This document shows, piece after piece, positions 1 through 64,000 of a DNA stretch of 64,000 nucleotides. The notes below the pieces were generated by a model that searched no databases, was not told the DNA's origin, and saw nothing but the letters and a program-made list of their open reading frames with translations. The stretch spans positions 186,001-250,000 of the forward strand of contig NZ_QVID01000001.1 of NCBI RefSeq assembly GCF_003413745.1, read 5' to 3'. Source of the DNA: Marixanthomonas ophiurae. GTDB lineage: Bacteria > Bacteroidota > Bacteroidia > Flavobacteriales > Flavobacteriaceae. The number at the start of each line of letters is the position of its first letter. The stretch's first letter is position 1. The translations under genes and the position numbers were made by a program.

Positions 1-167
1 TTTTTGTCATCGAAACCAAGTTGAAGGGCTTTGTACCCGTCAACCTCTTCGGTTCTGACTTGGGTAACAACACAGGGCCCTGCTTCAATAACGGTACACG
101 GAATGTTTTTTCCGTTCTCGTCAAAAAGGCTGGTCATCCCTATCTTTTTTCCAATTAACCCAGACAT
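1..167 (-). CDS. rplC: 50S ribosomal protein L3, N-terminal part (cut by window edge)
   Basis: Only the first 55 codons are inside the window; the gene runs off the left edge. The N-terminus starts [20 protein letters not shown] and continues with a PCTVIEAGP-like stretch, the usual start of bacterial L3, an early-assembling 23S rRNA binding protein of the large subunit. The ATG lies at 165-167 on the complement. It follows rpsJ in the same direction, which is the normal S10 operon order, but the 223-bp gap between the two is unusually long for this pair. Confidence 0.95.
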
Positions 168-390
168 ATTTATATAATTAAAAATTATGAATTTTAGAAT
201 GCAGATCATCGGTGCCTACATCCCTCCTTCGTTTATTGTTTTTATTTCAAAGCAAACGGGGCCAAAATAAATTCGACCCCGAATGTTATCTTGTTTTCCG
301 TTTTTCCCTTGCTTACGAGCGCAGGACATTTTTACTTCGACTTCGCTCATCAAGCACACAGGGCTTATTAAGCTGTCGATGATGTTTTAC
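168..390 (-). promoter_or_regulatory. structured spacer between rpsJ and rplC, candidate r-protein leader
   Basis: This 223-bp non-coding spacer holds several inverted repeats. One compound stem pairs 311-314 with 352-355 and 317-321 with 344-348. A second pairs CGGGG 257-261 with CCCCG 277-281. A third, close to rplC, pairs 199-204 with 216-221 around an 11-nt loop. The part at about 333-350 also resembles the GAGCGAAGTCGAAG core of a small repeat common in flavobacterial genomes. It may be a cis-acting leader for rplC or an inserted repeat. The pairing is seen directly; the function is inference. Confidence 0.45.
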
Positions 391-696
391 TTACACCTTA
401 ATTTCTACTTCTACACCACTTGGCAACTCTAATTTCATTAAAGCGTCAATTGTTTTTGAAGAAGAACTGTAGATATCCAATAGTCTTTTATAAGAACTTA
501 ACTGAAATTGCTCCCTACTCTTCTTGTTAACGTGTGGTGAACGTAGAACGGTAAATATCTTTTTGTGAGTTGGTAACGGGATTGGACCTGTTACTACTGC
601 ACCTGTGCTCTTTACTGTCTTTACGATTTTTTCAGCAGATTTGTCCACTAAATTGTGATCGTAAGATTTTAGCTTTATTCTGATTTTTTGACTCAT
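391..696 (-). CDS. rpsJ: 30S ribosomal protein S10
   Basis: The 101-residue product is the normal length for S10, a small-subunit head protein that also serves as NusE in transcription antitermination. Recognisable segments are [14 protein letters not shown] at the N-terminus, [28 protein letters not shown] in separate family blocks in the middle, and the C-terminal [11 protein letters not shown]. It lies 9 bp downstream of fusA, so it is co-transcribed with the str genes. This fusA-rpsJ order without tuf is typical of Bacteroidota. The start is the only good ATG. Confidence 0.98.
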
Positions 697-705
697 TCTG
701 ATCTG

Positions 706-2838
706 TTATACGTTAGCGGTTCCTTTTGCTGCTGCGATTACTTCTTCTGAAATATGTGAAGGAGTTTCAGCGTAATGTGAAAATTCCATTGTTGAAGTTG
801 CACGACCTGAAGACAATGTTCTTAATGTGGTTACATAACCAAACATTTCAGAAAGTGGCACTTCAGCCTTAACAACTTTGGCACCTGCACGGTCACCCAT
901 ACTACTCATTTGCCCACGGCGACGGTTAAGATCTCCTACAATATCACCCATATTTTCTTCTGGAGTTAATACTTCCAATTTCATCACGGGTTCCATTATT
1001 ACAGCTTTTGCAGCTTTTGCAGCATTTTTAAATCCTAATTTAGCAGCAAGCTCAAACGATAGTTGATCGGAATCCACATCGTGATAAGAACCATCTGTTA
1101 ATGTAACTTTCATCGCCTCTACTTCATATCCAGCCAATGGACCATTCTGCATAGCCATTTTAAAGCCTTTTTCAATAGAAGGGATAAATTCCTTAGGAAC
1201 GTTACCACCTTTTATAGTAGAAACAAATTCCAACCCGTCTTTTCCTTCTTCTGCTGGCTCTAATGTAAACACAATGTCAGCAAATTTACCACGACCACCA
1301 GATTGTTTTTTGTACGTTTCTCTGTGATCCGCTTTACGCGTAACCGCTTCTTTGTACTCAACTTGTGGCTGTCCTTGGCTCACCTCTACTTTAAACTCAC
1401 GTCTAAGACGGTCTACAATAATATCTAAGTGAAGTTCACCCATACCAGAAATGATGGTTTGGCCAGAAGCTTCATCAGTACGTACTTGGAATGTTGGATC
1501 TTCTTCAGCCAACTTAGCCAATGCCATACCTAATTTATCTACATCTGCTTTAGTTTTTGGCTCCACAGCGATACCAATTACGGGATCTGGGAAATCCATA
1601 GATTCTAAAACAATTGGATTTTTTTCATCAGTAAGCGTATCTCCAGTTTTAATATCTTTAAAACCAACAGCCGCCCCAATATCTCCTGCTTCGATATAAT
1701 CGATAGCATTTTGTTTATTCGAGTGCATTTGATAGATACGAGAAATACGTTCTTTTTTTCCAGAACGGTTGTTCAATACATACGAACCTGCATCTAAACG
1801 ACCAGAGTATGCTCGGAAAAATGCCAAACGACCTACAAAAGGATCGGTAGCAATTTTAAAGGCCAATGCTGCAAATGGTGCAGTTACATCTGGCTTACGA
1901 ATCTCTTCTTCCTCAGTATCTGGATTCACACCCATAATACCTTCTTTATCCATAGGAGAAGGCAAATAACGACATACAGCGTCTAACAAGAACTGCACCC
2001 CTTTATTTTTAAAGGCAGATCCACATATCATCGGGATAATAGACATATCCATTACAGCAGCACGAAGTGCAGCGTGCACTTCATCTTCAGTAATAGAATC
2101 TTCATCTTCCATAAATTTCTCAAGCAAGTTTTCATCATACGCAGCTACTTCTTCAATAAGAAGAGCACGGTACTTTCTTGCTTCAGCTTTTAATTCTTCA
2201 GGAATCTCAATAACATCGAATGTTGACCCTTGTGTTTCATCATGCCAAACTACAGCACGGTTTTTAACAAGGTCAATAATTCCTTTAAAGTCTCCTTCTT
2301 CACCAATGTTCAAAACAATTGGCACAGCGTTCGACTTCAACATATCTTTTACTTGCTGGCAAACACCTAAAAAGTTAGACCCTTGACGGTCCATTTTGTT
2401 TACAAAACCAATTCTTGGCACTTTATAGTTGTCTGCAAGTCTCCAGTTAGTTTCAGATTGTGGCTCAACACCATCTACTGCACTAAATAAGAACACCAAA
2501 CCGTCTAACACACGTAAGGAACGGTTTACCTCTACCGTAAAGTCAACGTGACCAGGAGTATCGATAATATTAAAGTGGTAATCTTTAGTTTCAGGCAGTT
2601 CTTTTGCATTTTCCATTGGGAACTTCCAAGTACAAGTAGTAGCAGCCGAAGTAATTGTAATACCTCGCTCCTGCTCTTGTTCCATCCAGTCCATTGTTGC
2701 TGCACCATCATGTACTTCACCAATTTTGTGACTTACACCTGTATAATACAGAACACGCTCTGTTGTTGTAGTTTTACCGGCATCAATATGCGCAGCAATA
2801 CCTATATTTCTTGTAAATTTTAAATCTCTTTGTGCCAT
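706..2838 (-). CDS. fusA: translation elongation factor G
   Basis: The 710-residue GTPase drives ribosomal translocation and, with RRF, ribosome recycling. The G1 motif [13 protein letters not shown] is at residues 16-28, followed by the switch region RGITITSAA, the G3 motif DTPGHVDFT and the G4 motif NKMD. Domain IV and the C-terminal ferredoxin-like domain are complete ([19 protein letters not shown] near the end). It sits 5 bp after rpsG and 9 bp before rpsJ in the str operon. The length and all motifs fit the canonical translocase rather than the EF-G2 paralogue. Confidence 0.98.
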
Positions 2839-2843
2839 TTTAT

Positions 2844-3320
2844 TTAGAATCTGAAATGTGAGAATGCTTTATTTGCTTCGGCCATTCTATGCGTATCAGT
2901 ACGCTTCTTAACCGCGGCGCCTTCTTCTTTTGCAGCTGCCAATATCTCCGCCGCTAATTTTTGTGGCATTGATTTTTCGTTTCTTTTACGCGAAAAAGAA
3001 ATCAACCACTTCATCGCGGTTGAAATTTTACGGTCTGCTCGTATTTGCATAGGGATTTGGAAGGTTGCCCCACCAACTCTACGGCTACGCACCTCTACGT
3101 GAGGCATAACATTAGATAGTGCTTCTTTCCAAAGCTCTAATCCTGTTTTTTCGTCGTCTGTTTTTTTCTCTTCTACAATGTCAATTGCATCGTAAAACAC
3201 TTTAAAAGCCACCGACTTTTTTCCATCCCACATCATGTTGTTCACAAAACGTGTTACCAACTGGTCGTTAAACCTTGGATCTGGTAAAAGTGGTCTTTTC
3301 TTGGCCTGTCTTTTTCTCAT
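2844..3320 (-). CDS. rpsG: 30S ribosomal protein S7
   Basis: The 158-residue product is full length for S7, the primary 16S rRNA 3'-domain assembly protein and, in other bacteria, the str operon repressor. The N-terminus [19 protein letters not shown], the block [19 protein letters not shown] and the C-terminal [15 protein letters not shown] are diagnostic. It follows rpsL by 23 bp and precedes fusA by 5 bp. No pseudoknot like the E. coli rpsL-rpsG S7 target is evident in the short spacer. Confidence 0.98.
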
Positions 3321-3343
3321 GTCTTCTTTTTAAAAGTTTTTAA

Positions 3344-3718
3344 TTACTTCTTAGGGCGTTTAGCTCCGTACTTAGATCTACGTTGTGTGCGACCTTCAAC
3401 ACCAGCGGTGTCTAATGCTCCACGAACAATGTGATACCTAACTCCCGGTAAATCTTTTACCCTTCCACCTCTAACCAATACTATCGAGTGCTCTTGTAGA
3501 TTGTGACCTTCTCCAGGGATGTATGCGTTTACTTCCTTACCATTTGTTAACCTTACCCTTGCTACTTTACGCATAGCAGAGTTTGGTTTTTTAGGTGTAG
3601 TAGTATAAACACGCGTACAAACCCCTCTTCTTTGAGGGCACGAATCCAAAGCAGCCGATTTACTCTTCTTGGTTATTTTGGTTCTTCCTTTTCGTACTAA
3701 TTGTGAAATTGTTGGCAT
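3344..3718 (-). CDS. rpsL: 30S ribosomal protein S12
   Basis: The 124-residue product is S12, which lines the decoding centre. The conserved block [18 protein letters not shown] and the loop [13 protein letters not shown] are intact, with lysines at the positions where streptomycin-resistance substitutions usually occur, so the allele looks wild type. It is the first gene of the str operon and is preceded by the strong promoter described at 3774-3804. The C-terminus is basic ([16 protein letters not shown]), as usual. Confidence 0.98.
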
Positions 3719-3752
3719 ATAAAATATGTATTATACTTATGTAATATAAAAT

Positions 3753-3770
3753 ACCCTTTTTTAAAAGGGT
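3753..3770 (-). promoter_or_regulatory. hairpin at the 5' end of the str operon leader
   Basis: A perfect 8-bp stem (ACCCTTTT, TT loop, AAAAGGGT) lies just downstream of the -7 box of the str promoter. If transcription starts about 7 nt after the box, the hairpin would be the very 5' end of the mRNA. It could stabilise the mRNA or act as an early regulatory element. The stem is visible in the sequence; the role is inference. Confidence 0.4.
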
Positions 3771-3773
3771 GTG

Positions 3774-3804
3774 CAAAGGTAAAAATTAAAATGAATTAAT
3801 CAAA
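3774..3804 (-). promoter_or_regulatory. str operon promoter, Bacteroidota -33/-7 type
   Basis: On the minus strand TTTG (3801-3804) is followed by exactly 19 nt and then TACCTTTG (3774-3781), a full match to the Bacteroidota consensus TTTG-N19-TAnnTTTG. It is 55 bp upstream of rpsL. The same arrangement with the same spacing occurs before tRNA-Val at 63915-63945. Confidence 0.8.
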
Positions 3805-3906
3805 CGTTACAAGCTTAATTTTCAGTGCTTTTTTTATTATTTTGAAAATTGCATAGTAAAACACCATATAGAACGTTAGCTTTACAACTGCAATAGTATA
3901 TTTTTT

Positions 3907-5601
3907 TTGAAGAAATTTCCATACATATTTTTATATCTTATTATAATCACAATAAGCTCGACTCCCCTTCTGTCGCAAACCCTTTATTTGGAAGTTTCCG
4001 CAGAGCAGCCTATTTCAGAAAACCTAAAGGACAGTCTATCCATTACTGAAACTTTCAAAGATTACAGCTCCTTAAAAAAAGAGGTTGACACGTTACAGCA
4101 AAAACTAGAGCGCTTGGGCTATATAGAAAGTAAGCTACAAAGCCTGACCAAAAAAACCGATAGCACCTATTTGGCGAATTATTTCTTCGGAAAAAAGTAT
4201 TCTTATATTAAGGTATATTATGATGAAGGTTATTTCAGTAAAAAAGAATTACAAAGAATTGTTACGAAAACTACTGGCAGTTATTTCATGCTGACTTTTG
4301 AAACCGCAGAACAATCTCTTCAGAAATTAAACGCCATCTCAACTGAAAAAGGAAATGCATTTGCCACTTTACAGTTAACAGATCTTCGAGTTGAAGGCGA
4401 CTTTCTGTCAGCCAACCTTAAAATGGAAGCAGGCAAAAAAAGAACCTTGGACTCTTTAGTGGTAAAAGGGTATGAAAAATTCCCAAAATCATTCCTGAAA
4501 TATTATGCTGGTATAAAAACAAATAAAACTTTCAATAAGGAAAAACTGAAAGAACAAAATACGGCCATCAACAACCTTGGGTTCGCCAAAACAACAAAAG
4601 CACCAGAGGTATTATTCAGAAAAGAAACTACAACAGCATACTTTTACATTGAAAAACAAAACAATAACCTTTTTGACGGTATTTTAGGTTTTGCCACTGA
4701 TGAAGATACTCAAAGACTTCAATTTAACGGCTATTTAAACCTAGAACTGAATAATAATCTAAATTATGGAGAGCAACTACTCATTAATTATAAATCCGAT
4801 GGGAGCGACCAACAGAACTTTAGAGTAAAGGCCACACTACCTTATTTGTTTAAAACGCCATTCGGGATTAGCGGAGAACTAAAGATATTCAAACGAGACA
4901 GTACTTTTGTCACTACAGAGCAGCAGGCTAGACTTAATTACCAAATAAATCCAGTATCAAACGCCTATGTAGGCTACAAAGGATATGAATCCAGCAACCT
5001 TCTTGATGAAATTGAAGTAGGTAGCACGATAGAAGATTTCAACTCACGCTTTTTTATTGCTGGCGCTTCGTTTATTAAACGACAAGATGATGCTCTATTT
5101 CCCATAAAAACAGAGCTGACGCTTGACTCAGAAATAGGGTCTCGTGAAATAGAAAATACTAGTGAAGATCAAATAAAACTATCAGTTTTAGCAAGTACTA
5201 TTTTCAACTTAAACCTTAATAATTCCATATTTATAAGAAACAACACTGATGTTCTTTTTAGCGAAACATACATAACAAACGAATTATTTAGATTTGGCGG
5301 TATTAACAGTATTAGAGGCTTTAACGAAAATAGTATTGATGCCTCTCTTCTTTCAACACTAAACACAGAATACCGGTACCGTTTTAACAGCGGTTTATAT
5401 ATACACAGCATTCTTGATTTTGGCTATTTCCAAAATCAAACGATAGGCATAAAACAAAACCTCTACAGTGCTGGCATAGGATTAGGAATACAAACCAAGG
5501 CTGGAATTTTAAAATTAAACATTGCCAACGGCATATCAGAAGATCAAAATTTTAATTTTTCAAACACTAAAATTCACTTAAGCTTAACTTCAAAATTTTA
5601 G
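3907..5601 (+). CDS. Omp85/BamA-superfamily outer membrane protein
   Basis: The 564-residue protein has an N-terminal signal peptide (about residues 1-23, ending LLSQ), a periplasmic part with coiled-coil and POTRA-like character (about 24-250), and a C-terminal beta-barrel region with a terminal aromatic residue (TSKF). The motif FGGINSIRGFNENS at about residue 460 matches the conserved GG-IRGF motif of Omp85 barrels. It resembles the TamA/ShlB branch more than BamA because the periplasmic part is short. The start codon must be TTG at the end of a T-run; there is no usable ATG before residue 120. It is divergent from the str operon and 119 bp upstream of susC. Its substrate is unknown. Confidence 0.75.
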   Translation: MKKFPYIFLYLIIITISSTPLLSQTLYLEVSAEQPISENLKDSLSITETFKDYSSLKKEVDTLQQKLERLGYIESKLQSLTKKTDSTYLANYFFGKKYSYIKVYYDEGYFSKKELQRIVTKTTGSYFMLTFETAEQSLQKLNAISTEKGNAFATLQLTDLRVEGDFLSANLKMEAGKKRTLDSLVVKGYEKFPKSFLKYYAGIKTNKTFNKEKLKEQNTAINNLGFAKTTKAPEVLFRKETTTAYFYIEKQNNNLFDGILGFATDEDTQRLQFNGYLNLELNNNLNYGEQLLINYKSDGSDQQNFRVKATLPYLFKTPFGISGELKIFKRDSTFVTTEQQARLNYQINPVSNAYVGYKGYESSNLLDEIEVGSTIEDFNSRFFIAGASFIKRQDDALFPIKTELTLDSEIGSREIENTSEDQIKLSVLASTIFNLNLNNSIFIRNNTDVLFSETYITNELFRFGGINSIRGFNENSIDASLLSTLNTEYRYRFNSGLYIHSILDFGYFQNQTIGIKQNLYSAGIGLGIQTKAGILKLNIANGISEDQNFNFSNTKIHLSLTSKF

Positions 5602-5720
5602 GAAAACCTTACAATAGCTTCACTTTATCTTAAAATAAAACTAAAATTTACCGTATAAAAGTTGTGTAATTAACTTTTTATTATGATTTTTGGCGTTGGC
5701 TAATTCAAATAAATTATAAA

Positions 5721-8700
5721 ATGAAAACAAAGTTTAGTGGAATTATAACGCTTTTACTAGCGTTAGTAGTGCAACTATCGTTCGCACAAGAAAAAACAAT
5801 TACAGGTACTATTACCGATGATACTGGGTTACCCTTACCTGGGGTAAATATCATAATCAAGGGCACAAGTACAGGTACACAATCAGATTTTGATGGTAAT
5901 TACTCTATTGGAGCTGAAGTTGGACAAACATTGACGTATAGCTATGTTGGTTTTGAAACTAAGCAGGTCAAGGTGGCATCTTCAAACAACATAAATGTTG
6001 AGATGGCAGCTGGAGCAACACTTGAAGAAGTGGTAGTTACTGGATACTCTACCCGAAACAAAACGGTACAGACATCTGCAGTAGTATCAATATCTGCTGA
6101 AGACATACAGCAACTTGCACCGACAACTAGTGTTGACAACTTGTTACAAGGTAAAGCAGCAGGTGTTCAGGTAACAGCCGCTAATGGTAAACCAGGGCAA
6201 GGAGCGTTTGTACGTATTCGAGGTCAAGGTTCATTAGTAGCCGGTGCTTCTTCACCATTATATATTGTGGATGGTGCTCCTATTAGAGAGCAAGATTTAG
6301 GAAATTTAGCTCCCGAAGTAATAGAAAACATTACCATTTTAAAAGATGCTGCTACTACAGCTCGTTATGGTTCTCGTGGTGCTAACGGGGTGGTTGTAAT
6401 TACTACAAAAAGCGGTAACAGAAATAAAGATGCTACAGTAAGATTTAGTTCACGATATGGAGTTACTTCACGTATAGAACCTAACTACGATATGATGAAT
6501 GCCTCTCAAAAACTACAATATGAAGCAGAACTATTTGCTTTAGGTGTTACTGCGGCAGGCTCTTTACCAGGTGTAACTACTGCTCCGGGAAGTCCTGAGC
6601 GTCAGTTTTTATTAGACAATGCTGTAGACTGGGAAGACTTAATCTTAAAGGAAGGTATTATTCAAAACAACAATATTTCATTTTCTGGTGGAGCTGAAAG
6701 AATGGACTACTACTTTTCTGTAGGACATGATAGAAACACTGGTATTATTGATCAAATTGACGGTTTCGAACGTCTAAACTCACGATTAAACCTTAATTTT
6801 GACGCTAAAGAATGGTTATCCATTGGCGTAAACGTTGGGTACTCTAGGTCATTAAGTGATGAGCCTCGTGACAGAAACAATGCTCAAAACCCATTTAGAG
6901 GGATGCTTGATTACAATGGTTATGAACCAGAATTTTTGTTGAATGATGACGGCACACGTCAATTAGATGAAAATGGCGATCCTATTTATAACCCAACCCA
7001 TTCAGGATTTCCAATTAGAGGAGCTTTATTAAGTGAGCCAAGCCTATTAATCCAAAATACAACTTTGGCAAGTGCAGACGCTACCGTTAAGTTTAACGAT
7101 AATTGGTCATACACCTTTGCAACAGCGGTAAACCATGTGAATCAAAGGCAAGAAGGCTACTCCAAACCAGGCGGTATATTAGATGGTTTAATTGGTGATC
7201 CTGATAACCCAGGTAACAAAGTTGATAGTGGTATTCAACGATTGGATTTAACGGTAAGCAACCGTCTTAACTACACCTTATCTACCGAAGACCACAATTT
7301 AAATGTATTGGGGTTATATGAATACAACATGAACGAAAACAATAGTTACTTGGTAAGAAGTATTGGTTTTGCATCGGAAACGTTGACCACGCAAATTAAC
7401 GGTGCACAACTAACAGATGGTAATACAAGAAGAAACAGACGTACTTTGGTATCGTATGGTGTATTTGCCGATTATGATTTTAAAGAACGCTATTTAGCAT
7501 CTGCTTCGGTACGCCGTGATGGTTCATCCAACTTTGGTGCTGACGAGCAATACGGTTTATTCTATAGTTTTAGTGTAGGATGGAACTTAGCTAAAGAGAA
7601 CTTTTTTAATGTAGATGCCATAGACGATTTAAAACTAAGGGGAGCTTACGGTACTGTAGGAAACCGAGATGGTATTGGGCGCTATGATGCACTTCCTACC
7701 GTTACTTTTAGTCCGTATACAGGAGGTAACAGTACTGATCCTGCCAATATAGGAAACCCTACTTTACAATGGGAAACCACTACAACTTATAACGTAGGTT
7801 TAGAACTAAACATGTTCAACAACAGGTTGCGTACCGTTGCTGACTACTTTGTAAGGGACACTGAAGACCTTCTTTTCGATATCCCTGCCGCTGATGAAGC
7901 GGGTGTAGGAAGTATCCCAGGTAACCTTGGTAAAATACAGAACACTGGTTTCGAGGTTTCATTGCAAGGAGATATCTTTAGAAGTTCTGACTTTACTTGG
8001 ACTGTTGGAGGTAACGTTCTTTTCTTGGATAACGAAATTGTGGAATTACCAGATGGAGAAGATATCACTCCTAATACCTTTAGTATTCTTTATAGAGAGG
8101 GAGCTAAGATAAACGAACACTATTTAGTACGTTATGCCGGTGTAGATCCAGCAAATGGACAGCCTTTATTTTATGGTGGTGATGATAATATCTATACCGC
8201 TGAACAACTGCCAAATGTTGTTGACGAAAACGGAGAAACTATTGAACATAGAGTTTTAAACGGAAGGTCAACCATCGCCGATACTGAAGGAGGATTCTTC
8301 TCCAATATACGATACAAAGGATTTGGTTTGAGAACAGACTTTGTTTTTAAAGCAGGAAACTGGATTAACAACATTGTACGCTCACAGAGGCTTTCCAATG
8401 GTTCGACCATTGCTGATAACCAAGCAGTAGAAGCGTTCAATTATTGGCAAGAACCAGGAGATACTGGTGTATTGCCAAGCCCAATTTACAGAAATGAGAT
8501 AGCAGGGGTTGATTCAGATCAATTCTTACAAAAAGGAGATTATATCCGTATGCGTAACGTTACTTTGTCTTACGATTTTAATAATGACATATTGGATAAA
8601 ACCCCGTTTAACACCTTAAGGGTATATGTACAAGGACAAAACTTATTGACCTTTACAGAGTTCTGGGGCGATCCTGAAGTAGGTATCTCATCTGGAGAAA

Positions 8701-8798
8701 CCATTAATTTTGCAGATACAGTTGCACCTGGAGAAGTTACTTTATACAGTTACCCCAACACTAAATCTGTTCAAGTAGGTTTAGACGTAAGTTTCTAA
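5721..8798 (+). CDS. SusC/RagA-family TonB-linked outer membrane transporter
   Basis: The 1025-residue product imports nutrients across the outer membrane together with its SusD partner, powered by TonB. It has a signal peptide (about 1-22), a carboxypeptidase-regulatory-like domain starting at ITGTITDDTGLPLPGVNIIIKG (given here as family blocks, about 26-100), a plug domain (about 110-220, with LLQGKAAGVQV and YIVDGAPI) and a 22-strand barrel ending VGLDVSF. The SusD gene follows by 17 bp. No glycoside hydrolase or peptidase lies next to it in the same operon, so the substrate cannot be inferred. Confidence 0.95.
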   Translation: MKTKFSGIITLLLALVVQLSFAQEKTITGTITDDTGLPLPGVNIIIKGTSTGTQSDFDGNYSIGAEVGQTLTYSYVGFETKQVKVASSNNINVEMAAGATLEEVVVTGYSTRNKTVQTSAVVSISAEDIQQLAPTTSVDNLLQGKAAGVQVTAANGKPGQGAFVRIRGQGSLVAGASSPLYIVDGAPIREQDLGNLAPEVIENITILKDAATTARYGSRGANGVVVITTKSGNRNKDATVRFSSRYGVTSRIEPNYDMMNASQKLQYEAELFALGVTAAGSLPGVTTAPGSPERQFLLDNAVDWEDLILKEGIIQNNNISFSGGAERMDYYFSVGHDRNTGIIDQIDGFERLNSRLNLNFDAKEWLSIGVNVGYSRSLSDEPRDRNNAQNPFRGMLDYNGYEPEFLLNDDGTRQLDENGDPIYNPTHSGFPIRGALLSEPSLLIQNTTLASADATVKFNDNWSYTFATAVNHVNQRQEGYSKPGGILDGLIGDPDNPGNKVDSGIQRLDLTVSNRLNYTLSTEDHNLNVLGLYEYNMNENNSYLVRSIGFASETLTTQINGAQLTDGNTRRNRRTLVSYGVFADYDFKERYLASASVRRDGSSNFGADEQYGLFYSFSVGWNLAKENFFNVDAIDDLKLRGAYGTVGNRDGIGRYDALPTVTFSPYTGGNSTDPANIGNPTLQWETTTTYNVGLELNMFNNRLRTVADYFVRDTEDLLFDIPAADEAGVGSIPGNLGKIQNTGFEVSLQGDIFRSSDFTWTVGGNVLFLDNEIVELPDGEDITPNTFSILYREGAKINEHYLVRYAGVDPANGQPLFYGGDDNIYTAEQLPNVVDENGETIEHRVLNGRSTIADTEGGFFSNIRYKGFGLRTDFVFKAGNWINNIVRSQRLSNGSTIADNQAVEAFNYWQEPGDTGVLPSPIYRNEIAGVDSDQFLQKGDYIRMRNVTLSYDFNNDILDKTPFNTLRVYVQGQNLLTFTEFWGDPEVGISSGETINFADTVAPGEVTLYSYPNTKSVQVGLDVSF

Positions 8799-8815
8799 TA
8801 ATAAAAAAAAACAAA

Positions 8816-10276
8816 ATGAAAAATATATTTTATAAAATAACAATTTTAGCTCTTATCGCTGGGTTTTCAACCTCCTGCGATAATGAACTAGACCAAGTAC
8901 CTTTCGATCAATTCGGTACGAGTCAAGCGTATATTACCGCAGAAGATTTTGAAAATGGAATTCGCGGGGTTTACAGTATCTTAGTTCAAAAAACCTTTGA
9001 AGATGGCAGTACAGCTCCAACTATTTATGGAGGTAGCGACGCTGGCTCTATGCTAAGTACACCTGATATATTATCAGACAATGTTACACTAGCACAGGCT
9101 GGGCGTAACACTCAATTTACAGCTCATAACTGGAACTACTCAGCTGCTAATTCAATTTTGGGAGGTCTTTACTTCTATTCATATGAATTGGTTTACAGAG
9201 CCAACACCTTATTAGCATTTGCTGATGATTTTGAAGGTGAATCCAAGGCTAACATCATTGCAGAGGCAAAGGCTTTGAGGGCTTTGGCTAACTTTAACTT
9301 GGTAAACTTTTATGGTAAAATACCTACACAATCTGGAGATGCTAACAGCGCTTTGGGTATTGCTTATGTAACCGAACCAGACCCAGTAATTGAACCCGCT
9401 AGAATATCAGTAGGTGAAGTGTACAACAATATCGCCATAGACCTAGCAGATGCCGCAGCAAATATTAATAGTGACAACGGTCCAGGCAGGATGGGCACAG
9501 ATGCAGTTAACTTATTATTGTCACGTGTATATTTATATATGGGTCAATGGCAAAATGCAATCAATGCCGCCAATCAGGTAAGTACTCCTGTTGCTCCTAG
9601 AGCAGATGTAGTTGGAGTTTGGACAGATGATAACAAATCTGGCGTGCTTTTTAACATCCCTAATGAAGTAGGAGTGGTAGATCAAAGCGCTGGTATTGTT
9701 TGGAGCCAAGGTCCCCCTCCTAATTTAATACCCGAATACGCAGCTTCTTTTGGATTATATAACTTGTTTGAAGATGATGATATTCGTAGAGATGCTTATA
9801 CCTTCTCTGGTACTGATACTGGAGGTAATGAGTACAATGCTATAAAAAAATTATTTGGTCGTGGTAGTAGCTTTAATGGAAAAGTTGATTTTAAAATTTT
9901 CCGTGCTGCAGAGGCTCAATTAAACATAGCAGAAGCTCAGTATAACTTAGGGAATGAAAGTGGAGCTAGGACAGCCTTAGATGCTGTAAGAACAAAAAGA
10001 TATGAAACTCCACCAAGTGGCGAAACTGGCAATGCATTGCGTGATGCCATCCGTTTGGAAAGACGATTAGAGTTTGCTTTTGAATACCAACGGTATTTTG
10101 ACCTTAAGCGATGGGGACTTCCTGTAACAAGATTGAGTACAGGGGAGTTTGCTGATGGAACAGGGACAGCTTCCGAACAATTAACTTTACAAGCGAGTAG
10201 CTTTAAGTTTCAATTGCCAATTTCGCAAGCATCAAGAGATACAAACCCAAATCTACAGCAAAATCCTGGGTATTAA
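8816..10276 (+). CDS. SusD/RagB-family nutrient-binding outer membrane lipoprotein
   Basis: The 486-residue lipoprotein forms the lid on the SusC transporter. The signal peptide ends in a lipobox (FSTSC, Cys about residue 21). TPR-like helical segments carry typical SusD blocks: AEAKALRALANFNLVNFYG (about 146-164), AEAQLNIAEAQYNLGN (about 363-378), and near the C-terminus LERRLEFAFEYQRYFDLKRWG followed by QLPISQASRDTNPNLQQNPGY in the usual family places. It is 17 bp after susC and 20 bp before a small lipoprotein gene, so the three form an operon. Confidence 0.94.
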   Translation: MKNIFYKITILALIAGFSTSCDNELDQVPFDQFGTSQAYITAEDFENGIRGVYSILVQKTFEDGSTAPTIYGGSDAGSMLSTPDILSDNVTLAQAGRNTQFTAHNWNYSAANSILGGLYFYSYELVYRANTLLAFADDFEGESKANIIAEAKALRALANFNLVNFYGKIPTQSGDANSALGIAYVTEPDPVIEPARISVGEVYNNIAIDLADAAANINSDNGPGRMGTDAVNLLLSRVYLYMGQWQNAINAANQVSTPVAPRADVVGVWTDDNKSGVLFNIPNEVGVVDQSAGIVWSQGPPPNLIPEYAASFGLYNLFEDDDIRRDAYTFSGTDTGGNEYNAIKKLFGRGSSFNGKVDFKIFRAAEAQLNIAEAQYNLGNESGARTALDAVRTKRYETPPSGETGNALRDAIRLERRLEFAFEYQRYFDLKRWGLPVTRLSTGEFADGTGTASEQLTLQASSFKFQLPISQASRDTNPNLQQNPGY

Positions 10277-10296
10277 TAATTTAAAAATCCGACAAA

Positions 10297-10722
10297 ATGA
10301 AAAGATTAAATATAATATTTGCGATACTAACATTAGCCATTTTTACGGTTTCGTGTGAGACTAATTATGATGACTATGACACTCCTAGAGAAATTGTAGT
10401 TGGGTTCTCAACACCTGGTGAGGCATTTGAACTTGAAGATGGTGAAGAAAAAACAGAAACTTTAAATATTTTTAGTTCAGAGGCTACAAGCGCTGACAGA
10501 ACATTTAACGTAGTGATAGTTGAAAGTGATGTAGAACCAGAAAGTTACACTTTTGAAAATACTGTAACCATACTTGCAGGTGAAAGAGAAGGTTCTATTG
10601 ATATTACTGGATTTGGTATATCTCTTACAGAGGAAGAAAAAACATTGACACTTTTAATTGAACGTGCCAATGCTTACGTTTCTGGAGGTCCAGCAGTAAT
10701 TACCTTCACTAGAGATGAATAA
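10297..10722 (+). CDS. small surface lipoprotein of the SusCD operon, beta-sandwich-like
   Basis: The 141-residue product has a lipoprotein signal peptide (FTVSC, Cys about residue 20) followed by an acidic beta-rich domain with alternating hydrophobic strands (TFNVVIVES, NTVTILAGEREGSIDITG, KTLTLLIER). The pattern looks like a Calx-beta or BACON-type sandwich, but I do not recognise a specific family. It is the last gene of the SusCD operon and precedes a strong terminator. Such third genes are often SusE/F-like surface ligand-binding lipoproteins; here that role is inferred from position only. Confidence 0.7.
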   Translation: MKRLNIIFAILTLAIFTVSCETNYDDYDTPREIVVGFSTPGEAFELEDGEEKTETLNIFSSEATSADRTFNVVIVESDVEPESYTFENTVTILAGEREGSIDITGFGISLTEEEKTLTLLIERANAYVSGGPAVITFTRDE

Positions 10723-10746
10723 ATAAACTCTCTATTAAATCTAACA

Positions 10747-10775
10747 AGGTCGCCTTTTATAGGCGGCCTTTTTTT
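10747..10775 (+). terminator. rho-independent terminator of the SusCD operon
   Basis: An 8-bp stem (AGGTCGCC 10747-10754 with GGCGGCCT 10762-10769, one G-U pair) with a 7-nt loop is followed by a run of seven Ts. It lies 24 bp past the stop of the small lipoprotein gene and ends the operon. Confidence 0.88.
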
Positions 10776-10920
10776 ATACCATTTTCTAGACTTATTAATG
10801 TAAACACAAATTAACTGGCACCTATCTAAAAACGTTTTACTGCTTAACAAATTTTCCTTTATTAAATCAAACACACAATATAAAAATGCTTGACTAAATG
10901 CTCCTATTATTTCAATTAGT

Positions 10921-10941
10921 TGGAATCTAAGCTAGATTCCA
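10921..10941. promoter_or_regulatory. 21-bp perfect inverted repeat upstream of rlmB, operator candidate
   Basis: TGGAATCTA at 10921-10929 is repeated exactly inverted as TAGATTCCA at 10933-10941, separated by AGC. The centre lies about 48 bp before the rlmB start, just upstream of where a -33 element would sit. It has no T-run, so it does not look like a terminator. A dimeric regulator could bind here; this is inference. Confidence 0.4.
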
Positions 10942-10966
10942 CATATTATATGTTCTTTTTAATTCT

Positions 10967-10974
10967 TACTTTTG
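10967..10974 (+). promoter_or_regulatory. -7 box of rlmB promoter
   Basis: TACTTTTG matches TAnnTTTG. It ends only 4 nt before the rlmB ATG, so the predicted transcription start falls at or next to the start codon. No TTTG -33 box was found at the expected spacing. Confidence 0.5.
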
Positions 10975-10978
10975 CAGT

Positions 10979-11716
10979 ATGAGCAAAAAAGACAACATTT
11001 TTGGTATTTATCCAGTACTAGAGGCTATTAAATCTGATACTGAAATAGATAAGGTTTACATTCAAAAAGACTCCGATAACGATAAACTAGCTGCTATAAT
11101 TTCAGAACTTGAAAATAAGCAAGTCACTATTAATCACGTACCGGTTGAAAAGCTGAATCGATTAACGAATGGTAACCACCAAGGAGTTGTTGCTATCACC
11201 TCACCTATTTCATTTGTAGCCCTTGAAGAAATTGTTGAAAAAAGCTTAGAATCTAAAAATGTACCCTTGTTTTTAGTGTTAGACCAGATTAGCGATGTGC
11301 GTAATTTTGGTGCTATTATTCGTACTGCAGAGTGTACAGGTGTAGATGCCATCATTATTCAGAAAAAAGGAGGTGCCCCTGTATCTGGTGATACGGTAAA
11401 GACTTCGGCAGGAGCTATATTTAACATGCCTATTTGTAAAGTGAATCATATAAAGGATGCCATTTATTATCTTCAAGGTTCAGGCATTAAAACTGTTGCG
11501 GCTACAGAAAAAACTGAAAAAGACATTTATAACACTTCTTTTAATGAACCTTTGGCCTTAGTAATGGGTTCCGAAGGCAAAGGAGTTTCTACTTCCGTTT
11601 TAAAAATAGTTGATGAGCAAGCTGCATTACCACTACTGGGTGAAATTAATTCTTTGAATGTAAGTGTTGCCTGTGGTGCCTTTTTATATGAAGTAGTGCG
11701 GCAACGTGCTAAATAA
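10979..11716 (+). CDS. rlmB: TrmH-family 23S rRNA (guanosine-2'-O-)-methyltransferase
   Basis: The 245-residue protein belongs to the SPOUT class and most resembles RlmB, which methylates G2251 of 23S rRNA with SAM. The N-terminal substrate-binding domain (about 1-80) begins with the typical IFGIYPVLEAI. The SPOUT knot carries motif 1 (LDQISDVRNFGAIIRTAE, about 102-119), motif 2 (LVMGSEGKGV, about 194-203) and motif 3 (LPLLGEINSLNVSVACGAFLYE, split over about 217-240). The length is right for RlmB. The gene is convergent with the rhomboid gene 14 bp away. Another TrmH specificity cannot be excluded. Confidence 0.88.
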   Translation: MSKKDNIFGIYPVLEAIKSDTEIDKVYIQKDSDNDKLAAIISELENKQVTINHVPVEKLNRLTNGNHQGVVAITSPISFVALEEIVEKSLESKNVPLFLVLDQISDVRNFGAIIRTAECTGVDAIIIQKKGGAPVSGDTVKTSAGAIFNMPICKVNHIKDAIYYLQGSGIKTVAATEKTEKDIYNTSFNEPLALVMGSEGKGVSTSVLKIVDEQAALPLLGEINSLNVSVACGAFLYEVVRQRAK

Positions 11717-11730
11717 ATATAAAAAAGGCT

Positions 11731-12510
11731 TTAAGTATTAGTATCGCCTTCCGAGTTTCCCCTGAAATAATAATTAATTTTTGTTAATTTTTTTTCGATT
11801 TCGGCTTCAATTTCTGCTTCAGTTTTAGGCTCAGTTACAGTTTCGTCCGTAGTTTCAATAAAATTTCCATCTTCATCAAATTGCTGTAAAAATTTGTCTT
11901 CTTCAGGATTATAGTCCTCCCGTTGCCAGTCATATTTTTTTTCTGGGATCTTTTCTTCTTTAAAAAGAAAAGCAAAGACTAGACCTACCAAAAAACCGGA
12001 TAGATGACCTTCCCAAGATATTTTTGTATCGATAGGAAATACATACCACAATAAACTTCCATATAGAAAAACAACCACTAGTGACAAAGCAATTAATTGG
12101 TACTTTCTTGAAAAAACACCTCTAAAGAACAGAAATGATGCTAATAAATACACGATTCCGCTTGCTCCTATATGATAAGATGGTCTACCTATCGTCCACG
12201 TTAATATACCCGTCAATACTATACCACCCAACAAAACCTTCCATTTCACCTTACGATAGAAGTAAAAAAGAGAAGCCATCAATACAAAAAGTGGAACAGA
12301 ATTATTAAATAAATGCTGCAGTCCACCATGAATAAAAGGTCCAAAAAGAACACCCCTTAATCCTTCTATTCGCTGTGGATATATTCCGTAGGTTGTAAAT
12401 CGCCAACCAAAGCGTATCTCAGCCCAATATACAATCCATATAGTGAGCACAAACAGCAAAGGACCATAAATGACTCCCGGATAAAATGATAAAGGTTCTT
12501 TTTTGGACAT
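11731..12510 (-). CDS. rhomboid-family intramembrane serine protease
   Basis: The 259-residue membrane protein has about six transmembrane segments in residues 15-195. The conserved HGGLQHLFNN loop, the catalytic serine in GASG (HIGASGIVYLLAS) and the catalytic histidine in GHLSGFLVGLVFAF are all present, so it should be active. A hydrophilic, very acidic cytoplasmic tail of about 60 residues (about 195-259) follows the core, an addition to the usual rhomboid fold. Substrates cannot be inferred. It is convergent with rlmB. Confidence 0.9.
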   Translation of the reverse strand: MSKKEPLSFYPGVIYGPLLFVLTIWIVYWAEIRFGWRFTTYGIYPQRIEGLRGVLFGPFIHGGLQHLFNNSVPLFVLMASLFYFYRKVKWKVLLGGIVLTGILTWTIGRPSYHIGASGIVYLLASFLFFRGVFSRKYQLIALSLVVVFLYGSLLWYVFPIDTKISWEGHLSGFLVGLVFAFLFKEEKIPEKKYDWQREDYNPEEDKFLQQFDEDGNFIETTDETVTEPKTEAEIEAEIEKKLTKINYYFRGNSEGDTNT

Positions 12511-12586
12511 ATATTCTAAGTAACAAAAAGTAATCCCAACACTAAATTAATGATAATTTGTCAGTGAAACACGATACTTAAAATTG

Positions 12587-12594
12587 TAATTTTG
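12587..12594 (+). promoter_or_regulatory. -7 box of rarA promoter
   Basis: TAATTTTG matches TAnnTTTG and ends 4 nt before the rarA ATG, the same placement as at rlmB. The preceding bases share ACGATACT and an AAATnGTAATTTTGC block with the gcvP promoter region. Confidence 0.5.
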
Positions 12595-12598
12595 CTAT

Positions 12599-13876
12599 AT
12601 GAATACACCTTTAGCAGAACGCATACGCCCAAAAACCCTTGAAGATTATATTAGCCAGCAACACTTGGTTGGTAAAAATGGTGCTTTAACTACCCAATTA
12701 TCATCCGGTGTTTTATCGTCGATAATCCTTTGGGGACCCCCTGGAATTGGGAAAACTACCCTTGCTTCAATTATTGCCAACCAATCTAACCGACCTTTTT
12801 ATACACTTAGTGCCGTTGATAGTGGTGTTGCTGCGGTGCGGGAAGTTATAAACAAAGCTAAAAAGAGCGACGATCTGTTTGCAGCCAAAAACCCTATACT
12901 TTTTATTGATGAAATACATAGGTTCAGTAAATCGCAACAAGATTCTTTATTAGGTGCCGTTGAAAAAGGTTGGGTTACCTTAATTGGGGCTACAACCGAG
13001 AATCCAAGTTTTGAAGTGATCCCTGCCCTATTGTCACGCTGTCAAGTATATGTATTGAAACCGTTTAGTAAAGAAGACCTAGAAGCCCTACTGAAGCGTG
13101 CCATTGAAAAAGATGAGTTATTACAACAAAAAAACATTGAATTAAAAGAAACAGAAGCCTTACTGCGATTATCTGGTGGAGATGGTCGTAAATTATTAAA
13201 TATACTAGAATTGGTAGTGGTTTCAGAAAAAAGTGATACTATTATCCTTACCAATGAAATGGTACAGAAAAAAGTACAAAAAAACACGGTGCTTTATGAT
13301 AAAGCTGGTGAACAGCATTACGATATTATTTCTGCATTTATTAAGAGCATTCGTGGTAGCGATCCAAATGCAGCTGTGTATTGGTTGGCACGAATGATTG
13401 AAGGTGGTGAGGATATAAAGTTTATAGCGCGGCGCTTGGTTATTTTAGCTTCAGAGGATATTGGCCTTGCTAATCCTACGGCACTAGTTATGGCCAACAA
13501 TACCTTTCAAGCAGTTAATACCATTGGGTATCCCGAAGCCCGTATTATTTTAAGTCAGTGTACCATTTATTTGGCTACTTCAGCAAAAAGTAACGCATCT
13601 TATGAGGCCATCAACAAAGCACAGCAATTGGTTAAACAGACTGGAGATTTGTCCGTACCATTATCAATAAGGAATGCTCCTACTAAATTAATGAAAGAGT
13701 TGGGATATGGAAAAGACTATCAATATGCACACAGTTATGAAGGTAACTTTACACCCCATGAGTTTTTACCCGAAGAGATTAAGGGGACAACCTTATATAA
13801 ACCCGGAAATAACAGTAAAGAAAACAATTTGAAAAACTACTTAAAATCGCTTTGGAAGGATAAATACAAGTTTTAG
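12599..13876 (+). CDS. rarA: replication-associated recombination protein A (AAA ATPase)
   Basis: The 425-residue AAA+ ATPase acts at stalled replication forks (MgsA/WRNIP1 family). The N-terminus is PLAERIRPKTLEDYISQQH; Walker A is GPPGIGKTT at residues 46-54, Walker B is LFIDEIHRF near 100-108, and sensor 1 is IGATTENPSFE. The C-terminal MgsA domain holds DPNAAVYWLARMIEGGED and ASEDIGLANPTAL. The length is normal. The stop codon overlaps, tail to tail, the last codon of the next gene by 4 bp. Confidence 0.95.
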   Translation: MNTPLAERIRPKTLEDYISQQHLVGKNGALTTQLSSGVLSSIILWGPPGIGKTTLASIIANQSNRPFYTLSAVDSGVAAVREVINKAKKSDDLFAAKNPILFIDEIHRFSKSQQDSLLGAVEKGWVTLIGATTENPSFEVIPALLSRCQVYVLKPFSKEDLEALLKRAIEKDELLQQKNIELKETEALLRLSGGDGRKLLNILELVVVSEKSDTIILTNEMVQKKVQKNTVLYDKAGEQHYDIISAFIKSIRGSDPNAAVYWLARMIEGGEDIKFIARRLVILASEDIGLANPTALVMANNTFQAVNTIGYPEARIILSQCTIYLATSAKSNASYEAINKAQQLVKQTGDLSVPLSIRNAPTKLMKELGYGKDYQYAHSYEGNFTPHEFLPEEIKGTTLYKPGNNSKENNLKNYLKSLWKDKYKF

Positions 13877-14652
13877 CGAACTAAATTATATAAAATCACC
13901 TCTTCTCCTTTAAAAATAGAGAGATTTTTATCTTCATCAAAGTAAACGTCGTACGTTTCGCCATTGAGGTTTGTAAATTTTACTTCGGAATCTGTTTTAA
14001 TTAAGGCACCTACTAATTGTAGACCATTTTCAGCTTCAGAAGATTCTTCATAAAGTGAATACCCTTTGTCTGTTTTCCGAAGCAAATAGGATTTCCCATC
14101 TTTTTTATAGTTTGAAAATTTTGCATTGGGTAAATTTCCAAGGGCAGTATTGTTTACAATAGGTTGTTTTCTTGTAATCGTTTCAGTTACATTTTCAGCT
14201 TCATTTATTTCTTCTGCTTGTAAAATTTCAATATCCTTTTGTTGAATATTTAATGCCTCTATACTTTCAAAAGCTTTTCTTGTAGCATCTTGATAGGCCT
14301 TTTTATACTCTTTAAATTTACTTACACCCTCGTTACTGGTATAAACTATATTTTCATTGCAATCTTTAATGGTTATGATCAGTTTTGTCCTAAAAAAAGA
14401 GTTGTCCTCTTTAATGTCAGCATAAAGTCCATTGCAGCGTTTTACATTGGGAGCTTTAGAAGCCAAAAAAGCATTGAAGCCGTGCTTATTGAATAAAAAT
14501 TCGGTGAGTGAACTTAACTTATACTTGTCTTTCCCTTCCAAAAAATCAAACTGTTCTGGCACAATAATAAAGCTATAATCGTTCAGTGTTTTTTGTGCAT
14601 ATGAAGATATACTCGCAAATAGGAATAAAGTCAGGATAATTTTTTTTGTCAT
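13873..14652 (-). CDS. hypothetical exported protein
   Basis: The 259-residue protein has a signal peptide (about 1-19, ending SSYA). The mature part has an early segment LNDYSFIIVPEQFDFLEGKDKYKLSS, seen in family pieces at about 22-47, followed by a helical region, a Glu-rich linker and a C-terminal beta-rich part (VYFDEDKNLSIFKGEEVI). I know no function; similar proteins occur in Flavobacteriaceae. It overlaps the upstream gene by 4 bp (ATGA), so it is translationally coupled as the third gene of an operon with the two genes upstream. Confidence 0.75.
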   Translation of the reverse strand: MTKKIILTLFLFASISSYAQKTLNDYSFIIVPEQFDFLEGKDKYKLSSLTEFLFNKHGFNAFLASKAPNVKRCNGLYADIKEDNSFFRTKLIITIKDCNENIVYTSNEGVSKFKEYKKAYQDATRKAFESIEALNIQQKDIEILQAEEINEAENVTETITRKQPIVNNTALGNLPNAKFSNYKKDGKSYLLRKTDKGYSLYEESSEAENGLQLVGALIKTDSEVKFTNLNGETYDVYFDEDKNLSIFKGEEVILYNLVR

Positions 14653-16058
14653 TCTTGGTTTATTTTTATGTTGAAACCTAGTTGTAAAGATACGGATTTT
14701 GCTTTAGCTATATTTCCGTAACGGAGCAGATTGTCGGCAGTTAAATAAAAATTAAACTTTCCAAGGTCTGCAACCATACCCAACCCCAAATTTGAGGCCG
14801 AATAAGTATCTACGGTATAAGTAGCTTTTGCCGATAGAAAATCCCATACCCTACGGTAATAAAATAAGGTTCCAGCTAATTGTGGTCCTTTAGGCCTTAA
14901 AACACTGAATACTTGTAGGCCTACAGCCTGATTCGTTTCTACAGCACCGCTCATATTATAACAGTCACAGGCACCTCCCCTGCCGCTTCCCAAGCGATAT
15001 TCTACTGCAGCATTTAGCTTTACAGGACGTAATTGCGTGTATTGAGTTTGTAAGGTATCTACTCCTACCTGGTTTTCAAACTCTTCTACTACATTGGAAA
15101 AATAAGGAATAGCAGATTCTCCATCTTCTATGGATGGAAAAATCAACTCAATCCCGTTTATGGTATGATCACCTTTAGACTCGTAATTTTCTACACCATT
15201 TGTATGGAACACCATGCCTAAATCTAAAACGCTTCCACTTACGGTCCAATACTTTCCTATATCGTATGTGGCACCAAAATCGAATCCTAACCCTAAGTTT
15301 CCACCAAAAAAGGAGCGACCCAATATTTCGTTAATTACTTCGGAACTGCCACCGGCATCACGCAGAGAAGCATATCCAGATGTTTGTACCGACATATCGA
15401 TGTTACGTAACTCGTGCTCATAAATATTGATACCATTTGTAGATTCTCGGGTTGTAAACGTTCCAGTATTGTTTATACTTTGAAATTGAATCAAACTTGA
15501 ATATACTTTTGCTCTAACACCCAAAATTAAATTATCGTTTACTTTTTTGTTAGCTCCAAAATGAAAGACGGTTAATAATTCTCCTGCGGTACTAACTTCT
15601 CCAAGATCAAATTCATAATCTAGATAATTTTGATTCCCTTCCCAAGCTAAAATTGCAAAATCCCTAGGGAAATAGCTTATAAAGTCCAGTTCTTGATACA
15701 TTCCACCTGAAAAATAGATTTCACTATTAGCAAGCCAACCAAAATCGATAATTGCAAGTTGTTGGTTAATTGTAAAGAAATCTTTGTCATTCATTTCAAA
15801 GATTTTGTCACGTATACGGGAATTAATATCAGTACTAGACTCCTGAAATATATCATACATTGAAATACCTGATGCTCCACCATTAATATGAATTTGAGAC
15901 AGAAAAGGAATTCCGAAATGTGACTTTTGTGGAACTTTGCTTCCTGGATTGAGCAACAGGTTTTGAGGCACTTCTTCTAGACCATACAGAACTTGTTTGT
16001 TTTGTGAAAGCAACTCGCCCGACCATAGCACTATAAAACAGATAAATATATTTTTCAT
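14649..16058 (-). CDS. DUF5723-like outer membrane beta-barrel protein
   Basis: The 469-residue protein has a signal peptide (about 1-18, ending ELLSQ) and a series of amphipathic beta strands rich in Gly and aromatics (FGANKKVNDNLILGVRAKVYSS, read as separate strands; GNLGLGFDFGATYDIGKYWTVSGSV region). The pattern, the PQNLLLNPG motif after the signal peptide and the length fit the DUF5723 group of Bacteroidota outer membrane proteins related to PorV/PorP-type barrels. It is the middle gene of a three-gene operon, 5 bp after a lipoprotein gene. Function unknown. Confidence 0.7.
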   Translation of the reverse strand: MKNIFICFIVLWSGELLSQNKQVLYGLEEVPQNLLLNPGSKVPQKSHFGIPFLSQIHINGGASGISMYDIFQESSTDINSRIRDKIFEMNDKDFFTINQQLAIIDFGWLANSEIYFSGGMYQELDFISYFPRDFAILAWEGNQNYLDYEFDLGEVSTAGELLTVFHFGANKKVNDNLILGVRAKVYSSLIQFQSINNTGTFTTRESTNGINIYEHELRNIDMSVQTSGYASLRDAGGSSEVINEILGRSFFGGNLGLGFDFGATYDIGKYWTVSGSVLDLGMVFHTNGVENYESKGDHTINGIELIFPSIEDGESAIPYFSNVVEEFENQVGVDTLQTQYTQLRPVKLNAAVEYRLGSGRGGACDCYNMSGAVETNQAVGLQVFSVLRPKGPQLAGTLFYYRRVWDFLSAKATYTVDTYSASNLGLGMVADLGKFNFYLTADNLLRYGNIAKAKSVSLQLGFNIKINQE

Positions 16059-16063
16059 GTAGC

Positions 16064-16609
16064 TTATAGTTCTAAGAAATACGTGGTTTTAGACTTCAGG
16101 TTGAGCTCTCCTTCTAAGTTTTCATTAGAAGAAGGTATCATAACTGTCACTACAACTTTAGAGGCTTTTGTTAATTGGGTTACATCATTTCCTTCCACCG
16201 TTTGTGTAAATTCAGTAGTTTGGATATTTTGAGAGCTTCCTTGAGCAACAACGGTGGCTGTGCTATAGGTTTCAACATTGCTTTCATTTAAAAACTGAAA
16301 ATCAACATCAAACCGTCTAGGAATGCTATTGGTAAATTCAAAAAGGAAATCTGCTTTTACTAAACCCTCTTGAGCAAAATTATCATCCAGAAAAGGAAGC
16401 TCAGTAGTATCGCGTAAGGTAAGCCTAGGTGTGGAAGTAACGGAGTCGAAAAAATCGCTTGCTTTTAAGTTGAAGTAAATTAAGTCCAGTTCAACAACAG
16501 GGGTAAGAGCTATGCTTTCCGCTTGGTCAAAATCGGTGTCTTTTACACAAGCAAATAAAGAGCTACACGCCAAAATAACCAGTATTGGCATTGATAGGTT
16601 TGTTTTCAT
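16064..16609 (-). CDS. hypothetical lipoprotein
   Basis: The 181-residue protein has a lipoprotein signal peptide (SSLFAC, Cys about residue 21) and a beta-rich mature domain (LDLIYFNLKASDFFD, ADFLFEFTNSIPRRFDVDFQFL). I do not recognise the family. It is the first gene of an operon with the outer membrane barrel protein and the exported hypothetical protein downstream, so an envelope role together with them is plausible. Confidence 0.7.
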   Translation of the reverse strand: MKTNLSMPILVILACSSLFACVKDTDFDQAESIALTPVVELDLIYFNLKASDFFDSVTSTPRLTLRDTTELPFLDDNFAQEGLVKADFLFEFTNSIPRRFDVDFQFLNESNVETYSTATVVAQGSSQNIQTTEFTQTVEGNDVTQLTKASKVVVTVMIPSSNENLEGELNLKSKTTYFLEL

Positions 16610-16655
16610 TATAGGGGATTTTAAATACTAACGCACTTATATCTTGATTATTTCA

Positions 16656-17339
16656 CTATATAATCTTTTTAATTTCAAACAAATCGTTAACAAATAATTG
16701 GTTTTCAGCGGGTTTTGTCCTTCTGTAATTATAATACATGGTTTGCATGCCTATTGCCTTGGCACCTAATATATCAGCTTCATATGAGTCACCAATCATA
16801 AAACTGTTTTCTGCTTTTACTGAAGCCTTTTGCAATGCTGTTTTAAATATAACAGGATTGGGCTTCTTTAACCCTACCTCTTCCGAAGTGGTGACTGTTT
16901 TGAAATAATTAAATATCCCACTTTTTTTCAATTTAAGATGTTGTACTTCGTGAAATCCATTGGTTATAATATGAAGATTGTATTTTTTTGACAAATAATC
17001 CAACACATCTAATGCACCATCAAATAAATGATTATCCCCCGGCAATTCATCGATGTAAGATTGTGCTATGGCATCGATTTTGGTTATGGGGTAGGTCATG
17101 TCAAAAAGCTTAAAAGCATCGGTTAACCTACCTCTTCGCAATTGCTGTTTAGTAACTTTATCTTCTCTAAACAACTTCCAATACTCAAAATTAATGGGCT
17201 CATATTCTTTTATAAAAAGATCTATATCCAAGGGGATTTTATGGTTTGCAAAAATACGCTTAAATGCTAAGTATGAATTCTTATCAAAATCCCATAAGGT
17301 GTGGTCTAAGTCGAAAAAAACGTCTGTCACCTTATTCAT
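16656..17339 (-). CDS. yjjG: YjjG-family noncanonical pyrimidine nucleotidase (HAD hydrolase)
   Basis: The 227-residue HAD phosphatase would dephosphorylate pyrimidine nucleoside monophosphates, including damaged or non-canonical ones. Motif I is FFDLDHTLWDF with Asp10 and Asp12; motif II is the Thr in IITNGF; motif III is the Lys in EEVGLKKPNP; motif IV is IGDSYEADILGAK. The helical cap after motif I and the length match YjjG. It starts 8 bp inside the end of the upstream deacetylase-like gene, so the two are translationally coupled. Confidence 0.88.
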   Translation of the reverse strand: MNKVTDVFFDLDHTLWDFDKNSYLAFKRIFANHKIPLDIDLFIKEYEPINFEYWKLFREDKVTKQQLRRGRLTDAFKLFDMTYPITKIDAIAQSYIDELPGDNHLFDGALDVLDYLSKKYNLHIITNGFHEVQHLKLKKSGIFNYFKTVTTSEEVGLKKPNPVIFKTALQKASVKAENSFMIGDSYEADILGAKAIGMQTMYYNYRRTKPAENQLFVNDLFEIKKII

Positions 17340-18621
17340 CTTGTAACATTTTTTCTGAAAATATTTTTTTCCACATTTTATTTATTTCCGAAGAGAAATC
17401 GGTGTTACTAAAAACCATGGAGAATGTACCGTTCACTTTTTTTACTGAAGTAAACATTGCATCGATGGTTTTCTTAGTTTCCATTTCACTTTTATCGGTA
17501 AATGCCAAAGTAGTGGCTGCCAATGGATGTATTATTAAAGGAGTTTTAATTTCATAATCCAAGTCGTAAAAAAGAAAGGGTGTACAAGTACCTGCCCTAA
17601 AACCTATTGTGTTCTTATAAACCATGGTATAGTCGTTCTTTATTTCTAGCTCGACTAGGTTTCTGTAAAAATCTGGTAAATTCACTAAATAATGAGAACC
17701 CATGGTGCTTAACAACATTCTATTTGTTATTTCTTCCAACTGCTCTTTTTCTTTTTTTAGTGTTCCGTACTCTTCTAAGGCACTCATAGAGAACAACAGT
17801 CCTACTTCTTTATAATCGTTCACATATTTTATGAGCATTTTAAATTTTTGCCGATGTGTATTTATGCTTTCTTTAAAAGTTGCTGCTTCTCCTAAAAGGA
17901 AAAAAATTGAAAGTGGATTTTTACTGCGTTTAGCTCTGTTTATTATCCACTTAAAAGTGTTGTTTGGATCTCTCCTTACTCCTAATACTACCTGCGTTCG
18001 CCTAGTTATCTGTAAAATTCTAAACCTAAACAAGTCGCTCATATATCCTATTAACGACCTAAAAAGGCCTTTTTGCTCGTATGCATATGGCTCTACCGCT
18101 TTAATTACAGGGTGTATGCTCATGCTCTTTGTTGTAAATTCTATATTAGGAAAGTGCTCTTTAAGTACATTTTTAAATTTATAAGCCCAAATATCAATTA
18201 CAGGTTGCTGCAAAAATTTTGCTTTATATCCTAAACTTTCTGAAACTGGGTACCGCCCCCATTCATCTTTTACGTGCGGTAAATATTCTTCATACCGGCT
18301 CAATAAATAAAACCCTGCTGAGAAAATATCAAACGGGAGCGCACTCTTTTCTGAAACTGGAAAAAAACAAATTGTCTCTTCCCATGGTTTAACTGTTATA
18401 TCAATACTTTCAACTCCTTGCTCGGTAAGCAGCCCTTGACTTTGAATAAAAAGCTCATTGCCCATGGGTTGTTTTCCGTAGGATATTTTTGGACCAGAAT
18501 GGCCTATCAATTCTTCAATAACGGAGGTAAAACCAACCTCCAAGCCCAGAATACGCATACAAATATGCTTGAAAATATAGGTAGTTCTTGGAGTTATTTT
18601 TTGAGTATAAATTAATAGCAT
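17332..18621 (-). CDS. polysaccharide deacetylase-like protein lacking the metal site
   Basis: The 429-residue protein resembles the Bacteroidota group annotated as polysaccharide deacetylase family (N-terminal DUF7033-type domain, about 1-135, with FDIFSAGFYLLSRYEEYLPH; then a NodB-like barrel, with IGFRAGTCTPFLFYDLD at about 345-361). At the position where the family usually has a metal-binding Asp pair (before AYAYK) this protein reads SIHPVIKAVEPYAYEQKG, and no HxxxH motif is visible at VGLLFSMSALEEYG. It may therefore be non-catalytic. The residue comparison rests on memory of the family. The ATG used is the first; a second Met at residue 22 is possible. Confidence 0.7.
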   Translation of the reverse strand: MLLIYTQKITPRTTYIFKHICMRILGLEVGFTSVIEELIGHSGPKISYGKQPMGNELFIQSQGLLTEQGVESIDITVKPWEETICFFPVSEKSALPFDIFSAGFYLLSRYEEYLPHVKDEWGRYPVSESLGYKAKFLQQPVIDIWAYKFKNVLKEHFPNIEFTTKSMSIHPVIKAVEPYAYEQKGLFRSLIGYMSDLFRFRILQITRRTQVVLGVRRDPNNTFKWIINRAKRSKNPLSIFFLLGEAATFKESINTHRQKFKMLIKYVNDYKEVGLLFSMSALEEYGTLKKEKEQLEEITNRMLLSTMGSHYLVNLPDFYRNLVELEIKNDYTMVYKNTIGFRAGTCTPFLFYDLDYEIKTPLIIHPLAATTLAFTDKSEMETKKTIDAMFTSVKKVNGTFSMVFSNTDFSSEINKMWKKIFSEKMLQDE

Positions 18622-18627
18622 AGAAGG

Positions 18628-19335
18628 TTACATCATCGATTCATCGGCGAAGCTAAAGTACGCTTTTTCGGTTATTATAAGGTGATCCAGCACTTTTATA
18701 TCTAGACTTTCCCCTGCTATTTTTAATTTTTGGGTAAGTTTAATATCGGGTTGACTAGGCTTCAATGTTCCAGAAGGGTGATTATGCGCCAAAATGATGG
18801 CAACCGCTCCCAGTTGCAATGCATTTTTAAAGGCTAAGCGAACATCAACCAAGGTTCCAGTAATACCGCCCTTGCTTAGTTGCGAGGTTTGCAACACTTT
18901 GTTTGAATTGTTTAAATACACAATCCAAAACTCTTCGTGTGGCAATTCACCAATTATGGGCTGCATCAATTCAAAAACCGACTGACTGGAGGTTATTTTT
19001 TTCCGATTCAATGCCTCACCGGCTCTTCGTCTTCGCCCTAATTCTAGCGCTGCAGCAATCGTAATTGCTTTTGCTTCGCCAATTCCTTTAAACTGCATTA
19101 AATCTTTAATTGTGAGTTTTCCTAGTTGGTTTAAGTTGTTCTCTGCAGAAGCTAAAATTCGTTGACTTAATGATACAGCACTTTCCGCACGGCTACCGGA
19201 ACTTATTAAAATAGCAATCAATTCGGCATCGCTCAAGGCTGTACGGCCTTTCTGAAGCAGTTTTTCCCGTGGTCGGTCATCTTCGCTCCAGTTTTTTATT
19301 GAAAAGGATGTTGGTTTTTCTTCCAATTGGTTCAC
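18628..19335 (-). CDS. radC: RadC-family JAB/MPN-domain protein
   Basis: The 235-residue protein has a helix-hairpin-helix part (about 45-80, LMQFKGIGEAKAITIAAALELGRR in the usual place) and a C-terminal JAB metalloprotease-like domain with the metal motif AHNHPSGTLKPSQPD (near 184) and a preceding Glu. Despite the radC name, a DNA repair role is not established. It is the first gene of a minus-strand group with the deacetylase-like protein (6 bp gap) and YjjG. Confidence 0.93.
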   Translation of the reverse strand: MNQLEEKPTSFSIKNWSEDDRPREKLLQKGRTALSDAELIAILISSGSRAESAVSLSQRILASAENNLNQLGKLTIKDLMQFKGIGEAKAITIAAALELGRRRRAGEALNRKKITSSQSVFELMQPIIGELPHEEFWIVYLNNSNKVLQTSQLSKGGITGTLVDVRLAFKNALQLGAVAIILAHNHPSGTLKPSQPDIKLTQKLKIAGESLDIKVLDHLIITEKAYFSFADESMM

Positions 19336-19406
19336 TTAAACCTTTAAAGATAATAATGTATCTTTAAACTGAAAACAGCAAGCGTCAAAATCTAAGTTCA
19401 AGTTTT

Positions 19407-19856
19407 ATGAAATCTTTATTCTCTCCAGAAGCATATTCAGAAATTAAACAACGGATAGATCAAGTTGAATCTAATAAGCCTCCACAATGGGGAAAGATGA
19501 ATGCAGCACAAATGATACACCATTGTCAAAAACCTCTTGAAGTTGCGCTTCAAAAAACCACCGTAAAAAAACCGAATATTTTCATGGGGCTAATTATGAA
19601 ATCGTTTAAAAGAATGCTATACAACGATAAGCCTTGGAAACAGAATTTACCCACTGCAAAAGAATTTATAGTGACCGACACTAAAGATTTTGAAAAGGAA
19701 AAAACACAATTGATTTCACTTCTTGAAGAATTTAATAAAAAAGACGAAAGTGTAACTTTGCCACCGCATCCTATATTTGGTAATTTTACCAATGAGCAAT
19801 GGGGCAAAATGCAATACAAACATTTAGACCATCATTTACGGCAGTTTGGTGTTTAA
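19407..19856 (+). CDS. DUF1569 (DinB-like) protein
   Basis: The 149-residue protein matches the DUF1569 pattern: an N-terminal WGKMNAAQMIHHCQKPLEVAL and a C-terminal HPIFGNFTNEQWGKMQYKHLDHHLRQFG (both seen as scattered family blocks). The His residues (MIHHC, HLDHHL) fit the metal-binding four-helix DinB fold. It is the only gene between radC and paiB. Function in the cell is unknown; relatives include thiol-transferase-like enzymes. Confidence 0.82.
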   Translation: MKSLFSPEAYSEIKQRIDQVESNKPPQWGKMNAAQMIHHCQKPLEVALQKTTVKKPNIFMGLIMKSFKRMLYNDKPWKQNLPTAKEFIVTDTKDFEKEKTQLISLLEEFNKKDESVTLPPHPIFGNFTNEQWGKMQYKHLDHHLRQFGV

Positions 19857-19911
19857 CAAACGAATAAACTTGTAGTTTTAACAAATAATATTACACTTTA
19901 ATTATTTAAAA

Positions 19912-20514
19912 ATGTACCCACCACCACATCATCAAGTTGACGATATTGATAAAATGATTGCTGTAATCAAACAGTATCCACTTGGTATGTTAGTTTCTGT
20001 CAAAGACAACAAGCCATTCTTAACACATATACCTTTTATTTATAATGCTAAAACGGGTCGTTTGGTTGCACATATTGATAAAAACAATCCACAATTAGAA
20101 ACGTTACAAAATGGCACTTCTGTTACCGTAGTTTTTAAAGGGCCAGATTGCTATATTTCACCTTCGATTTATGATTCGGAAGACCAACTACCTACTTGGA
20201 ATTATATAATCACCCATGTTACTGGAAACATACGATTAATAAAAAATCCTGAAGCTGCAAAACAAAGTATGATTGCCATGACCAAGTTCTTGGAAAAATC
20301 AGAGCATAAATTTGTTTTACACAAAGACAACCCAAAAATGGAGCGGTTTGTTAATTACATTCAAGCATTTGAAATTGAAATCACCAATTGGGAAGGGAAG
20401 TTTAAATTGTCACAGGATAAAAGTGAGGTGGATCAAGCAAATGCAAAAGATACACTCATAAAAAAATCCGGAGCCTCTATCTCCGGATTTATCAAAATTA
20501 TATATGATAAGTAA
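19912..20514 (+). CDS. paiB: FMN-binding negative transcriptional regulator, PaiB type
   Basis: The 200-residue protein has the split-barrel flavin-binding fold. It begins MYPPPHHQVDDIDKMIAVI and carries LVSVKDNKPFLTHIPF (about 28-43) and LVAHIDKNNPQ, hallmarks of the PaiB family. In Bacillus PaiB represses sporulation and protease genes; in other bacteria the regulatory role is unproven and it may be an FMN-dependent enzyme. The end of the gene lies 1 bp from the end of mpl on the other strand. Confidence 0.88.
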   Translation: MYPPPHHQVDDIDKMIAVIKQYPLGMLVSVKDNKPFLTHIPFIYNAKTGRLVAHIDKNNPQLETLQNGTSVTVVFKGPDCYISPSIYDSEDQLPTWNYIITHVTGNIRLIKNPEAAKQSMIAMTKFLEKSEHKFVLHKDNPKMERFVNYIQAFEIEITNWEGKFKLSQDKSEVDQANAKDTLIKKSGASISGFIKIIYDK

Positions 20515-20515
20515 T

Positions 20516-21871
20516 TTATTTCAAATACTCTTTCACCTCATCAAAGTCTAGACCTCCGTAGTTACCGCTACTCATTAATAGCAAAGCGGTATTTTCGTAG
20601 TCTTCAGAATACAAAAAGGTTTTAAAATCGGCCGGATTGGTAAAAATCATTAAATCTTCCCGTTGGAAAGCTTCTTCTATTTGTTCGGCTTTAATTTCTT
20701 CCAATTGTTTAATCATCACCGCGTGTGGCGAATAGAATACCACTGCGGCATCGGCTGCATCTAAAGCACCTTTATATTCCGATAAAAACTCGGGATTTAA
20801 ACTGCTATAGGTGTGTAGCTCTAAACAAGCGACCAGTTTTTTATCGGGATATTGGTTTTTTACGGCTTGCGTGGTTGCTCTTACTTTACTGGGCGAATGT
20901 GCATAATCTTTAAAAGCAACAGCTGTTTTTGTTTCGGCTATTTTTTCCAGACGTTTGCTGGCACCTTTAAACGTGGCGATAGCTTCATAAAAATCATCAG
21001 CATCTACACCCATTAATTGGCAAATCCAGCGGGCGCCTTCTAGGTTGTTCAAGTTATGTTTCCCGAAAACTTCTATCGGCATTGGGCCTTCTGGTGTTTC
21101 TAAAAATGTTTCACCGTCTTCTACGGTATATTCAGGCGTTTGGTACGGGTATTTTTTTATGGGAGTTTCGGTTGCTTCTACTACTCGTTTTACCTCAGCG
21201 TCTTCTTCATTGTATATAATGGCTCCGCCATTGGTAATTTGTTTCAAGAATATTTCAAATTGTTCTACGTAGTTTTCATACGTTGGAAATACATTGATAT
21301 GATCCCAAGCAATTCCACTCAATAAGGCAATATTTGGTTGGTATAAATGAAATTTTGGTCTGCGGTCGATTGGGGATGATAAATACTCATCGCCTTCTAA
21401 TACAATAAAATCGTTCTCTTCGGTTAGGTGCACCATCGTATCAAACCCTTCTAATTGTGCGCCTACCATATAATCTACTTCTTTATCGTGATAATGCATG
21501 ACGTGCAAAATCATAGAAGTGATAGTTGTTTTTCCATGTGAACCTCCAATTACCACTCGGGTTTTATGTTTTGATTGTTCGTATAAAAACTCTGGGTATG
21601 AATATATTTTTAGTCCTAACTCTTCCGCTTTTAGTAATTCAAGATTGTCTTTTTTGGCGTGCATCCCCAAAATAACAGCATCTAGATTTGAAGTAATCTT
21701 TTCAGGAAACCAACCGTATTCTTTAGGCAATAAGCCTTTTGCTTCTAACCTGCTTTTTGAAGGGTTAAATATTTCATCATCACTACCGGTTACGTGATCT
21801 CCTTTTTCGTGAAGTGCCAAAGCCAGATTGTGCATAGCACTACCGCCTATGGCTATAAAATGTACGCGCAT
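20516..21871 (-). CDS. mpl: UDP-N-acetylmuramate:L-alanyl-gamma-D-glutamyl-meso-DAP ligase
   Basis: The 451-residue Mur ligase re-attaches the murein tripeptide to UDP-MurNAc, recycling cell-wall peptide. The N-terminal Rossmann motif is HFIAIGGSAMHNLALAL, the P-loop is GGSHGKTTITSM (about 109-120), and the C-terminal ligase domain has FKDYAHSPSKVRAT. The AMHN and SHGKTT forms separate it from MurC (GIGGxGM and GTHGKT). A downstream partner is absent; the TPR gene upstream is 65 bp away. Confidence 0.9.
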   Translation of the reverse strand: MRVHFIAIGGSAMHNLALALHEKGDHVTGSDDEIFNPSKSRLEAKGLLPKEYGWFPEKITSNLDAVILGMHAKKDNLELLKAEELGLKIYSYPEFLYEQSKHKTRVVIGGSHGKTTITSMILHVMHYHDKEVDYMVGAQLEGFDTMVHLTEENDFIVLEGDEYLSSPIDRRPKFHLYQPNIALLSGIAWDHINVFPTYENYVEQFEIFLKQITNGGAIIYNEEDAEVKRVVEATETPIKKYPYQTPEYTVEDGETFLETPEGPMPIEVFGKHNLNNLEGARWICQLMGVDADDFYEAIATFKGASKRLEKIAETKTAVAFKDYAHSPSKVRATTQAVKNQYPDKKLVACLELHTYSSLNPEFLSEYKGALDAADAAVVFYSPHAVMIKQLEEIKAEQIEEAFQREDLMIFTNPADFKTFLYSEDYENTALLLMSSGNYGGLDFDEVKEYLK

Positions 21872-21936
21872 AACGAGTTTTTTGTAAAGATACTATTATG
21901 TAATAAGATTTCAGAATTAGAACTACCTATTTCAAA

Positions 21937-22893
21937 TTACATAGAAAGTATCTGCTCCTTTTCTTCTTCGGCTTCTTCAAAATCGGAACGGCTGGAAAGT
22001 GCTTTGTTTATCCAATTGAGCGCATCGCTTTTATCGCCCAAGTTTTTATAAATCTGTGCAATTCTATAATACGCCCAATCTTTGGGTACACCATCCCGTA
22101 CCGAATGGTTTTTAATATAAGCCTGCAAACAATCCAACCCTAATTGCGGACTTAAATTATATTGTGCCGAAATTTTTCCTATTTGATAATTAAGACTGTT
22201 GCGTTTGTGCTTTTGAAGCGATTCTGAAGCAGTTTTAATAGCCTCTTGTGGCTTATCGTTCTTTTCATATAAGCTAGTGAGCTTTTCATAGGTATGTGGC
22301 GAACCGCCTACTTGTATGGCTTTTTTATAATAGTTCTCTGCATCTTCTGGCCGATTATTATATTCTGCAATGTAGCCGTTAGCCAAAAAACCATCAACAG
22401 GTGAAATTCTCAACAATTCATTGGCATAGCTTCTTGCCTTCTTTTCGCTTCCGCCAATAATACCGGGTAGTTGAATGTAAAACTCCACCAATGCCCACCG
22501 CACTTCAATATGCTTTGGGTCTAACTTGGCAGCTATCTCAAAGTTCTCTTTAATATCGTCTATATAGGTAAGCGCTCTAATTTTACTTATTTCTAGCGCT
22601 TTCATCCCCATAGCACCCCCGTATTTAAAGTGGTAATTGGCACTGTTTTGATCTTCTTCTACTAGCTCCTCATAATAGTCTATCGCCGTATCCCAATCTT
22701 TTGCATAACTAGCTATATCTCCTAGGTATTCACGTGTTTTTGCATCGTTTGGATGAGACTTTAGGTATTGTTTAAAAAGTGGCTTTGCTTTGCTGAATTG
22801 TTCCTTTTTAAAATATGTTTCAGCTTGCTCAAAAGTACTTTGAGAAAACATAATTAGCGGAGCCAATAAAAGTAATAACAGTGTTTTTTTCAT
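21937..22893 (-). CDS. exported tetratricopeptide-repeat protein
   Basis: The 318-residue protein has a signal peptide (about 1-18, ending LIMFSQ) and TPR-like helical repeats throughout (AETYFKKEQFSKAKPLFKQYL, TAIDYYEELVEEDQNSANYHFKYG, DAENYYKKAIQVGGSPHTYEKL, each one repeat). The last repeat ends ALSSRSDFEEAEEEKEQIL. It is probably a periplasmic scaffold. It follows two DUF4136 lipoprotein genes by 5 bp, so the three form one operon. Confidence 0.85.
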   Translation of the reverse strand: MKKTLLLLLLAPLIMFSQSTFEQAETYFKKEQFSKAKPLFKQYLKSHPNDAKTREYLGDIASYAKDWDTAIDYYEELVEEDQNSANYHFKYGGAMGMKALEISKIRALTYIDDIKENFEIAAKLDPKHIEVRWALVEFYIQLPGIIGGSEKKARSYANELLRISPVDGFLANGYIAEYNNRPEDAENYYKKAIQVGGSPHTYEKLTSLYEKNDKPQEAIKTASESLQKHKRNSLNYQIGKISAQYNLSPQLGLDCLQAYIKNHSVRDGVPKDWAYYRIAQIYKNLGDKSDALNWINKALSSRSDFEEAEEEKEQILSM

Positions 22894-22898
22894 ATAAC

Positions 22899-23426
22899 TT
22901 ATTTATCTATTGCGCTTTTTTTAAATTTTTTTAATGCTTTCTCTATTCTTTCAGAATAATACTGAAACAACCTTTCGTCGGTAATGGGCTCTTCAATAAA
23001 ACCTTTAATTACAACATTCCACGCAAGCTGATCTTTTTTAACATCAACAATGTCCAAATATAGTAATTGATCTATGGCAATTGTCTTTAAGTAAATTCTA
23101 TTTGTATCTGCCTTCTCTTTTCTGGTTTCGGTATAATTATTCTTTTCTTCTGAAGATATTGGTCTATACGATGAATTTTCTTCCACAAAGAAATTTACGT
23201 AAAAGTCTGGGGTTTTGGATTTTTCATATCCTTGTTTATACAGTTGAAGCGCGATAACCTGTAGTACTCTTTTCGTTTCCTCTTCCGGGAGGTTGGAGTC
23301 TATTGTGGGGTAGAAACTATAGGTTTTATAGCTGCTAAGATCAATCGTTTTATCGTGTTGAACATCCATTGTGGTGCTACAGGATACCAATACTAAAAGC
23401 ATATAAAACGACAGAACGTATTTCAT
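22899..23426 (-). CDS. DUF4136 lipoprotein (second of a tandem pair)
   Basis: The 175-residue protein has a lipobox (LVLVSC, Cys about residue 16) and the DUF4136 signature of a short linker DKTIDLSSYKTYSFYPTID, then YKQGYEKSKTPDFYVNFFVEE and a late LDIVDVKKDQLAWNVVIKG (shown as three separate blocks). Its start overlaps the stop of the preceding paralogue by 1 bp (23426), so the two are coupled. The family has no assigned function. It lacks the glycine-rich stretch of its neighbour. Confidence 0.85.
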   Translation of the reverse strand: MKYVLSFYMLLVLVSCSTTMDVQHDKTIDLSSYKTYSFYPTIDSNLPEEETKRVLQVIALQLYKQGYEKSKTPDFYVNFFVEENSSYRPISSEEKNNYTETRKEKADTNRIYLKTIAIDQLLYLDIVDVKKDQLAWNVVIKGFIEEPITDERLFQYYSERIEKALKKFKKSAIDK

Positions 23427-23944
23427 TACTTGGAAGGCGGAAATTTTTTAAGGATTTTTGAAACTACTTCTTCATAATGTTCTTTTTTCTGCAGTGGATT
23501 GGCTTTTTCTTTTAAATCAGCTTCAGCGATTGCTTGCCAAACCAAATCGTCATTTGAAACATCTATAATATCCATGGTAATGGCTTGTTCATAAATACGA
23601 CCTCCAATGGGGATTCCACCGCTAACGCCTACACCTACATTACCACCTCCACCACCAACACCAATGCCGATGGTGTTACGAGAACTCCGAAGGTTTTCTT
23701 TTGCATAAAAGTTGATATACAATTGTGGTGTTTCAGATTTTACAAAACCGCGTGCTTGCAACACACTATCGGTTGCTTGCATAATACGTTTATCGTCTAG
23801 GTCGTTTAACCCAGATTGAATGGTAGGAAAAAAGTTATAGGTAGTGTATTGCGAAAAGTCAACTTCTTTATCATAATCAACGCCTACACTTGTTCCGCAG
23901 GATATAAACAATAAGGTAATTAATACAATAGAAGGGTACTTCAT
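23426..23944 (-). CDS. DUF4136 lipoprotein (first of a tandem pair)
   Basis: The 172-residue protein has a lipobox (LLFISC, Cys about residue 16), DKEVDFSQYTTYNFFPTIQSG, LQARGFVKSETPQLYINFYAKE and MDIIDVSNDDLVWQAIAEA, the same blocks as the next gene. Between them it has a glycine-rich loop (GIGVGGGGGNVGVGVSGG) common in DUF4136 proteins. It is the first gene of a three-gene operon with its paralogue and the TPR protein. Confidence 0.87.
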   Translation of the reverse strand: MKYPSIVLITLLFISCGTSVGVDYDKEVDFSQYTTYNFFPTIQSGLNDLDDKRIMQATDSVLQARGFVKSETPQLYINFYAKENLRSSRNTIGIGVGGGGGNVGVGVSGGIPIGGRIYEQAITMDIIDVSNDDLVWQAIAEADLKEKANPLQKKEHYEEVVSKILKKFPPSK

Positions 23945-24009
23945 AGCTTCAAGAATTATTATTCTACACTAAAACTACGCAAAAAGTACGCCAATAGATT
24001 TTTGTTTGA

Positions 24010-26817
24010 TTATTGTTTAACAATTTTTTTAATCAAACTTCCTTTGTTCGTGGTGACGTTCACAAAATAAACTCCTGAAGAAAGCGCCTCCATATTTATT
24101 TGTTTTTCTGAAGTCGTGATCAACTGTTTTCCTAAAACGGAATATATCGTCGCTTCTTGAAACGTTAGATTGTTTGAAATTTGTATCTGTAGGGTTGATG
24201 AGACTGGGTTAGGATGCAATGTAATGAGCCTTTCTAATAAAAAGTCTTCAACCGAAAGAGGTTCAACAACTTTAGTCGATACGGTATTAGTTATAATAGG
24301 CGGATTAAAATCAAAATAAATATTAGCCGTATTTTCTACTTCGTCTCCTATTATAAGCGTCTGGTTTGGTTTTATTTGAAAAGCAATATACCCATTACTT
24401 CCTTCCGAGTCGCTTGACTCTGGTGGTAAGTAAATATCTTCAAAAATAAAAGACACCGCATTTCCGTCCAAGATCTCTACACGATAGTCGTGGCTACTGG
24501 AAAGCGTTCTAAACGTATTCCAATTAAGATTATCGCTTAAGTTGTCGGTTACGGTTATATTAACTGCTGATGCAGACCCTGTGTTTTGAAAACGAACGAT
24601 GTAATCTAAATACCCATCAACCTCATCTTCATATATTTCTTCACCTTGAAGTACTTGTTTATCGTTAGGGTCGAAGGAATTCACGACTGTTTGGTCAAAC
24701 TCATAGACATTGTTTTCTGGAGTAGCTTCTTCTGCAACAGGATTTATTTCAGCAATAAATGACAATATATCTCCATCCTGATTAGTAGGTGGTGGCAGGC
24801 TATTAAAATCTACATAAATACTACGCGATTCAAAGGGAAGCAATTCTTCAAACTGCCAAGTTATAGTATTATTATCTATGCTATTTTCAGTTGGATTTGA
24901 TGCTAAATACGTTTGGCGAACATTATCAAAAGTAAGCGTAACATCGCCATTCATAATTGTTGTCCCTAAGTTTTCATACACTACCTTATAATTAGCATCA
25001 AAACCAGGTCTTGCATCATTTAGTGGTAATAGGGTTACTTTTAAGTCGTTAAAAACATCGGTTGCTGTGAGGCAGAAATCAATCGTATCCACCTCCCCAA
25101 TACCTGAAAAGTTTGATACTATTTCGGTGGTTATCGCTTCAAAACCCATTGGTATTGACTCAGAGACTATTGTAGATCGATAATTACCTTGTGCGACATA
25201 ACGTAAAAAACCTTCATCTTCTAAAGCTGAGACTCTTGTTATATTACCATTATTTAAATTTTGAATATCTACTAAAATTGAATTGGCAGTTGGATCTGTA
25301 AGATCACAAGTGTCATTATTTAAATCAAACGTAACAGTTCCACTAATTGTGTTTAGGTCTAAGCCACATTGTTCTATTACTTCAATCTCATTATTACATC
25401 CGCTACTATTATTTTGAATAGTAGGATTACCCGAATCATTAATAAAATTACAAGTCGATAAAATATTACAATTAGAAAGGTTCATATTATCTTCAATGTA
25501 CAGAGTATGTAGGATATTTATATTTTCCAAAGCACTAATATCAGTTAAAGACATATTTTCTTTTATATAAACACTTTCAACAATTGCTGAAACTTCGAAC
25601 CCATTTAAGTTTTCAAGAGAGGTATTATTTATGATAGAAATGCTTTGGATGTTTTTAACTGTTCCAAATGTGGGCAATTCTACAAGATTTTCCATATCAC
25701 TAATCTGAATACTCATAGTTCCTTCTGTATGAGCGCCAGATAATCCATCTAAAGAAGTTAATTGACCTAACCCAGTTCCATTTATACCAATTGAGCCATA
25801 ATTTAAAAATTCAATATTTTCTAGCCCAGCAACATCTGTTAATAGTGGTGCCTGACTAATGGAAATTACTCCAAATATTTTTTCTATTTGCGATAAGGGC
25901 GTTAAATCTGTAGTAGTTACTCCGCCAATATTTAAATCATGGTTGAGCACGGTACAGTTTGGATACATAGCACTAAAGTTGTCAATATCACTTTGACTGC
26001 TTAGATTTACATCATTAGTAGGACAAGTTGGACATTCTGCTTCCACTTCTGGAACGTTTTCACAACCTGCGCCATTATTTTCAATGGTAACGTGACCAAT
26101 ATAGAGGGTTGCACAAATACTATAAATATTGCAATTTGATAAAATTGGGTTTCCAATTATATCTATATAGCCAGCCCAAACCGAGCCAGTCTTGACATAC
26201 TGCAATCCAGTAATATCACTTAAAACTGGATTATTTAATAATCGTATTTCAAAAATTTGTAAAGAGCGAGGCAAACCACTAATTTCTGTCAAAGAAATAT
26301 TGTTTTCTAGTTTTAATTCACCCACATCAATTAAACCACTTAACCCTTCAAGACCTGTAAGTAAATCGTTATTAATTATATAAACATGATTAAGGTTAAT
26401 CATTTGCTCTAATCCATTTAAATTAATTAATGCGTCATTATTATCAACAATTAAATCATAGTTATTGTTTTGGTATAAGTTTCCAAGTCCTGATAAATCC
26501 TGCAAAGAATTATTATTACTTATTTCTAAATCATATATCAATGATAAATTCTGAAATCCATTTAAATTTTGAAGATTTATTGTGTTTAAAATGCGTAGAT
26601 TTCCTTGAATTTCTGTTATCACAGTAAGTTGACTTAAATCATCAATCGTAGCACCATCAATAATTAAGCTATTTTGTAACTGTGTACAATTAGGATAATC
26701 AGTTTGAAATGCATCAACTTCAGCTTGTGTTGTTAATGTAATGGGCTCTGTAGGACACTGCCCAACCCCAACAAAAGAAATCAATAAAAGTAAAGTAGTG
26801 AGTAGATATTTTGCCAT
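24010..26817 (-). CDS. large leucine-rich T9SS cargo protein with sorting domain
   Basis: The 935-residue protein is secreted by the type IX system. It has a signal peptide (about 1-19), two receptor-L/leucine-rich blocks (about 40-260 and 270-480) that each open with a similar TT-QxEVDxFQTDYPNCT-like line and end with a Cys-rich stop, then a DUF11-like or conserved-repeat region (about 590-850, with PNDKQVLQGEEIYEDEVDGYL and YIVRFQNTGSASAVNITVTD), and a type A CTD (about 860-935: LHPNPVSSTLQIQI, then SGVYFVNVTT and a terminal IVKQ). It probably mediates adhesion. It is single and unlinked to other genes. The two L blocks look like an internal duplication. Confidence 0.85.
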   Translation of the reverse strand: MAKYLLTTLLLLISFVGVGQCPTEPITLTTQAEVDAFQTDYPNCTQLQNSLIIDGATIDDLSQLTVITEIQGNLRILNTINLQNLNGFQNLSLIYDLEISNNNSLQDLSGLGNLYQNNNYDLIVDNNDALINLNGLEQMINLNHVYIINNDLLTGLEGLSGLIDVGELKLENNISLTEISGLPRSLQIFEIRLLNNPVLSDITGLQYVKTGSVWAGYIDIIGNPILSNCNIYSICATLYIGHVTIENNGAGCENVPEVEAECPTCPTNDVNLSSQSDIDNFSAMYPNCTVLNHDLNIGGVTTTDLTPLSQIEKIFGVISISQAPLLTDVAGLENIEFLNYGSIGINGTGLGQLTSLDGLSGAHTEGTMSIQISDMENLVELPTFGTVKNIQSISIINNTSLENLNGFEVSAIVESVYIKENMSLTDISALENINILHTLYIEDNMNLSNCNILSTCNFINDSGNPTIQNNSSGCNNEIEVIEQCGLDLNTISGTVTFDLNNDTCDLTDPTANSILVDIQNLNNGNITRVSALEDEGFLRYVAQGNYRSTIVSESIPMGFEAITTEIVSNFSGIGEVDTIDFCLTATDVFNDLKVTLLPLNDARPGFDANYKVVYENLGTTIMNGDVTLTFDNVRQTYLASNPTENSIDNNTITWQFEELLPFESRSIYVDFNSLPPPTNQDGDILSFIAEINPVAEEATPENNVYEFDQTVVNSFDPNDKQVLQGEEIYEDEVDGYLDYIVRFQNTGSASAVNITVTDNLSDNLNWNTFRTLSSSHDYRVEILDGNAVSFIFEDIYLPPESSDSEGSNGYIAFQIKPNQTLIIGDEVENTANIYFDFNPPIITNTVSTKVVEPLSVEDFLLERLITLHPNPVSSTLQIQISNNLTFQEATIYSVLGKQLITTSEKQINMEALSSGVYFVNVTTNKGSLIKKIVKQ

Positions 26818-26900
26818 CTGTAAGATTTTTCAGCAAAATACATATTAAATTTAAACTACAAAAAACTGGCAATCATGACATTATAGGATGCAGAGGTGAT

Positions 26901-27917
26901 TTATTTGTCTTCAACATCTTTATTAAGCATTTTCCAAAGCTGATCTTTTAATTCAGTCAACCCTTGTTGTGCTACAGAAGAAATAAACAAATATGGTAAA
27001 TCCTTAAACTCTTTATCCAATTGTGCTTTTAGTTCGCCTTTTAATTCTTCATCCAGCATATCGCTTTTTGATATGGCGATAAGGCGTTCTTTATCTAACA
27101 ACTCGGGATTGTAACGTTTTAATTCATCTAACAGAATATCATACTGTTTTTTAATATCGTCTGCATCGGCAGGGATTAAAAACAATAAGGTTGAATTCCG
27201 TTCTATGTGGCGTAAAAAGTAGTGCCCTAAGCCTTTTCCTTCAGCTGCTCCTTCAATAATCCCAGGTATATCGGCCATTACAAAAGTTTGATGGTCACGA
27301 TACGTTACAATCCCTAAATTGGGTTTTAAGGTTGTAAATTCATAATTAGCAATTTTGGGTTTAGCAGCAGTTACCACAGAAAGCAAGGTTGATTTACCTG
27401 CATTTGGGAAGCCTACCAAACCAACATCTGCCAATACTTTAAGCTCTACTGTTATGTTTACTTCTTCACCGTCCAGACCGGGTTGTGCAAAACGAGGGGT
27501 TTGTCTCGTAGAAGACTTAAAATGTGCATTCCCTTTCCCACCTTTTCCACCTTTTGCGATAATGCGTTCTTCCCCATGTTCAGTCATCTCGAACAAGGTT
27601 TCGTCTGTATCGGTATTTTTAACGACCGTCCCTAATGGCACTTCAATGATTATATCATCTCCATCGGCACCTGTACTCGTTTGTTTTCCTCCAGATCCAC
27701 CGTGACCAGCTTTATAGTGACGCTTAAACTTTAAATGATACAGCGTCCACATATTTTTATTGGCCTGTAAAATTATATGACCACCTCGACCACCATCGCC
27801 GCCATCAGGGCCTCCTTTTGGGATGTACTTTTCTCTGCGTAAATGCGTACTGCCCTTTCCTCCTTTACCAGAAGTTAAGTGAATCTTTACATAGTCAACA
27901 AAATTGCCTTCAGTCAT
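26901..27917 (-). CDS. obgE: GTPase ObgE/CgtA
   Basis: The 338-residue GTPase acts in 50S subunit assembly and stress control. The Gly-rich Obg fold (about 1-160) has [38 protein letters not shown] and [10 protein letters not shown]. The G domain has G1 [12 protein letters not shown] (about 168-179), G3 [12 protein letters not shown] and G4 SKSD. It lacks the extra C-terminal domain of some Gram-positive Obgs. It is 79 bp downstream of adk in the same direction. Confidence 0.96.
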
Positions 27918-27996
27918 AGTATAAATTTAAAAGTCAAAATATAAAATCATAAATGTAAAAGTGTCATTTATGACTTTCAATTTTACTTTTTAGGTT

Positions 27997-28569
27997 TTAA
28001 AGTTTGTCAATTACTTCACTCAAACGCTCCGTAATTTCTTCAATACTACCCACGCCATCGACGCCGTAGTATTTGTCTTGTTTTTGATAGTAATTTTTTA
28101 AAATATCCGTCTTACGGTAGTATTCTGCAATGCGCTCTCTAATTACATCTTCGTTGGCATCATCGGCTCTACCGCTAACTTTTCCGCGTTCTAACAAGCG
28201 TGTTATCAACACCTCATCATCTACTTCCAACGCAACCATAGCATTTATCTGAGAATTTTTTTCATCCATCAAGTTCGATAGTGCTTCTGCTTGTGCTTCG
28301 GTACGTGGAAAACCATCAAAAATAAACCCTTTAGCATCTTCGTTTTTTTCAACTTCAGCTTTTAGCATATTAATGGTTACCTCATCTGGCACTAAATGCC
28401 CTTTGTCCATATAGCTTTTGGCCAAATCACCTAATTCGGTGTTATTTTTTATGTTATATCGAAAAACATCTCCAGTTGAAATGTGTACCAGATTATATTT
28501 CTCTTTTAAAACGTCGGCTTGTGTTCCTTTTCCTGCTCCCGGAGGGCCAAATAATACGATGTTTGTCAT
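27997..28569 (-). CDS. adk: adenylate kinase
   Basis: The 190-residue enzyme interconverts ATP and AMP with two ADP. The P-loop GPPGAGKGTQ is at residues 8-17, the AMP site DGFPRTEAQA is near 84-93, and GRADD follows in the LID position. The short LID (no zinc Cys pairs) makes this the compact Bacteroidota form. Downstream is obgE. The gene has its own -7 box at 28626-28633. Confidence 0.96.
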   Translation of the reverse strand: MTNIVLFGPPGAGKGTQADVLKEKYNLVHISTGDVFRYNIKNNTELGDLAKSYMDKGHLVPDEVTINMLKAEVEKNEDAKGFIFDGFPRTEAQAEALSNLMDEKNSQINAMVALEVDDEVLITRLLERGKVSGRADDANEDVIRERIAEYYRKTDILKNYYQKQDKYYGVDGVGSIEEITERLSEVIDKL

Positions 28570-28625
28570 TACTCTTTTGTTCTTTCTGAATAAATTTTTT
28601 TATAAATCGCCACATAACGAAGGTG

Positions 28626-28633
28626 CAAAGATA
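28626..28633 (-). promoter_or_regulatory. -7 box upstream of adk
   Basis: On the minus strand the box reads TATCTTTG, a match to TAnnTTTG, 56 bp before the adk ATG. No TTTG -33 box at the right spacing was found. Confidence 0.45.
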
Positions 28634-28693
28634 CTAATTGCAAAGCACTTGAGAAGCGTATGATGTAAAAGTGTTTTTACTAAAAAGAACTAT

Positions 28694-29290
28694 TTAATCC
28701 TTAGTCTCTTTAACCACTTTCGTTTTTGACAATACATCGTGAAATCCATTCTTCATAAAAAGATACGAAAATTGATCAAAGGGAATTAGACGGCATAAGG
28801 TTCGTAACACAAAATCTTTCTCTCTTGGTTTTTCGCCATTCATCATTACCACTTTAGTTTTTGTTGCAAATTTACCAACTGTTTTCTGCCATTTAATTTC
28901 CATAATAATATAGTATGCTAAAAAAGAACCGAATACTAAAGCTATAGTGGCAAGCACTACAATTGGATTTTCCGGATCAGGTAATACTAAACTACAAATA
29001 AGGAAAACTACCATCGCAAAAAAGTAAGAAACCACTACATCAATTATATAATTGACAAAACGAAGGATGGTGGGTGCTGTCGCTTTATCCAATTTCTCAT
29101 TCTCCTTATGTAGTATTGCTGCTTGTTCTCGCAGCATTTCAAAAGTACTTGTGTCTATATTTCGATTTTCAATTTCAGCGCTGGCGGCCTCCAAAGCAGC
29201 CGGCTGATATTTTACCCTATCAGCAGTTACAATTTGTATTAATTCTTTATCTGTCCGTTGGGACATTACATCCGTAAATTCGTTTTTCAT
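28694..29290 (-). CDS. RDD-family membrane protein
   Basis: The 198-residue protein has a soluble N-terminal part (about 1-65, with EIENRNID) and an RDD-like membrane domain with three hydrophobic segments (about 75-150): RFVNYIIDVVVSYFF is the family RxxxxxxD entry and WQKTVGKFATKTKVV is the conserved GK(x) motif. Function is unknown; RDD proteins act as transporters or ion exchangers in some bacteria. It is transcribed toward adk. Confidence 0.8.
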   Translation of the reverse strand: MKNEFTDVMSQRTDKELIQIVTADRVKYQPAALEAASAEIENRNIDTSTFEMLREQAAILHKENEKLDKATAPTILRFVNYIIDVVVSYFFAMVVFLICSLVLPDPENPIVVLATIALVFGSFLAYYIIMEIKWQKTVGKFATKTKVVMMNGEKPREKDFVLRTLCRLIPFDQFSYLFMKNGFHDVLSKTKVVKETKD

Positions 29291-29401
29291 AGAAAGATTT
29301 TCTCTTGGTCGTTTTCAGCTTCAGTAAACATATAAAAAAATTAAATTATGGTACTCCTTAAACACTATTTTACCGAGTTTCACCCTACTTTTCTTCGAGT
29401 C

Positions 29402-29477
29402 TTCTTCGACTTTCCTTCGAATAAACCCCCGCTTTTACGTATAAAACTCGAAGGAAATAGGGGGTAAAGTCGAAGAA
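29402..29477. repeat. imperfect palindrome with two alternative inner stems
   Basis: TTCTTCGACTTT (29402-29413) pairs perfectly with AAAGTCGAAGAA (29466-29477). Inside, either CCTTCGA (29414-29420) can pair with TCGAAGG (29448-29454), or CCCCC (29426-29430) with GGGGG (29460-29464), giving two competing folds. It looks like a small dispersed flavobacterial repeat. It lies between the divergent RDD and purK genes. Confidence 0.55.
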
Positions 29478-29576
29478 AACTACTAAAAAGGTACACTAAA
29501 ATATTTTTCTCTATTAGCACAAGATGTCTCTGCAAACTCTCTTTTAAAAAAATAAAAAACTCCCACACCCTTTTGT

Positions 29577-29584
29577 TATCTTTG
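29577..29584 (+). promoter_or_regulatory. -7 box of purK promoter
   Basis: TATCTTTG matches TAnnTTTG and ends 5 nt before the chosen ATG. The GTG of a possible longer start (29584) overlaps the end of the box, so the ATG at 29590 is preferred. Confidence 0.5.
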
Positions 29585-29589
29585 TGCGT

Positions 29590-30744
29590 ATGAACTACTT
29601 CTCGTCCTCTTTCACCCTCGGAATACTCGGTGGCGGCCAACTGGGCAAAATGCTGCTGTACGAAACACGTAAATACGATATAAAAACCAATGTGTTAGAC
29701 CCTAGCGCCGAAGCTCCTTGCCGCATTGCCTGCGACCATTTTGAGCAAGGTGACCTGATGGATTATGATACCGTATATGCCTTCGGAAAAAAAGCAGATG
29801 TGCTTACTTTTGAAATTGAAGGCGTGAATGTTGAAGCATTGGAAAAACTGGAACAGGAAGGTGTTACAGTATATCCTTCTTCAAGAACACTTCGAAAAAT
29901 TCAGGATAAAGGCGTACAGAAACAGTTTTATAAAGAACATAAAATACCCACCTCGCCTTTTAAACGTTATAAAGATAAATACGAGTTGAACGAAGCAATT
30001 GTTCGCAAAGAATTGCACTATCCCTTTGTTTGGAAAAGCTGCACTGGTGGTTACGACGGCAAAGGCGTAAGCATTATCCGTGATGCGGAAGATATAATCC
30101 CATTACCCGAAGGATCTTGCATTGCTGAAAAATTGATTCCTTTTAAAAATGAATTGGCAGTAATTGTTTCTCGCAACCCAAGTGGTGATGTTCGCACGTA
30201 TCCGGTGGTAGAAATGGAATTTCATCCGGAAGCCAATCAAGTGGAATACGTTATCTGCCCTGCCCGAATAGAACCTAAAGTCGCCGAAAAAGCAAGAGCC
30301 GTTGCCAAACAAGTTTCTGAAACGTTTGAACACGTAGGTTTGTTAGCTGTTGAACTTTTCCAGACAGAAGACGATGAAATTTTGGTTAACGAAGTAGCGC
30401 CACGCCCTCATAATAGTGGCCATTACAGTATTGAAGCTAGCTACACCAACCAATTTGAACAGCATTTGCGTGCTATTTTAGACTTACCCTTAGGGAAAAC
30501 CGATAGTAAAGTAGGAGGAATTATGGTTAATTTAGTAGGCGATGAAGACCATACCGGCGATGTAAAGTATGAAAACATTGAAAAGATTATGGCGATGGAT
30601 GGCGTTACACCCCATATTTATGGGAAGAAACAAACGCGCCCATTTCGGAAAATGGGGCACGTAACGATTGTAGATGAAGACATTAACCAAGCTCGTAAAG
30701 TCGCTGAAGAAGTTAAGAAAACTATACGGGTGGTTAGTGAGTAG
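29590..30744 (+). CDS. purK: 5-(carboxyamino)imidazole ribonucleotide synthase
   Basis: The 384-residue ATP-grasp enzyme makes N5-CAIR from AIR, bicarbonate and ATP in purine synthesis. The N-terminal dinucleotide-type motif is LGILGGGQLGKMLLYE (about 9-24); the ATP-grasp block has KSCTGGYDGKGV (about 153-164) and the metal residues in EVAPRPHNSGHYSIEA. purE, the next enzyme, follows 172 bp later. The start is the ATG at 29590, since the upstream GTG overlaps the promoter box. Confidence 0.95.
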   Translation: MNYFSSSFTLGILGGGQLGKMLLYETRKYDIKTNVLDPSAEAPCRIACDHFEQGDLMDYDTVYAFGKKADVLTFEIEGVNVEALEKLEQEGVTVYPSSRTLRKIQDKGVQKQFYKEHKIPTSPFKRYKDKYELNEAIVRKELHYPFVWKSCTGGYDGKGVSIIRDAEDIIPLPEGSCIAEKLIPFKNELAVIVSRNPSGDVRTYPVVEMEFHPEANQVEYVICPARIEPKVAEKARAVAKQVSETFEHVGLLAVELFQTEDDEILVNEVAPRPHNSGHYSIEASYTNQFEQHLRAILDLPLGKTDSKVGGIMVNLVGDEDHTGDVKYENIEKIMAMDGVTPHIYGKKQTRPFRKMGHVTIVDEDINQARKVAEEVKKTIRVVSE

Positions 30745-30793
30745 TTGGTAGTTGGTAGTTGGTAGTTGGTAGTTGGTAGTTGGTAGTTGGTAG
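30745..30793. repeat. seven tandem copies of TTGGTAG
   Basis: Seven exact 7-bp units follow directly on the purK stop codon, which itself supplies a preceding TAG. It is a simple-sequence repeat prone to slippage; a change in copy number would not alter any reading frame. The unit is often seen in the same place in flavobacterial genomes. Confidence 0.9.
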
Positions 30794-30845
30794 GAAATAA
30801 ACTATGTTGTCAACACTAATTTACTGAAAAAATTAAAAGAATTAT

Positions 30846-30902
30846 CCCCTTGAGGGGACTATAGGGGTGTAAAACATCCCCCTACCCCCTTCAAAGGGGG
30901 AG
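30846..30902. repeat. GC-rich palindromic repeat between purK and purE
   Basis: Two nested hairpins form a large inverted repeat. CCCCTTGAGGGG (30846-30857) is the left small hairpin; CCCCCTT (30885-30891) pairs with AAGGGGG (30894-30900) in the right one. Between them TAGGGGTG (30862-30869) pairs with CATCCCCCTA (30875-30884) with two bulged bases. It resembles dispersed palindromic repeats of Bacteroidota and stands out in the AT-rich surroundings. Confidence 0.7.
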
Positions 30903-30916
30903 TAAAATATAAAATT

Positions 30917-31417
30917 ATGAGCAAAGTAGGAATTATTATGGGCAGTACTAGTGACATGCCGGTTATGCAAGAAGCCATAGACATGCTAAAAGGCTTTGAT
31001 ATTGAAGTGGAAGTCGATATCGTTTCAGCACATCGAACACCTGATAAATTATTCGATTATGGAAAAAACGCCCACACTCGCGGCATCAATGTTATCATTG
31101 CTGGTGCTGGTGGTGCTGCACACTTACCAGGGATGATCGCCTCTTTATCGCCACTTCCCGTTATTGGCGTTCCTGTAAAGTCGAGTAATTCCATAGATGG
31201 CTGGGATTCCGTACTTTCTATTTTACAAATGCCAGGCGGCGTACCCGTTGCCACGGTTGCTTTAAACGGAGCCAAAAACGCCGGGATTTTAGCAGCTCAG
31301 ATTATTGGCAGCTCAGATAAATGTGTACTTGACAAAGTAGTAGCCTATAAAGAAGGCCTTAAGATGAAAGTTGAAGAAGGCGCTAAACAAATTAAAAACT
31401 CAAAACCGAAAAAGTAA
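30917..31417 (+). CDS. purE: N5-carboxyaminoimidazole ribonucleotide mutase
   Basis: The 166-residue class I PurE converts N5-CAIR to CAIR. The N-terminus reads GIIMGSTSDMPVMQEA, followed by the conserved SAHRTPDKLF (about 44-53), GAGGAAHLPGM (about 72-82) and PVIGVPVKSSNSIDG, all active-site blocks. It is functionally paired with purK but is separated from it by 172 bp of repeats. The C-terminal tail is lysine-rich. Confidence 0.96.
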   Translation: MSKVGIIMGSTSDMPVMQEAIDMLKGFDIEVEVDIVSAHRTPDKLFDYGKNAHTRGINVIIAGAGGAAHLPGMIASLSPLPVIGVPVKSSNSIDGWDSVLSILQMPGGVPVATVALNGAKNAGILAAQIIGSSDKCVLDKVVAYKEGLKMKVEEGAKQIKNSKPKK

Positions 31418-31487
31418 AAACAACAAACTGTAATTACAAATAACATACTTATTTTTTCTGTTTTACATTTTACATTTATCATTTACT

Positions 31488-33506
31488 ATGAACAACCCAC
31501 TACTACAACCTTTTATTACTGCTCCTTTTTCAAAAATAGAAAACGAGCATTTTCTACCTGCAATTAAACAATTAATTGCAGACACCAAGGACGAAATAAA
31601 TACCATTACAGAAAACACTTCAGAACCTACGTTTGAAAATTCAGTGGAAGCATTAGAGCGTACTGGCGAGCAATTAAACCGAGTGACAGGCATATTCTTT
31701 AACCTCAACAGTGCCGAAACCAACGAAGAAATTCAAGAAATAGCACAAGAGGTTTCACCTTTGTTATCAAATTTTAAAAACGATCTGCTGCTTAACGAAG
31801 CTTTATTCAACCGTGTCAAAACGGTTTACGACCGTAGAAACTCCATGACGCTTACTGCTGAAGAAAGCATGTTACTGGAAAAACAATACAAAGGCTTTGC
31901 CCGTAATGGCGCTAATCTTTCAGAAGAGAAAAAAGAAAAACTCCGTAAAATAGACCAGGATTTATCTAAGCTAAGCTTAACTTTTGGCGAACACGTATTG
32001 GCCGAAACCAATAAATACGAATTACATATTACCGAAGAAGAGAAACTCTCAGGTTTACCTGAAGGCGCCAAAGAAGAAGCTGCCGACACAGCAAAAGAGA
32101 AAGGCAAAGAGGGCTGGATGTTTACACTGGCCTACCCGAGTTATATTCCATTTATGACGTATGCTGATAATCGCGAACTTCGGAAAGAATTGTCCCTTGC
32201 CTTTGGGAGTAAATCTTTTAATAACGATGAATTGGACAATCAAGAGATTGTTCTTCAAATTGCCAATCTTCGGTATCAACGAGCGAAATTGTTAGGTTAT
32301 GATAGCCACGCGCATTTTGTATTAGAAGAACGCATGGCCGAAACACCCGAAAAGGTTACTTCTTTTTTAGATGAATTATTACAGAAAGCAAAACCAGCAG
32401 CCCAAAAAGAGTTTGCTGAACTGGAAGCTTTCGCAAAAGAATTGGATGGCATTGACCAATTACAGAAATGGGACGGAGCGTATTATGCAGAGAAATTAAA
32501 ACAGAAACGATTTAACCTAGACGATGAAAAGCTAAAGCCTTATTTTGAATTAAAGAACGTAATAAACGGAGTATTTACCGTTGCTAAAAAACTATACGGA
32601 CTTTCTTTTGAAGAGGTAAACAATATTGACAAATACCACCCAGAAGTAAAAACATACCGCGTTACCGATGCTGATGAAGCGTTGGTTGCCATCTTTTATG
32701 CAGACTTTCACCCACGTGCCGGAAAACGTAATGGTGCTTGGATGACTATTTACAAACAACAAGAGATAAAAGACGGTAAAAACGAACGCCCACATATTTC
32801 GATTGTATGCAATTTCACCAAACCTACTGCAAGTAAGCCTTCTTTGTTGACTTTTAATGAAGTTACTACGCTGTTTCACGAGTTTGGACATGCGTTGCAC
32901 GGCATGTTGGCCAACACTACCTACGCAAGTTTATCAGGTGCCAACGTGTATTGGGATTTTGTTGAATTGCCGAGTCAAATATTGGAGAACTGGTGTTATG
33001 AAAAAGAAACATTAGAGTTATTTGCTACGCATTATAAAACGGGTGAAGTAATCCCGATGGAATATGTGAGAAAGATAAAAGAATCGGCTGCTTTTCACGA
33101 AGGGATGAAAACACTACGTCAACTGAGTTTTGGCATGCTTGATATGGCATGGCACGGCGGCAACCCAAGCAATATAAAAGATGTAAAAGCACATGAAAAA
33201 GAAGCTTTTGGCGAAACAACGTTATACCCCGATGTAGCTTCTAACTGTATGAGTACTTCGTTCTCTCATATATTTCAAGGAGGATATTCAGCAGGATATT
33301 ACAGTTACAAATGGGCCGAAGTATTGGACGCCGATGCCTTTGCTTATTTTAAAGAAGAAGGTATTTTCAATAAAACGGTCGCCGATAAGTTTAAAAACTT
33401 TGTGTTATCACAAGGTGGCACCGAAGATCCAATGGAACTGTATATAAAATTCCGTGGTAAAAAACCAAATCCGGATGCGTTGTTAAAACGAGCTGGATTA
33501 ATTTAA
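31488..33506 (+). CDS. dcp: M3-family metallopeptidase (peptidyl-dipeptidase Dcp type)
   Basis: The 672-residue zinc peptidase is all-helical, with the zinc motif HEFGH at residues 464-468 and the third ligand Glu in the following FVELPSQILENW block (about 492-503). FHEGMKTLRQLSFGMLDMAWH and GGYSAGYYSYKWAEVLDADAF are family blocks later on. There is no signal peptide, which favours a cytoplasmic role in clearing peptides. It starts 70 bp after purE. Dcp and oligopeptidase A cannot be told apart with certainty. Confidence 0.9.
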   Translation: MNNPLLQPFITAPFSKIENEHFLPAIKQLIADTKDEINTITENTSEPTFENSVEALERTGEQLNRVTGIFFNLNSAETNEEIQEIAQEVSPLLSNFKNDLLLNEALFNRVKTVYDRRNSMTLTAEESMLLEKQYKGFARNGANLSEEKKEKLRKIDQDLSKLSLTFGEHVLAETNKYELHITEEEKLSGLPEGAKEEAADTAKEKGKEGWMFTLAYPSYIPFMTYADNRELRKELSLAFGSKSFNNDELDNQEIVLQIANLRYQRAKLLGYDSHAHFVLEERMAETPEKVTSFLDELLQKAKPAAQKEFAELEAFAKELDGIDQLQKWDGAYYAEKLKQKRFNLDDEKLKPYFELKNVINGVFTVAKKLYGLSFEEVNNIDKYHPEVKTYRVTDADEALVAIFYADFHPRAGKRNGAWMTIYKQQEIKDGKNERPHISIVCNFTKPTASKPSLLTFNEVTTLFHEFGHALHGMLANTTYASLSGANVYWDFVELPSQILENWCYEKETLELFATHYKTGEVIPMEYVRKIKESAAFHEGMKTLRQLSFGMLDMAWHGGNPSNIKDVKAHEKEAFGETTLYPDVASNCMSTSFSHIFQGGYSAGYYSYKWAEVLDADAFAYFKEEGIFNKTVADKFKNFVLSQGGTEDPMELYIKFRGKKPNPDALLKRAGLI

Positions 33507-33514
33507 ATAAAAAA

Positions 33515-33538
33515 GGCTGCTATTTTTCAATAGCAGCT
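33515..33538. terminator. hairpin after the M3 peptidase gene, terminator-like
   Basis: GCTGCTATT (33516-33524) pairs with AATAGCAGC (33529-33537) around TTTC, with a further G-U pair at the base. On the plus strand it is not followed by a T-run. On the minus strand it is followed by CTTTTTTATTT, so the terminator signature faces the minus strand although no minus-strand gene ends here. It may still end the peptidase transcript or block antisense transcription. Confidence 0.5.
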
Positions 33539-33592
33539 CTATTATAAATCTTATATAAATGTGAAAAAGTCTAATTCCTGCTGAAACTTTCC

Positions 33593-33600
33593 TATTTTTG
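33593..33600 (+). promoter_or_regulatory. -7 box of the sigma factor gene
   Basis: TATTTTTG matches TAnnTTTG. Its last three bases are the TTG of a possible longer reading frame, so the ATG at 33625 was taken as the start. The gap from box to ATG is 24 nt. Confidence 0.5.
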
Positions 33601-33624
33601 AATGAATCACTATATAACCAACAT

Positions 33625-34176
33625 ATGCCCACGCACACCCTGCACCCCGAAACTTGGGTAGATCGATATTCAGATTATCTTTATAATTACACCATTGTAC
33701 GTGTAAATGACCATATTGTGGCGCAAGACCTTATTTCTGAAACTTTTTTGGCAGGATTAAAATCTAAAAAAAACTTTAAAGGTAACGCCAGTGAGCGTAC
33801 TTGGCTCATCGCTATTTTAAAGCGGAAAATAATTGACCATTACCGTAAAAAGAATTCAAAAAAAGGCCAAGCCGAAGTACATATTAGCTACACAGATGAT
33901 GATATGGAAGGTGACTGGCTAGAAGAACGTGTACAAGATCCATACGATAAAACTGCAGAAGACGAATTAGAAAATAATGAGTTAGGACTTGCTATTTTAG
34001 AATGCTTGGATACCTTAGATGAACGTCATGCTACTATCTTTAAAATGAAAACAATCGATAACTTTGATACCGAAGCAATTTGTAATGAATATAATATTAC
34101 TCCGTCTAACCTTTGGGTGATTATTCATCGCGCCCGAAAAGCGATGGCTAACTGTCTTGAAAAAAACTGGTTATAA
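33625..34176 (+). CDS. ECF-type RNA polymerase sigma factor
   Basis: The 183-residue protein has sigma region 2 (about 10-75, WVDRYSDYLYNYTIVRV, then AQDLISETFLAGLKS and the region 2.4-like ERTWLIAILKRKIIDHYRKKN) and region 4 (about 120-178, EVCLDTLDERHATIFKMKTID-type helix, then NEYNITPSNLWVIIHRARKAM, read as family blocks). It lacks regions 1 and 3, as ECF factors do. It is followed 2 bp later by a small zinc-binding protein that is probably its partner. A TTG at 33598 would add nine residues but overlaps the -7 box. Confidence 0.88.
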   Translation: MPTHTLHPETWVDRYSDYLYNYTIVRVNDHIVAQDLISETFLAGLKSKKNFKGNASERTWLIAILKRKIIDHYRKKNSKKGQAEVHISYTDDDMEGDWLEERVQDPYDKTAEDELENNELGLAILECLDTLDERHATIFKMKTIDNFDTEAICNEYNITPSNLWVIIHRARKAMANCLEKNWL

Positions 34177-34178
34177 AT

Positions 34179-34424
34179 ATGAAGTTTAAAATGATGTTTA
34201 ACTGTGATGAAGCACGTCATACTTGTGACAAAGCACAATATAATGAAGCAAATCTTTGGGATAGTATTAAGCTTAACATGCATATTATATTTTGTCGATT
34301 ATGTAGAAAACATTCAGCAAGAAATGGTAAATTGACCAAAGCAGTAAAAAACTCTCAGATACAAACGCTTTCACCCGAACAAAAAAATGTAATTAAGGAA
34401 CAGCTAAGGCAGAAAATGTCCTAG
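34179..34424 (+). CDS. small zinc-binding protein, probable mini anti-sigma factor
   Basis: The 81-residue protein starts 2 bp after the sigma gene. It has Cys9, Cys16, His35, Cys39 and Cys42, with HIIFCRLC as an HxxxCxxC motif like that of the zinc-binding anti-sigma (ZAS) domain. There is no membrane segment, so if it is an anti-sigma factor it would be cytosolic. Its last 21 bp overlap, tail to tail, the UbiA-like gene on the other strand. The anti-sigma role is inferred from position and motif. Confidence 0.75.
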   Translation: MKFKMMFNCDEARHTCDKAQYNEANLWDSIKLNMHIIFCRLCRKHSARNGKLTKAVKNSQIQTLSPEQKNVIKEQLRQKMS

Positions 34425-35228
34425 TAAAAAGAAAACAGCCAACCATAAAATAGGCAATCCCTCTACCCAAAAAGAAGCATAATACTTAGGTTGTTCCTTT
34501 TTGACAAAAAACACGACAAAAGACGCTAGTAAGCATATAAATAATAAACTTATAGCATAAGCTATAAACAAATCATTTTTAAAACCTTCAATTATAAAAC
34601 TGATACCTGCTAAAACAGCAACCAATGTATTTGTTCCAGTTACCCCCAAGGTTTGTGGTAAAGTACCCAATACAGAATCGTCATAAGGCAAATCTCTTAT
34701 TTCAAAAGGAAGCGTAAGTACAATAACCAAGAAAAACCGCTGTATAAAGGTAATCCAAACATCAGCATTCAAAGAATGCCCAGCATGTACCAACGGCACT
34801 AGTACCGTCACTCCAGCCCAAACTGCTGCTACCACAAAAATTTTAAGTCCTTTAACCTTCCGCAAGCTCTTATTTTGTAAAACTGGAATGGCATACAAAA
34901 CTGTTAAGGCTCCAAAAAAGCCTGTTATCAACAATGTTTTAAACTGAAGTTGCATAGCAACATACCCTAAAATCCCAAAACAGATAAACGAAAATACTTG
35001 AATAGTTTTCAATGATTTTGCAAGGCTTCTATGGTGCAAAGCAGCAATTGGAGCATATTTCACAAAATTATACCCCGTAATGGTTCCAAAAAACACAAAT
35101 AACCAAAATATAGTTGAAAGCTCTAGATTAAACTCAAAAACAGTAATTGCTACTAAAGAAATTACAGCCAAAGCAACATGAATACTGCTATTTATGTAGA
35201 ATTCAAAAATATGTTTTAAGGCTGTCAT
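34404..35228 (-). CDS. UbiA-like prenyltransferase-family membrane protein
   Basis: The 274-residue protein has about eight transmembrane segments. The second UbiA motif is present as EIRDLPYDD (about 170-178), but the first Asp-rich motif (NDxxDxxxD) is only TGYNFVKYAPIAALHH, with no Asp in the key positions. It may be a UbiA relative with altered chemistry or none. It stands alone between the sigma operon and gcvP and faces away from gcvP. No substrate can be named. Confidence 0.7.
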   Translation of the reverse strand: MTALKHIFEFYINSSIHVALAVISLVAITVFEFNLELSTIFWLFVFFGTITGYNFVKYAPIAALHHRSLAKSLKTIQVFSFICFGILGYVAMQLQFKTLLITGFFGALTVLYAIPVLQNKSLRKVKGLKIFVVAAVWAGVTVLVPLVHAGHSLNADVWITFIQRFFLVIVLTLPFEIRDLPYDDSVLGTLPQTLGVTGTNTLVAVLAGISFIIEGFKNDLFIAYAISLLFICLLASFVVFFVKKEQPKYYASFWVEGLPILWLAVFFLLGHFLP

Positions 35229-35326
35229 TATTCCAAAAATAAGTAAAGTGTTAGTAACTTGACTTATTGGTTAACAAAATGTTAGTTTACCTATAAAAAA
35301 ACGATACTAATTCGTCTATAAAATCG

Positions 35327-35334
35327 TAATTTTG
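35327..35334 (+). promoter_or_regulatory. -7 box of gcvP promoter
   Basis: TAATTTTG matches TAnnTTTG, 24 nt before the gcvP ATG. It overlaps the TTG (35332-35334) that would be an upstream start, which argues for the ATG at 35359. The preceding ACGATACT and AAAATCG blocks resemble those at the rarA promoter. Confidence 0.5.
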
Positions 35335-35358
35335 CCACCTAATTTTGAAACGCATATA

Positions 35359-38211
35359 ATGAACACAGATTCTTTTGCCCTTAGACATATTGGTCCCAGA
35401 AGAAGCGACCTCCCCGAAATGCTAAAAACCATTGGTGCTGAATCACTTGACCAGCTCATCTTTGAAACCGTTCCGGATGATATTATCATGAAAAAAGACC
35501 TCGATCTAGACGTAGCCATGACCGAGCAAGAATATTTGGAGCACATCACTGAGATGGCCGAAAAAAATAAAGTCTTTAAAACCTATATTGGTTTAGGGTA
35601 TTATCCTACCAACATCCCTCCCGTTATTCAGCGTAACATATTGGAGAATCCAGGCTGGTACACTGCTTATACGCCGTATCAAGCTGAGATTGCACAAGGA
35701 AGGCTTGAAGCGTTACTTAACTTCCAGACGATGGTAAGTGACCTTACTGGAATGAAATTGGCAAATGCTTCTTTGTTAGACGAATCTACAGCTGCTGCCG
35801 AAGCTATGTCACTTCTATTTGCTGTGCGTAGCCGAGAACAAAAGAAAAGTAATGCGGTAAAATTCTTTGTTTCTGAAGAAATACTTCCACAAACCCTTTC
35901 TGTAATTCAAACTCGTGCCATTCCAATTGGCGTTGAAATAGTAGTAGGTAATCACAAAGAGTTTGATTTTTCCGGAGGATTTTATGGTGTTATGTTACAA
36001 TACCCTGGAAGAACTGGAAACGTCCATAGTTTTAAAGATTTTATAAAACAAGCAAACGATTCAGATATAAAAGTAGCCGTTGCTGCAGATATTTTAAGCT
36101 TGGTCAAATTAGAATCTCCAGGACATTTTGGAGCTGACGTAGTGGTAGGCACCACCCAACGTTTCGGAATTCCATTAGGTTACGGAGGACCACACGCAGC
36201 CTACTTTGCTACACGTGAAGAATTTAAACGCTACATACCAGGACGTATTATTGGTGTAACAAAAGACCTTGATGGTAACCGCGCTTTACGAATGGCATTA
36301 CAAACGCGCGAACAGCACATTAAACGGGATCGTGCAACATCTAATATCTGTACAGCACAAGTTTTATTAGCTGTAATGGCTGGAATGTATGCTGTATATA
36401 ATGGCCCAGATGGCTTGCAGGACATTGCCGATAAAGTTCATAATACCACAGCTACCTTAGCTAATGCATTAGAAGAAATAGGATTATATCAAATGAATGA
36501 CACCTATTTTGATACAATTGCTATTAAAACCGATGCGACTAAAATTAAATATATAGCCGAAGCCAAGAACATCAACTTCTACTATCCCGATGATGAAACG
36601 GTTTCAATTGCTGTAAATGAGACAACTACCTTAAAAGACCTCAACAAAATAGTAGCTGTTTTTGCTGAAGCAACAAATAAAAAAGTAATTAAGGTTACCG
36701 AGATTATAAAAGGAAATGCTATTCCTGCCGAAGCGGCTCGTCAAACAAAATTCCTTACCAGCGATGTTTTCAACAGTTACCATAGTGAAACGGAGTTAAT
36801 GCGTTATATTAAAAAATTGGAACGCAAAGATTTATCATTAAATCATTCTATGATTCCGTTAGGATCTTGTACGATGAAGCTGAACGCTGCTGCTGAAATG
36901 CTTCCGTTAAGTGATCCGCAATGGGGAAATATCCATCCCTTTGTTCCTATTGAACAAGCAGAAGGATATCAACAAGTATTAAAAAAGCTAGAAGATCAAT
37001 TAACCGAAATCACTGGCTTTGCGGCAACCTCATTACAACCTAACTCAGGTGCACAAGGAGAATATGCAGGCCTGATGGTAATCCGAGCTTATCACGAATC
37101 CCGTGGAGAAGCAAATCGAAATATCTGTTTAATTCCTTCATCTGCTCACGGCACCAACCCTGCAAGTGCAGTTATGGCTGGCATGAAAGTAGTCGTGACC
37201 AAAGCAGGTGACAATGGCAACATAGACGTAGATGACCTTCGTGAAAAAGCTGAAAAACATAAAGACAACTTAGCTGCTTTGATGGTAACATATCCGTCAA
37301 CACACGGCGTGTACGAATCTGCCATTAAAGAAGTAACCAGTATTATCCATGAAAATGGAGGTCAAGTATATATGGACGGTGCCAATATGAATGCTCAGGT
37401 AGGGTTAACCAACCCAGGTAATATTGGAGCTGATGTTTGTCATTTAAATCTGCATAAAACGTTTTCTATTCCTCACGGAGGAGGAGGACCGGGTGTTGGC
37501 CCTATTTGTGTTGCAAAACAACTTGTACCATTTTTACCAACTAATCCAATAATTAAAACAGGCGGCGACAAAGCAATTACTGCTATTTCGGCTGCACCTT
37601 TTGGCAGTTCGTTGGTTTGTTTAATATCGTATGCGTACATTAGAATGCTTGGTGTGAATGGTTTAAAACAGGCAACTCAATTTGCTATTTTAAATGCCAA
37701 TTACATCAAAGAAAGACTAAAAGGCCATTATGAAACGCTTTATAGTGGTGAGCGCAACCGCGCAGCGCATGAATTGATCATCGACTGTCGTCCATTTAAG
37801 GAGCATGGTATTGAAGTGACCGATATCGCCAAGCGATTGATTGATTACGGTTTCCACTCACCAACGGTTTCATTTCCGGTAGCAGGTACTCTAATGATAG
37901 AGCCTACTGAAAGCGAAAGTAAATATGAACTGGACCGTTTTTGTGATGCGATGATATCCATTAGAATGGAAATCGACTCTGTTTCTAAAGAAAACACTAA
38001 TAACGTCCTCAAAAATGCGCCGCATACCTTAAAAATGCTTACGGATGATAGTTGGAATTTCCCATACACCAGAAAAGATGCAGCCTATCCTTTAGACTAT
38101 GTTGCCGAAAACAAATTCTGGCCAACAGTAAGAAGGGTTGACGAAGCATATGGCGACCGTAACCTAGTGTGTACTTGTGAGCCAATTGAATCATATATGG
38201 AAGAAGCATAA
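35359..38211 (+). CDS. gcvP: glycine dehydrogenase (decarboxylating), P-protein
   Basis: The 950-residue single-chain P-protein decarboxylates glycine in the glycine cleavage system with PLP. The N-terminal half has MNTDSFALRHIGPRRSDL and GYYPTNIPPVIQRNILENPGWYTAYTPYQAE (recognised as short blocks); the PLP lysine is Lys700 in NLHKTFSIPHGGGGPG. The fused form (two halves in one chain) is normal for Bacteroidota. It is monocistronic, with a terminator just after it. gcvT and gcvH are not in the window. Confidence 0.96.
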   Translation: MNTDSFALRHIGPRRSDLPEMLKTIGAESLDQLIFETVPDDIIMKKDLDLDVAMTEQEYLEHITEMAEKNKVFKTYIGLGYYPTNIPPVIQRNILENPGWYTAYTPYQAEIAQGRLEALLNFQTMVSDLTGMKLANASLLDESTAAAEAMSLLFAVRSREQKKSNAVKFFVSEEILPQTLSVIQTRAIPIGVEIVVGNHKEFDFSGGFYGVMLQYPGRTGNVHSFKDFIKQANDSDIKVAVAADILSLVKLESPGHFGADVVVGTTQRFGIPLGYGGPHAAYFATREEFKRYIPGRIIGVTKDLDGNRALRMALQTREQHIKRDRATSNICTAQVLLAVMAGMYAVYNGPDGLQDIADKVHNTTATLANALEEIGLYQMNDTYFDTIAIKTDATKIKYIAEAKNINFYYPDDETVSIAVNETTTLKDLNKIVAVFAEATNKKVIKVTEIIKGNAIPAEAARQTKFLTSDVFNSYHSETELMRYIKKLERKDLSLNHSMIPLGSCTMKLNAAAEMLPLSDPQWGNIHPFVPIEQAEGYQQVLKKLEDQLTEITGFAATSLQPNSGAQGEYAGLMVIRAYHESRGEANRNICLIPSSAHGTNPASAVMAGMKVVVTKAGDNGNIDVDDLREKAEKHKDNLAALMVTYPSTHGVYESAIKEVTSIIHENGGQVYMDGANMNAQVGLTNPGNIGADVCHLNLHKTFSIPHGGGGPGVGPICVAKQLVPFLPTNPIIKTGGDKAITAISAAPFGSSLVCLISYAYIRMLGVNGLKQATQFAILNANYIKERLKGHYETLYSGERNRAAHELIIDCRPFKEHGIEVTDIAKRLIDYGFHSPTVSFPVAGTLMIEPTESESKYELDRFCDAMISIRMEIDSVSKENTNNVLKNAPHTLKMLTDDSWNFPYTRKDAAYPLDYVAENKFWPTVRRVDEAYGDRNLVCTCEPIESYMEEA

Positions 38212-38223
38212 CTGCTATTTAAC

Positions 38224-38259
38224 AAAAAATCCTTACTTTAACAGTTGAGGATTTTTTTT
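38224..38259 (+). terminator. rho-independent terminator of gcvP
   Basis: AAAAAATCCT (38224-38233) pairs perfectly with AGGATTTTTT (38248-38257), followed by more Ts. It lies 12 bp after the gcvP stop codon. Confidence 0.85.
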
Positions 38260-38339
38260 ATGACTTTAAAATTGCAATCTAAAACGGAATGGTTTATTAT
38301 TAACTTGCTATATTTCAGTAATTTAAATTAAAAAGCGTA

Positions 38340-39398
38340 ATGAGTACAAAGATAACAGGTGTAGGAAGCTTTATCCCAAGTGGGATAGCTCCTAATAACC
38401 AATTTGAAAACCATAGTTTTTACAATGAAGATGGTTCTCTTTTTGGACACGAAAACGCAGTGATTATTGAAAAATTTGAAGCCATTACCGGTATTTCAGA
38501 AAGACGATACATCAAAAATGAACTCACAACCTCAGATATTGCTTTTTTTGCTGCTCAAAAAGCAATTGAAGATTCAGGTATTGATAAAGAAGAGTTAGAT
38601 TATATAATTGTTGCCCATAATTATGGCGATGTAAAACACGGTGACCACCAGAGCGACACAGTACCTAGTATTGGTTCGCGTGTTAAGCATTTATTGAGAA
38701 TAGAAAACCCAAAATGTGTTGCCTACGATGTTTTATTTGGCTGTCCAGGGTGGATTGAAGGTATGATACAGGCAAACGCTTTTATTAAAAGTGGTATTGC
38801 TAAAAAATGTTTGGTTATTGGTGCTGAAGCACTATCTCGTGTAGTAGATCAGCACGATCGTGATTCCATGATTTACAGTGATGGTGCCGGTGCAACTGTC
38901 GTAGAAAAAACAGATGACGATTCTGGTATAATCACGCACAGCAGTGCGACCTACGCTTATGATGAAGCTCATTTTATCTTTTTTGGAGAAAGTAACAACC
39001 AAGAAATAAGCGATACTCGTCGATATATTAAAATGTACGGTCGCAAAATTTACGAATTTGCTTTAAACAATGTTCCAGAAGCAATGAAAGCTTGTTTGGA
39101 AGAAGGCAATGTTTCTATAAAAGATTTGAAGAAAGTCTTTATTCATCAAGCGAATGAAAAAATGGACGAAGCCATTATAAAACGTTTTTACAAACTATAC
39201 GGTGAAACCCCTCCCGAAAACATTATGCCCATGAGCATTAACAAACTTGGGAATTCTAGTGTAGCTACCATCCCTACGCTATTCGATCTTGTAAAGAATA
39301 ATAAAATGGAAGGCCACGAAATAAACAAAGGCGATATTATTTTATTTGCCAGTGTAGGAGCCGGAATGAACATCAACGCAATTCTTTACAAAGTATAA
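38340..39398 (+). CDS. 3-oxoacyl-ACP synthase III-family protein
   Basis: The 352-residue thiolase-fold enzyme has the KAS III triad: Cys135 in LFGCPGW, His269 in IHQANEKMD and Asn305 in LGNSSVAT. The N-terminal ITGVGSFIP and the C-terminal FASVGAGMNINAILYKV are typical. KAS III members condense an acyl-CoA with malonyl-ACP or act in special lipid and natural-product pathways. It is followed 6 bp later by a methyltransferase and then a glycosyltransferase, which suggests a modified-lipid pathway rather than general fatty acid initiation. Confidence 0.88.
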   Translation: MSTKITGVGSFIPSGIAPNNQFENHSFYNEDGSLFGHENAVIIEKFEAITGISERRYIKNELTTSDIAFFAAQKAIEDSGIDKEELDYIIVAHNYGDVKHGDHQSDTVPSIGSRVKHLLRIENPKCVAYDVLFGCPGWIEGMIQANAFIKSGIAKKCLVIGAEALSRVVDQHDRDSMIYSDGAGATVVEKTDDDSGIITHSSATYAYDEAHFIFFGESNNQEISDTRRYIKMYGRKIYEFALNNVPEAMKACLEEGNVSIKDLKKVFIHQANEKMDEAIIKRFYKLYGETPPENIMPMSINKLGNSSVATIPTLFDLVKNNKMEGHEINKGDIILFASVGAGMNINAILYKV

Positions 39399-39404
39399 AA
39401 CTAT

Positions 39405-39926
39405 ATGTACGAAGGGAAATTTCCGAAGAAACGCTACAAGCATACTTTAAAGTTTCTAAAAGAAGTGGTAAAAACCGATGAATCTATTTTAGATTTAGGG
39501 GTTACAAATCCTTTTTCTGAAATTTTGCAAAAAGAAGGATACAGCGTTACTAACACCAAAGGTGAAGATCTCGACCTGAAAACGGAAGCCGTTAAAACCA
39601 CCGATTATAATGTGGTTACCGCTTTTGAAATATTTGAACACCTAGTAGCCCCTTTTAATGTATTGCAGGATATTAAAGCAAAAAAACTAGTAGCTTCTGT
39701 TCCCTTAAAATTGTGGTTTGCTTCGGCATATAAAAGTAAAACCGATAAACGTGATCGCCATTTTCATGAATTTGAAGATTGGCAATTTGATTGGCTATTA
39801 GAAAAAGCAGGATGGACCATTAAAAAGCGAACAAAATTCACAAATCCAGTTAAAAAAGTAGGGTTCAGACCTATTTTACGTCGTTTTACTCCACGATATT
39901 ATATGGTTTATGCAGAACGCTTATAA
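39405..39926 (+). CDS. class I SAM-dependent methyltransferase-like protein
   Basis: The 173-residue protein has a shortened Rossmann-like core: SILDLGVTNPFSEILQKEG replaces the usual E/DxGxGxG loop at about 27-45, then NVVTAFEIFEHLVAPFNVL (about 68-86) is the family hinge, and KKLVASVPLKLWF is strand 5. The glycine-rich motif I is weak (DLGVTNPF). It starts 6 bp after the KAS III gene and its stop codon directly abuts the glycosyltransferase start, so the three are co-translated. The substrate is unknown. Confidence 0.75.
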   Translation: MYEGKFPKKRYKHTLKFLKEVVKTDESILDLGVTNPFSEILQKEGYSVTNTKGEDLDLKTEAVKTTDYNVVTAFEIFEHLVAPFNVLQDIKAKKLVASVPLKLWFASAYKSKTDKRDRHFHEFEDWQFDWLLEKAGWTIKKRTKFTNPVKKVGFRPILRRFTPRYYMVYAERL

Positions 39927-40775
39927 ATGAGATTCTGCATCATCATACCGGCACATAATGAAGAAGCTTATTTAGAACAAACACTTCAGTCGTTAGTCTC
40001 GCAAACGCTACTTCCTCAAAAAATAATTATTGTAAACGATCATTCTACAGATGGCACGCAAGCAATTATTGATCAATTTACAGCTACTTATCCTTTTATC
40101 TCAGGGATTGAAACCACCTCAACAGCAAAACACGAACCAGGAAGCAAAGTAATCAATGCGTTTAATAAAGGACTTGAAGTTTCAGATACTGACTATGAAG
40201 TAATCTGTAAATTTGATGCAGACCTTATTTTTCCGAAGGATTATTTAGAGAAAATTTCTATCCTATTTAAAAACAACTCCAACTGCGGAGTAGCGGGTGG
40301 TTTCTGCTACATTCAGAAAAAAAGAAAATGGGTTTTAGAGAATTTGACTAATACCGATCACGTAAGGGGTGCATTAAAAGCTTACCGAAAAGAATGCTAT
40401 CAACAAATTGGCGGATTAAAAAGCACCATGGGTTGGGATACTGTTGACGAGCTTTTGGCTCAGTATCATGGCTGGCAGATTAATACGGATGAAACGTTGC
40501 ACGTAAAACACCTTAAACCTACCGGAAAAACCTACACTAAAGCAGCTCGCTATAAACAAGGAGAAGCTTTTTACAAGTTGCGATATGGGTTAGTTTTAAC
40601 ATCAATTGCTTCCGCAAAACTTTCCCTTAAAAAAAAGAGCTTCAGTTACTTTATCGATTGTATCCGTGGGTACCAAAAGGCTAAAAAAACCACAATCCAA
40701 CCTATTGTTTCAGAAAAAGAAGGTGGTTTTATTCGAAGGCTTCGTTGGAAGGGAATTAAAAGGAAAATTTTATAA
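39927..40775 (+). CDS. family 2 glycosyltransferase
   Basis: The 282-residue GT-A enzyme starts CIIIPAHNEEAYLEQTLQSL (residues 3-22) and carries VNDHSTDGTQ, the metal-binding DAD (KFDADLIFPKDY) and the acceptor-side MGWDTVDELLAQYHGWQ with the ED-like VDE. There is no transmembrane anchor. It is the third gene of the KAS III/methyltransferase/glycosyltransferase cassette with zero spacing to the second. Donor and acceptor cannot be inferred. Confidence 0.88.
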   Translation: MRFCIIIPAHNEEAYLEQTLQSLVSQTLLPQKIIIVNDHSTDGTQAIIDQFTATYPFISGIETTSTAKHEPGSKVINAFNKGLEVSDTDYEVICKFDADLIFPKDYLEKISILFKNNSNCGVAGGFCYIQKKRKWVLENLTNTDHVRGALKAYRKECYQQIGGLKSTMGWDTVDELLAQYHGWQINTDETLHVKHLKPTGKTYTKAARYKQGEAFYKLRYGLVLTSIASAKLSLKKKSFSYFIDCIRGYQKAKKTTIQPIVSEKEGGFIRRLRWKGIKRKIL

Positions 40776-40840
40776 CCTTTCGATAACTTGTAGGTATTCA
40801 ATTCTATGTATTTTTGCTGTTTTAAAATCTATAAAACATA

Positions 40841-41938
40841 ATGAAACTAGTTTCCCTACTCCTCTCTGCTATCGTTCTTTTTTTATGTACTAACTGTGTT
40901 TCGGTACAAGTAAAAGACAATACCCTATCAACAACTTCAACAAACAAAAAACCTAAAAATGTTATTCTATTGATTGGTGATGGAATGGGCTTGAGCCAAG
41001 TTTCATCAGCATTGTTTTTTCAAAAAAACACTTCAAATTTTGAACGTTTTCCTACCGTTGGGCTTATTAAAACATCATCAGGTAGTGATATGATTACAGA
41101 TTCGGCTTCAGGAGCCACGGCTTTTGCGTCTGGCGTGAAAACTTATAATGGTGCCATTGGCATGAATTTAGACACTATTCCTACCCCTACTATACTTGAA
41201 GAGGTTTCACAAAAAGGATTGAGTACTGGTTTAATTGCTACTTCTTCCATTGTACATGCCACACCGGCTAGTTTTTTTGCACACGTAAAAAAGAGAAGGC
41301 AGTATGAAGATATCGCCGCCTTTATGCCAACTAGTGACGTCGACTTTTTTGCTGGAGGCGGACAGAAGTTTTTTAATAACAGAAAAGATGGTCGTAACTT
41401 ATATTCTGAATTAGAGGAAAATGACTTTCAGGTATATACCGAAAATTTACCAACAACTTCTTCAGAAAAAAAGGAAGCGATACTTCTTGCTGAAGATGGC
41501 ATGCCTAAAAAAATTGATGGCCGCGGCGACTTTTTACCAGATGCCACACAATTAGCTTTAAAAAAACTAACACAAAACAAAGAAGGATTCTTTTTAATGG
41601 TTGAAGGCTCTCAAATAGATTGGGGCGGACACTCAAACGAAGCTGATTACTTAATAGGCGAATTGTTAGATTTTGACAAAACAATAGGTGTCGCGCTTGA
41701 TTTTGCAGAGATCAACAAAGAAACGCTGATAATTGTCACTGCAGACCACGAAACAGGCGGATTCACATTAGCATCAGACGAGGGAGATTACAATAAAATT
41801 AAATCTACCTTTTCCACTAGCGGACATTCCTCGACTATGGTTCCTGTTTTCGCAAAAGGACCTGGTGCTGAACATTTTAATGGCATTTATGAAAATACTG
41901 AAATTTATACAAAAATAAAGCAACTGCTTTTAGAATAA
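40841..41938 (+). CDS. phoA: alkaline phosphatase, lipoprotein form
   Basis: The 365-residue enzyme has a lipoprotein-like signal (LCTNC, Cys about residue 19-20) and the alkaline phosphatase core: LIGDGMGLSQ (first metal Asp), the nucleophile Ser88 in DSASGATAFASG, EGSQIDWGGHSNEADY and the late TADHETGG metal block. It would release phosphate from organic esters at the cell surface. No Pho box was looked for in detail. It is separate from the cassette upstream (65 bp). Confidence 0.92.
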   Translation: MKLVSLLLSAIVLFLCTNCVSVQVKDNTLSTTSTNKKPKNVILLIGDGMGLSQVSSALFFQKNTSNFERFPTVGLIKTSSGSDMITDSASGATAFASGVKTYNGAIGMNLDTIPTPTILEEVSQKGLSTGLIATSSIVHATPASFFAHVKKRRQYEDIAAFMPTSDVDFFAGGGQKFFNNRKDGRNLYSELEENDFQVYTENLPTTSSEKKEAILLAEDGMPKKIDGRGDFLPDATQLALKKLTQNKEGFFLMVEGSQIDWGGHSNEADYLIGELLDFDKTIGVALDFAEINKETLIIVTADHETGGFTLASDEGDYNKIKSTFSTSGHSSTMVPVFAKGPGAEHFNGIYENTEIYTKIKQLLLE

Positions 41939-42015
41939 GAATATTTGAGGACGTCCTACCTTTTTAAGGGCAACACTCATTGAATTTTATTACTTTAGCA
42001 GTATCTTAAACGCTT

Positions 42016-42756
42016 ATGAAGTACCTACGTGATATTGGTTCCTATTTTGTAATGATAACAAAGGTTTTTGGTAGCTTTACCAAACGATCTGTCTTACGGG
42101 AGCTTATTTTTAAGGAAATTGACGACTTGATCATCAGCTCACTCGGTATCGTTTCTTTTATATCCTTTTTTGTGGGAGGTGTGGTCGCCATACAGACTGC
42201 TCTTAACATGACAAACCCAATAATTCCTGAATCACTTATTGGATTTGCTACACGACAATCGGTAATATTGGAGTTTGCACCTACCTTTATTTCTATAATT
42301 ATGGCTGGTAAAGTAGGTTCTTTCATTACATCCAGCATAGGATCTATGCGGGTTACTGAACAAATTGATGCATTAGAAGTAATGGGGATTAATTCATTAA
42401 ATTATTTAGTATTTCCGAAGATAATCGCCTTAATGTTCTATCCATTTTTAATTGCAATAGCGATGTTTTTGGGCGTTATTGGAGGTTGGCTAGCCGGCGT
42501 TTATGGTGGATTTACTTCCTCAACCGCTTTTATTGAAGGTCTGCAGGATGACTTTATTCCATTTCAGTTGTTTTATGCCTTTTTCAAAACGTTCGTATTC
42601 GCCTTTATTTTGGCAACCGTACCATCGTGGCAAGGATATTATATGAAAGGTGGATCGCTTGAAGTTGGTAAAGCCAGTACCAACTCTTTTGTTTGGACTA
42701 GTGTGCTCATTATACTAGCAAATTACGTAATAACACAACTCCTTTTAAGCTCATGA
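42016..42756 (+). CDS. mlaE: MlaE-family ABC transporter permease
   Basis: The 246-residue permease has about five transmembrane segments and the conserved coupling block EQIDALEVMGINSLNYLVFPKI (seen in short pieces at about 114-135), typical of the MlaE family that moves lipids between inner and outer membranes. The following ATPase gene overlaps by 4 bp. An MlaD (MCE) partner is not in the window immediately downstream, so the third subunit must be encoded elsewhere. Confidence 0.93.
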   Translation: MKYLRDIGSYFVMITKVFGSFTKRSVLRELIFKEIDDLIISSLGIVSFISFFVGGVVAIQTALNMTNPIIPESLIGFATRQSVILEFAPTFISIIMAGKVGSFITSSIGSMRVTEQIDALEVMGINSLNYLVFPKIIALMFYPFLIAIAMFLGVIGGWLAGVYGGFTSSTAFIEGLQDDFIPFQLFYAFFKTFVFAFILATVPSWQGYYMKGGSLEVGKASTNSFVWTSVLIILANYVITQLLLSS

Positions 42757-43517
42757 TAAAAGTAGAAGACATACATAAAAGTTTTGGAGACGAAGAGATA
42801 TTAAAAGGGATTTCTACTACGTTCGAAAAAGGGAAAACCAATCTTATCATTGGTCAGAGTGGTAGTGGTAAAACGGTAATGCTTAAATGTCTTATTGGGC
42901 TTTTTAAGCCAGAAGAAGGTCGCATTTACTATGAAGATGAAGCCATACAGGATATGGACGATGAAAAACAGCGGGCCCTTCGTGAAGATATTGGTATGCT
43001 GTTTCAAGGTGGCGCATTGTTCGACTCGATGACTATTGAACAAAACGTGATGTTCCCTTTACGAATGTTTACTAAACAGAAAAAAAGTGAAATGTTGGAG
43101 CGCGTTAATGAAGTATTGGCAAGGGTTGATCTTAAAAACGTTAATAAAAAATTTCCTGCTGAAATTTCTGGAGGGATGCAAAAACGGGTTTCCATTGCTC
43201 GGGCCATTGTCAACCGACCTAAATTTTTATTCTGTGACGAACCCAATTCAGGTCTCGATCCTAAAACTGCTACCCTAATTGACAACTTGATCCAAGAGTT
43301 GACACATGAATACGATATTACAACGGTTGTGGTAACCCACGATATGAATTCGGTTATGGAAATAGGACAAAAAGTAGTCCTTCTTAAATTAGGAAAGTTG
43401 GTCTGGCAAGGCACCAATGAGGAGATATTTAAAACCGATAATGAAGATGTAACCAACTTCGTGTATTCTTCAGATTTATTTAAGAAAATAAGGGAAGTTC
43501 AAATAAAAGAACAATAA
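42753..43517 (+). CDS. mlaF: MlaF-family ABC transporter ATP-binding protein
   Basis: The 254-residue ATPase partners MlaE. Walker A is GQSGSGKT (34-41), the signature is EISGGMQKRV, Walker B is FLFCDEPNSGLDP and the H-loop is VVVTHDMNSV. The start codon overlaps the mlaE stop (ATGA), which ensures equal expression. MlaF proteins power lipid transport with an MCE substrate-binding protein. Confidence 0.94.
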   Translation: MIKVEDIHKSFGDEEILKGISTTFEKGKTNLIIGQSGSGKTVMLKCLIGLFKPEEGRIYYEDEAIQDMDDEKQRALREDIGMLFQGGALFDSMTIEQNVMFPLRMFTKQKKSEMLERVNEVLARVDLKNVNKKFPAEISGGMQKRVSIARAIVNRPKFLFCDEPNSGLDPKTATLIDNLIQELTHEYDITTVVVTHDMNSVMEIGQKVVLLKLGKLVWQGTNEEIFKTDNEDVTNFVYSSDLFKKIREVQIKEQ

Positions 43518-43581
43518 TTTAACCTAAGCTATTGCTTATCAATTATTTTCCATAATTTTAGGAACTCTATATTCTATTATT

Positions 43582-45201
43582 ATGAAAAAAACACTACTCT
43601 CCAGTATCTTTTTACTTGCTACACTTGGCATGTTCGGTCAAGTTTCATTTGTAAATCAATCCAACCTCATCGATTCATTTCCTGACACTTCAGAATGTGC
43701 TGTGGATATGAACGGTGATAATCTGGACGATTATGTGCGCATATCAAGCAGCGGCATTGGGATAGATTACCAACAAGCAGATGGCAGCTTTCAATCAACT
43801 ATGTACAATATGTCTATTCAAAATCCTCCGGATTGGAGTGTAGCTGCAGGCGATTTGGACGGAAATGGTTACAACGATCTTGTTTTAGGTAACGGCTCAC
43901 GTGTATCGTTTTTAATGGCAAATGAAGATGGGACAGATTACACAGAAGACGCTTCGCACGGGGAATACATTTTTTCACAACGCTCAACTATGGCAGATAT
44001 TGACAACGATGGCGATTTAGACGCTTTTGTATGCCATGATGTGGACCTTAGCCATCCCTACCGAAATGACGGAAACGGAAATATGACCTTAGATCAATCC
44101 TTGATTGAAACCATTGACCTCCCTGGAAACTATGCAGCGATTTGGGTAGATTATGATAATGATGGCGACACCGATATGTACTTAACTAAATGCCGGGGAG
44201 GTTCCAGCCCAGGAGATCCGGAGCGTGACAATGCCATGTACACCAACAATGGTGATGGTACTTATACTGAAAATGCTGAAAGTATTGGTATGAAAGACAA
44301 TGCACAATCATGGGCAACTGTTTTTGAAGACTTTGATAACGATGGTGATTTTGATGCCTTTATAGTAAATCACGATTTTCAAAACCGCCTTATGGAAAAT
44401 GATGGTACCGGAAATTATAAAGATATTATTGAAACTTCAGGAATCGACCCAACCGATTTAGGTGCTTGGGAAAATCAAGCAGCTGACTTTAACAACGATG
44501 GTTTTGTCGATATTTTTTCTGAAATGTCTAAAGAATTATATATCAATAATGGTGATATGACCTTTACCGGAATGGATCTATCTTTTGATGAAGGAGCCAT
44601 TGCAGATCTTAACAACGACGGATTTTTAGATGTTGTAAATGATGGCCAACTGTGGATCAATGAAGGGGCAAGCAATAACAATTGGGTTAAAATAATTTTA
44701 AAAGGTAAAGAAAGCAATAAAAATGGTATAGGTGCTCACATTGATATATATGGCGATTGGGGGAAACAAATGCGCGAAGTGCGTTCGGGTCAAGGTTTTA
44801 GTCATATGAACAGCCTTTCAGCCCATTTTGGGATAGGTGAAAGTGAAACTATTGACAAAATAACAATCACTTGGCCTTCTGGGACAGTAGATCAAATTGA
44901 AAACCCTGACATCAACACACTTCATGAAATCAATGAAGGCGATTTTCCGCTTTCCATTGGAGAAACTGACGTTGATCTTGTTACGGTATACCCTAACCCA
45001 ACAACTTCTACTTTAAACTTTTCAAAAAATGGATTGGAAAATACGCCAGTACGCATTATGGATCTTACCGGAAAAACGGTTTTAAGCGCCAAAATATCTT
45101 CAGAAAACAACTTGAATGTTGAAGCTTTAAACAGTGGAGTTTATTTTGTTCAGTTTACGTTAAAAGAACAAAGCTTAAGCTATAAGTTCATCAAACAGTA
45201 A
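43582..45201 (+). CDS. FG-GAP/ASPIC-domain T9SS cargo protein
   Basis: The 539-residue protein has a signal peptide (about 1-19, ending GMFGQ), seven FG-GAP/VCBS calcium-binding repeats (DMNGDNLDDY, DLDGNGYNDL, DIDNDGDLDAF, DYDNDGDTDMY, DFDNDGDFDAF, DFNNDGFVDIF, DLNNDGFLDVV), an ASPIC/UnbV domain (about 370-450, VRSGQGFSHMNSLSAHFGIG and ITWPSGTVDQIE) and a type A CTD (YPNPTTSTLNF, then SGVYFVQFT and FIKQ). It is probably a surface or secreted adhesin-like protein. Regulation is not visible. Confidence 0.9.
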   Translation: MKKTLLSSIFLLATLGMFGQVSFVNQSNLIDSFPDTSECAVDMNGDNLDDYVRISSSGIGIDYQQADGSFQSTMYNMSIQNPPDWSVAAGDLDGNGYNDLVLGNGSRVSFLMANEDGTDYTEDASHGEYIFSQRSTMADIDNDGDLDAFVCHDVDLSHPYRNDGNGNMTLDQSLIETIDLPGNYAAIWVDYDNDGDTDMYLTKCRGGSSPGDPERDNAMYTNNGDGTYTENAESIGMKDNAQSWATVFEDFDNDGDFDAFIVNHDFQNRLMENDGTGNYKDIIETSGIDPTDLGAWENQAADFNNDGFVDIFSEMSKELYINNGDMTFTGMDLSFDEGAIADLNNDGFLDVVNDGQLWINEGASNNNWVKIILKGKESNKNGIGAHIDIYGDWGKQMREVRSGQGFSHMNSLSAHFGIGESETIDKITITWPSGTVDQIENPDINTLHEINEGDFPLSIGETDVDLVTVYPNPTTSTLNFSKNGLENTPVRIMDLTGKTVLSAKISSENNLNVEALNSGVYFVQFTLKEQSLSYKFIKQ

Positions 45202-45225
45202 AAATATTTTTTTCAAATGTTACCG

Positions 45226-45258
45226 GAGCGTCCCAAAATTAATTTATTGCGGACGCTT
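45226..45258. terminator. hairpin between convergent genes, likely bidirectional terminator
   Basis: AGCGTCC (45227-45233) pairs with GGACGCT (45251-45257), extended by one G-U pair, with a 17-nt AT-rich loop. Both flanks are T-rich in their own direction. It separates the ends of the FG-GAP gene and the DUF389 gene. Confidence 0.6.
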
Positions 45259-45260
45259 CT

Positions 45261-46697
45261 TTATGGCGTATCCTGCACCAACAACGTATCCACTTTCATT
45301 TTAATTTTTAGCCAATCTAATAACGCTTGGTTCTTCTCTATCTTTTCTTTGGAGGAAACATTTTTTGCCCACGAAACATAGACTACCGGTAAGGTGTCGG
45401 TTTTGGTAAAATTGGTGGTAACCCTTCTTGAAAAAGAAAAGCTTTCCATATCCTTATAAACAGCTTTCACTTCTTTGCTTAGTTCTTCAAAAGGAAGGTC
45501 TTTAACTCGCAGTTTTGCAATCTCATTTTCTAGAAAGTCGATCCGGCTATTTTTATCTTGAATGGCTTGTTCATTCTTTACGTATAAATCTTCTAAAATA
45601 CCCGCCTTAACATCACTTGATAATTTTTCAGCCAGTTCACCGCTTTGGTCTGTACCCTGATATATTCGAAGGTTAGCACCTTGTAACATTTCGCTTTCTT
45701 CCATCTGTGACAGCCATTCATTTATTGTAGATTGTGGCACAGGCCTTCCAATAAGGTACACTTCTATATCTTTTGTTTGAAAGTCTTGAGTGGATTTTAC
45801 CACTTCGGCCCCTTCATATTTAATCACATTCTTTACAAACTCTTTGGTTTTGTTTTCAAAAAGTTGCTGGTCTAACAGGTTAATAAATAAAATAACACTA
45901 GGCACCATAACAATTAATGCTATTAATGAAGCAATCTGTGCAGTACGTCTTCTTCGTTTGGAGTTCGCATAACGAACCAAAGGAAAACGCAATAATTTTG
46001 AAACAATAAAGGTAGAAAGTGCTATAAAAACAGCGTTTATTGAAAATAGATATAATGCACCTCCGGCGTATTGAAAATTACCAATTGCCAACCCATATCC
46101 AACCGTACACAATGGTGGCATAAGTGCTGTAGCAATAGCAACACCAAAAATAACACTAGCAATGGTTCCACTTTTAGTCTTAGCTATAATGAGGCCTAAA
46201 CCACCGAATATAGCCACTAAAACGTCCAAAATAGTTGGATAGGTACGTGCCACAAGCTCTGGAGTCTCTTCCGTTAAAGGAGAAAGCTCAAAATATAAGT
46301 AAGCTGTTAACACACTTAAAAAGACCATAATCCCTAGATTAACAAGAGAACGTCGTAGGGTTTCCACATCGTTAATTGCTACAGAAAGACCAATCCCAAC
46401 AATAGGACCCATTAATGGAGAAATTAACATCGCACCAATTACCACGGCCGTACTACTCACATTTAAGCCTATGGAAGCTACAAATATGGAAAATATTAAA
46501 ATCCAAGCGGTGTGACCTTTAAACGGAATATCCTTTTTTACAGCCTCAATCGTAGCATCACGATCACTATCGGACCGGATATCGAACAATTCTTTAAAGA
46601 ATTTTTTAATACTTTCCCAAGTGTTCAGTTTTACCTGCTCAAATTCTTCATCGTTCGGAGTAACGTGAACGTTATCGTTTTTTTGCTGCTCGCTCAT
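45261..46697 (-). CDS. DUF389 (TIGR00341-type) membrane protein
   Basis: The 478-residue protein has a short charged N-terminus, about six transmembrane segments (about 60-290; motif LISPLMGPIVGIGLS, then LMPPLCTVGYGLAIG) and a large soluble C-terminal part (about 290-478) with helical content. The TMs and the GAMLISPLMGPI and LMPPLCTVG motifs are DUF389 hallmarks. Function unknown. It directly abuts the end of the guanylyltransferase gene (0 bp), the last gene of the run from pdhA. Confidence 0.87.
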   Translation of the reverse strand: MSEQQKNDNVHVTPNDEEFEQVKLNTWESIKKFFKELFDIRSDSDRDATIEAVKKDIPFKGHTAWILIFSIFVASIGLNVSSTAVVIGAMLISPLMGPIVGIGLSVAINDVETLRRSLVNLGIMVFLSVLTAYLYFELSPLTEETPELVARTYPTILDVLVAIFGGLGLIIAKTKSGTIASVIFGVAIATALMPPLCTVGYGLAIGNFQYAGGALYLFSINAVFIALSTFIVSKLLRFPLVRYANSKRRRRTAQIASLIALIVMVPSVILFINLLDQQLFENKTKEFVKNVIKYEGAEVVKSTQDFQTKDIEVYLIGRPVPQSTINEWLSQMEESEMLQGANLRIYQGTDQSGELAEKLSSDVKAGILEDLYVKNEQAIQDKNSRIDFLENEIAKLRVKDLPFEELSKEVKAVYKDMESFSFSRRVTTNFTKTDTLPVVYVSWAKNVSSKEKIEKNQALLDWLKIKMKVDTLLVQDTP

Positions 46698-47777
46698 CTA
46701 GGTATATTTTTTTCCGAAGTTTTCTTTAACCTCGGCAAGTAATGTTTTAATATCTTGTTCTTTTTTCTTTGGGTAAATTAACAATACATCTTCCTTATCC
46801 ACAATAATGTAATCATCAATTCCATCTACCACTACCAATTTTTCAGTTGAAGAATATATCATATTTCCGTTTGCATCTTTTAGATGTGGGACAGCGCGAA
46901 CCACTGCGTTTTCTTGAGGATCTTTTTCCATTTTATCATGCAAAGCGCCCCAGGTTCCTAAATCGTTCCAATCAAATGAAGCTTTTTTTACATACACGTT
47001 ATCGGCTTTTTCCATAATGGCGTAGTCAATAGAAATATTTTCAGCCTTATCATAATTTTCGGCAATAAATCCTTTTTCTTCGGAAGTGTTATAAGCCGGT
47101 ATCCCTTCAGAAAAAAGCGCATGCATAACTGGATTGTTTTCTTCAAAAGCATCTGAAATACTTGTTACGCTCCATAGAAATATACCAGCATTCCACATAA
47201 AATTTCCTTCCGCTAGAAACTGTTTTGCAGTTTCATAATCTGGCTTTTCACGAAATTGTTTTACTCTCTTGATAACTGAATTTTCTTTCTTTTCAGCTTC
47301 AATATATCCATAACCGGTATTGGGAAAGGTAGGCTCAATACCTAAAGTCATTAAATAGTCTTCCCGCTGGCAAGCATCAAAACAGATTTGGACATCTTTC
47401 AAAAAAGCAACCTCATCTTCAATCCAGTGATCACTTGGTGCCACTAACATTAAAGCGTTGGGGTTCTTCTTTTTTATTTTTAAAGCTGAAAGTAAAATAC
47501 AAGGTGCCGTGTTGCGCATGGCGGGTTCTAAAATCACCTGCTCTTCTGCTATTTGCGGCAATTGTTTTAACGTTAATTGCAAATACCGTTCATTGGTAAG
47601 CACCAAAATGTTTTCAGTAGGAATCATTTTATTGAGCCTAGAAAACGTTTTTTGGAGCAACGTTTGCCCTGTCCCCAACATATCATGAAATTGTTTAGGG
47701 AAATCGGTTGTACTTACCGGCCAAAAACGCGAACCAATTCCGCCAGCCATTATTACTGCATAATAATCCTTGTTCAT
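46698..47777 (-). CDS. manC: mannose-1-phosphate guanylyltransferase
   Basis: The 359-residue nucleotidyltransferase makes GDP-mannose from GTP and mannose-1-phosphate. MAGGIGSRFWPVS is at residues 10-22 with the pyrophosphorylase Lys in FPKQF; VAPSDHWIEDE and GYGYIEAEKK follow, and FREKPDYETAKQFL is the sugar-binding block. It is the short, single-function form without a phosphomannose isomerase domain. It lies 5 bp after the SprT-like gene. GDP-mannose feeds surface polysaccharides. Confidence 0.92.
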   Translation of the reverse strand: MNKDYYAVIMAGGIGSRFWPVSTTDFPKQFHDMLGTGQTLLQKTFSRLNKMIPTENILVLTNERYLQLTLKQLPQIAEEQVILEPAMRNTAPCILLSALKIKKKNPNALMLVAPSDHWIEDEVAFLKDVQICFDACQREDYLMTLGIEPTFPNTGYGYIEAEKKENSVIKRVKQFREKPDYETAKQFLAEGNFMWNAGIFLWSVTSISDAFEENNPVMHALFSEGIPAYNTSEEKGFIAENYDKAENISIDYAIMEKADNVYVKKASFDWNDLGTWGALHDKMEKDPQENAVVRAVPHLKDANGNMIYSSTEKLVVVDGIDDYIIVDKEDVLLIYPKKKEQDIKTLLAEVKENFGKKYT

Positions 47778-47782
47778 TCTTC

Positions 47783-48379
47783 TTATTTTAAAAATTCCAC
47801 TTCAGCATTTGGGTTAAACAAATACATTCTACCAGTTGCTACTTCAAGACATTCATAGCGTTTTACAAGCTTTTTCCCACGTTTGAAAATCCTCCCATTA
47901 TACAGCCTAAAATGTGCTCCAAAAGGTATTTCAAATATATAGTTTTTATCGTTTGGTGGATCAAATTGTTTTAACGCTATAGATAATTTTGCATCTGTAT
48001 CACTGCTTGCTCTCGGGTTCTTAAAGTGATTGGCCAACAGCGGTAACAATTGATTAGGAAAGACTTCTGGACGGATAAACGGCAGCATTAATTGCTGAAA
48101 TGTTCGCTTCCACTCCACTCCATGTGGTTTAATGGTCCTTCCGTATTTTTGGAAAGCTACCAAATGAGCAATTTCGTGTACTAAAGTAATTAAAAACCGA
48201 TAGGTATTTAAATTGGCATTTACTGTAATTTGATGCTGTCCTGTCGGCATTTTTCGATAATCACCATGCCGGGTTACCCGCTCATTTACAATTTTCAAAT
48301 GAACATTGTTTGCCTTTATCAATTCAAAAACAGGAGTTACCGAAGTTTTCGGAATGTATTTCTCAAGGACTTGTTGCAT
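47783..48379 (-). CDS. SprT-like zinc metalloprotease-domain protein
   Basis: The 198-residue protein has the zinc motif HEIAH at residues 68-72 within TLVHEIAHLVAFQKYG and a third histidine in KPHGVEWKR (about 85). The C-terminal part (about 130-198) has FEIPFGAHFRLYNGRIFKRG and KRYECLEVATGRMY. This is the SprT-like/WSS1-type fold. It is 3 bp after the SDR gene and 5 bp before manC in an operon. Function unproven. Confidence 0.85.
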   Translation of the reverse strand: MQQVLEKYIPKTSVTPVFELIKANNVHLKIVNERVTRHGDYRKMPTGQHQITVNANLNTYRFLITLVHEIAHLVAFQKYGRTIKPHGVEWKRTFQQLMLPFIRPEVFPNQLLPLLANHFKNPRASSDTDAKLSIALKQFDPPNDKNYIFEIPFGAHFRLYNGRIFKRGKKLVKRYECLEVATGRMYLFNPNAEVEFLK

Positions 48380-48382
48380 GCA

Positions 48383-49066
48383 TTATGGCGTTGAATTTGA
48401 AACCTGAAGAATTTTTCCGTTGTAATACTTGTTTCCGGTAAGTGCAAAATCTACAATATATTCAGCCATTTCTTTAGCCGAAAGTGGCGCTTTGTAGCCT
48501 GGAAAAGCTTCTTCTAACATTTCAGTTTGTACGGCGCCTAAAGCCAATGCATTAAACGACGGACCGTTTTCTTTATATTCTTCAGCCAAAACTTCAGTTA
48601 GGGTCAACACGGCTCCTTTACTACTGCTATATGCAGCGAGACCAGGAAACTTCATACTACCCTGAATACCGCCCATACTACTAATATTTAATACGTGGCT
48701 GCTTTTTTTCATAAATGGAACCACAGCTTGTGTAATGGCAGCCAATCCAAAAACATTTACCTCGTACGCATCCTTAAAATCTCCCTGTGTCAGTTTTTCG
48801 AAGGGTTTATTGACTATATATCCTGAATTATTAATCAGTATATCAACATGTTGCCACTTTTCTTTTACAAATTCAGAGACTTTTTCAATATCATCTGCGT
48901 CAGTAATATCACACGGAAAGCAATGACAGTTTGAAATATCCAGTCCTGAAATCGGGACATCATTTCTAGATAATGCTAACACATTGTGGCCAGCATCGGC
49001 TAAGATAGGCACCATTTGATAGCCTATTCCTCTACTGGTACCTGTAACAATTATATTTTTCTTCAT
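48383..49066 (-). CDS. short-chain dehydrogenase/reductase
   Basis: The 227-residue SDR has the cofactor motif TGTSRGIGYQM (residues 8-18), NNSGY for the conserved NNAG, and the catalytic YSSSK with an upstream Ser in NISSMGG. The substrate is unknown. The GTG at 49109-49111 would add 15 residues with no family support, so the ATG encoding MKKNIIV was chosen. It follows pdhA-E2 in the same direction, with a hairpin between, and precedes the SprT-like gene by 3 bp. Confidence 0.9.
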   Translation of the reverse strand: MKKNIIVTGTSRGIGYQMVPILADAGHNVLALSRNDVPISGLDISNCHCFPCDITDADDIEKVSEFVKEKWQHVDILINNSGYIVNKPFEKLTQGDFKDAYEVNVFGLAAITQAVVPFMKKSSHVLNISSMGGIQGSMKFPGLAAYSSSKGAVLTLTEVLAEEYKENGPSFNALALGAVQTEMLEEAFPGYKAPLSAKEMAEYIVDFALTGNKYYNGKILQVSNSTP

Positions 49067-49082
49067 AGTTTTAAATATAAAC

Positions 49083-49121
49083 AAATCCCGCTGTCTTCTC
49101 AAGTGGAACACAACGGGATTT
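49083..49121 (-). terminator. hairpin between the E2 gene and the SDR gene
   Basis: AAATCCCG (49083-49090) pairs with CGGGATTT (49114-49121) around a 23-nt loop, followed on the minus strand by a T-rich stretch. It could end or reduce transcription from pdhA-E2 into the downstream genes. Confidence 0.5.
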
Positions 49122-49141
49122 ACAATTTGTTTAATCTGTAT

Positions 49142-50935
49142 TTACACAAACATCGTAACCGGGTTCTCGATATATTTTCTAACCGTTTCTAAAAACTTAG
49201 CTCCAGTGGCACCGTCAACAGTACGGTGATCGCACGCTAACGTAACAGTCATCGTGTTACCAACAGCAATCGCTCCGTTTTTAACCACTGGCTTTTGCAC
49301 AATAGCTCCAACCGATAAAATAGCAGAATTCGGTTGATTGATAATTGAAGTGAATTCCTTGATACCAAACATCCCTAAGTTAGAAACCGTAAAAGTACTT
49401 CCCTGCATTTCGTCAGGGCTTATTTTCTTGTTTCGCGCTTTCCCAGCCAATTCTTTTACGTTTCCACCAATTTGTGAAAAGCTCATTTGGTCTGCAAACT
49501 TAAGGACCGGAACCAATAATCCTTCATCTACTGCAACTGCAACACCAATATGGATGTGCTTGGCAATTTTGGTCGTATCGCCATGCCATTGTGTATTAAC
49601 CTGTGGATGTTTTCTTAGGGCCATCGCGCAGGCTTTAATAATCATATCGTTATACGATATTTTTACATCTGGGTCACTATTTATCGCAGTTCTTGCTGAA
49701 ATAGCGTTGTCCATATCAAGCTCAACCGTTAAGTAATAGTGTGGCGCGGTAAACTTAGATTCGCCTAAACGTTTGGCAATCGTCTTACGCATTTGAGAGT
49801 TTTTAACCTCTTCAAATTCTTCTTGCCCAACTGGCGTATATGCTTGTGCTCCAACTCCTGGCTGGTAATTTTCTATATCTTTCTTAACTATCCGACCGTG
49901 ATCACCACTACCTTGTACTTGATTAAGGTTGATTCCTTTTTCTTCTGCCAACTTTTTAGCTAATGGAGAAACGAAAATGCGTCCACCGTCCTTGGTAGCC
50001 TGACCCGATTGTTTTTTATCTGAAGATTTTGATTTCTCTTCAGATTTGTTTTTAGAAGTATCTTTTGAAGCTTTTTCCTTTTTGTCTTCTTTGTCTTCAG
50101 ACTTATCTTTAGAAGTTGAAGCATCGCCTTTCTTCGTTTCTTTTTTCTTGTCTTTTGAAGAATCTCCTCCTTTTTTGAAGTTTTTCATTACTTCTGAAAC
50201 ATCGGTTCCTTCCGGTCCAACAATGGCCAATAACGCATCAACTTTAGCCGTATCACCTTCTTCAATACCGATTTTAAGTAAGGTTCCTGAATAAAACGAC
50301 TCAAACTCCATCGTTGCCTTGTCGGTTTCTATTTCAGCTAAAATATCACCTTCTTCTACTTTGTCGCCTTCTTGTTTTAACCAAGTAGCAACGGTTCCTT
50401 CTTCCATCGTATCACTAAGACGTGGCATCGTAATTACCTCAACGCCTTCTGGGATATTAAATTTACCAGAAATATCTTCATCAGATTCATCCTCTTCAGT
50501 ATCATCGTTCTTTTCTTCTGAATTTTTCTTTTTAGACTTTTTAGAATCGTCTTTACCTTCAGATTTCTCATCATTCTCTTCTGAATCATCGTCAGAATCT
50601 TCATCCTTAGGTTTTTCCTCATTACCTTCTTCCGAAGCATCATCAGAGTCATCTTTAGATTCTCCCCCTCCATTAATTAAACCAGAAATATCTTCACCTT
50701 CTTCACCTATAATAGCAAGTAATTTATCTACCTCGGCGGTTTCACCTTCTTCAATACCAATATGCAATAAGGTCCCTTCATGAAAGGATTCAAATTCCAT
50801 TGTGGCTTTGTCGGTTTCAATTTCAGCTAAAATATCGCCTTCTTCTACTTTGTCACCTTTGCTAACGAGCCACTTTGCTACGGTTCCTTCTTCCATAGTG
50901 TCGCTCAAGCGCGGCATGTTTATTACTTCTGCCAT
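49142..50935 (-). CDS. pdhC: pyruvate dehydrogenase complex E2, two lipoyl domains
   Basis: The 597-residue dihydrolipoyl acetyltransferase has two lipoyl domains, each with the lipoylated Lys in ETDKATME (Lys43 and a second near residue 210), an E1/E3-binding domain (FVSPLAKKLAEEKGINL, then GDHGRIVKKDIENY) and the catalytic domain with HRTVDGATGAKFL near the C-terminus. The linkers are extremely Lys/Asp/Glu/Ser-rich (about 80-155 and 245-310). It follows pdhA by 3 bp. The E1 beta gene is not next to it. Confidence 0.94.
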   Translation of the reverse strand: MAEVINMPRLSDTMEEGTVAKWLVSKGDKVEEGDILAEIETDKATMEFESFHEGTLLHIGIEEGETAEVDKLLAIIGEEGEDISGLINGGGESKDDSDDASEEGNEEKPKDEDSDDDSEENDEKSEGKDDSKKSKKKNSEEKNDDTEEDESDEDISGKFNIPEGVEVITMPRLSDTMEEGTVATWLKQEGDKVEEGDILAEIETDKATMEFESFYSGTLLKIGIEEGDTAKVDALLAIVGPEGTDVSEVMKNFKKGGDSSKDKKKETKKGDASTSKDKSEDKEDKKEKASKDTSKNKSEEKSKSSDKKQSGQATKDGGRIFVSPLAKKLAEEKGINLNQVQGSGDHGRIVKKDIENYQPGVGAQAYTPVGQEEFEEVKNSQMRKTIAKRLGESKFTAPHYYLTVELDMDNAISARTAINSDPDVKISYNDMIIKACAMALRKHPQVNTQWHGDTTKIAKHIHIGVAVAVDEGLLVPVLKFADQMSFSQIGGNVKELAGKARNKKISPDEMQGSTFTVSNLGMFGIKEFTSIINQPNSAILSVGAIVQKPVVKNGAIAVGNTMTVTLACDHRTVDGATGAKFLETVRKYIENPVTMFV

Positions 50936-50938
50936 AGT

Positions 50939-51937
50939 CTATAATTTATGTGGTAAAAAAGGATAGTCTTCTTGTTCGTAAACCACGTCGTACATCACGT
51001 TTTTATCTGGGTAGTCTGAGTCTTCAGCAAATTTCTCGCATTCCTTTACGCGGTCCTTTACTTTTTTATTCACCTCTTTTATTTCGTCTTCAGTAGCCCA
51101 CTTTTCTTCGTAAATTTTATGCAATACATACGAAATCGGGTCTTCTTCCTGCTTTTTCTTTACTTCATCCTTGGTACGGTAATGCTGTGCATCACTCATA
51201 GAATGCCCTCTGTATCGATAGGTTCTAACCTCTAAAAATGTAGGGCCATCACCACGACGAGCACGGTCTATTGCCTCATCCATTTCTTTGGCGATTACTT
51301 CAGGTTTCATACCATCAACTGGTTTACACGGCATCTCATAGCCTAAACCAAGTTTCCAAATATCAGTATGATTTGCAGTACGTGCTACGGAAGTTCCCAT
51401 GGCGTATCCGTTATTTTCACAGATGAATACTACGGGTAATTTCCAAAGCATCGCTAAATTGAATGCTTCGTGAAGCGACCCTTGTCGTACCGCTCCGTCC
51501 CCCATATAAGTGAGGGTTACATTGTCTCGCTCAAAATACTTATCAGCAAAAGCAAGCCCAGCACCTAGTGGAATTTGGCCACCAACAATACCATGACCGC
51601 CATAAAAACGATGTTCTTTAGAGAAGATGTGCATAGAACCTCCTAATCCTTGAGAAGTTCCCGTTTTCTTTCCGTACAGTTCGGCCATTACTTTTTTAGG
51701 ATCCACACCCATCCCGATAGGTTGTACGTGGTTTCGGTAGGCTGTTATCATACGGTCTTTTTTCAAATCCATAGCGTGCAAAGCACCTGCTAAAACAGCT
51801 TCTTGTCCGTTGTAAAGGTGTAAGAAACCTCTAACTTTTTGTTTAATATAAACCTGAGCTAACTTGTCTTCAAACTTGCGCCAGAAGAACATGTTCTCGT
51901 ACCAGTCTAGATATGTTTTCTTTGTAATTTTTTTCAT
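50939..51937 (-). CDS. pdhA: pyruvate dehydrogenase E1 component, alpha subunit
   Basis: The 332-residue subunit binds thiamine diphosphate and, with the beta subunit, decarboxylates pyruvate. The TPP motif starts at MGDGAVRQGSLHEAFN and ends with the NN of FICENNGYAMGTS; the phosphorylation-loop-like YRYRGHSMSDAQHYR follows. YNGQEAVLAGALHAM and AYRNHVQPIGMG are family blocks. It is first in a run with E2, SDR and further genes, with its own promoter at 51983-52012. Confidence 0.95.
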   Translation of the reverse strand: MKKITKKTYLDWYENMFFWRKFEDKLAQVYIKQKVRGFLHLYNGQEAVLAGALHAMDLKKDRMITAYRNHVQPIGMGVDPKKVMAELYGKKTGTSQGLGGSMHIFSKEHRFYGGHGIVGGQIPLGAGLAFADKYFERDNVTLTYMGDGAVRQGSLHEAFNLAMLWKLPVVFICENNGYAMGTSVARTANHTDIWKLGLGYEMPCKPVDGMKPEVIAKEMDEAIDRARRGDGPTFLEVRTYRYRGHSMSDAQHYRTKDEVKKKQEEDPISYVLHKIYEEKWATEDEIKEVNKKVKDRVKECEKFAEDSDYPDKNVMYDVVYEQEDYPFLPHKL

Positions 51938-51982
51938 TGGATTGCTATACTATTCCACATAGGGAAATTAAAACACGATTAA

Positions 51983-52012
51983 CAAAAGTACTATATTCTG
52001 AAGTTTTACAAA
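51983..52012 (-). promoter_or_regulatory. promoter of pdhA-E2, -33/-7 type
   Basis: On the minus strand TTTG (52009-52012), 18 nt, then TACTTTTG (51983-51990), a good match to TTTG-N19-TAnnTTTG. It is 45 bp before the pdhA ATG. Confidence 0.65.
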
Positions 52013-52041
52013 ACACAGAAACATTAAAATACTACTAAATG

Positions 52042-52524
52042 TTACAGATAGCTTTTATCAAATAATAACGGCAGTAAATCTGCAATGGAATTAGCTTTAG
52101 CAACTTTACCAGTTTCGCCCATAAAATAAATAGCTATGGGTGATTCTTGCTTAATTTCGTATTCGGCAATGGCTTGACGACACGCACCACACGGAGGAAT
52201 GGGTTTTGTTACTTTATGCTGTAAAGACCGTGCTGTAATAGCCATGGTTTTTATTGAACCATTAGGGTGAGTTGCACCAGCTTGATATATCGCTACGCGT
52301 TCAGCACAAAGACCAGAAGGAAAAGCGGCATTTTCTTGATTGTTACCTATTACTATTTCTCCGGAATTTAATTCTAAAGCTGCGCCAACTCTAAAACGTG
52401 AATAAGGCGCATAAGCATCTTCACGAGCTTGTTGCGCCTTATTCATTAAATTTTGAATCTCTTGTGGCAGTTCTGAAACAGAATCGTACACCTCAAGATT
52501 TATTTCAATTGTATGTTTTTTCAA
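52042..52524 (-). CDS. cdd: cytidine deaminase
   Basis: The 160-residue enzyme deaminates cytidine and deoxycytidine. The active site has CAERVAIYQAG (Cys and Glu) and PPCGACRQAIAEYE, the two Cys zinc ligands, in the tetrameric CDA form. AYAPYSRFRVGAALEL is the N-terminal hallmark. It lies 9 bp after porV in the same direction, so it is probably co-transcribed with the sortase genes despite the metabolic function. Confidence 0.93.
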   Translation of the reverse strand: MKKHTIEINLEVYDSVSELPQEIQNLMNKAQQAREDAYAPYSRFRVGAALELNSGEIVIGNNQENAAFPSGLCAERVAIYQAGATHPNGSIKTMAITARSLQHKVTKPIPPCGACRQAIAEYEIKQESPIAIYFMGETGKVAKANSIADLLPLLFDKSYL

Positions 52525-52533
52525 ATTATACGA

Positions 52534-53688
52534 TTAATATTCGTCATACTCGTCTCCAAAGTTGAAAGTCAATCCAAAACGAAGTGTTCCTTCTAGTGGA
52601 CTTCTTACTTTTGAAGTTGAGAATAAATAAGAAATATCGATATTAATAGCAGTGTATTTAAATCCTGCACCTAACGAAAGGAATTTTCTAAATCCTTTGT
52701 CCTCACTTTCGTTGAAATACCCTAGACGGAATGCAAATACATCTTGGTACCAATACTCAGCACCTAATGCCCAAGTAAATTCTTTTAATTCTTCTGAAAA
52801 ACCATCTGGCGCATCCCCGAAAGAAGAGAAAATACCACTAAAGAAACTTTCATTGTAATAATCATCTTCACGATCTATAACACCATCATCGTTTGAATCG
52901 CTTGGAGTTGGCACTAACAGTTTATTAACCTCAGCACTAACGCCTATTTTATTGTATTCGTCTAAGATAAAATCGAAACCACCACCTAATGCTAAGTTGG
53001 TTGGCAGGTTGTTTTCCTGACCTGACTCGTCATATTTAAGCTTAGGACCAATGTTTGAAAAATTGAATCCACCTCTCCAACGACCATCAAAATCGTTGTA
53101 AGGAATTTCCTCACTTTGGTAATAACCAGCTACATCTACTGCAAAAGTATTAGCAGCATTCGCATCTGCAACTGATGTTTGTAATTTAAGATCGGAACGA
53201 ATATACCTACCAGCAATACCCATAGAAAAACGATCACTCAAACGAAGTGAATATGATACATCGAACATTAATTCATTAGGCTTAACTAATAAAGGTTCTT
53301 GATCTGCTGTCTCTCTTAATTCAATTTCACCATTACTAAAGTAACGAAAACTAGCACCAACAGCACTACGCTCATTTAATCTGTTGTAATAAGTTATGTT
53401 TCCTAAAAAGATATCGTTTACCAATTTGCTTAAGTATGGTGTATACGTTACTCCAATTCCTTGTTTAGAAATAGCAAAAGCATATTTAGCGGGGTTCCAC
53501 TGCTGCGAAAAAGCATCAGCAGAAGTTGTTACACCAATATCTCCCATACCTGCTGAACGTGCATCACCAGATATAAGCAAAAAAGGAACACCTGTTGTAA
53601 TTACCCGTTGCGTGGTTACATCTTCGTCTTGGGCAACAGCATTGTAGGATAATAAAACGATTAAAAAAGGTAAAAATATTTTCTTCAT
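52534..53688 (-). CDS. porV: type IX secretion system outer membrane protein PorV
   Basis: The 384-residue protein is an FadL-type barrel that carries T9SS cargo to PorU for cleavage. The signal peptide (about 1-19) ends NAVAQ. The N-terminal plug segment GVPFLLISGDARSAGMGDIG, read in pieces, is the family hallmark (SARGAGMGxxG-like), and the later barrel strands end FGLTFNFG. PorV and PorU are encoded side by side, as in F. johnsoniae. Between them, in a 35-bp gap, is a -7 box. Confidence 0.93.
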   Translation of the reverse strand: MKKIFLPFLIVLLSYNAVAQDEDVTTQRVITTGVPFLLISGDARSAGMGDIGVTTSADAFSQQWNPAKYAFAISKQGIGVTYTPYLSKLVNDIFLGNITYYNRLNERSAVGASFRYFSNGEIELRETADQEPLLVKPNELMFDVSYSLRLSDRFSMGIAGRYIRSDLKLQTSVADANAANTFAVDVAGYYQSEEIPYNDFDGRWRGGFNFSNIGPKLKYDESGQENNLPTNLALGGGFDFILDEYNKIGVSAEVNKLLVPTPSDSNDDGVIDREDDYYNESFFSGIFSSFGDAPDGFSEELKEFTWALGAEYWYQDVFAFRLGYFNESEDKGFRKFLSLGAGFKYTAINIDISYLFSTSKVRSPLEGTLRFGLTFNFGDEYDEY

Positions 53689-53705
53689 GAGGTTCTAATT
53701 TTGGT

Positions 53706-53713
53706 CAAATATA
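53706..53713 (-). promoter_or_regulatory. -7 box of porV
   Basis: On the minus strand the box reads TATATTTG, 17 nt before the porV ATG, in the short gap to porU. The same octamer occurs before porU and tRNA-Val(TAC). Confidence 0.5.
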
Positions 53714-53723
53714 AATTTATTTT

Positions 53724-56700
53724 TTAAAGGATAACTAGTTTTTCAAATTTTTCAGTTTGCTTATTGGTTAACGTAGATTTAACTGTAATCTTATATACAT
53801 ATACACCTTTTCCTATTTTATCTCCAAAATCATCCCTACCATCCCATACAATATCGCGAGAAAGGAAGCCATCGGTGTTAATAATTTGATTTTTGGTCCA
53901 CACCACTTTTCCAGTTACAGTAAATACCTGAACCTGCACTTCCAAAGGTTCAAAAGGCCGGTTATGATTAAACCAGAACTCGGTATAGTTAACAAATGGG
54001 TTAGGGTAGTTTAATACTTTTGTAATTTTTAATTCATCATCTCCAGCCACTATAAATTGTATTTCAGATGTAGAAGAATTATTATATACATCCCAAGCTT
54101 TAAATGTTAAGGTGTGCAGTCCTTTCTCAAGATCCCGTAATTGGTAATTAGTGATTCCTTTGGTATAATCGTCTTTTTCTGCTTGATAATAATCATTCAC
54201 CACTATTGGATTGGACTCATCACCATCTAAAATTGCAATCATATCGTGGCCAATACCACTAGCTGTATTAATACCGTTTTCATCTTCCAGTTTTGCAATG
54301 AGAATAGGAGAGGCATTTGTAACACCACCTGAAACAAAACTTTCATCATTCATAAACAAATTTACAGTTGGCCCTTGATTATCTTCAGGAGCATTTTCAT
54401 TAATTCCTCCTATTTGCACCGAAAGATCGACTCCTGCTTGATCCTCCAAGGCATTATCTTCTTCAGTATAAAAATTGACACGTCCTGTTCCTACCGGTAT
54501 TTGTATGTCTCTAGGCACGACAAATTCAAATTCAAAATTACCGTTAGCTACAGTTGCTTGTCCGTTGAAAAGGGTTTCGCCTAAGGTGGTAAAATCCAAC
54601 ACAAATCCTTGCGCATCGTTATCCAAAGTTTGTCGCTCCAATCGTTTATCAAAAACTTTTGCAGAAAGCACGCCATTATAATTAGTGAGCACATTGCCGT
54701 TTTCATCAACCACTTCACCGCCCATTTTTACCTTACCCAAGGCTTGCAATACATCTGGCGATTGACTTACAGGAACATCATTTATAGTGGTTAACCGTAC
54801 GTTTTTCTTAGGAAAGGCTAATTGCATGGCCGGGTCACCTATATAGAAAACTACCCGGCGAAGGTTACTGCTTATATCATTTTTGGCAATTCGTAAAGCC
54901 TCTGCAGGGGTTTCGGGCACATTCAAACCATAACCAAATAAATGGGGTGCTAGTTTTTCATTAAATTCAACACCTAAGAATAGTCCAATAGAACGGGTTG
55001 TGCTAACCAATGATATAGCCCCACCTTCTTTATTCCAATAGGTAAGTTCCCCGGCTGTTATACGCTGAGGATTATCAAATTTAGTGAATTGACATGTTAT
55101 AGTAACAATACATGGATACCTGTCTTTGTTTTTTAAATTACTACCTAAATCTTTAGTGTAGATAAATTCATGTGCCAATCCATCTTCCCCGCCGTGGCCA
55201 AAATAGTTTACAATTAAAGCCCCTACTTCTATATTGTTTTTTATGTCTTCGTTTACCTGCGGATATCGATCGCCTCCAGAAGAGGATTGTTGTTGATATG
55301 CATCAATATGAATTTTCTTTACATTGATAAACGGCTTTTCAGCTGAAATTTGATCCCCCAATGCATCCAACTCGATTTCAAGCTCTTCTTCTCCAGATTT
55401 ATCCACGTCATCTGAAATCAGCATAAAATTATTTCGCCAGTTCCCGTATGATTCCTTTGAAGAATACGCTATAACTTTATCTACCAAAGTATTGGCTAAG
55501 CTAACCTCATCGGCCAATATCCTACCCACGGCAATATCAAGTCTGTCAATATCCGTAAGACCTTCACCTAAAGCATTTAAAGTCTTTCCACCTATGGTAC
55601 CTTCATTTGCATCCATGTTTCCGAAAAAATCATCACTCATAAAGGAAGTTACATCACTGGTACTTGAAAGGGTATGAAAAGTCGGCACAATGTTATTATT
55701 GCCTGATAGTCGGTTTTTGTAATCTACTGATGTATCACCAAAAAGACAAAGGTATTTTATTCGTTTATCGGATGAGGAAGCATTATTGTATATATACCGA
55801 ACAAAATTTCTTATAGCGCCAATATCTTGTTTCCCAGAACTGAACTCTTCATATATTTTATCTGTGGTTACCACTTTTACATTGAGACCATATAAATTTT
55901 TGTTGTGATTAGCAAGGCGCAGTGCAGGTTGCAATAAAAAAGGAGCTGTGACAATCAAGTAATCTACATCTTGAAAGGAACCAGACTCCCCGTTAAATAC
56001 CGAGCCCTTTAGATTTTGGTTAAACACCCTTGGTTGGTTTATTTTTACTGGGGTATTGTAATCATTTGTATGTACGGCTACATACTTGCGAGCTGTTCCT
56101 AATATTGCTTTAAAAGCAAGATTTGATGCATTGTTTTCGTTTTGTTTTTCCGAAATAGAGCCCGGATTGGTAACATCCCATATTTCGCTTATCTGTGCTG
56201 TATTGCTTACCTGATACTCCCCTATTCCACTTAGGTTAGAAGCTTGTTTATAAGTAAAAGTAAGTTGTTTATCGGTAACAGATAGCTGGCGGGTTGCCTC
56301 TACACTTACATAGTCTAAATAACCAACACTAGATGGATTTCCTGCATTATTATAGGAAAGATCCACAGTAACAGTTTCTCCAGCAACAGGAATTTGTCCT
56401 TGAGCTTTGCTTAATTCTCTAACGGATAAAACGATACTTTCACCTGTGAGCGCGCTAAAAGTTAAGGGGTTTAAACTGGTTCCATTTATTGAAACGGCCA
56501 GCGATGTAGCTGTTTCCGAAACAGCACCCGCTCTAACAGCCACCTGCATACTTGTTGACGGAACTATATTCGGGAAAGTAAACTCGTAGGTTTGTTCACT
56601 TTCAAAATCAAAACGATTCCCAAACCAGCGTCTTCCAACTTTTCCAGGAGAATATTCGTCTAGTTCGTGAAATTGGTAGTCTTGAAATGAAGTAATGGTA

Positions 56701-57599
56701 GTTGTAGGCGCTCCAGATGGCTCTATCATGGCCTGTACTCGTTTTCCAGTACCACCATCAGCAGTAATGTAATAATAGGAGTCGTCGCTATATGGATTTA
56801 AATTAGTTTGGTTTTCAGGATCATAACCTTTCGTGCTTGTTCCATAAAAGAGAATATAGTCACCATTATCAAAAGAACCATCTTCCCCTCCAATTACCTT
56901 TATAGATGTTTCAGGGAGATCAAATTCAGTATTTAAAGAGTTAAGTAAAGGTAGCGGCTTACCACCATGACCATATATTTTTAGGTTTTGAGGGTTTATA
57001 TTACTAGTGTTTATTCCTAAATCCTCCAAAAAAGATTTATCAATACGGTGTATGCCGTTTTCTTCTACTTTAAACTTAAACCAGTCACCGGTTGCTAATA
57101 CCGAATTGGTTATAGGCATCCTAAAATTACCCATTCTATTTTGTGCTTTCTTTTTATAAGAAACAGAAAATGATTTTACCTTTCGCAATAGCCCGTTCAC
57201 CTTTACTACAGGTGATAAAGAAACCGAAGTATAAATTATGTCCCGCGCCTTACTACTATGAATGGAGTAAGTGAGCTTTTCTGGAACTAGATCCTTATTT
57301 ATTTTTTGAAGCTCTTGCGTTGTTAACGCTCCGTAGGATACATTGGATATTTCAATAGAACTTTCATCAGCAAAACCTGTGTCTTTCCATTGGTTTTGAT
57401 AAATCAATTGGTCCTCATTAATAGTAAGCCTAAGGTGATCAAAATTGTCTTTTTTTAAGGCACTTTTATCATTTATAGCCGATACAGAGCTAGATGCTTT
57501 TCGGGTATCACCCCATTGTATTGTAATATTCTTGGTTTGTGCCAACAATAAAAACGGCAATAAAACAATTGAAATAAGAAGTATTGTTTTTTTCATCAT
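53724..57599 (-). CDS. porU: type IX secretion system sortase PorU
   Basis: The roughly 1,290-residue gingipain-like C25 peptidase cuts the CTD from T9SS cargo at the cell surface. The signal peptide is within the first 22 residues. The catalytic His is at about residue 802 (NYFGHGGEDG) and the Cys at about 836 (ITCQFTKFDNP), 34 residues apart, close to the 33 of the P. gingivalis enzyme as I remember it. The C-terminus is a CTD-like FlgD fold (NYPNPFVNYTEFWF, GKGVYVYKITV). A TTG upstream (57605) would add two residues; an ATG was chosen. Confidence 0.95.
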   Translation of the reverse strand: MMKKTILLISIVLLPFLLLAQTKNITIQWGDTRKASSSVSAINDKSALKKDNFDHLRLTINEDQLIYQNQWKDTGFADESSIEISNVSYGALTTQELQKINKDLVPEKLTYSIHSSKARDIIYTSVSLSPVVKVNGLLRKVKSFSVSYKKKAQNRMGNFRMPITNSVLATGDWFKFKVEENGIHRIDKSFLEDLGINTSNINPQNLKIYGHGGKPLPLLNSLNTEFDLPETSIKVIGGEDGSFDNGDYILFYGTSTKGYDPENQTNLNPYSDDSYYYITADGGTGKRVQAMIEPSGAPTTTITSFQDYQFHELDEYSPGKVGRRWFGNRFDFESEQTYEFTFPNIVPSTSMQVAVRAGAVSETATSLAVSINGTSLNPLTFSALTGESIVLSVRELSKAQGQIPVAGETVTVDLSYNNAGNPSSVGYLDYVSVEATRQLSVTDKQLTFTYKQASNLSGIGEYQVSNTAQISEIWDVTNPGSISEKQNENNASNLAFKAILGTARKYVAVHTNDYNTPVKINQPRVFNQNLKGSVFNGESGSFQDVDYLIVTAPFLLQPALRLANHNKNLYGLNVKVVTTDKIYEEFSSGKQDIGAIRNFVRYIYNNASSSDKRIKYLCLFGDTSVDYKNRLSGNNNIVPTFHTLSSTSDVTSFMSDDFFGNMDANEGTIGGKTLNALGEGLTDIDRLDIAVGRILADEVSLANTLVDKVIAYSSKESYGNWRNNFMLISDDVDKSGEEELEIELDALGDQISAEKPFINVKKIHIDAYQQQSSSGGDRYPQVNEDIKNNIEVGALIVNYFGHGGEDGLAHEFIYTKDLGSNLKNKDRYPCIVTITCQFTKFDNPQRITAGELTYWNKEGGAISLVSTTRSIGLFLGVEFNEKLAPHLFGYGLNVPETPAEALRIAKNDISSNLRRVVFYIGDPAMQLAFPKKNVRLTTINDVPVSQSPDVLQALGKVKMGGEVVDENGNVLTNYNGVLSAKVFDKRLERQTLDNDAQGFVLDFTTLGETLFNGQATVANGNFEFEFVVPRDIQIPVGTGRVNFYTEEDNALEDQAGVDLSVQIGGINENAPEDNQGPTVNLFMNDESFVSGGVTNASPILIAKLEDENGINTASGIGHDMIAILDGDESNPIVVNDYYQAEKDDYTKGITNYQLRDLEKGLHTLTFKAWDVYNNSSTSEIQFIVAGDDELKITKVLNYPNPFVNYTEFWFNHNRPFEPLEVQVQVFTVTGKVVWTKNQIINTDGFLSRDIVWDGRDDFGDKIGKGVYVYKITVKSTLTNKQTEKFEKLVIL

Positions 57600-57613
57600 A
57601 ATCAATAACGCGT

Positions 57614-57621
57614 CAAATATA
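57614..57621 (-). promoter_or_regulatory. -7 box of porU
   Basis: On the minus strand TATATTTG, a match to TAnnTTTG, 14 nt before the porU ATG. No matching -33 was found. Confidence 0.5.
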
Positions 57622-57734
57622 CACTTAGTATGGGTTCTTTTTTAAAGTTTTCAGTATTTTACATTTTAAGTAATAATAACAAAAAAACTACGTTTGTACA
57701 CAAGTTAGTAGGCAATGGTCCATAAAACTAACGA

Positions 57735-57760
57735 ATCAATAATAATAAAATATTATTGAT
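57735..57760. repeat. AT-rich palindrome upstream of gldJ
   Basis: ATCAATAATA (57735-57744) and TATTATTGAT (57751-57760) are perfectly inverted, 10 bp each, around ATAAAA. It sits between the divergent porU and gldJ genes, 53 bp before the first gldJ start. It could be an operator or an mRNA leader hairpin, but AT-rich palindromes arise often by chance here. Confidence 0.4.
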
Positions 57761-57813
57761 ATTATCCCGTTAATTATTATATTGCAAACCCAATTTTATT
57801 CATAAATCTAACT

Positions 57814-59493
57814 ATGAACATAAACAAAACCTTAGCATTACGTCTATTTATAGCATTGATTACAACTAGTTTACTTATAAGTTGTAACAATTCTAGGGAC
57901 TATAAAGACAGTTCCCGTGCAACTGGTTGGAAGATGAACGCCAAAGAAGGTGGTTTTAAATACAACCCTAAAGCCAAGGAACAAGAAACTGGTCCCGGTC
58001 TTATATTTATTGAAGGGGGTACCTTTACCATGGGTAGAGTACAAGACGACCCAATGCACGATTGGAATAACACTCCAAACCAACAGCACGTTCAATCCTT
58101 TTACATGGACGAGACCGAAGTTACCAACCTTATGTACCTCGAATATTTAGATTGGTTAAAAAGTGTTTTTCCTCCTTCTGACGAAAATTACCGTCAAATA
58201 TACGAAGGTGCTTTACCAGACACCTTAGTATGGAGAAACCGATTAGGGTACAATGAAGTTATGACCAATAATTACTTACGCCACCCCGCTTATGCAAATT
58301 ATCCGGTAGTAGGAGTTAGTTGGATTCAAGCTGTGGAGTTCAGTAAATGGAGAACAGACCGTGTTAACGAATTTATTCTAGAAGAAGAAGGCTATACGGC
58401 AAGAGGTGCCCGTTATGATGTTGAGCCAGGCGAAACCTTCAGCACACAAACATACCTAAATGCCCCAACCAAAACATATGGTGGAAAAGATTCCATTACT
58501 AGAGGTGGAAGCCAATCAGAACGAATAGCAGAACGAAGCGAAGACAGCACCAACTTGTACGTACAACGTAAAGATGGATTACTGTTACCTGGCTATCGTT
58601 TACCTACTGAAGCTGAATGGGAATACGCCGCTCTTGGATTAGTGGGACTTAGAAACTACAATGTTTACCGAGGCCGAAAAAAATATCCTTGGGATGGACA
58701 ATATACACGTTCTGACAAAAGAAGAAGTCGTGGTGACCAATTAGCCAACTTTAAACAAGGCGATGGTGATTATGGTGGAATTGCAGGATGGAGTGATGAT
58801 GGCGCCGATATAACAGCCGAAGTAAAGTCGTACGAAGCTAATGATTTTGGCTTATATGATATGGCAGGAAACGTAGCCGAATGGGTTGCCGATGTATACC
58901 GCCCAATTGTTGACGATGAATTTAATGATTTTAACTACTATCGTGGAAACGTATATACCAAAAACGCAATAGGTGAAGATGGAAAGGTTAAAATAGTAAC
59001 ATCAGACTCTATTGTATATGATACATTAAGTAATGGTAGGATTGTTGCTAGAAATCTGCCCGGCGAAATTTTACAAGTACCCGTGGGCGAAGAAGAAACA
59101 TACCAACGAACTAACTTCTCAGAAAGTGACAACCGTGATTTTAGAGATGGAGACAAACGATCTTCTCGCAGATATCAATCTTTTGCAGATGAATTTAGCA
59201 CTGACGATGAAAATGAAGAAAACCGGATGTATAATTCACCTAAAAATCGCGTGCTTACTGATAGTACCGGTCAAGTTGACATGCAATACGACCAATCTAA
59301 TAGACGTACTACTTTAATAGACAACGAAGTAAGAGTATATAAAGGAGGATCATGGCGAGATAGAGATTATTGGTTAGATCCTGCTCAAAGACGCTATTTC
59401 CCTCAAGATATGGCAACCGATTATATTGGATTTAGATGTGCGATGTCCCGTGTGGGCTCAAAATCTAAAAAAGGGAAACGACCTAGAAATTAA
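57814..59493 (+). CDS. gldJ: gliding motility lipoprotein GldJ, copy 1
   Basis: The 559-residue lipoprotein (lipobox LISC, Cys24) is required for gliding and for stable GldK in F. johnsoniae. It has the FGE-sulfatase fold: IEGGTFTMGRVQDDPMHDW (about 67-85), FYMDETEVTNLMY, YRLPTEAEWEYAALG and the C-terminal YKGGSWRDRDYWLDPAQRR. Only one Cys (GFRCAMSRVG) lies in the C-terminal core, so formylglycine-generating activity is not expected. A second, very similar gene follows 117 bp later. porU-porV lie on the other side, the expected T9SS context. Confidence 0.93.
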   Translation: MNINKTLALRLFIALITTSLLISCNNSRDYKDSSRATGWKMNAKEGGFKYNPKAKEQETGPGLIFIEGGTFTMGRVQDDPMHDWNNTPNQQHVQSFYMDETEVTNLMYLEYLDWLKSVFPPSDENYRQIYEGALPDTLVWRNRLGYNEVMTNNYLRHPAYANYPVVGVSWIQAVEFSKWRTDRVNEFILEEEGYTARGARYDVEPGETFSTQTYLNAPTKTYGGKDSITRGGSQSERIAERSEDSTNLYVQRKDGLLLPGYRLPTEAEWEYAALGLVGLRNYNVYRGRKKYPWDGQYTRSDKRRSRGDQLANFKQGDGDYGGIAGWSDDGADITAEVKSYEANDFGLYDMAGNVAEWVADVYRPIVDDEFNDFNYYRGNVYTKNAIGEDGKVKIVTSDSIVYDTLSNGRIVARNLPGEILQVPVGEEETYQRTNFSESDNRDFRDGDKRSSRRYQSFADEFSTDDENEENRMYNSPKNRVLTDSTGQVDMQYDQSNRRTTLIDNEVRVYKGGSWRDRDYWLDPAQRRYFPQDMATDYIGFRCAMSRVGSKSKKGKRPRN

Positions 59494-59508
59494 AAGATTT
59501 TTGTATTC

Positions 59509-59545
59509 AAAAAAAGCCTTGAATTATTAATTCAGGGCTTTTTTT
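59509..59545 (+). terminator. strong rho-independent terminator between the two gldJ genes
   Basis: AAAAAAAGCCTTGAATT (59509-59525) pairs with AATTCAGGGCTTTTTTT (59529-59545) with one G-U position, followed on the plus strand by T-rich DNA. It ends the transcript of copy 1, so copy 2 is likely to have its own promoter. Confidence 0.9.
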
Positions 59546-59610
59546 ATATTTATTCGTTAACAAATTCAATTTTTTTTTAACTTGCTACTTGAATAAGATG
59601 TGAGTTCCCT

Positions 59611-61278
59611 ATGATAAAATTTTTACGAAACTACTTATTACTCCTGTTTTTAGTCTTGTTATGCACAAACTGTAGTAATTCTAGGGATTACGATAAAAAC
59701 TCACGTGCTACTGGATGGAGTGCTTTTGGACGGCAAGATGGCTCTAAAACGAATAGAAAAATTCAGATAAAAGAACAGGAAACCGGTCCCGGTTTGGTAT
59801 TTATAGAAGGAGGAACTTTTACAATGGGCCGCGTGCAAGATGACCCAATGGGTGACTGGAACAATACACCTAACCAACAGCACGTACAATCGTTCTATAT
59901 GGATGAGACAGAAGTAACCAACCTCATGTATCTAGAATACCTGGATTGGTTAAAAAAAGTATTTCCTCCAGAAGAAGAAAGTTTCAGAAAAATCTACGAA
60001 GGTGCATTACCAGATACGCTAGTTTGGAGATCCAAATTAGGATTTAACGAGGTAATGGCTAATCAATATTTACGACATCCAGCTTTTGCCGAATACCCTG
60101 TAGTTGGTGTTAGCTGGATTCAAGCAGTTGAATTTTCAAAATGGCGCACCGACAGAGTCAATGAGCTTATATTAGAAGAAGAAGGTTTTATTCAAGAAAA
60201 TGTTCGGTATAATAGCACGCCAAGTTCTGTGTTTACTACCGAGACGTATTTAAAAGCGCCAACACTTACCTATGGCGGTAATGATAGTATAACTGGAGGA
60301 AGTGAGCGCTCTCAAAAAATAGCCCAACGAGGCGACAGCACACAAATATTTGCAAGAAGAAAAGATGGAATTTTGCTTCCCGCCTACCGTCTCCCTACTG
60401 AAGCAGAATGGGAATATGCCGCGCTTGGTCTTGTAGGAATACGAAACAAAAACACCTATAAAGGAAGAAAAAAATATCCTTGGAACAGTCAATACACTCG
60501 ATCGTTAAAACGTAAAAATCGAGGAGATCAATTGGCAAACTTTAAACAAAGGGATGGTGATTATGGCGGTATTGCTGGCTGGAGTGATGATGGCGCAGAT
60601 GTTACGGCTCAAGTTAAATCATATAAATCAAATGATTACGGACTTTATGATATGGCTGGAAATGTAGCCGAATGGGTTGCCGATGTATACCGTCCAATTG
60701 TAGATGACGATTATAATGATTTTAATTATTACCGTGGAAATGTCTATACAAAGAACAAATTGGACGAGAATAGAAACATACAGGTAATCACTCCCGAAAC
60801 AATTGAGTATGACACGCTACCAAACGGTAAAGTAGTTGCCACAAAATACCCTGGAGAATTAGTAACAATACCTGTTGACAAAAAAGAGACCCATCTTCGT
60901 ATTAATTTTTCAAAAAGCGACAATAGAGATTATAGAGACGGCGATAAACTTTCGTTACGCTACAATCCTGCTTTTTCCGATACAGATTCTGATGGTAATG
61001 AAAGAAGAATGTATAACTCCCCTATTTATAAAATGCAAGTTACAGATGATGGTTCTATAAAACCAGAATACGATCATTCCTCACAAAGAAGAACCCTGAT
61101 AGACGATGAAGTACGAGTTTACAAGGGAGGCTCTTGGAAAGACCGCGATTATTGGCTAGACCCTGCACAGCGTAGATACTTACCACAATATATGGCCACT
61201 AATTATATTGGTTTTCGATGTGCTATGTCACGAGTAGGCTCTAAATTCAAAAAGAAAAACAAACGGCCCACACATTAA
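59611..61278 (+). CDS. gldJ: gliding motility lipoprotein GldJ, copy 2 (tandem paralogue)
   Basis: The 555-residue product is clearly homologous to copy 1 over its whole length: NNTPNQQHVQSFYMDETEVT, WIQAVEFSKWRTDRVNE and KGGSWKDRDYWLDPAQRRY are identical or nearly so. Differences cluster after the signal peptide, in the loop at about 190-240 (SERSQKIAQRGDST versus copy 1) and in the stretch at about 385-500. The lipobox is LCTNC (Cys21). It may be redundant or specialised; which copy is the functional orthologue cannot be told from sequence alone. murF follows 62 bp later. Confidence 0.88.
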   Translation: MIKFLRNYLLLLFLVLLCTNCSNSRDYDKNSRATGWSAFGRQDGSKTNRKIQIKEQETGPGLVFIEGGTFTMGRVQDDPMGDWNNTPNQQHVQSFYMDETEVTNLMYLEYLDWLKKVFPPEEESFRKIYEGALPDTLVWRSKLGFNEVMANQYLRHPAFAEYPVVGVSWIQAVEFSKWRTDRVNELILEEEGFIQENVRYNSTPSSVFTTETYLKAPTLTYGGNDSITGGSERSQKIAQRGDSTQIFARRKDGILLPAYRLPTEAEWEYAALGLVGIRNKNTYKGRKKYPWNSQYTRSLKRKNRGDQLANFKQRDGDYGGIAGWSDDGADVTAQVKSYKSNDYGLYDMAGNVAEWVADVYRPIVDDDYNDFNYYRGNVYTKNKLDENRNIQVITPETIEYDTLPNGKVVATKYPGELVTIPVDKKETHLRINFSKSDNRDYRDGDKLSLRYNPAFSDTDSDGNERRMYNSPIYKMQVTDDGSIKPEYDHSSQRRTLIDDEVRVYKGGSWKDRDYWLDPAQRRYLPQYMATNYIGFRCAMSRVGSKFKKKNKRPTH

Positions 61279-61340
61279 ATTTTACTTAAAACTACACTCG
61301 CACTTTAGCTTTCACAATCGCTTTTAGTACTTTTATTTTT

Positions 61341-62603
61341 ATGACTATTAAAAAGCTTCATCAAGAATTTTTAACGAGCAGCGGTATTTGCACCGATACT
61401 CGAAAAATTAAAAAAAATTGTCTCTTTGTAGCCCTTAAAGGTGACAACTTCAACGGAAACACCTTTGCAGCCGAAGCCATAAAAAAAGGAGCATACAAAG
61501 TTGTTATAGATGAAAGTGAATATCAAAATGACCAAACTATTTTGGTTAAAAATGGTTTGATAGCACTGCAAAAGCTAGCTACTTTCCATAGAAAGCAGCT
61601 TAAATTGCCAATACTGTCCTTAACCGGAAGCAACGGGAAAACCACCACCAAAGAGTTAATAAATGTAGTCCTTTCAAAAAAATTCAACACGGTTGCCACT
61701 AAAGGGAATTTAAATAACCACATTGGAGTTCCGCTTACATTATTATCGATGACTTCGGAAACTGAATTTGGTATAGTTGAAATGGGCGCCAACCACTTGC
61801 ACGAGATAGAAAGCCTCTGCCAAATTGCTCAGCCTGATTATGGTTACATTACTAACTTCGGAAAGGCTCATTTAGAAGGCTTCGGGAGTATGGAAGGCGT
61901 TGTAAAAGGTAAGTCAGAACTGTACCGTTATTTAGAAAGCCATTCAAAAACGGTTTTTGTGAATGGAAATGACACCAAACAATTGGAATTGACCAAAAGT
62001 TTGGATCAAGTTGTTTTTAACGATACCATCATTCAACTAATGGATGCTTCAAATGAAGTAAAAGTCAAATTTCGAAATACCGAAATACAAAGTAAACTTG
62101 TCGGGCTATATAACTACGCTAATATAGCAGCGGCCATTGCCATCGGTAATTATTTTAATATTTCCGAAGAGCATATTAAAGCAGCTATTGAAAGCTATAT
62201 TCCGCAGAATAATCGTTCACAGCGCATTGAAAAAGCAGGTCACAAAATACTATTAGATGCTTATAACGCCAACCCTACTAGTATGATGGCAGCTTTGGAA
62301 AATTTTAAGCAAGCTGAAGGCAACAACAAAATTTTAATCCTGGGTGATATGTTTGAAATGGGAACGGAAGCTGAAAAAGAACACCAACACATTGTTGCTT
62401 TTTTAGAAAGCAATCCTTTCGGAAAAGCTTATTTATTAGGCAGTAATTTCAAAAAAACAAACAAAAAAGCTGCTCATATCTATACATTTGAAAGTTTTGA
62501 TGACTTTAAAAAGCAGATTAAAGTTGAAGATTTCAAAAATTGTTTCTTCTTAATAAAAGGATCTAGAGGGATGGCTCTTGAACGAATTTTAGATTTGCTT
62601 TAA
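61341..62603 (+). CDS. murF: UDP-N-acetylmuramoyl-tripeptide--D-Ala-D-Ala ligase
   Basis: The 420-residue Mur ligase adds D-Ala-D-Ala to UDP-MurNAc-tripeptide. The N-terminal ICTDTRKIKKNCLFVALKGDNFNG, read in pieces, is the uridine site; the P-loop is GSNGKTTTKELI (about 95-106); TKGNLNNHIGVPLTLL and YNANPTSMMAAL are MurF-type blocks. It is slightly shorter than E. coli MurF, as is common here. The downstream hairpin is absent; tRNA-Val lies 20 bp further on the other strand. Confidence 0.93.
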   Translation: MTIKKLHQEFLTSSGICTDTRKIKKNCLFVALKGDNFNGNTFAAEAIKKGAYKVVIDESEYQNDQTILVKNGLIALQKLATFHRKQLKLPILSLTGSNGKTTTKELINVVLSKKFNTVATKGNLNNHIGVPLTLLSMTSETEFGIVEMGANHLHEIESLCQIAQPDYGYITNFGKAHLEGFGSMEGVVKGKSELYRYLESHSKTVFVNGNDTKQLELTKSLDQVVFNDTIIQLMDASNEVKVKFRNTEIQSKLVGLYNYANIAAAIAIGNYFNISEEHIKAAIESYIPQNNRSQRIEKAGHKILLDAYNANPTSMMAALENFKQAEGNNKILILGDMFEMGTEAEKEHQHIVAFLESNPFGKAYLLGSNFKKTNKKAAHIYTFESFDDFKKQIKVEDFKNCFFLIKGSRGMALERILDLL

Positions 62604-62623
62604 AATAAAAAATCCACTTTGAG

Positions 62624-62698
62624 TGGGGCATACTGGATTCGAACCAGTGACTTCCACGTTGTCGACGTGACACTCTAAACCAACTGAGTTAATGCCCC
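62624..62698 (-). tRNA. tRNA-Val(GAC)
   Basis: The 75-nt cloverleaf is complete: acceptor GGGGCAT with ATGCCCC, D stem ACTC/GAGT with a 10-nt loop, anticodon stem TCACG/CGTGG and T-arm ACTGG-TTCGAAT-CCAGT, discriminator A. The anticodon loop reads TCGACAA, giving GAC at 34-36, but position 33 is C rather than the near-invariant U. CCA is not encoded. It lies 22 bp after yitT on the same strand and may be co-transcribed with it. Confidence 0.9.
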
Positions 62699-62720
62699 AT
62701 TTAAACCATAAAACTACTAT

Positions 62721-63704
62721 TTATTTTATTTTTTTAAGCGGTTTTTTCTTGATCATTCCGCCTTTTGCATCTTTTACAGATGCCATGATAATAAACGCTT
62801 CGTGGTCAACTTTATCAATTTCAGTTTTCAGCCTTGACATCTCTAAACGGGTAATCACCGTATACACTACGTTGGTATCTTTAAGCGGTTGGCCTTCTTT
62901 GGCAAAACCATTTTGAGCTTTATAGATTGTGCAACCCCGTCCTAAATTATTTACAATTGTTTTTCGTATTTCTTCATTATGTTCCGAAATTATGGTAACG
63001 CCCATAAATTCTTCAACACCATCTATTACAAAATCTACGGTTTTAGAAGCGGCAAAATACGTTAGTATTGCATACAATGCAATTTCAACAGAAAGAAAAT
63101 AAGCGGCTGTTAAAAAGATAAGAACATTGAAAATTAAAATCACATTTCCTACGGTCATACTAGTTTTTCGACTTATATAAATAGCTAAAACCTCGGTTCC
63201 GTCAATAATAGCACCGCCACGAATAGCCATCCCAATACCTAAGCCCAAAAAGAAACCCCCAAAAGTTGCTATTAAAATACTGTCTTCTGTAATGGTGGGA
63301 ATAGGGATAAAATAAAGCGAAAGAGATAAAAGTAAAATACCCAACACACTTTTTATAGCAAACCGCTTACTAATGGCAAAATATCCTAAAATTAGAAAAG
63401 GTAAGTTGATACAGAAAATTAGTATAGGCAACGAAATTCCTGTTAACTCTCGCACAATTAAAGAAATACCGGTTACCCCTCCGTCTATAAACGAATTGGG
63501 TAATAGAAAGCCCTTTAAGCCAAACGTAGCAGCAAGCACACCAATTATTAAATACACAAAGTCTGAAATTTCATGTTTTATTTCAACCTCAAGATTTTCA
63601 GCTCTTTTTTGAATTTGTTTTTCGGTAGGTTTTGTTTCTTGATTCTTTTGACGCCTTTTTACGCTCTCGACTATTATGTTTCGTATAATTGGGTTCACAA
63701 GCAA
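62721..63704 (-). CDS. YitT-family (DUF161/DUF2179) membrane protein
   Basis: The 327-residue protein has a cytosolic charged start, about five transmembrane segments (about 45-210, with GFLLPNSFIDGGVTGISLI and RGGAIIDGTEVLAI as family motifs) and the C-terminal DUF2179 domain (about 225-315: GVTIISEHNEEIRKTIVNNLGRGCTIYK in pieces). Function is unknown. It is preceded by the tRNA-Val(TAC) terminator and followed by tRNA-Val(GAC). Confidence 0.87.
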   Translation of the reverse strand: MLVNPIIRNIIVESVKRRQKNQETKPTEKQIQKRAENLEVEIKHEISDFVYLIIGVLAATFGLKGFLLPNSFIDGGVTGISLIVRELTGISLPILIFCINLPFLILGYFAISKRFAIKSVLGILLLSLSLYFIPIPTITEDSILIATFGGFFLGLGIGMAIRGGAIIDGTEVLAIYISRKTSMTVGNVILIFNVLIFLTAAYFLSVEIALYAILTYFAASKTVDFVIDGVEEFMGVTIISEHNEEIRKTIVNNLGRGCTIYKAQNGFAKEGQPLKDTNVVYTVITRLEMSRLKTEIDKVDHEAFIIMASVKDAKGGMIKKKPLKKIK

Positions 63705-63783
63705 ATAAATTTATTGAACTAAGATAAACAACCTAACATAAGTTGCCTTTCTTTCTAAGTGAATATTTTAAAACTTCTATAAA

Positions 63784-63816
63784 ATAAAAAAACCCGATGA
63801 AAAACTTCATCGGGTT
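63784..63816 (-). terminator. terminator downstream of tRNA-Val(TAC)
   Basis: AACCCGATGAA (63791-63801) pairs perfectly with TTCATCGGGTT (63806-63816) around AAAC. On the minus strand it is followed by a T-rich tail and lies 4 bp after the tRNA 3' end including the encoded CCA, so it ends the tRNA transcript before yitT. Confidence 0.87.
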
Positions 63817-63820
63817 TTGC

Positions 63821-63898
63821 TGGTGGGCGCGAAGGGATTCGAACCCCTGACCCCTTGGGTGTAAACCAAGTGCTCTGAACCAACTGAGCTACGCGCCC
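63821..63898 (-). tRNA. tRNA-Val(TAC), with encoded CCA
   Basis: The cloverleaf is complete: acceptor GGGCGCG with CGCGCCC, D stem GCTC/GAGC, anticodon stem CTTGG/CCAAG with loop TTTACAC (anticodon TAC, normal U33) and T-arm AGGGG-TTCGAAT-CCCTT, discriminator A at 63824. The next bases are CCA (63821-63823), so the 3' end is encoded, unlike the tRNA-Val(GAC) nearby. Confidence 0.93.
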
Positions 63899-63914
63899 TT
63901 GCTGTTAGCGGTTG

Positions 63915-63945
63915 CAAATATAAGCTACTTTTTAATTCCCACAAA
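63915..63945 (-). promoter_or_regulatory. promoter of tRNA-Val(TAC), full -33/-7 consensus
   Basis: On the minus strand TTTG (63942-63945), exactly 19 nt, then TATATTTG (63915-63922). It matches TTTG-N19-TAnnTTTG perfectly and lies 16 bp before the mature tRNA 5' end. Confidence 0.8.
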
Positions 63946-64000
63946 CAAAAAATTAAAAAAATTAAAAATAATATCATCACCGCTATCATACGTTAATTTT

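Follow-up and report, generated by a model that had tools for sequence, protein, structure and literature searches.

A divergent second copy of the gliding lipoprotein GldJ in Marixanthomonas ophiurae and its relatives

Two complete gldJ genes lie in tandem in the stretch of the Marixanthomonas ophiurae genome analysed here (the window: 64,000 nucleotides, positions 186,001 to 250,000 of the forward strand of contig NZ_QVID01000001.1, NCBI RefSeq assembly GCF_003413745.1). From their sequences, both products, J1 and J2, are assigned to the GldJ family (TIGR03524). J1 is placed as the orthologue of the ordinary single-copy GldJ, clustering with the single-copy orthologues of species neighbours, and J2 as a member of a divergent clade that we here name GldJ2. 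On the trees described below the pair is not a recent strain-level duplication. We lean towards reading J2 as an old GldJ paralogue that would provide a second, probably less abundant subunit of the gliding track, with its own promoter and an altered local contact, rather than as a recent redundant copy.

Current models make GldJ a core subunit of the track whose movement serves gliding and secretion, and assign the setting of motor direction to its C-terminus. In the published model GldJ, GldK and GldN form the track filament, and disulfide bonds join SprF and PorG to GldK (PMC12635249). GldK becomes unstable when GldJ is lost, and GldJ truncated after residue 548 or 553 still allows secretion but no longer gliding (PMC8444969).

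The gldJ pair and its neighbourhood

The genes and elements of the locus are these:

52534..53688, minus strand: porV (NF033710, 555 bits)
53724..57605, minus strand: porU, the type IX secretion sortase, a divergent neighbour (NF033707, 1386 bits)
57756..57785, plus strand: promoter-like TTG-N19-TATATTGC upstream of J1, conserved in 7/7 source-genus genomes
57814..59493, plus strand: gldJ copy 1 (J1), a 559-residue lipoprotein with an FGE-like domain (TIGR03524, 960.8 bits; PF03781, 139.2 bits)
59509..59545, plus strand: intrinsic terminator-like hairpin between J1 and J2 (a stem of 17 pairs, 4 being G-C, followed by a T run)
59564..59584, plus strand: conserved element ATTCAATTTTTTTTTAACTTG, 3' of the terminator, a possible J2 promoter, near-identical in 7/7 source-genus genomes
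59611..61278, plus strand: gldJ copy 2 (J2), 555 residues (TIGR03524, 881.4 bits; PF03781, 134.6 bits)
61341..62603, plus strand: murF (TIGR01143, 366 bits); gldJ–murF adjacency is usual in relatives

J1 adjoins porU, J2 sits between J1 and murF, and the divergent porU and porV lie upstream. An earlier note, made from the letters of this DNA, had proposed two complete GldJ lipoproteins of 559 and 555 residues in tandem near porU and porV, and the open reading frames are as it described. Both proteins pass the curated TIGR03524 cut-off of 458.2 bits, J1 over model positions 1–559 and J2 over 9–556, and the FGE-like domain scores above the 23.3-bit PF03781 cut-off in each. The lipobox cysteines of the N-terminal signals, Cys24 in J1 and Cys21 in J2, both fall in invariant alignment columns.

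J1 and J2 are identical at 70% of aligned residues (387/551), and their genes at 68% of nucleotides and 46% of third codon positions. Identical blocks, also remarked on in the note, are real: WIQAVEFSKWRTDRVNE is present in both proteins. Synonymous sites between the two genes are at or near saturation in 7/7 source-genus genomes, which argues against recent gene conversion and for constraint as the source of the identical protein blocks.

The terminator suggested to separate the copies corresponds to the hairpin listed above, which is kept in 7/7 source-genus genomes, with paired arm changes in one of them (G302; alignment judged by eye). Downstream of it, the ATTCAATTTTTTTTTAACTTG element contains TAACTTG in all seven, and the flanking sequence is variable. 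Because the element is nearly unchanged amid variable surroundings, a promoter of J2's own is possible, and ATTCAATTTTTTTTTAACTTG may be that promoter. Our reading of both ATTCAATTTTTTTTTAACTTG and TTG-N19-TATATTGC as promoters presumes the Bacteroidetes promoter consensus. Codon bias is weaker in J2 than in J1 in 7/7 source-genus genomes, a hint of lower J2 expression.

The locus resembles that of Flavobacterium johnsoniae, for which a porU / gldJ / ligase neighbourhood is described (PMC7440613), and like GldJ of that species both J1 and J2 pass the equivalog model and have the lipobox cysteine and the FGE-like domain. It differs in holding two copies, of which J2 has a different N-terminal arm, 382–505 stretch and tail. 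GldK/PorK, an FGE-like lipoprotein of the same track, is also similar: the GldK model also hits J1 and J2, with scores under its own cut-off, and among solved structures J1 matches PorK chains best (2e-35). It is nevertheless a separate family with its own locus, and GldK carries an RGC loop cysteine, which is present in the source genome itself and in G049 and G301. Each source-genus genome has one main GldK locus, as seen by GldJ cross-match, and G302 has one extra weak match.

Distribution and phylogeny of GldJ2

J1 and J2 occur together in 7/7 source-genus genomes examined, in the order porU / J1–J2 and then murF where the contig reaches. Among the matches listed, we compared the 80 named loci that matched J2 best, considering only the tandem form within the stretch around each locus: one locus (UBA3356, of the source genus) has the pair and 79 have a single copy in the stretch, and all 79 of these score higher against J1 than against J2. 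A murF open reading frame stands in the stretch at 76 of the 80, those without a passing one being L084, L114, L128 and L142.

Among 395 genomes sampled from the family, GldJ (E 1e-90) was found in 389, with two matches in 11: four of the source genus, three with full-length dispersed copies (G024, G067 and G327) and four judged artefacts or unclear. A relatives sample, sharing many genomes with the family sample, gave a match in 349/395 and two in eight, namely six of the source genus, G024 and G067. No genome of the family samples outside the source genus showed the tandem form. The class sample gave a match in 318/396 and two in three (G000, G568 and G673). G568 (locus L172), from another family of the class, also has its gldJ copies in tandem before murF, but its duplication is independent, the copies being mutual closest relatives (100/100); G673 is a further two-copy case of that sample. 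Several second matches were set aside. That of G376 is likely an assembly artefact (two equal-scoring copies mirrored on a single contig), that of G328 is a single gene split over two frames and no paralogue, that of G332 consists of two contig-edge pieces and was not accepted as a paralogue, and that of G341 likely reflects mixed strains (two gldJ–murF loci in one bin).

Beyond the source genus, a second GldJ is present, away from gldJ, in 12 of 28 Aequorivita genomes, near a homologue of one same neighbour gene in 12/12 (the G024 locus and 11 compared with it). A third genus has a second GldJ in 2 of its 11 genomes, in one of them as two contig-edge pieces.

The earlier note had remarked that GldJ has been studied mainly as a single-copy protein. 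A single gldJ is indeed the norm in the genomes sampled, but an identical pair had already been reported from Cardinium cSfur (PMC6147030), the only report of two copies found in the literature searched. That case shares with ours two gldJ genes per genome. It differs in that its copies are identical (PMC6387759) rather than divergent, and in that they belong to a duplicated segment that includes five other genes rather than to a tandem pair common to a genus; the organism belongs to an endosymbiont genus that has lost most gliding genes. No description of a divergent GldJ paralogue was found in the literature searched, a scope that took in few subscription papers and makes this weak evidence of absence.

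The tree that had been proposed as a check puts the copies in separate clades, seven J1 rows together (100/99) and seven J2 rows together (100/100). Pairing of the copies only within the strain, the outcome that would have marked a redundant duplication, was not seen; each groups with its own kind across seven genomes. In an 87-row tree, from which 20 of 107 GldJ rows were left out, J2 groups with the second copies of G024 and G067 and not with J1. With nine further Aequorivita copies added, the GldJ2 clade comprises 19 rows at full length with support 100/99, in a chosen subset of 52 rows that leaves out the second copies of G804 and G805 and in which that of G808 is an N-terminal piece only. 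Its sister clade consists of ordinary GldJ proteins from the Aequorivita / Marinirhabdus / Altibacter group (88/93). When 303 conserved-core columns were used (50 chosen rows, the second copies of G787 and G808 also left out), the clade, now of 17 rows, stays at 99/96. The second copy of G327 is a real paralogue that is placed elsewhere in the tree. Together, J2 and the dispersed second copies suggest one old duplication kept patchily, or transfer.

These trees bear on two other accounts of where J2 came from. Had gldJ been duplicated on the stem of the source genus and J2 then evolved fast, its grouping with the Aequorivita copies would be long-branch attraction. The fast evolution of J2 and of every other second copy fits this account, as do the restriction of the tandem form and the small number of derived residues that J2 shares with the other second copies: a pairwise count on three J2 rows gives 3–6 with the copy of G024 or of G067, and 2–4 with G327. 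The Aequorivita second copies have the J2 residue at 12 of the 41 sites that separate J1-type proteins from J2, at two of which (442 and 504) it is also the outgroup majority, and the unrelated G327 paralogue, by our own count, has it at 6/41, so that residue sharing alone is weak support for the GldJ2 grouping. This weak sharing is also a point against the old-duplication reading that we prefer. Full-length AU tests, however, reject a genus-only clade of J1 and J2, both with the other second copies absent (p 0.021; 40 chosen rows) and with those of G024 and G067 included (p 8.9e-7; 44 chosen rows). The 100/99 support moreover holds once ten Aequorivita rows break the branch, and the independent fast paralogue of G327 stays outside the clade. 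We therefore regard a stem duplication as quite unlikely; on the conserved core the genus-only clade is not rejected (p 0.082), and long-branch effects may for that reason contribute to the grouping. Entry of J2 into the source genus (or Aequorivita) by horizontal transfer, with homologous recombination placing it beside gldJ, we consider unlikely. It would suit the patchy distribution of GldJ2, which under a single old duplication needs several losses, or transfer, and counts against that reading. It would also suit the third genus, whose second copy joins those of Aequorivita (100/98) although the ordinary GldJ proteins of these two genera are not sisters. A quick tree of porV, porU, murF and pdhA puts the source genus, as J1 does, beside Luteirhabdus / Thermobacterium within the Aequorivita / Marinirhabdus / Altibacter group, which implies that intervening lineages lost GldJ2 or that GldJ2 moved. 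Against transfer stand the second-copy locus common to Aequorivita carriers and the same position of J2 in 7/7 source-genus genomes, which mean that any transfer was old.

Constraint and regional divergence of J2

Median dN/dS within the source genus is 0.026 for J1 (17/21 pairs usable) and 0.049 for J2 (11/21), simple NG86 values that high dS makes rough. J2 accumulated more non-synonymous change than J1 in 21/21 pairs, with dN(J2)/dN(J1) of 1.86–3.87 (median 2.91). By these estimates J2 is under strong purifying selection, with a dN/dS of about 0.05. Of the positions with 95% or higher conservation across 89 family rows, only 3 are fixed differently in J2.

The differences between J1 and J2 are unevenly spread. 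Identity is 33% in the N-terminal arm, 36% in the tail, 46% in 382–505 and 50% in 193–258. Measured against 48 orthologues of 66–74% identity, the corresponding z values are −1.8 (N-terminal arm), −1.2 (tail), −2.9 (382–505) and +1.2 (193–258), with +2.8 for 56–192, where J2 is closer to J1. By this comparison 382–505 is the sole clear over-diverged stretch of J2. The note had singled out the post-signal segment and the loop (193–258); these do differ between the copies, but orthologues of equal identity differ there similarly, and the excess lies in 382–505, which it had not named. We would guess that this stretch is the B-loop insertion. AlphaFold2 models built from 47- and 48-row alignments were too poor for use (mean pLDDT 43.3 and 42.2). 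The C-terminal tail reads GKRPRN in 7/7 J1 and NKRxxH in 7/7 J2 proteins, and the tails of single-copy GldJ vary widely. As for a functional split between the copies, also raised in the note, the rate, constraint and regional differences are compatible with one.

Two readings of what J2 does compete with an altered track subunit. J2 might be a dosage or backup copy with J1's function, kept since more GldJ helps and, as the minor copy, under looser constraint, which we rate as possible but doubtful. J1 and J2 share family and domain, J2 retains nearly all family-invariant residues, its dN/dS is just about twice that of J1, and its N-terminal arm, 193–258 loop and tail stay inside the spread seen among equally identical orthologues. 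Such a copy sits less easily with the retention of J2 in 7/7 species at saturated synonymous distance and without conversion, with its combination of an over-diverged 382–505 and an under-diverged 56–192, or with a tail of its own fixed in 7/7. Alternatively, J2 might be dedicated to another adhesin, or to other cargo, that a different SprF-type protein carries. The source genus does have one to five PorP/SprF-family proteins per genome, and in the loci read most of these genes adjoin adhesin-like open reading frames, three of them longer than 3500 codons. Yet all seven genomes keep J2, whereas twin-cysteine SprF is present in G000, G236 and G302, and the carriers found lack the twin cysteine in G049 (1/1), G300 (2/2), G301 (2/2) and the 55%-complete G299 (1/1). 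Raw counts of PorP/SprF proteins in Aequorivita (E 1e-25) overlap likewise, 3–4 in 12 genomes with J2 and 1–4 in 15 without, the latter including one 69%-complete genome and the set leaving out G791, in which no GldJ was found. J2 is thus kept with or without a twin-cysteine SprF, and its presence in Aequorivita shows no visible link to these raw carrier counts; both observations speak against a cargo role. Published work has SprF attached to GldK and not to GldJ (PMC12635249). We hold a cargo role to be highly improbable.

A possible second subunit of the gliding track

A second track subunit with altered contacts is the simplest reading of J2, because J2 keeps the core and changes mainly 382–505. 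Under it, gldJ would have been duplicated once, no later than the base of the Aequorivita / Marinirhabdus / Altibacter group, giving rise to the second subfamily, GldJ2. This subfamily would have come to lie next to gldJ in the source genus and at a single different, conserved site in Aequorivita; other neighbours would have lost it, or it would have passed from lineage to lineage. J1 and J2 would probably both reach the outer membrane as lipoproteins on its periplasmic face and be built into the GldJ–GldK–GldN track driven by GldLM motors. J1 would be the main subunit, and J2 a second, probably less abundant one, transcribed from its own promoter. The core of J2 would pack as that of J1 does, and its own insert, perhaps with the tail, would make a locally different track contact. 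Co-assembly of J1 and J2, the lower dose of J2 and altered coupling are all steps that we infer.

A bolder version makes GldJ2 a regulator of the gliding / type IX motor. In F. johnsoniae, GldJ without its last eight residues reverses motor rotation (PMC12239597); the J2 tail would replace the eight direction-setting residues, and the J1:J2 ratio in a mixed track would set direction or the coupling of gliding to secretion. This we judge very unlikely, the direction reading being weakened by the modest tail z against orthologues and by the wide variation of single-copy tails.

As a second, less abundant track subunit or otherwise, a conserved second GldJ with its own 382–505 stretch and tail offers natural variants with which to learn what surfaces of GldJ are important. 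Aequorivita aquimaris and A. xiaoshiensis include named strains that we infer to carry GldJ2, and a test of its role may therefore be feasible in culture. The J1/J2 pair allows us to ask if a track can be a mixed polymer, and if gliding is separable from secretion.

Second GldJ proteins in other genomes

The second GldJ of one compared genome (G327), which is full-length and encoded at a dispersed site (L159:7474-9129), joined the Galbibacter/Robertkochia GldJ group. In Aequorivita aquimaris, gldJ and the gene for the second GldJ lie about 121 kb apart on one contig. Downstream of this second gene, and in the same orientation, a further gene encodes a 198-residue protein with a lipobox-like start (both at L157:7426-9792).

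Tandem pairs and an internal reading frame

An independent tandem pair of gldJ genes was found ahead of murF in a genome from another family (G568; L172:6150-9264). The ORF separating porU from the first gldJ there looks PorP-like, judging by its start. Within gldJ copy 1 of Marixanthomonas ophiurae, a 94-residue ORF in a different frame (window 59033-59317) is most likely spurious.

SprF-family carriers within a genus

SprF-family (PorP/SprF-family) carrier loci
L232:3190-4194, SprF-family carrier
L234:12868-13821, SprF-family carrier
L236:15778-16740, SprF-family carrier

In part of the genomes of a single genus, a SprF-family carrier adjoining an adhesin-like ORF has a C-terminal Cys-x-Cys; the carriers seen in other genomes of that genus all end in PRFF. 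Gliding ability may not be uniform among species of the genus.
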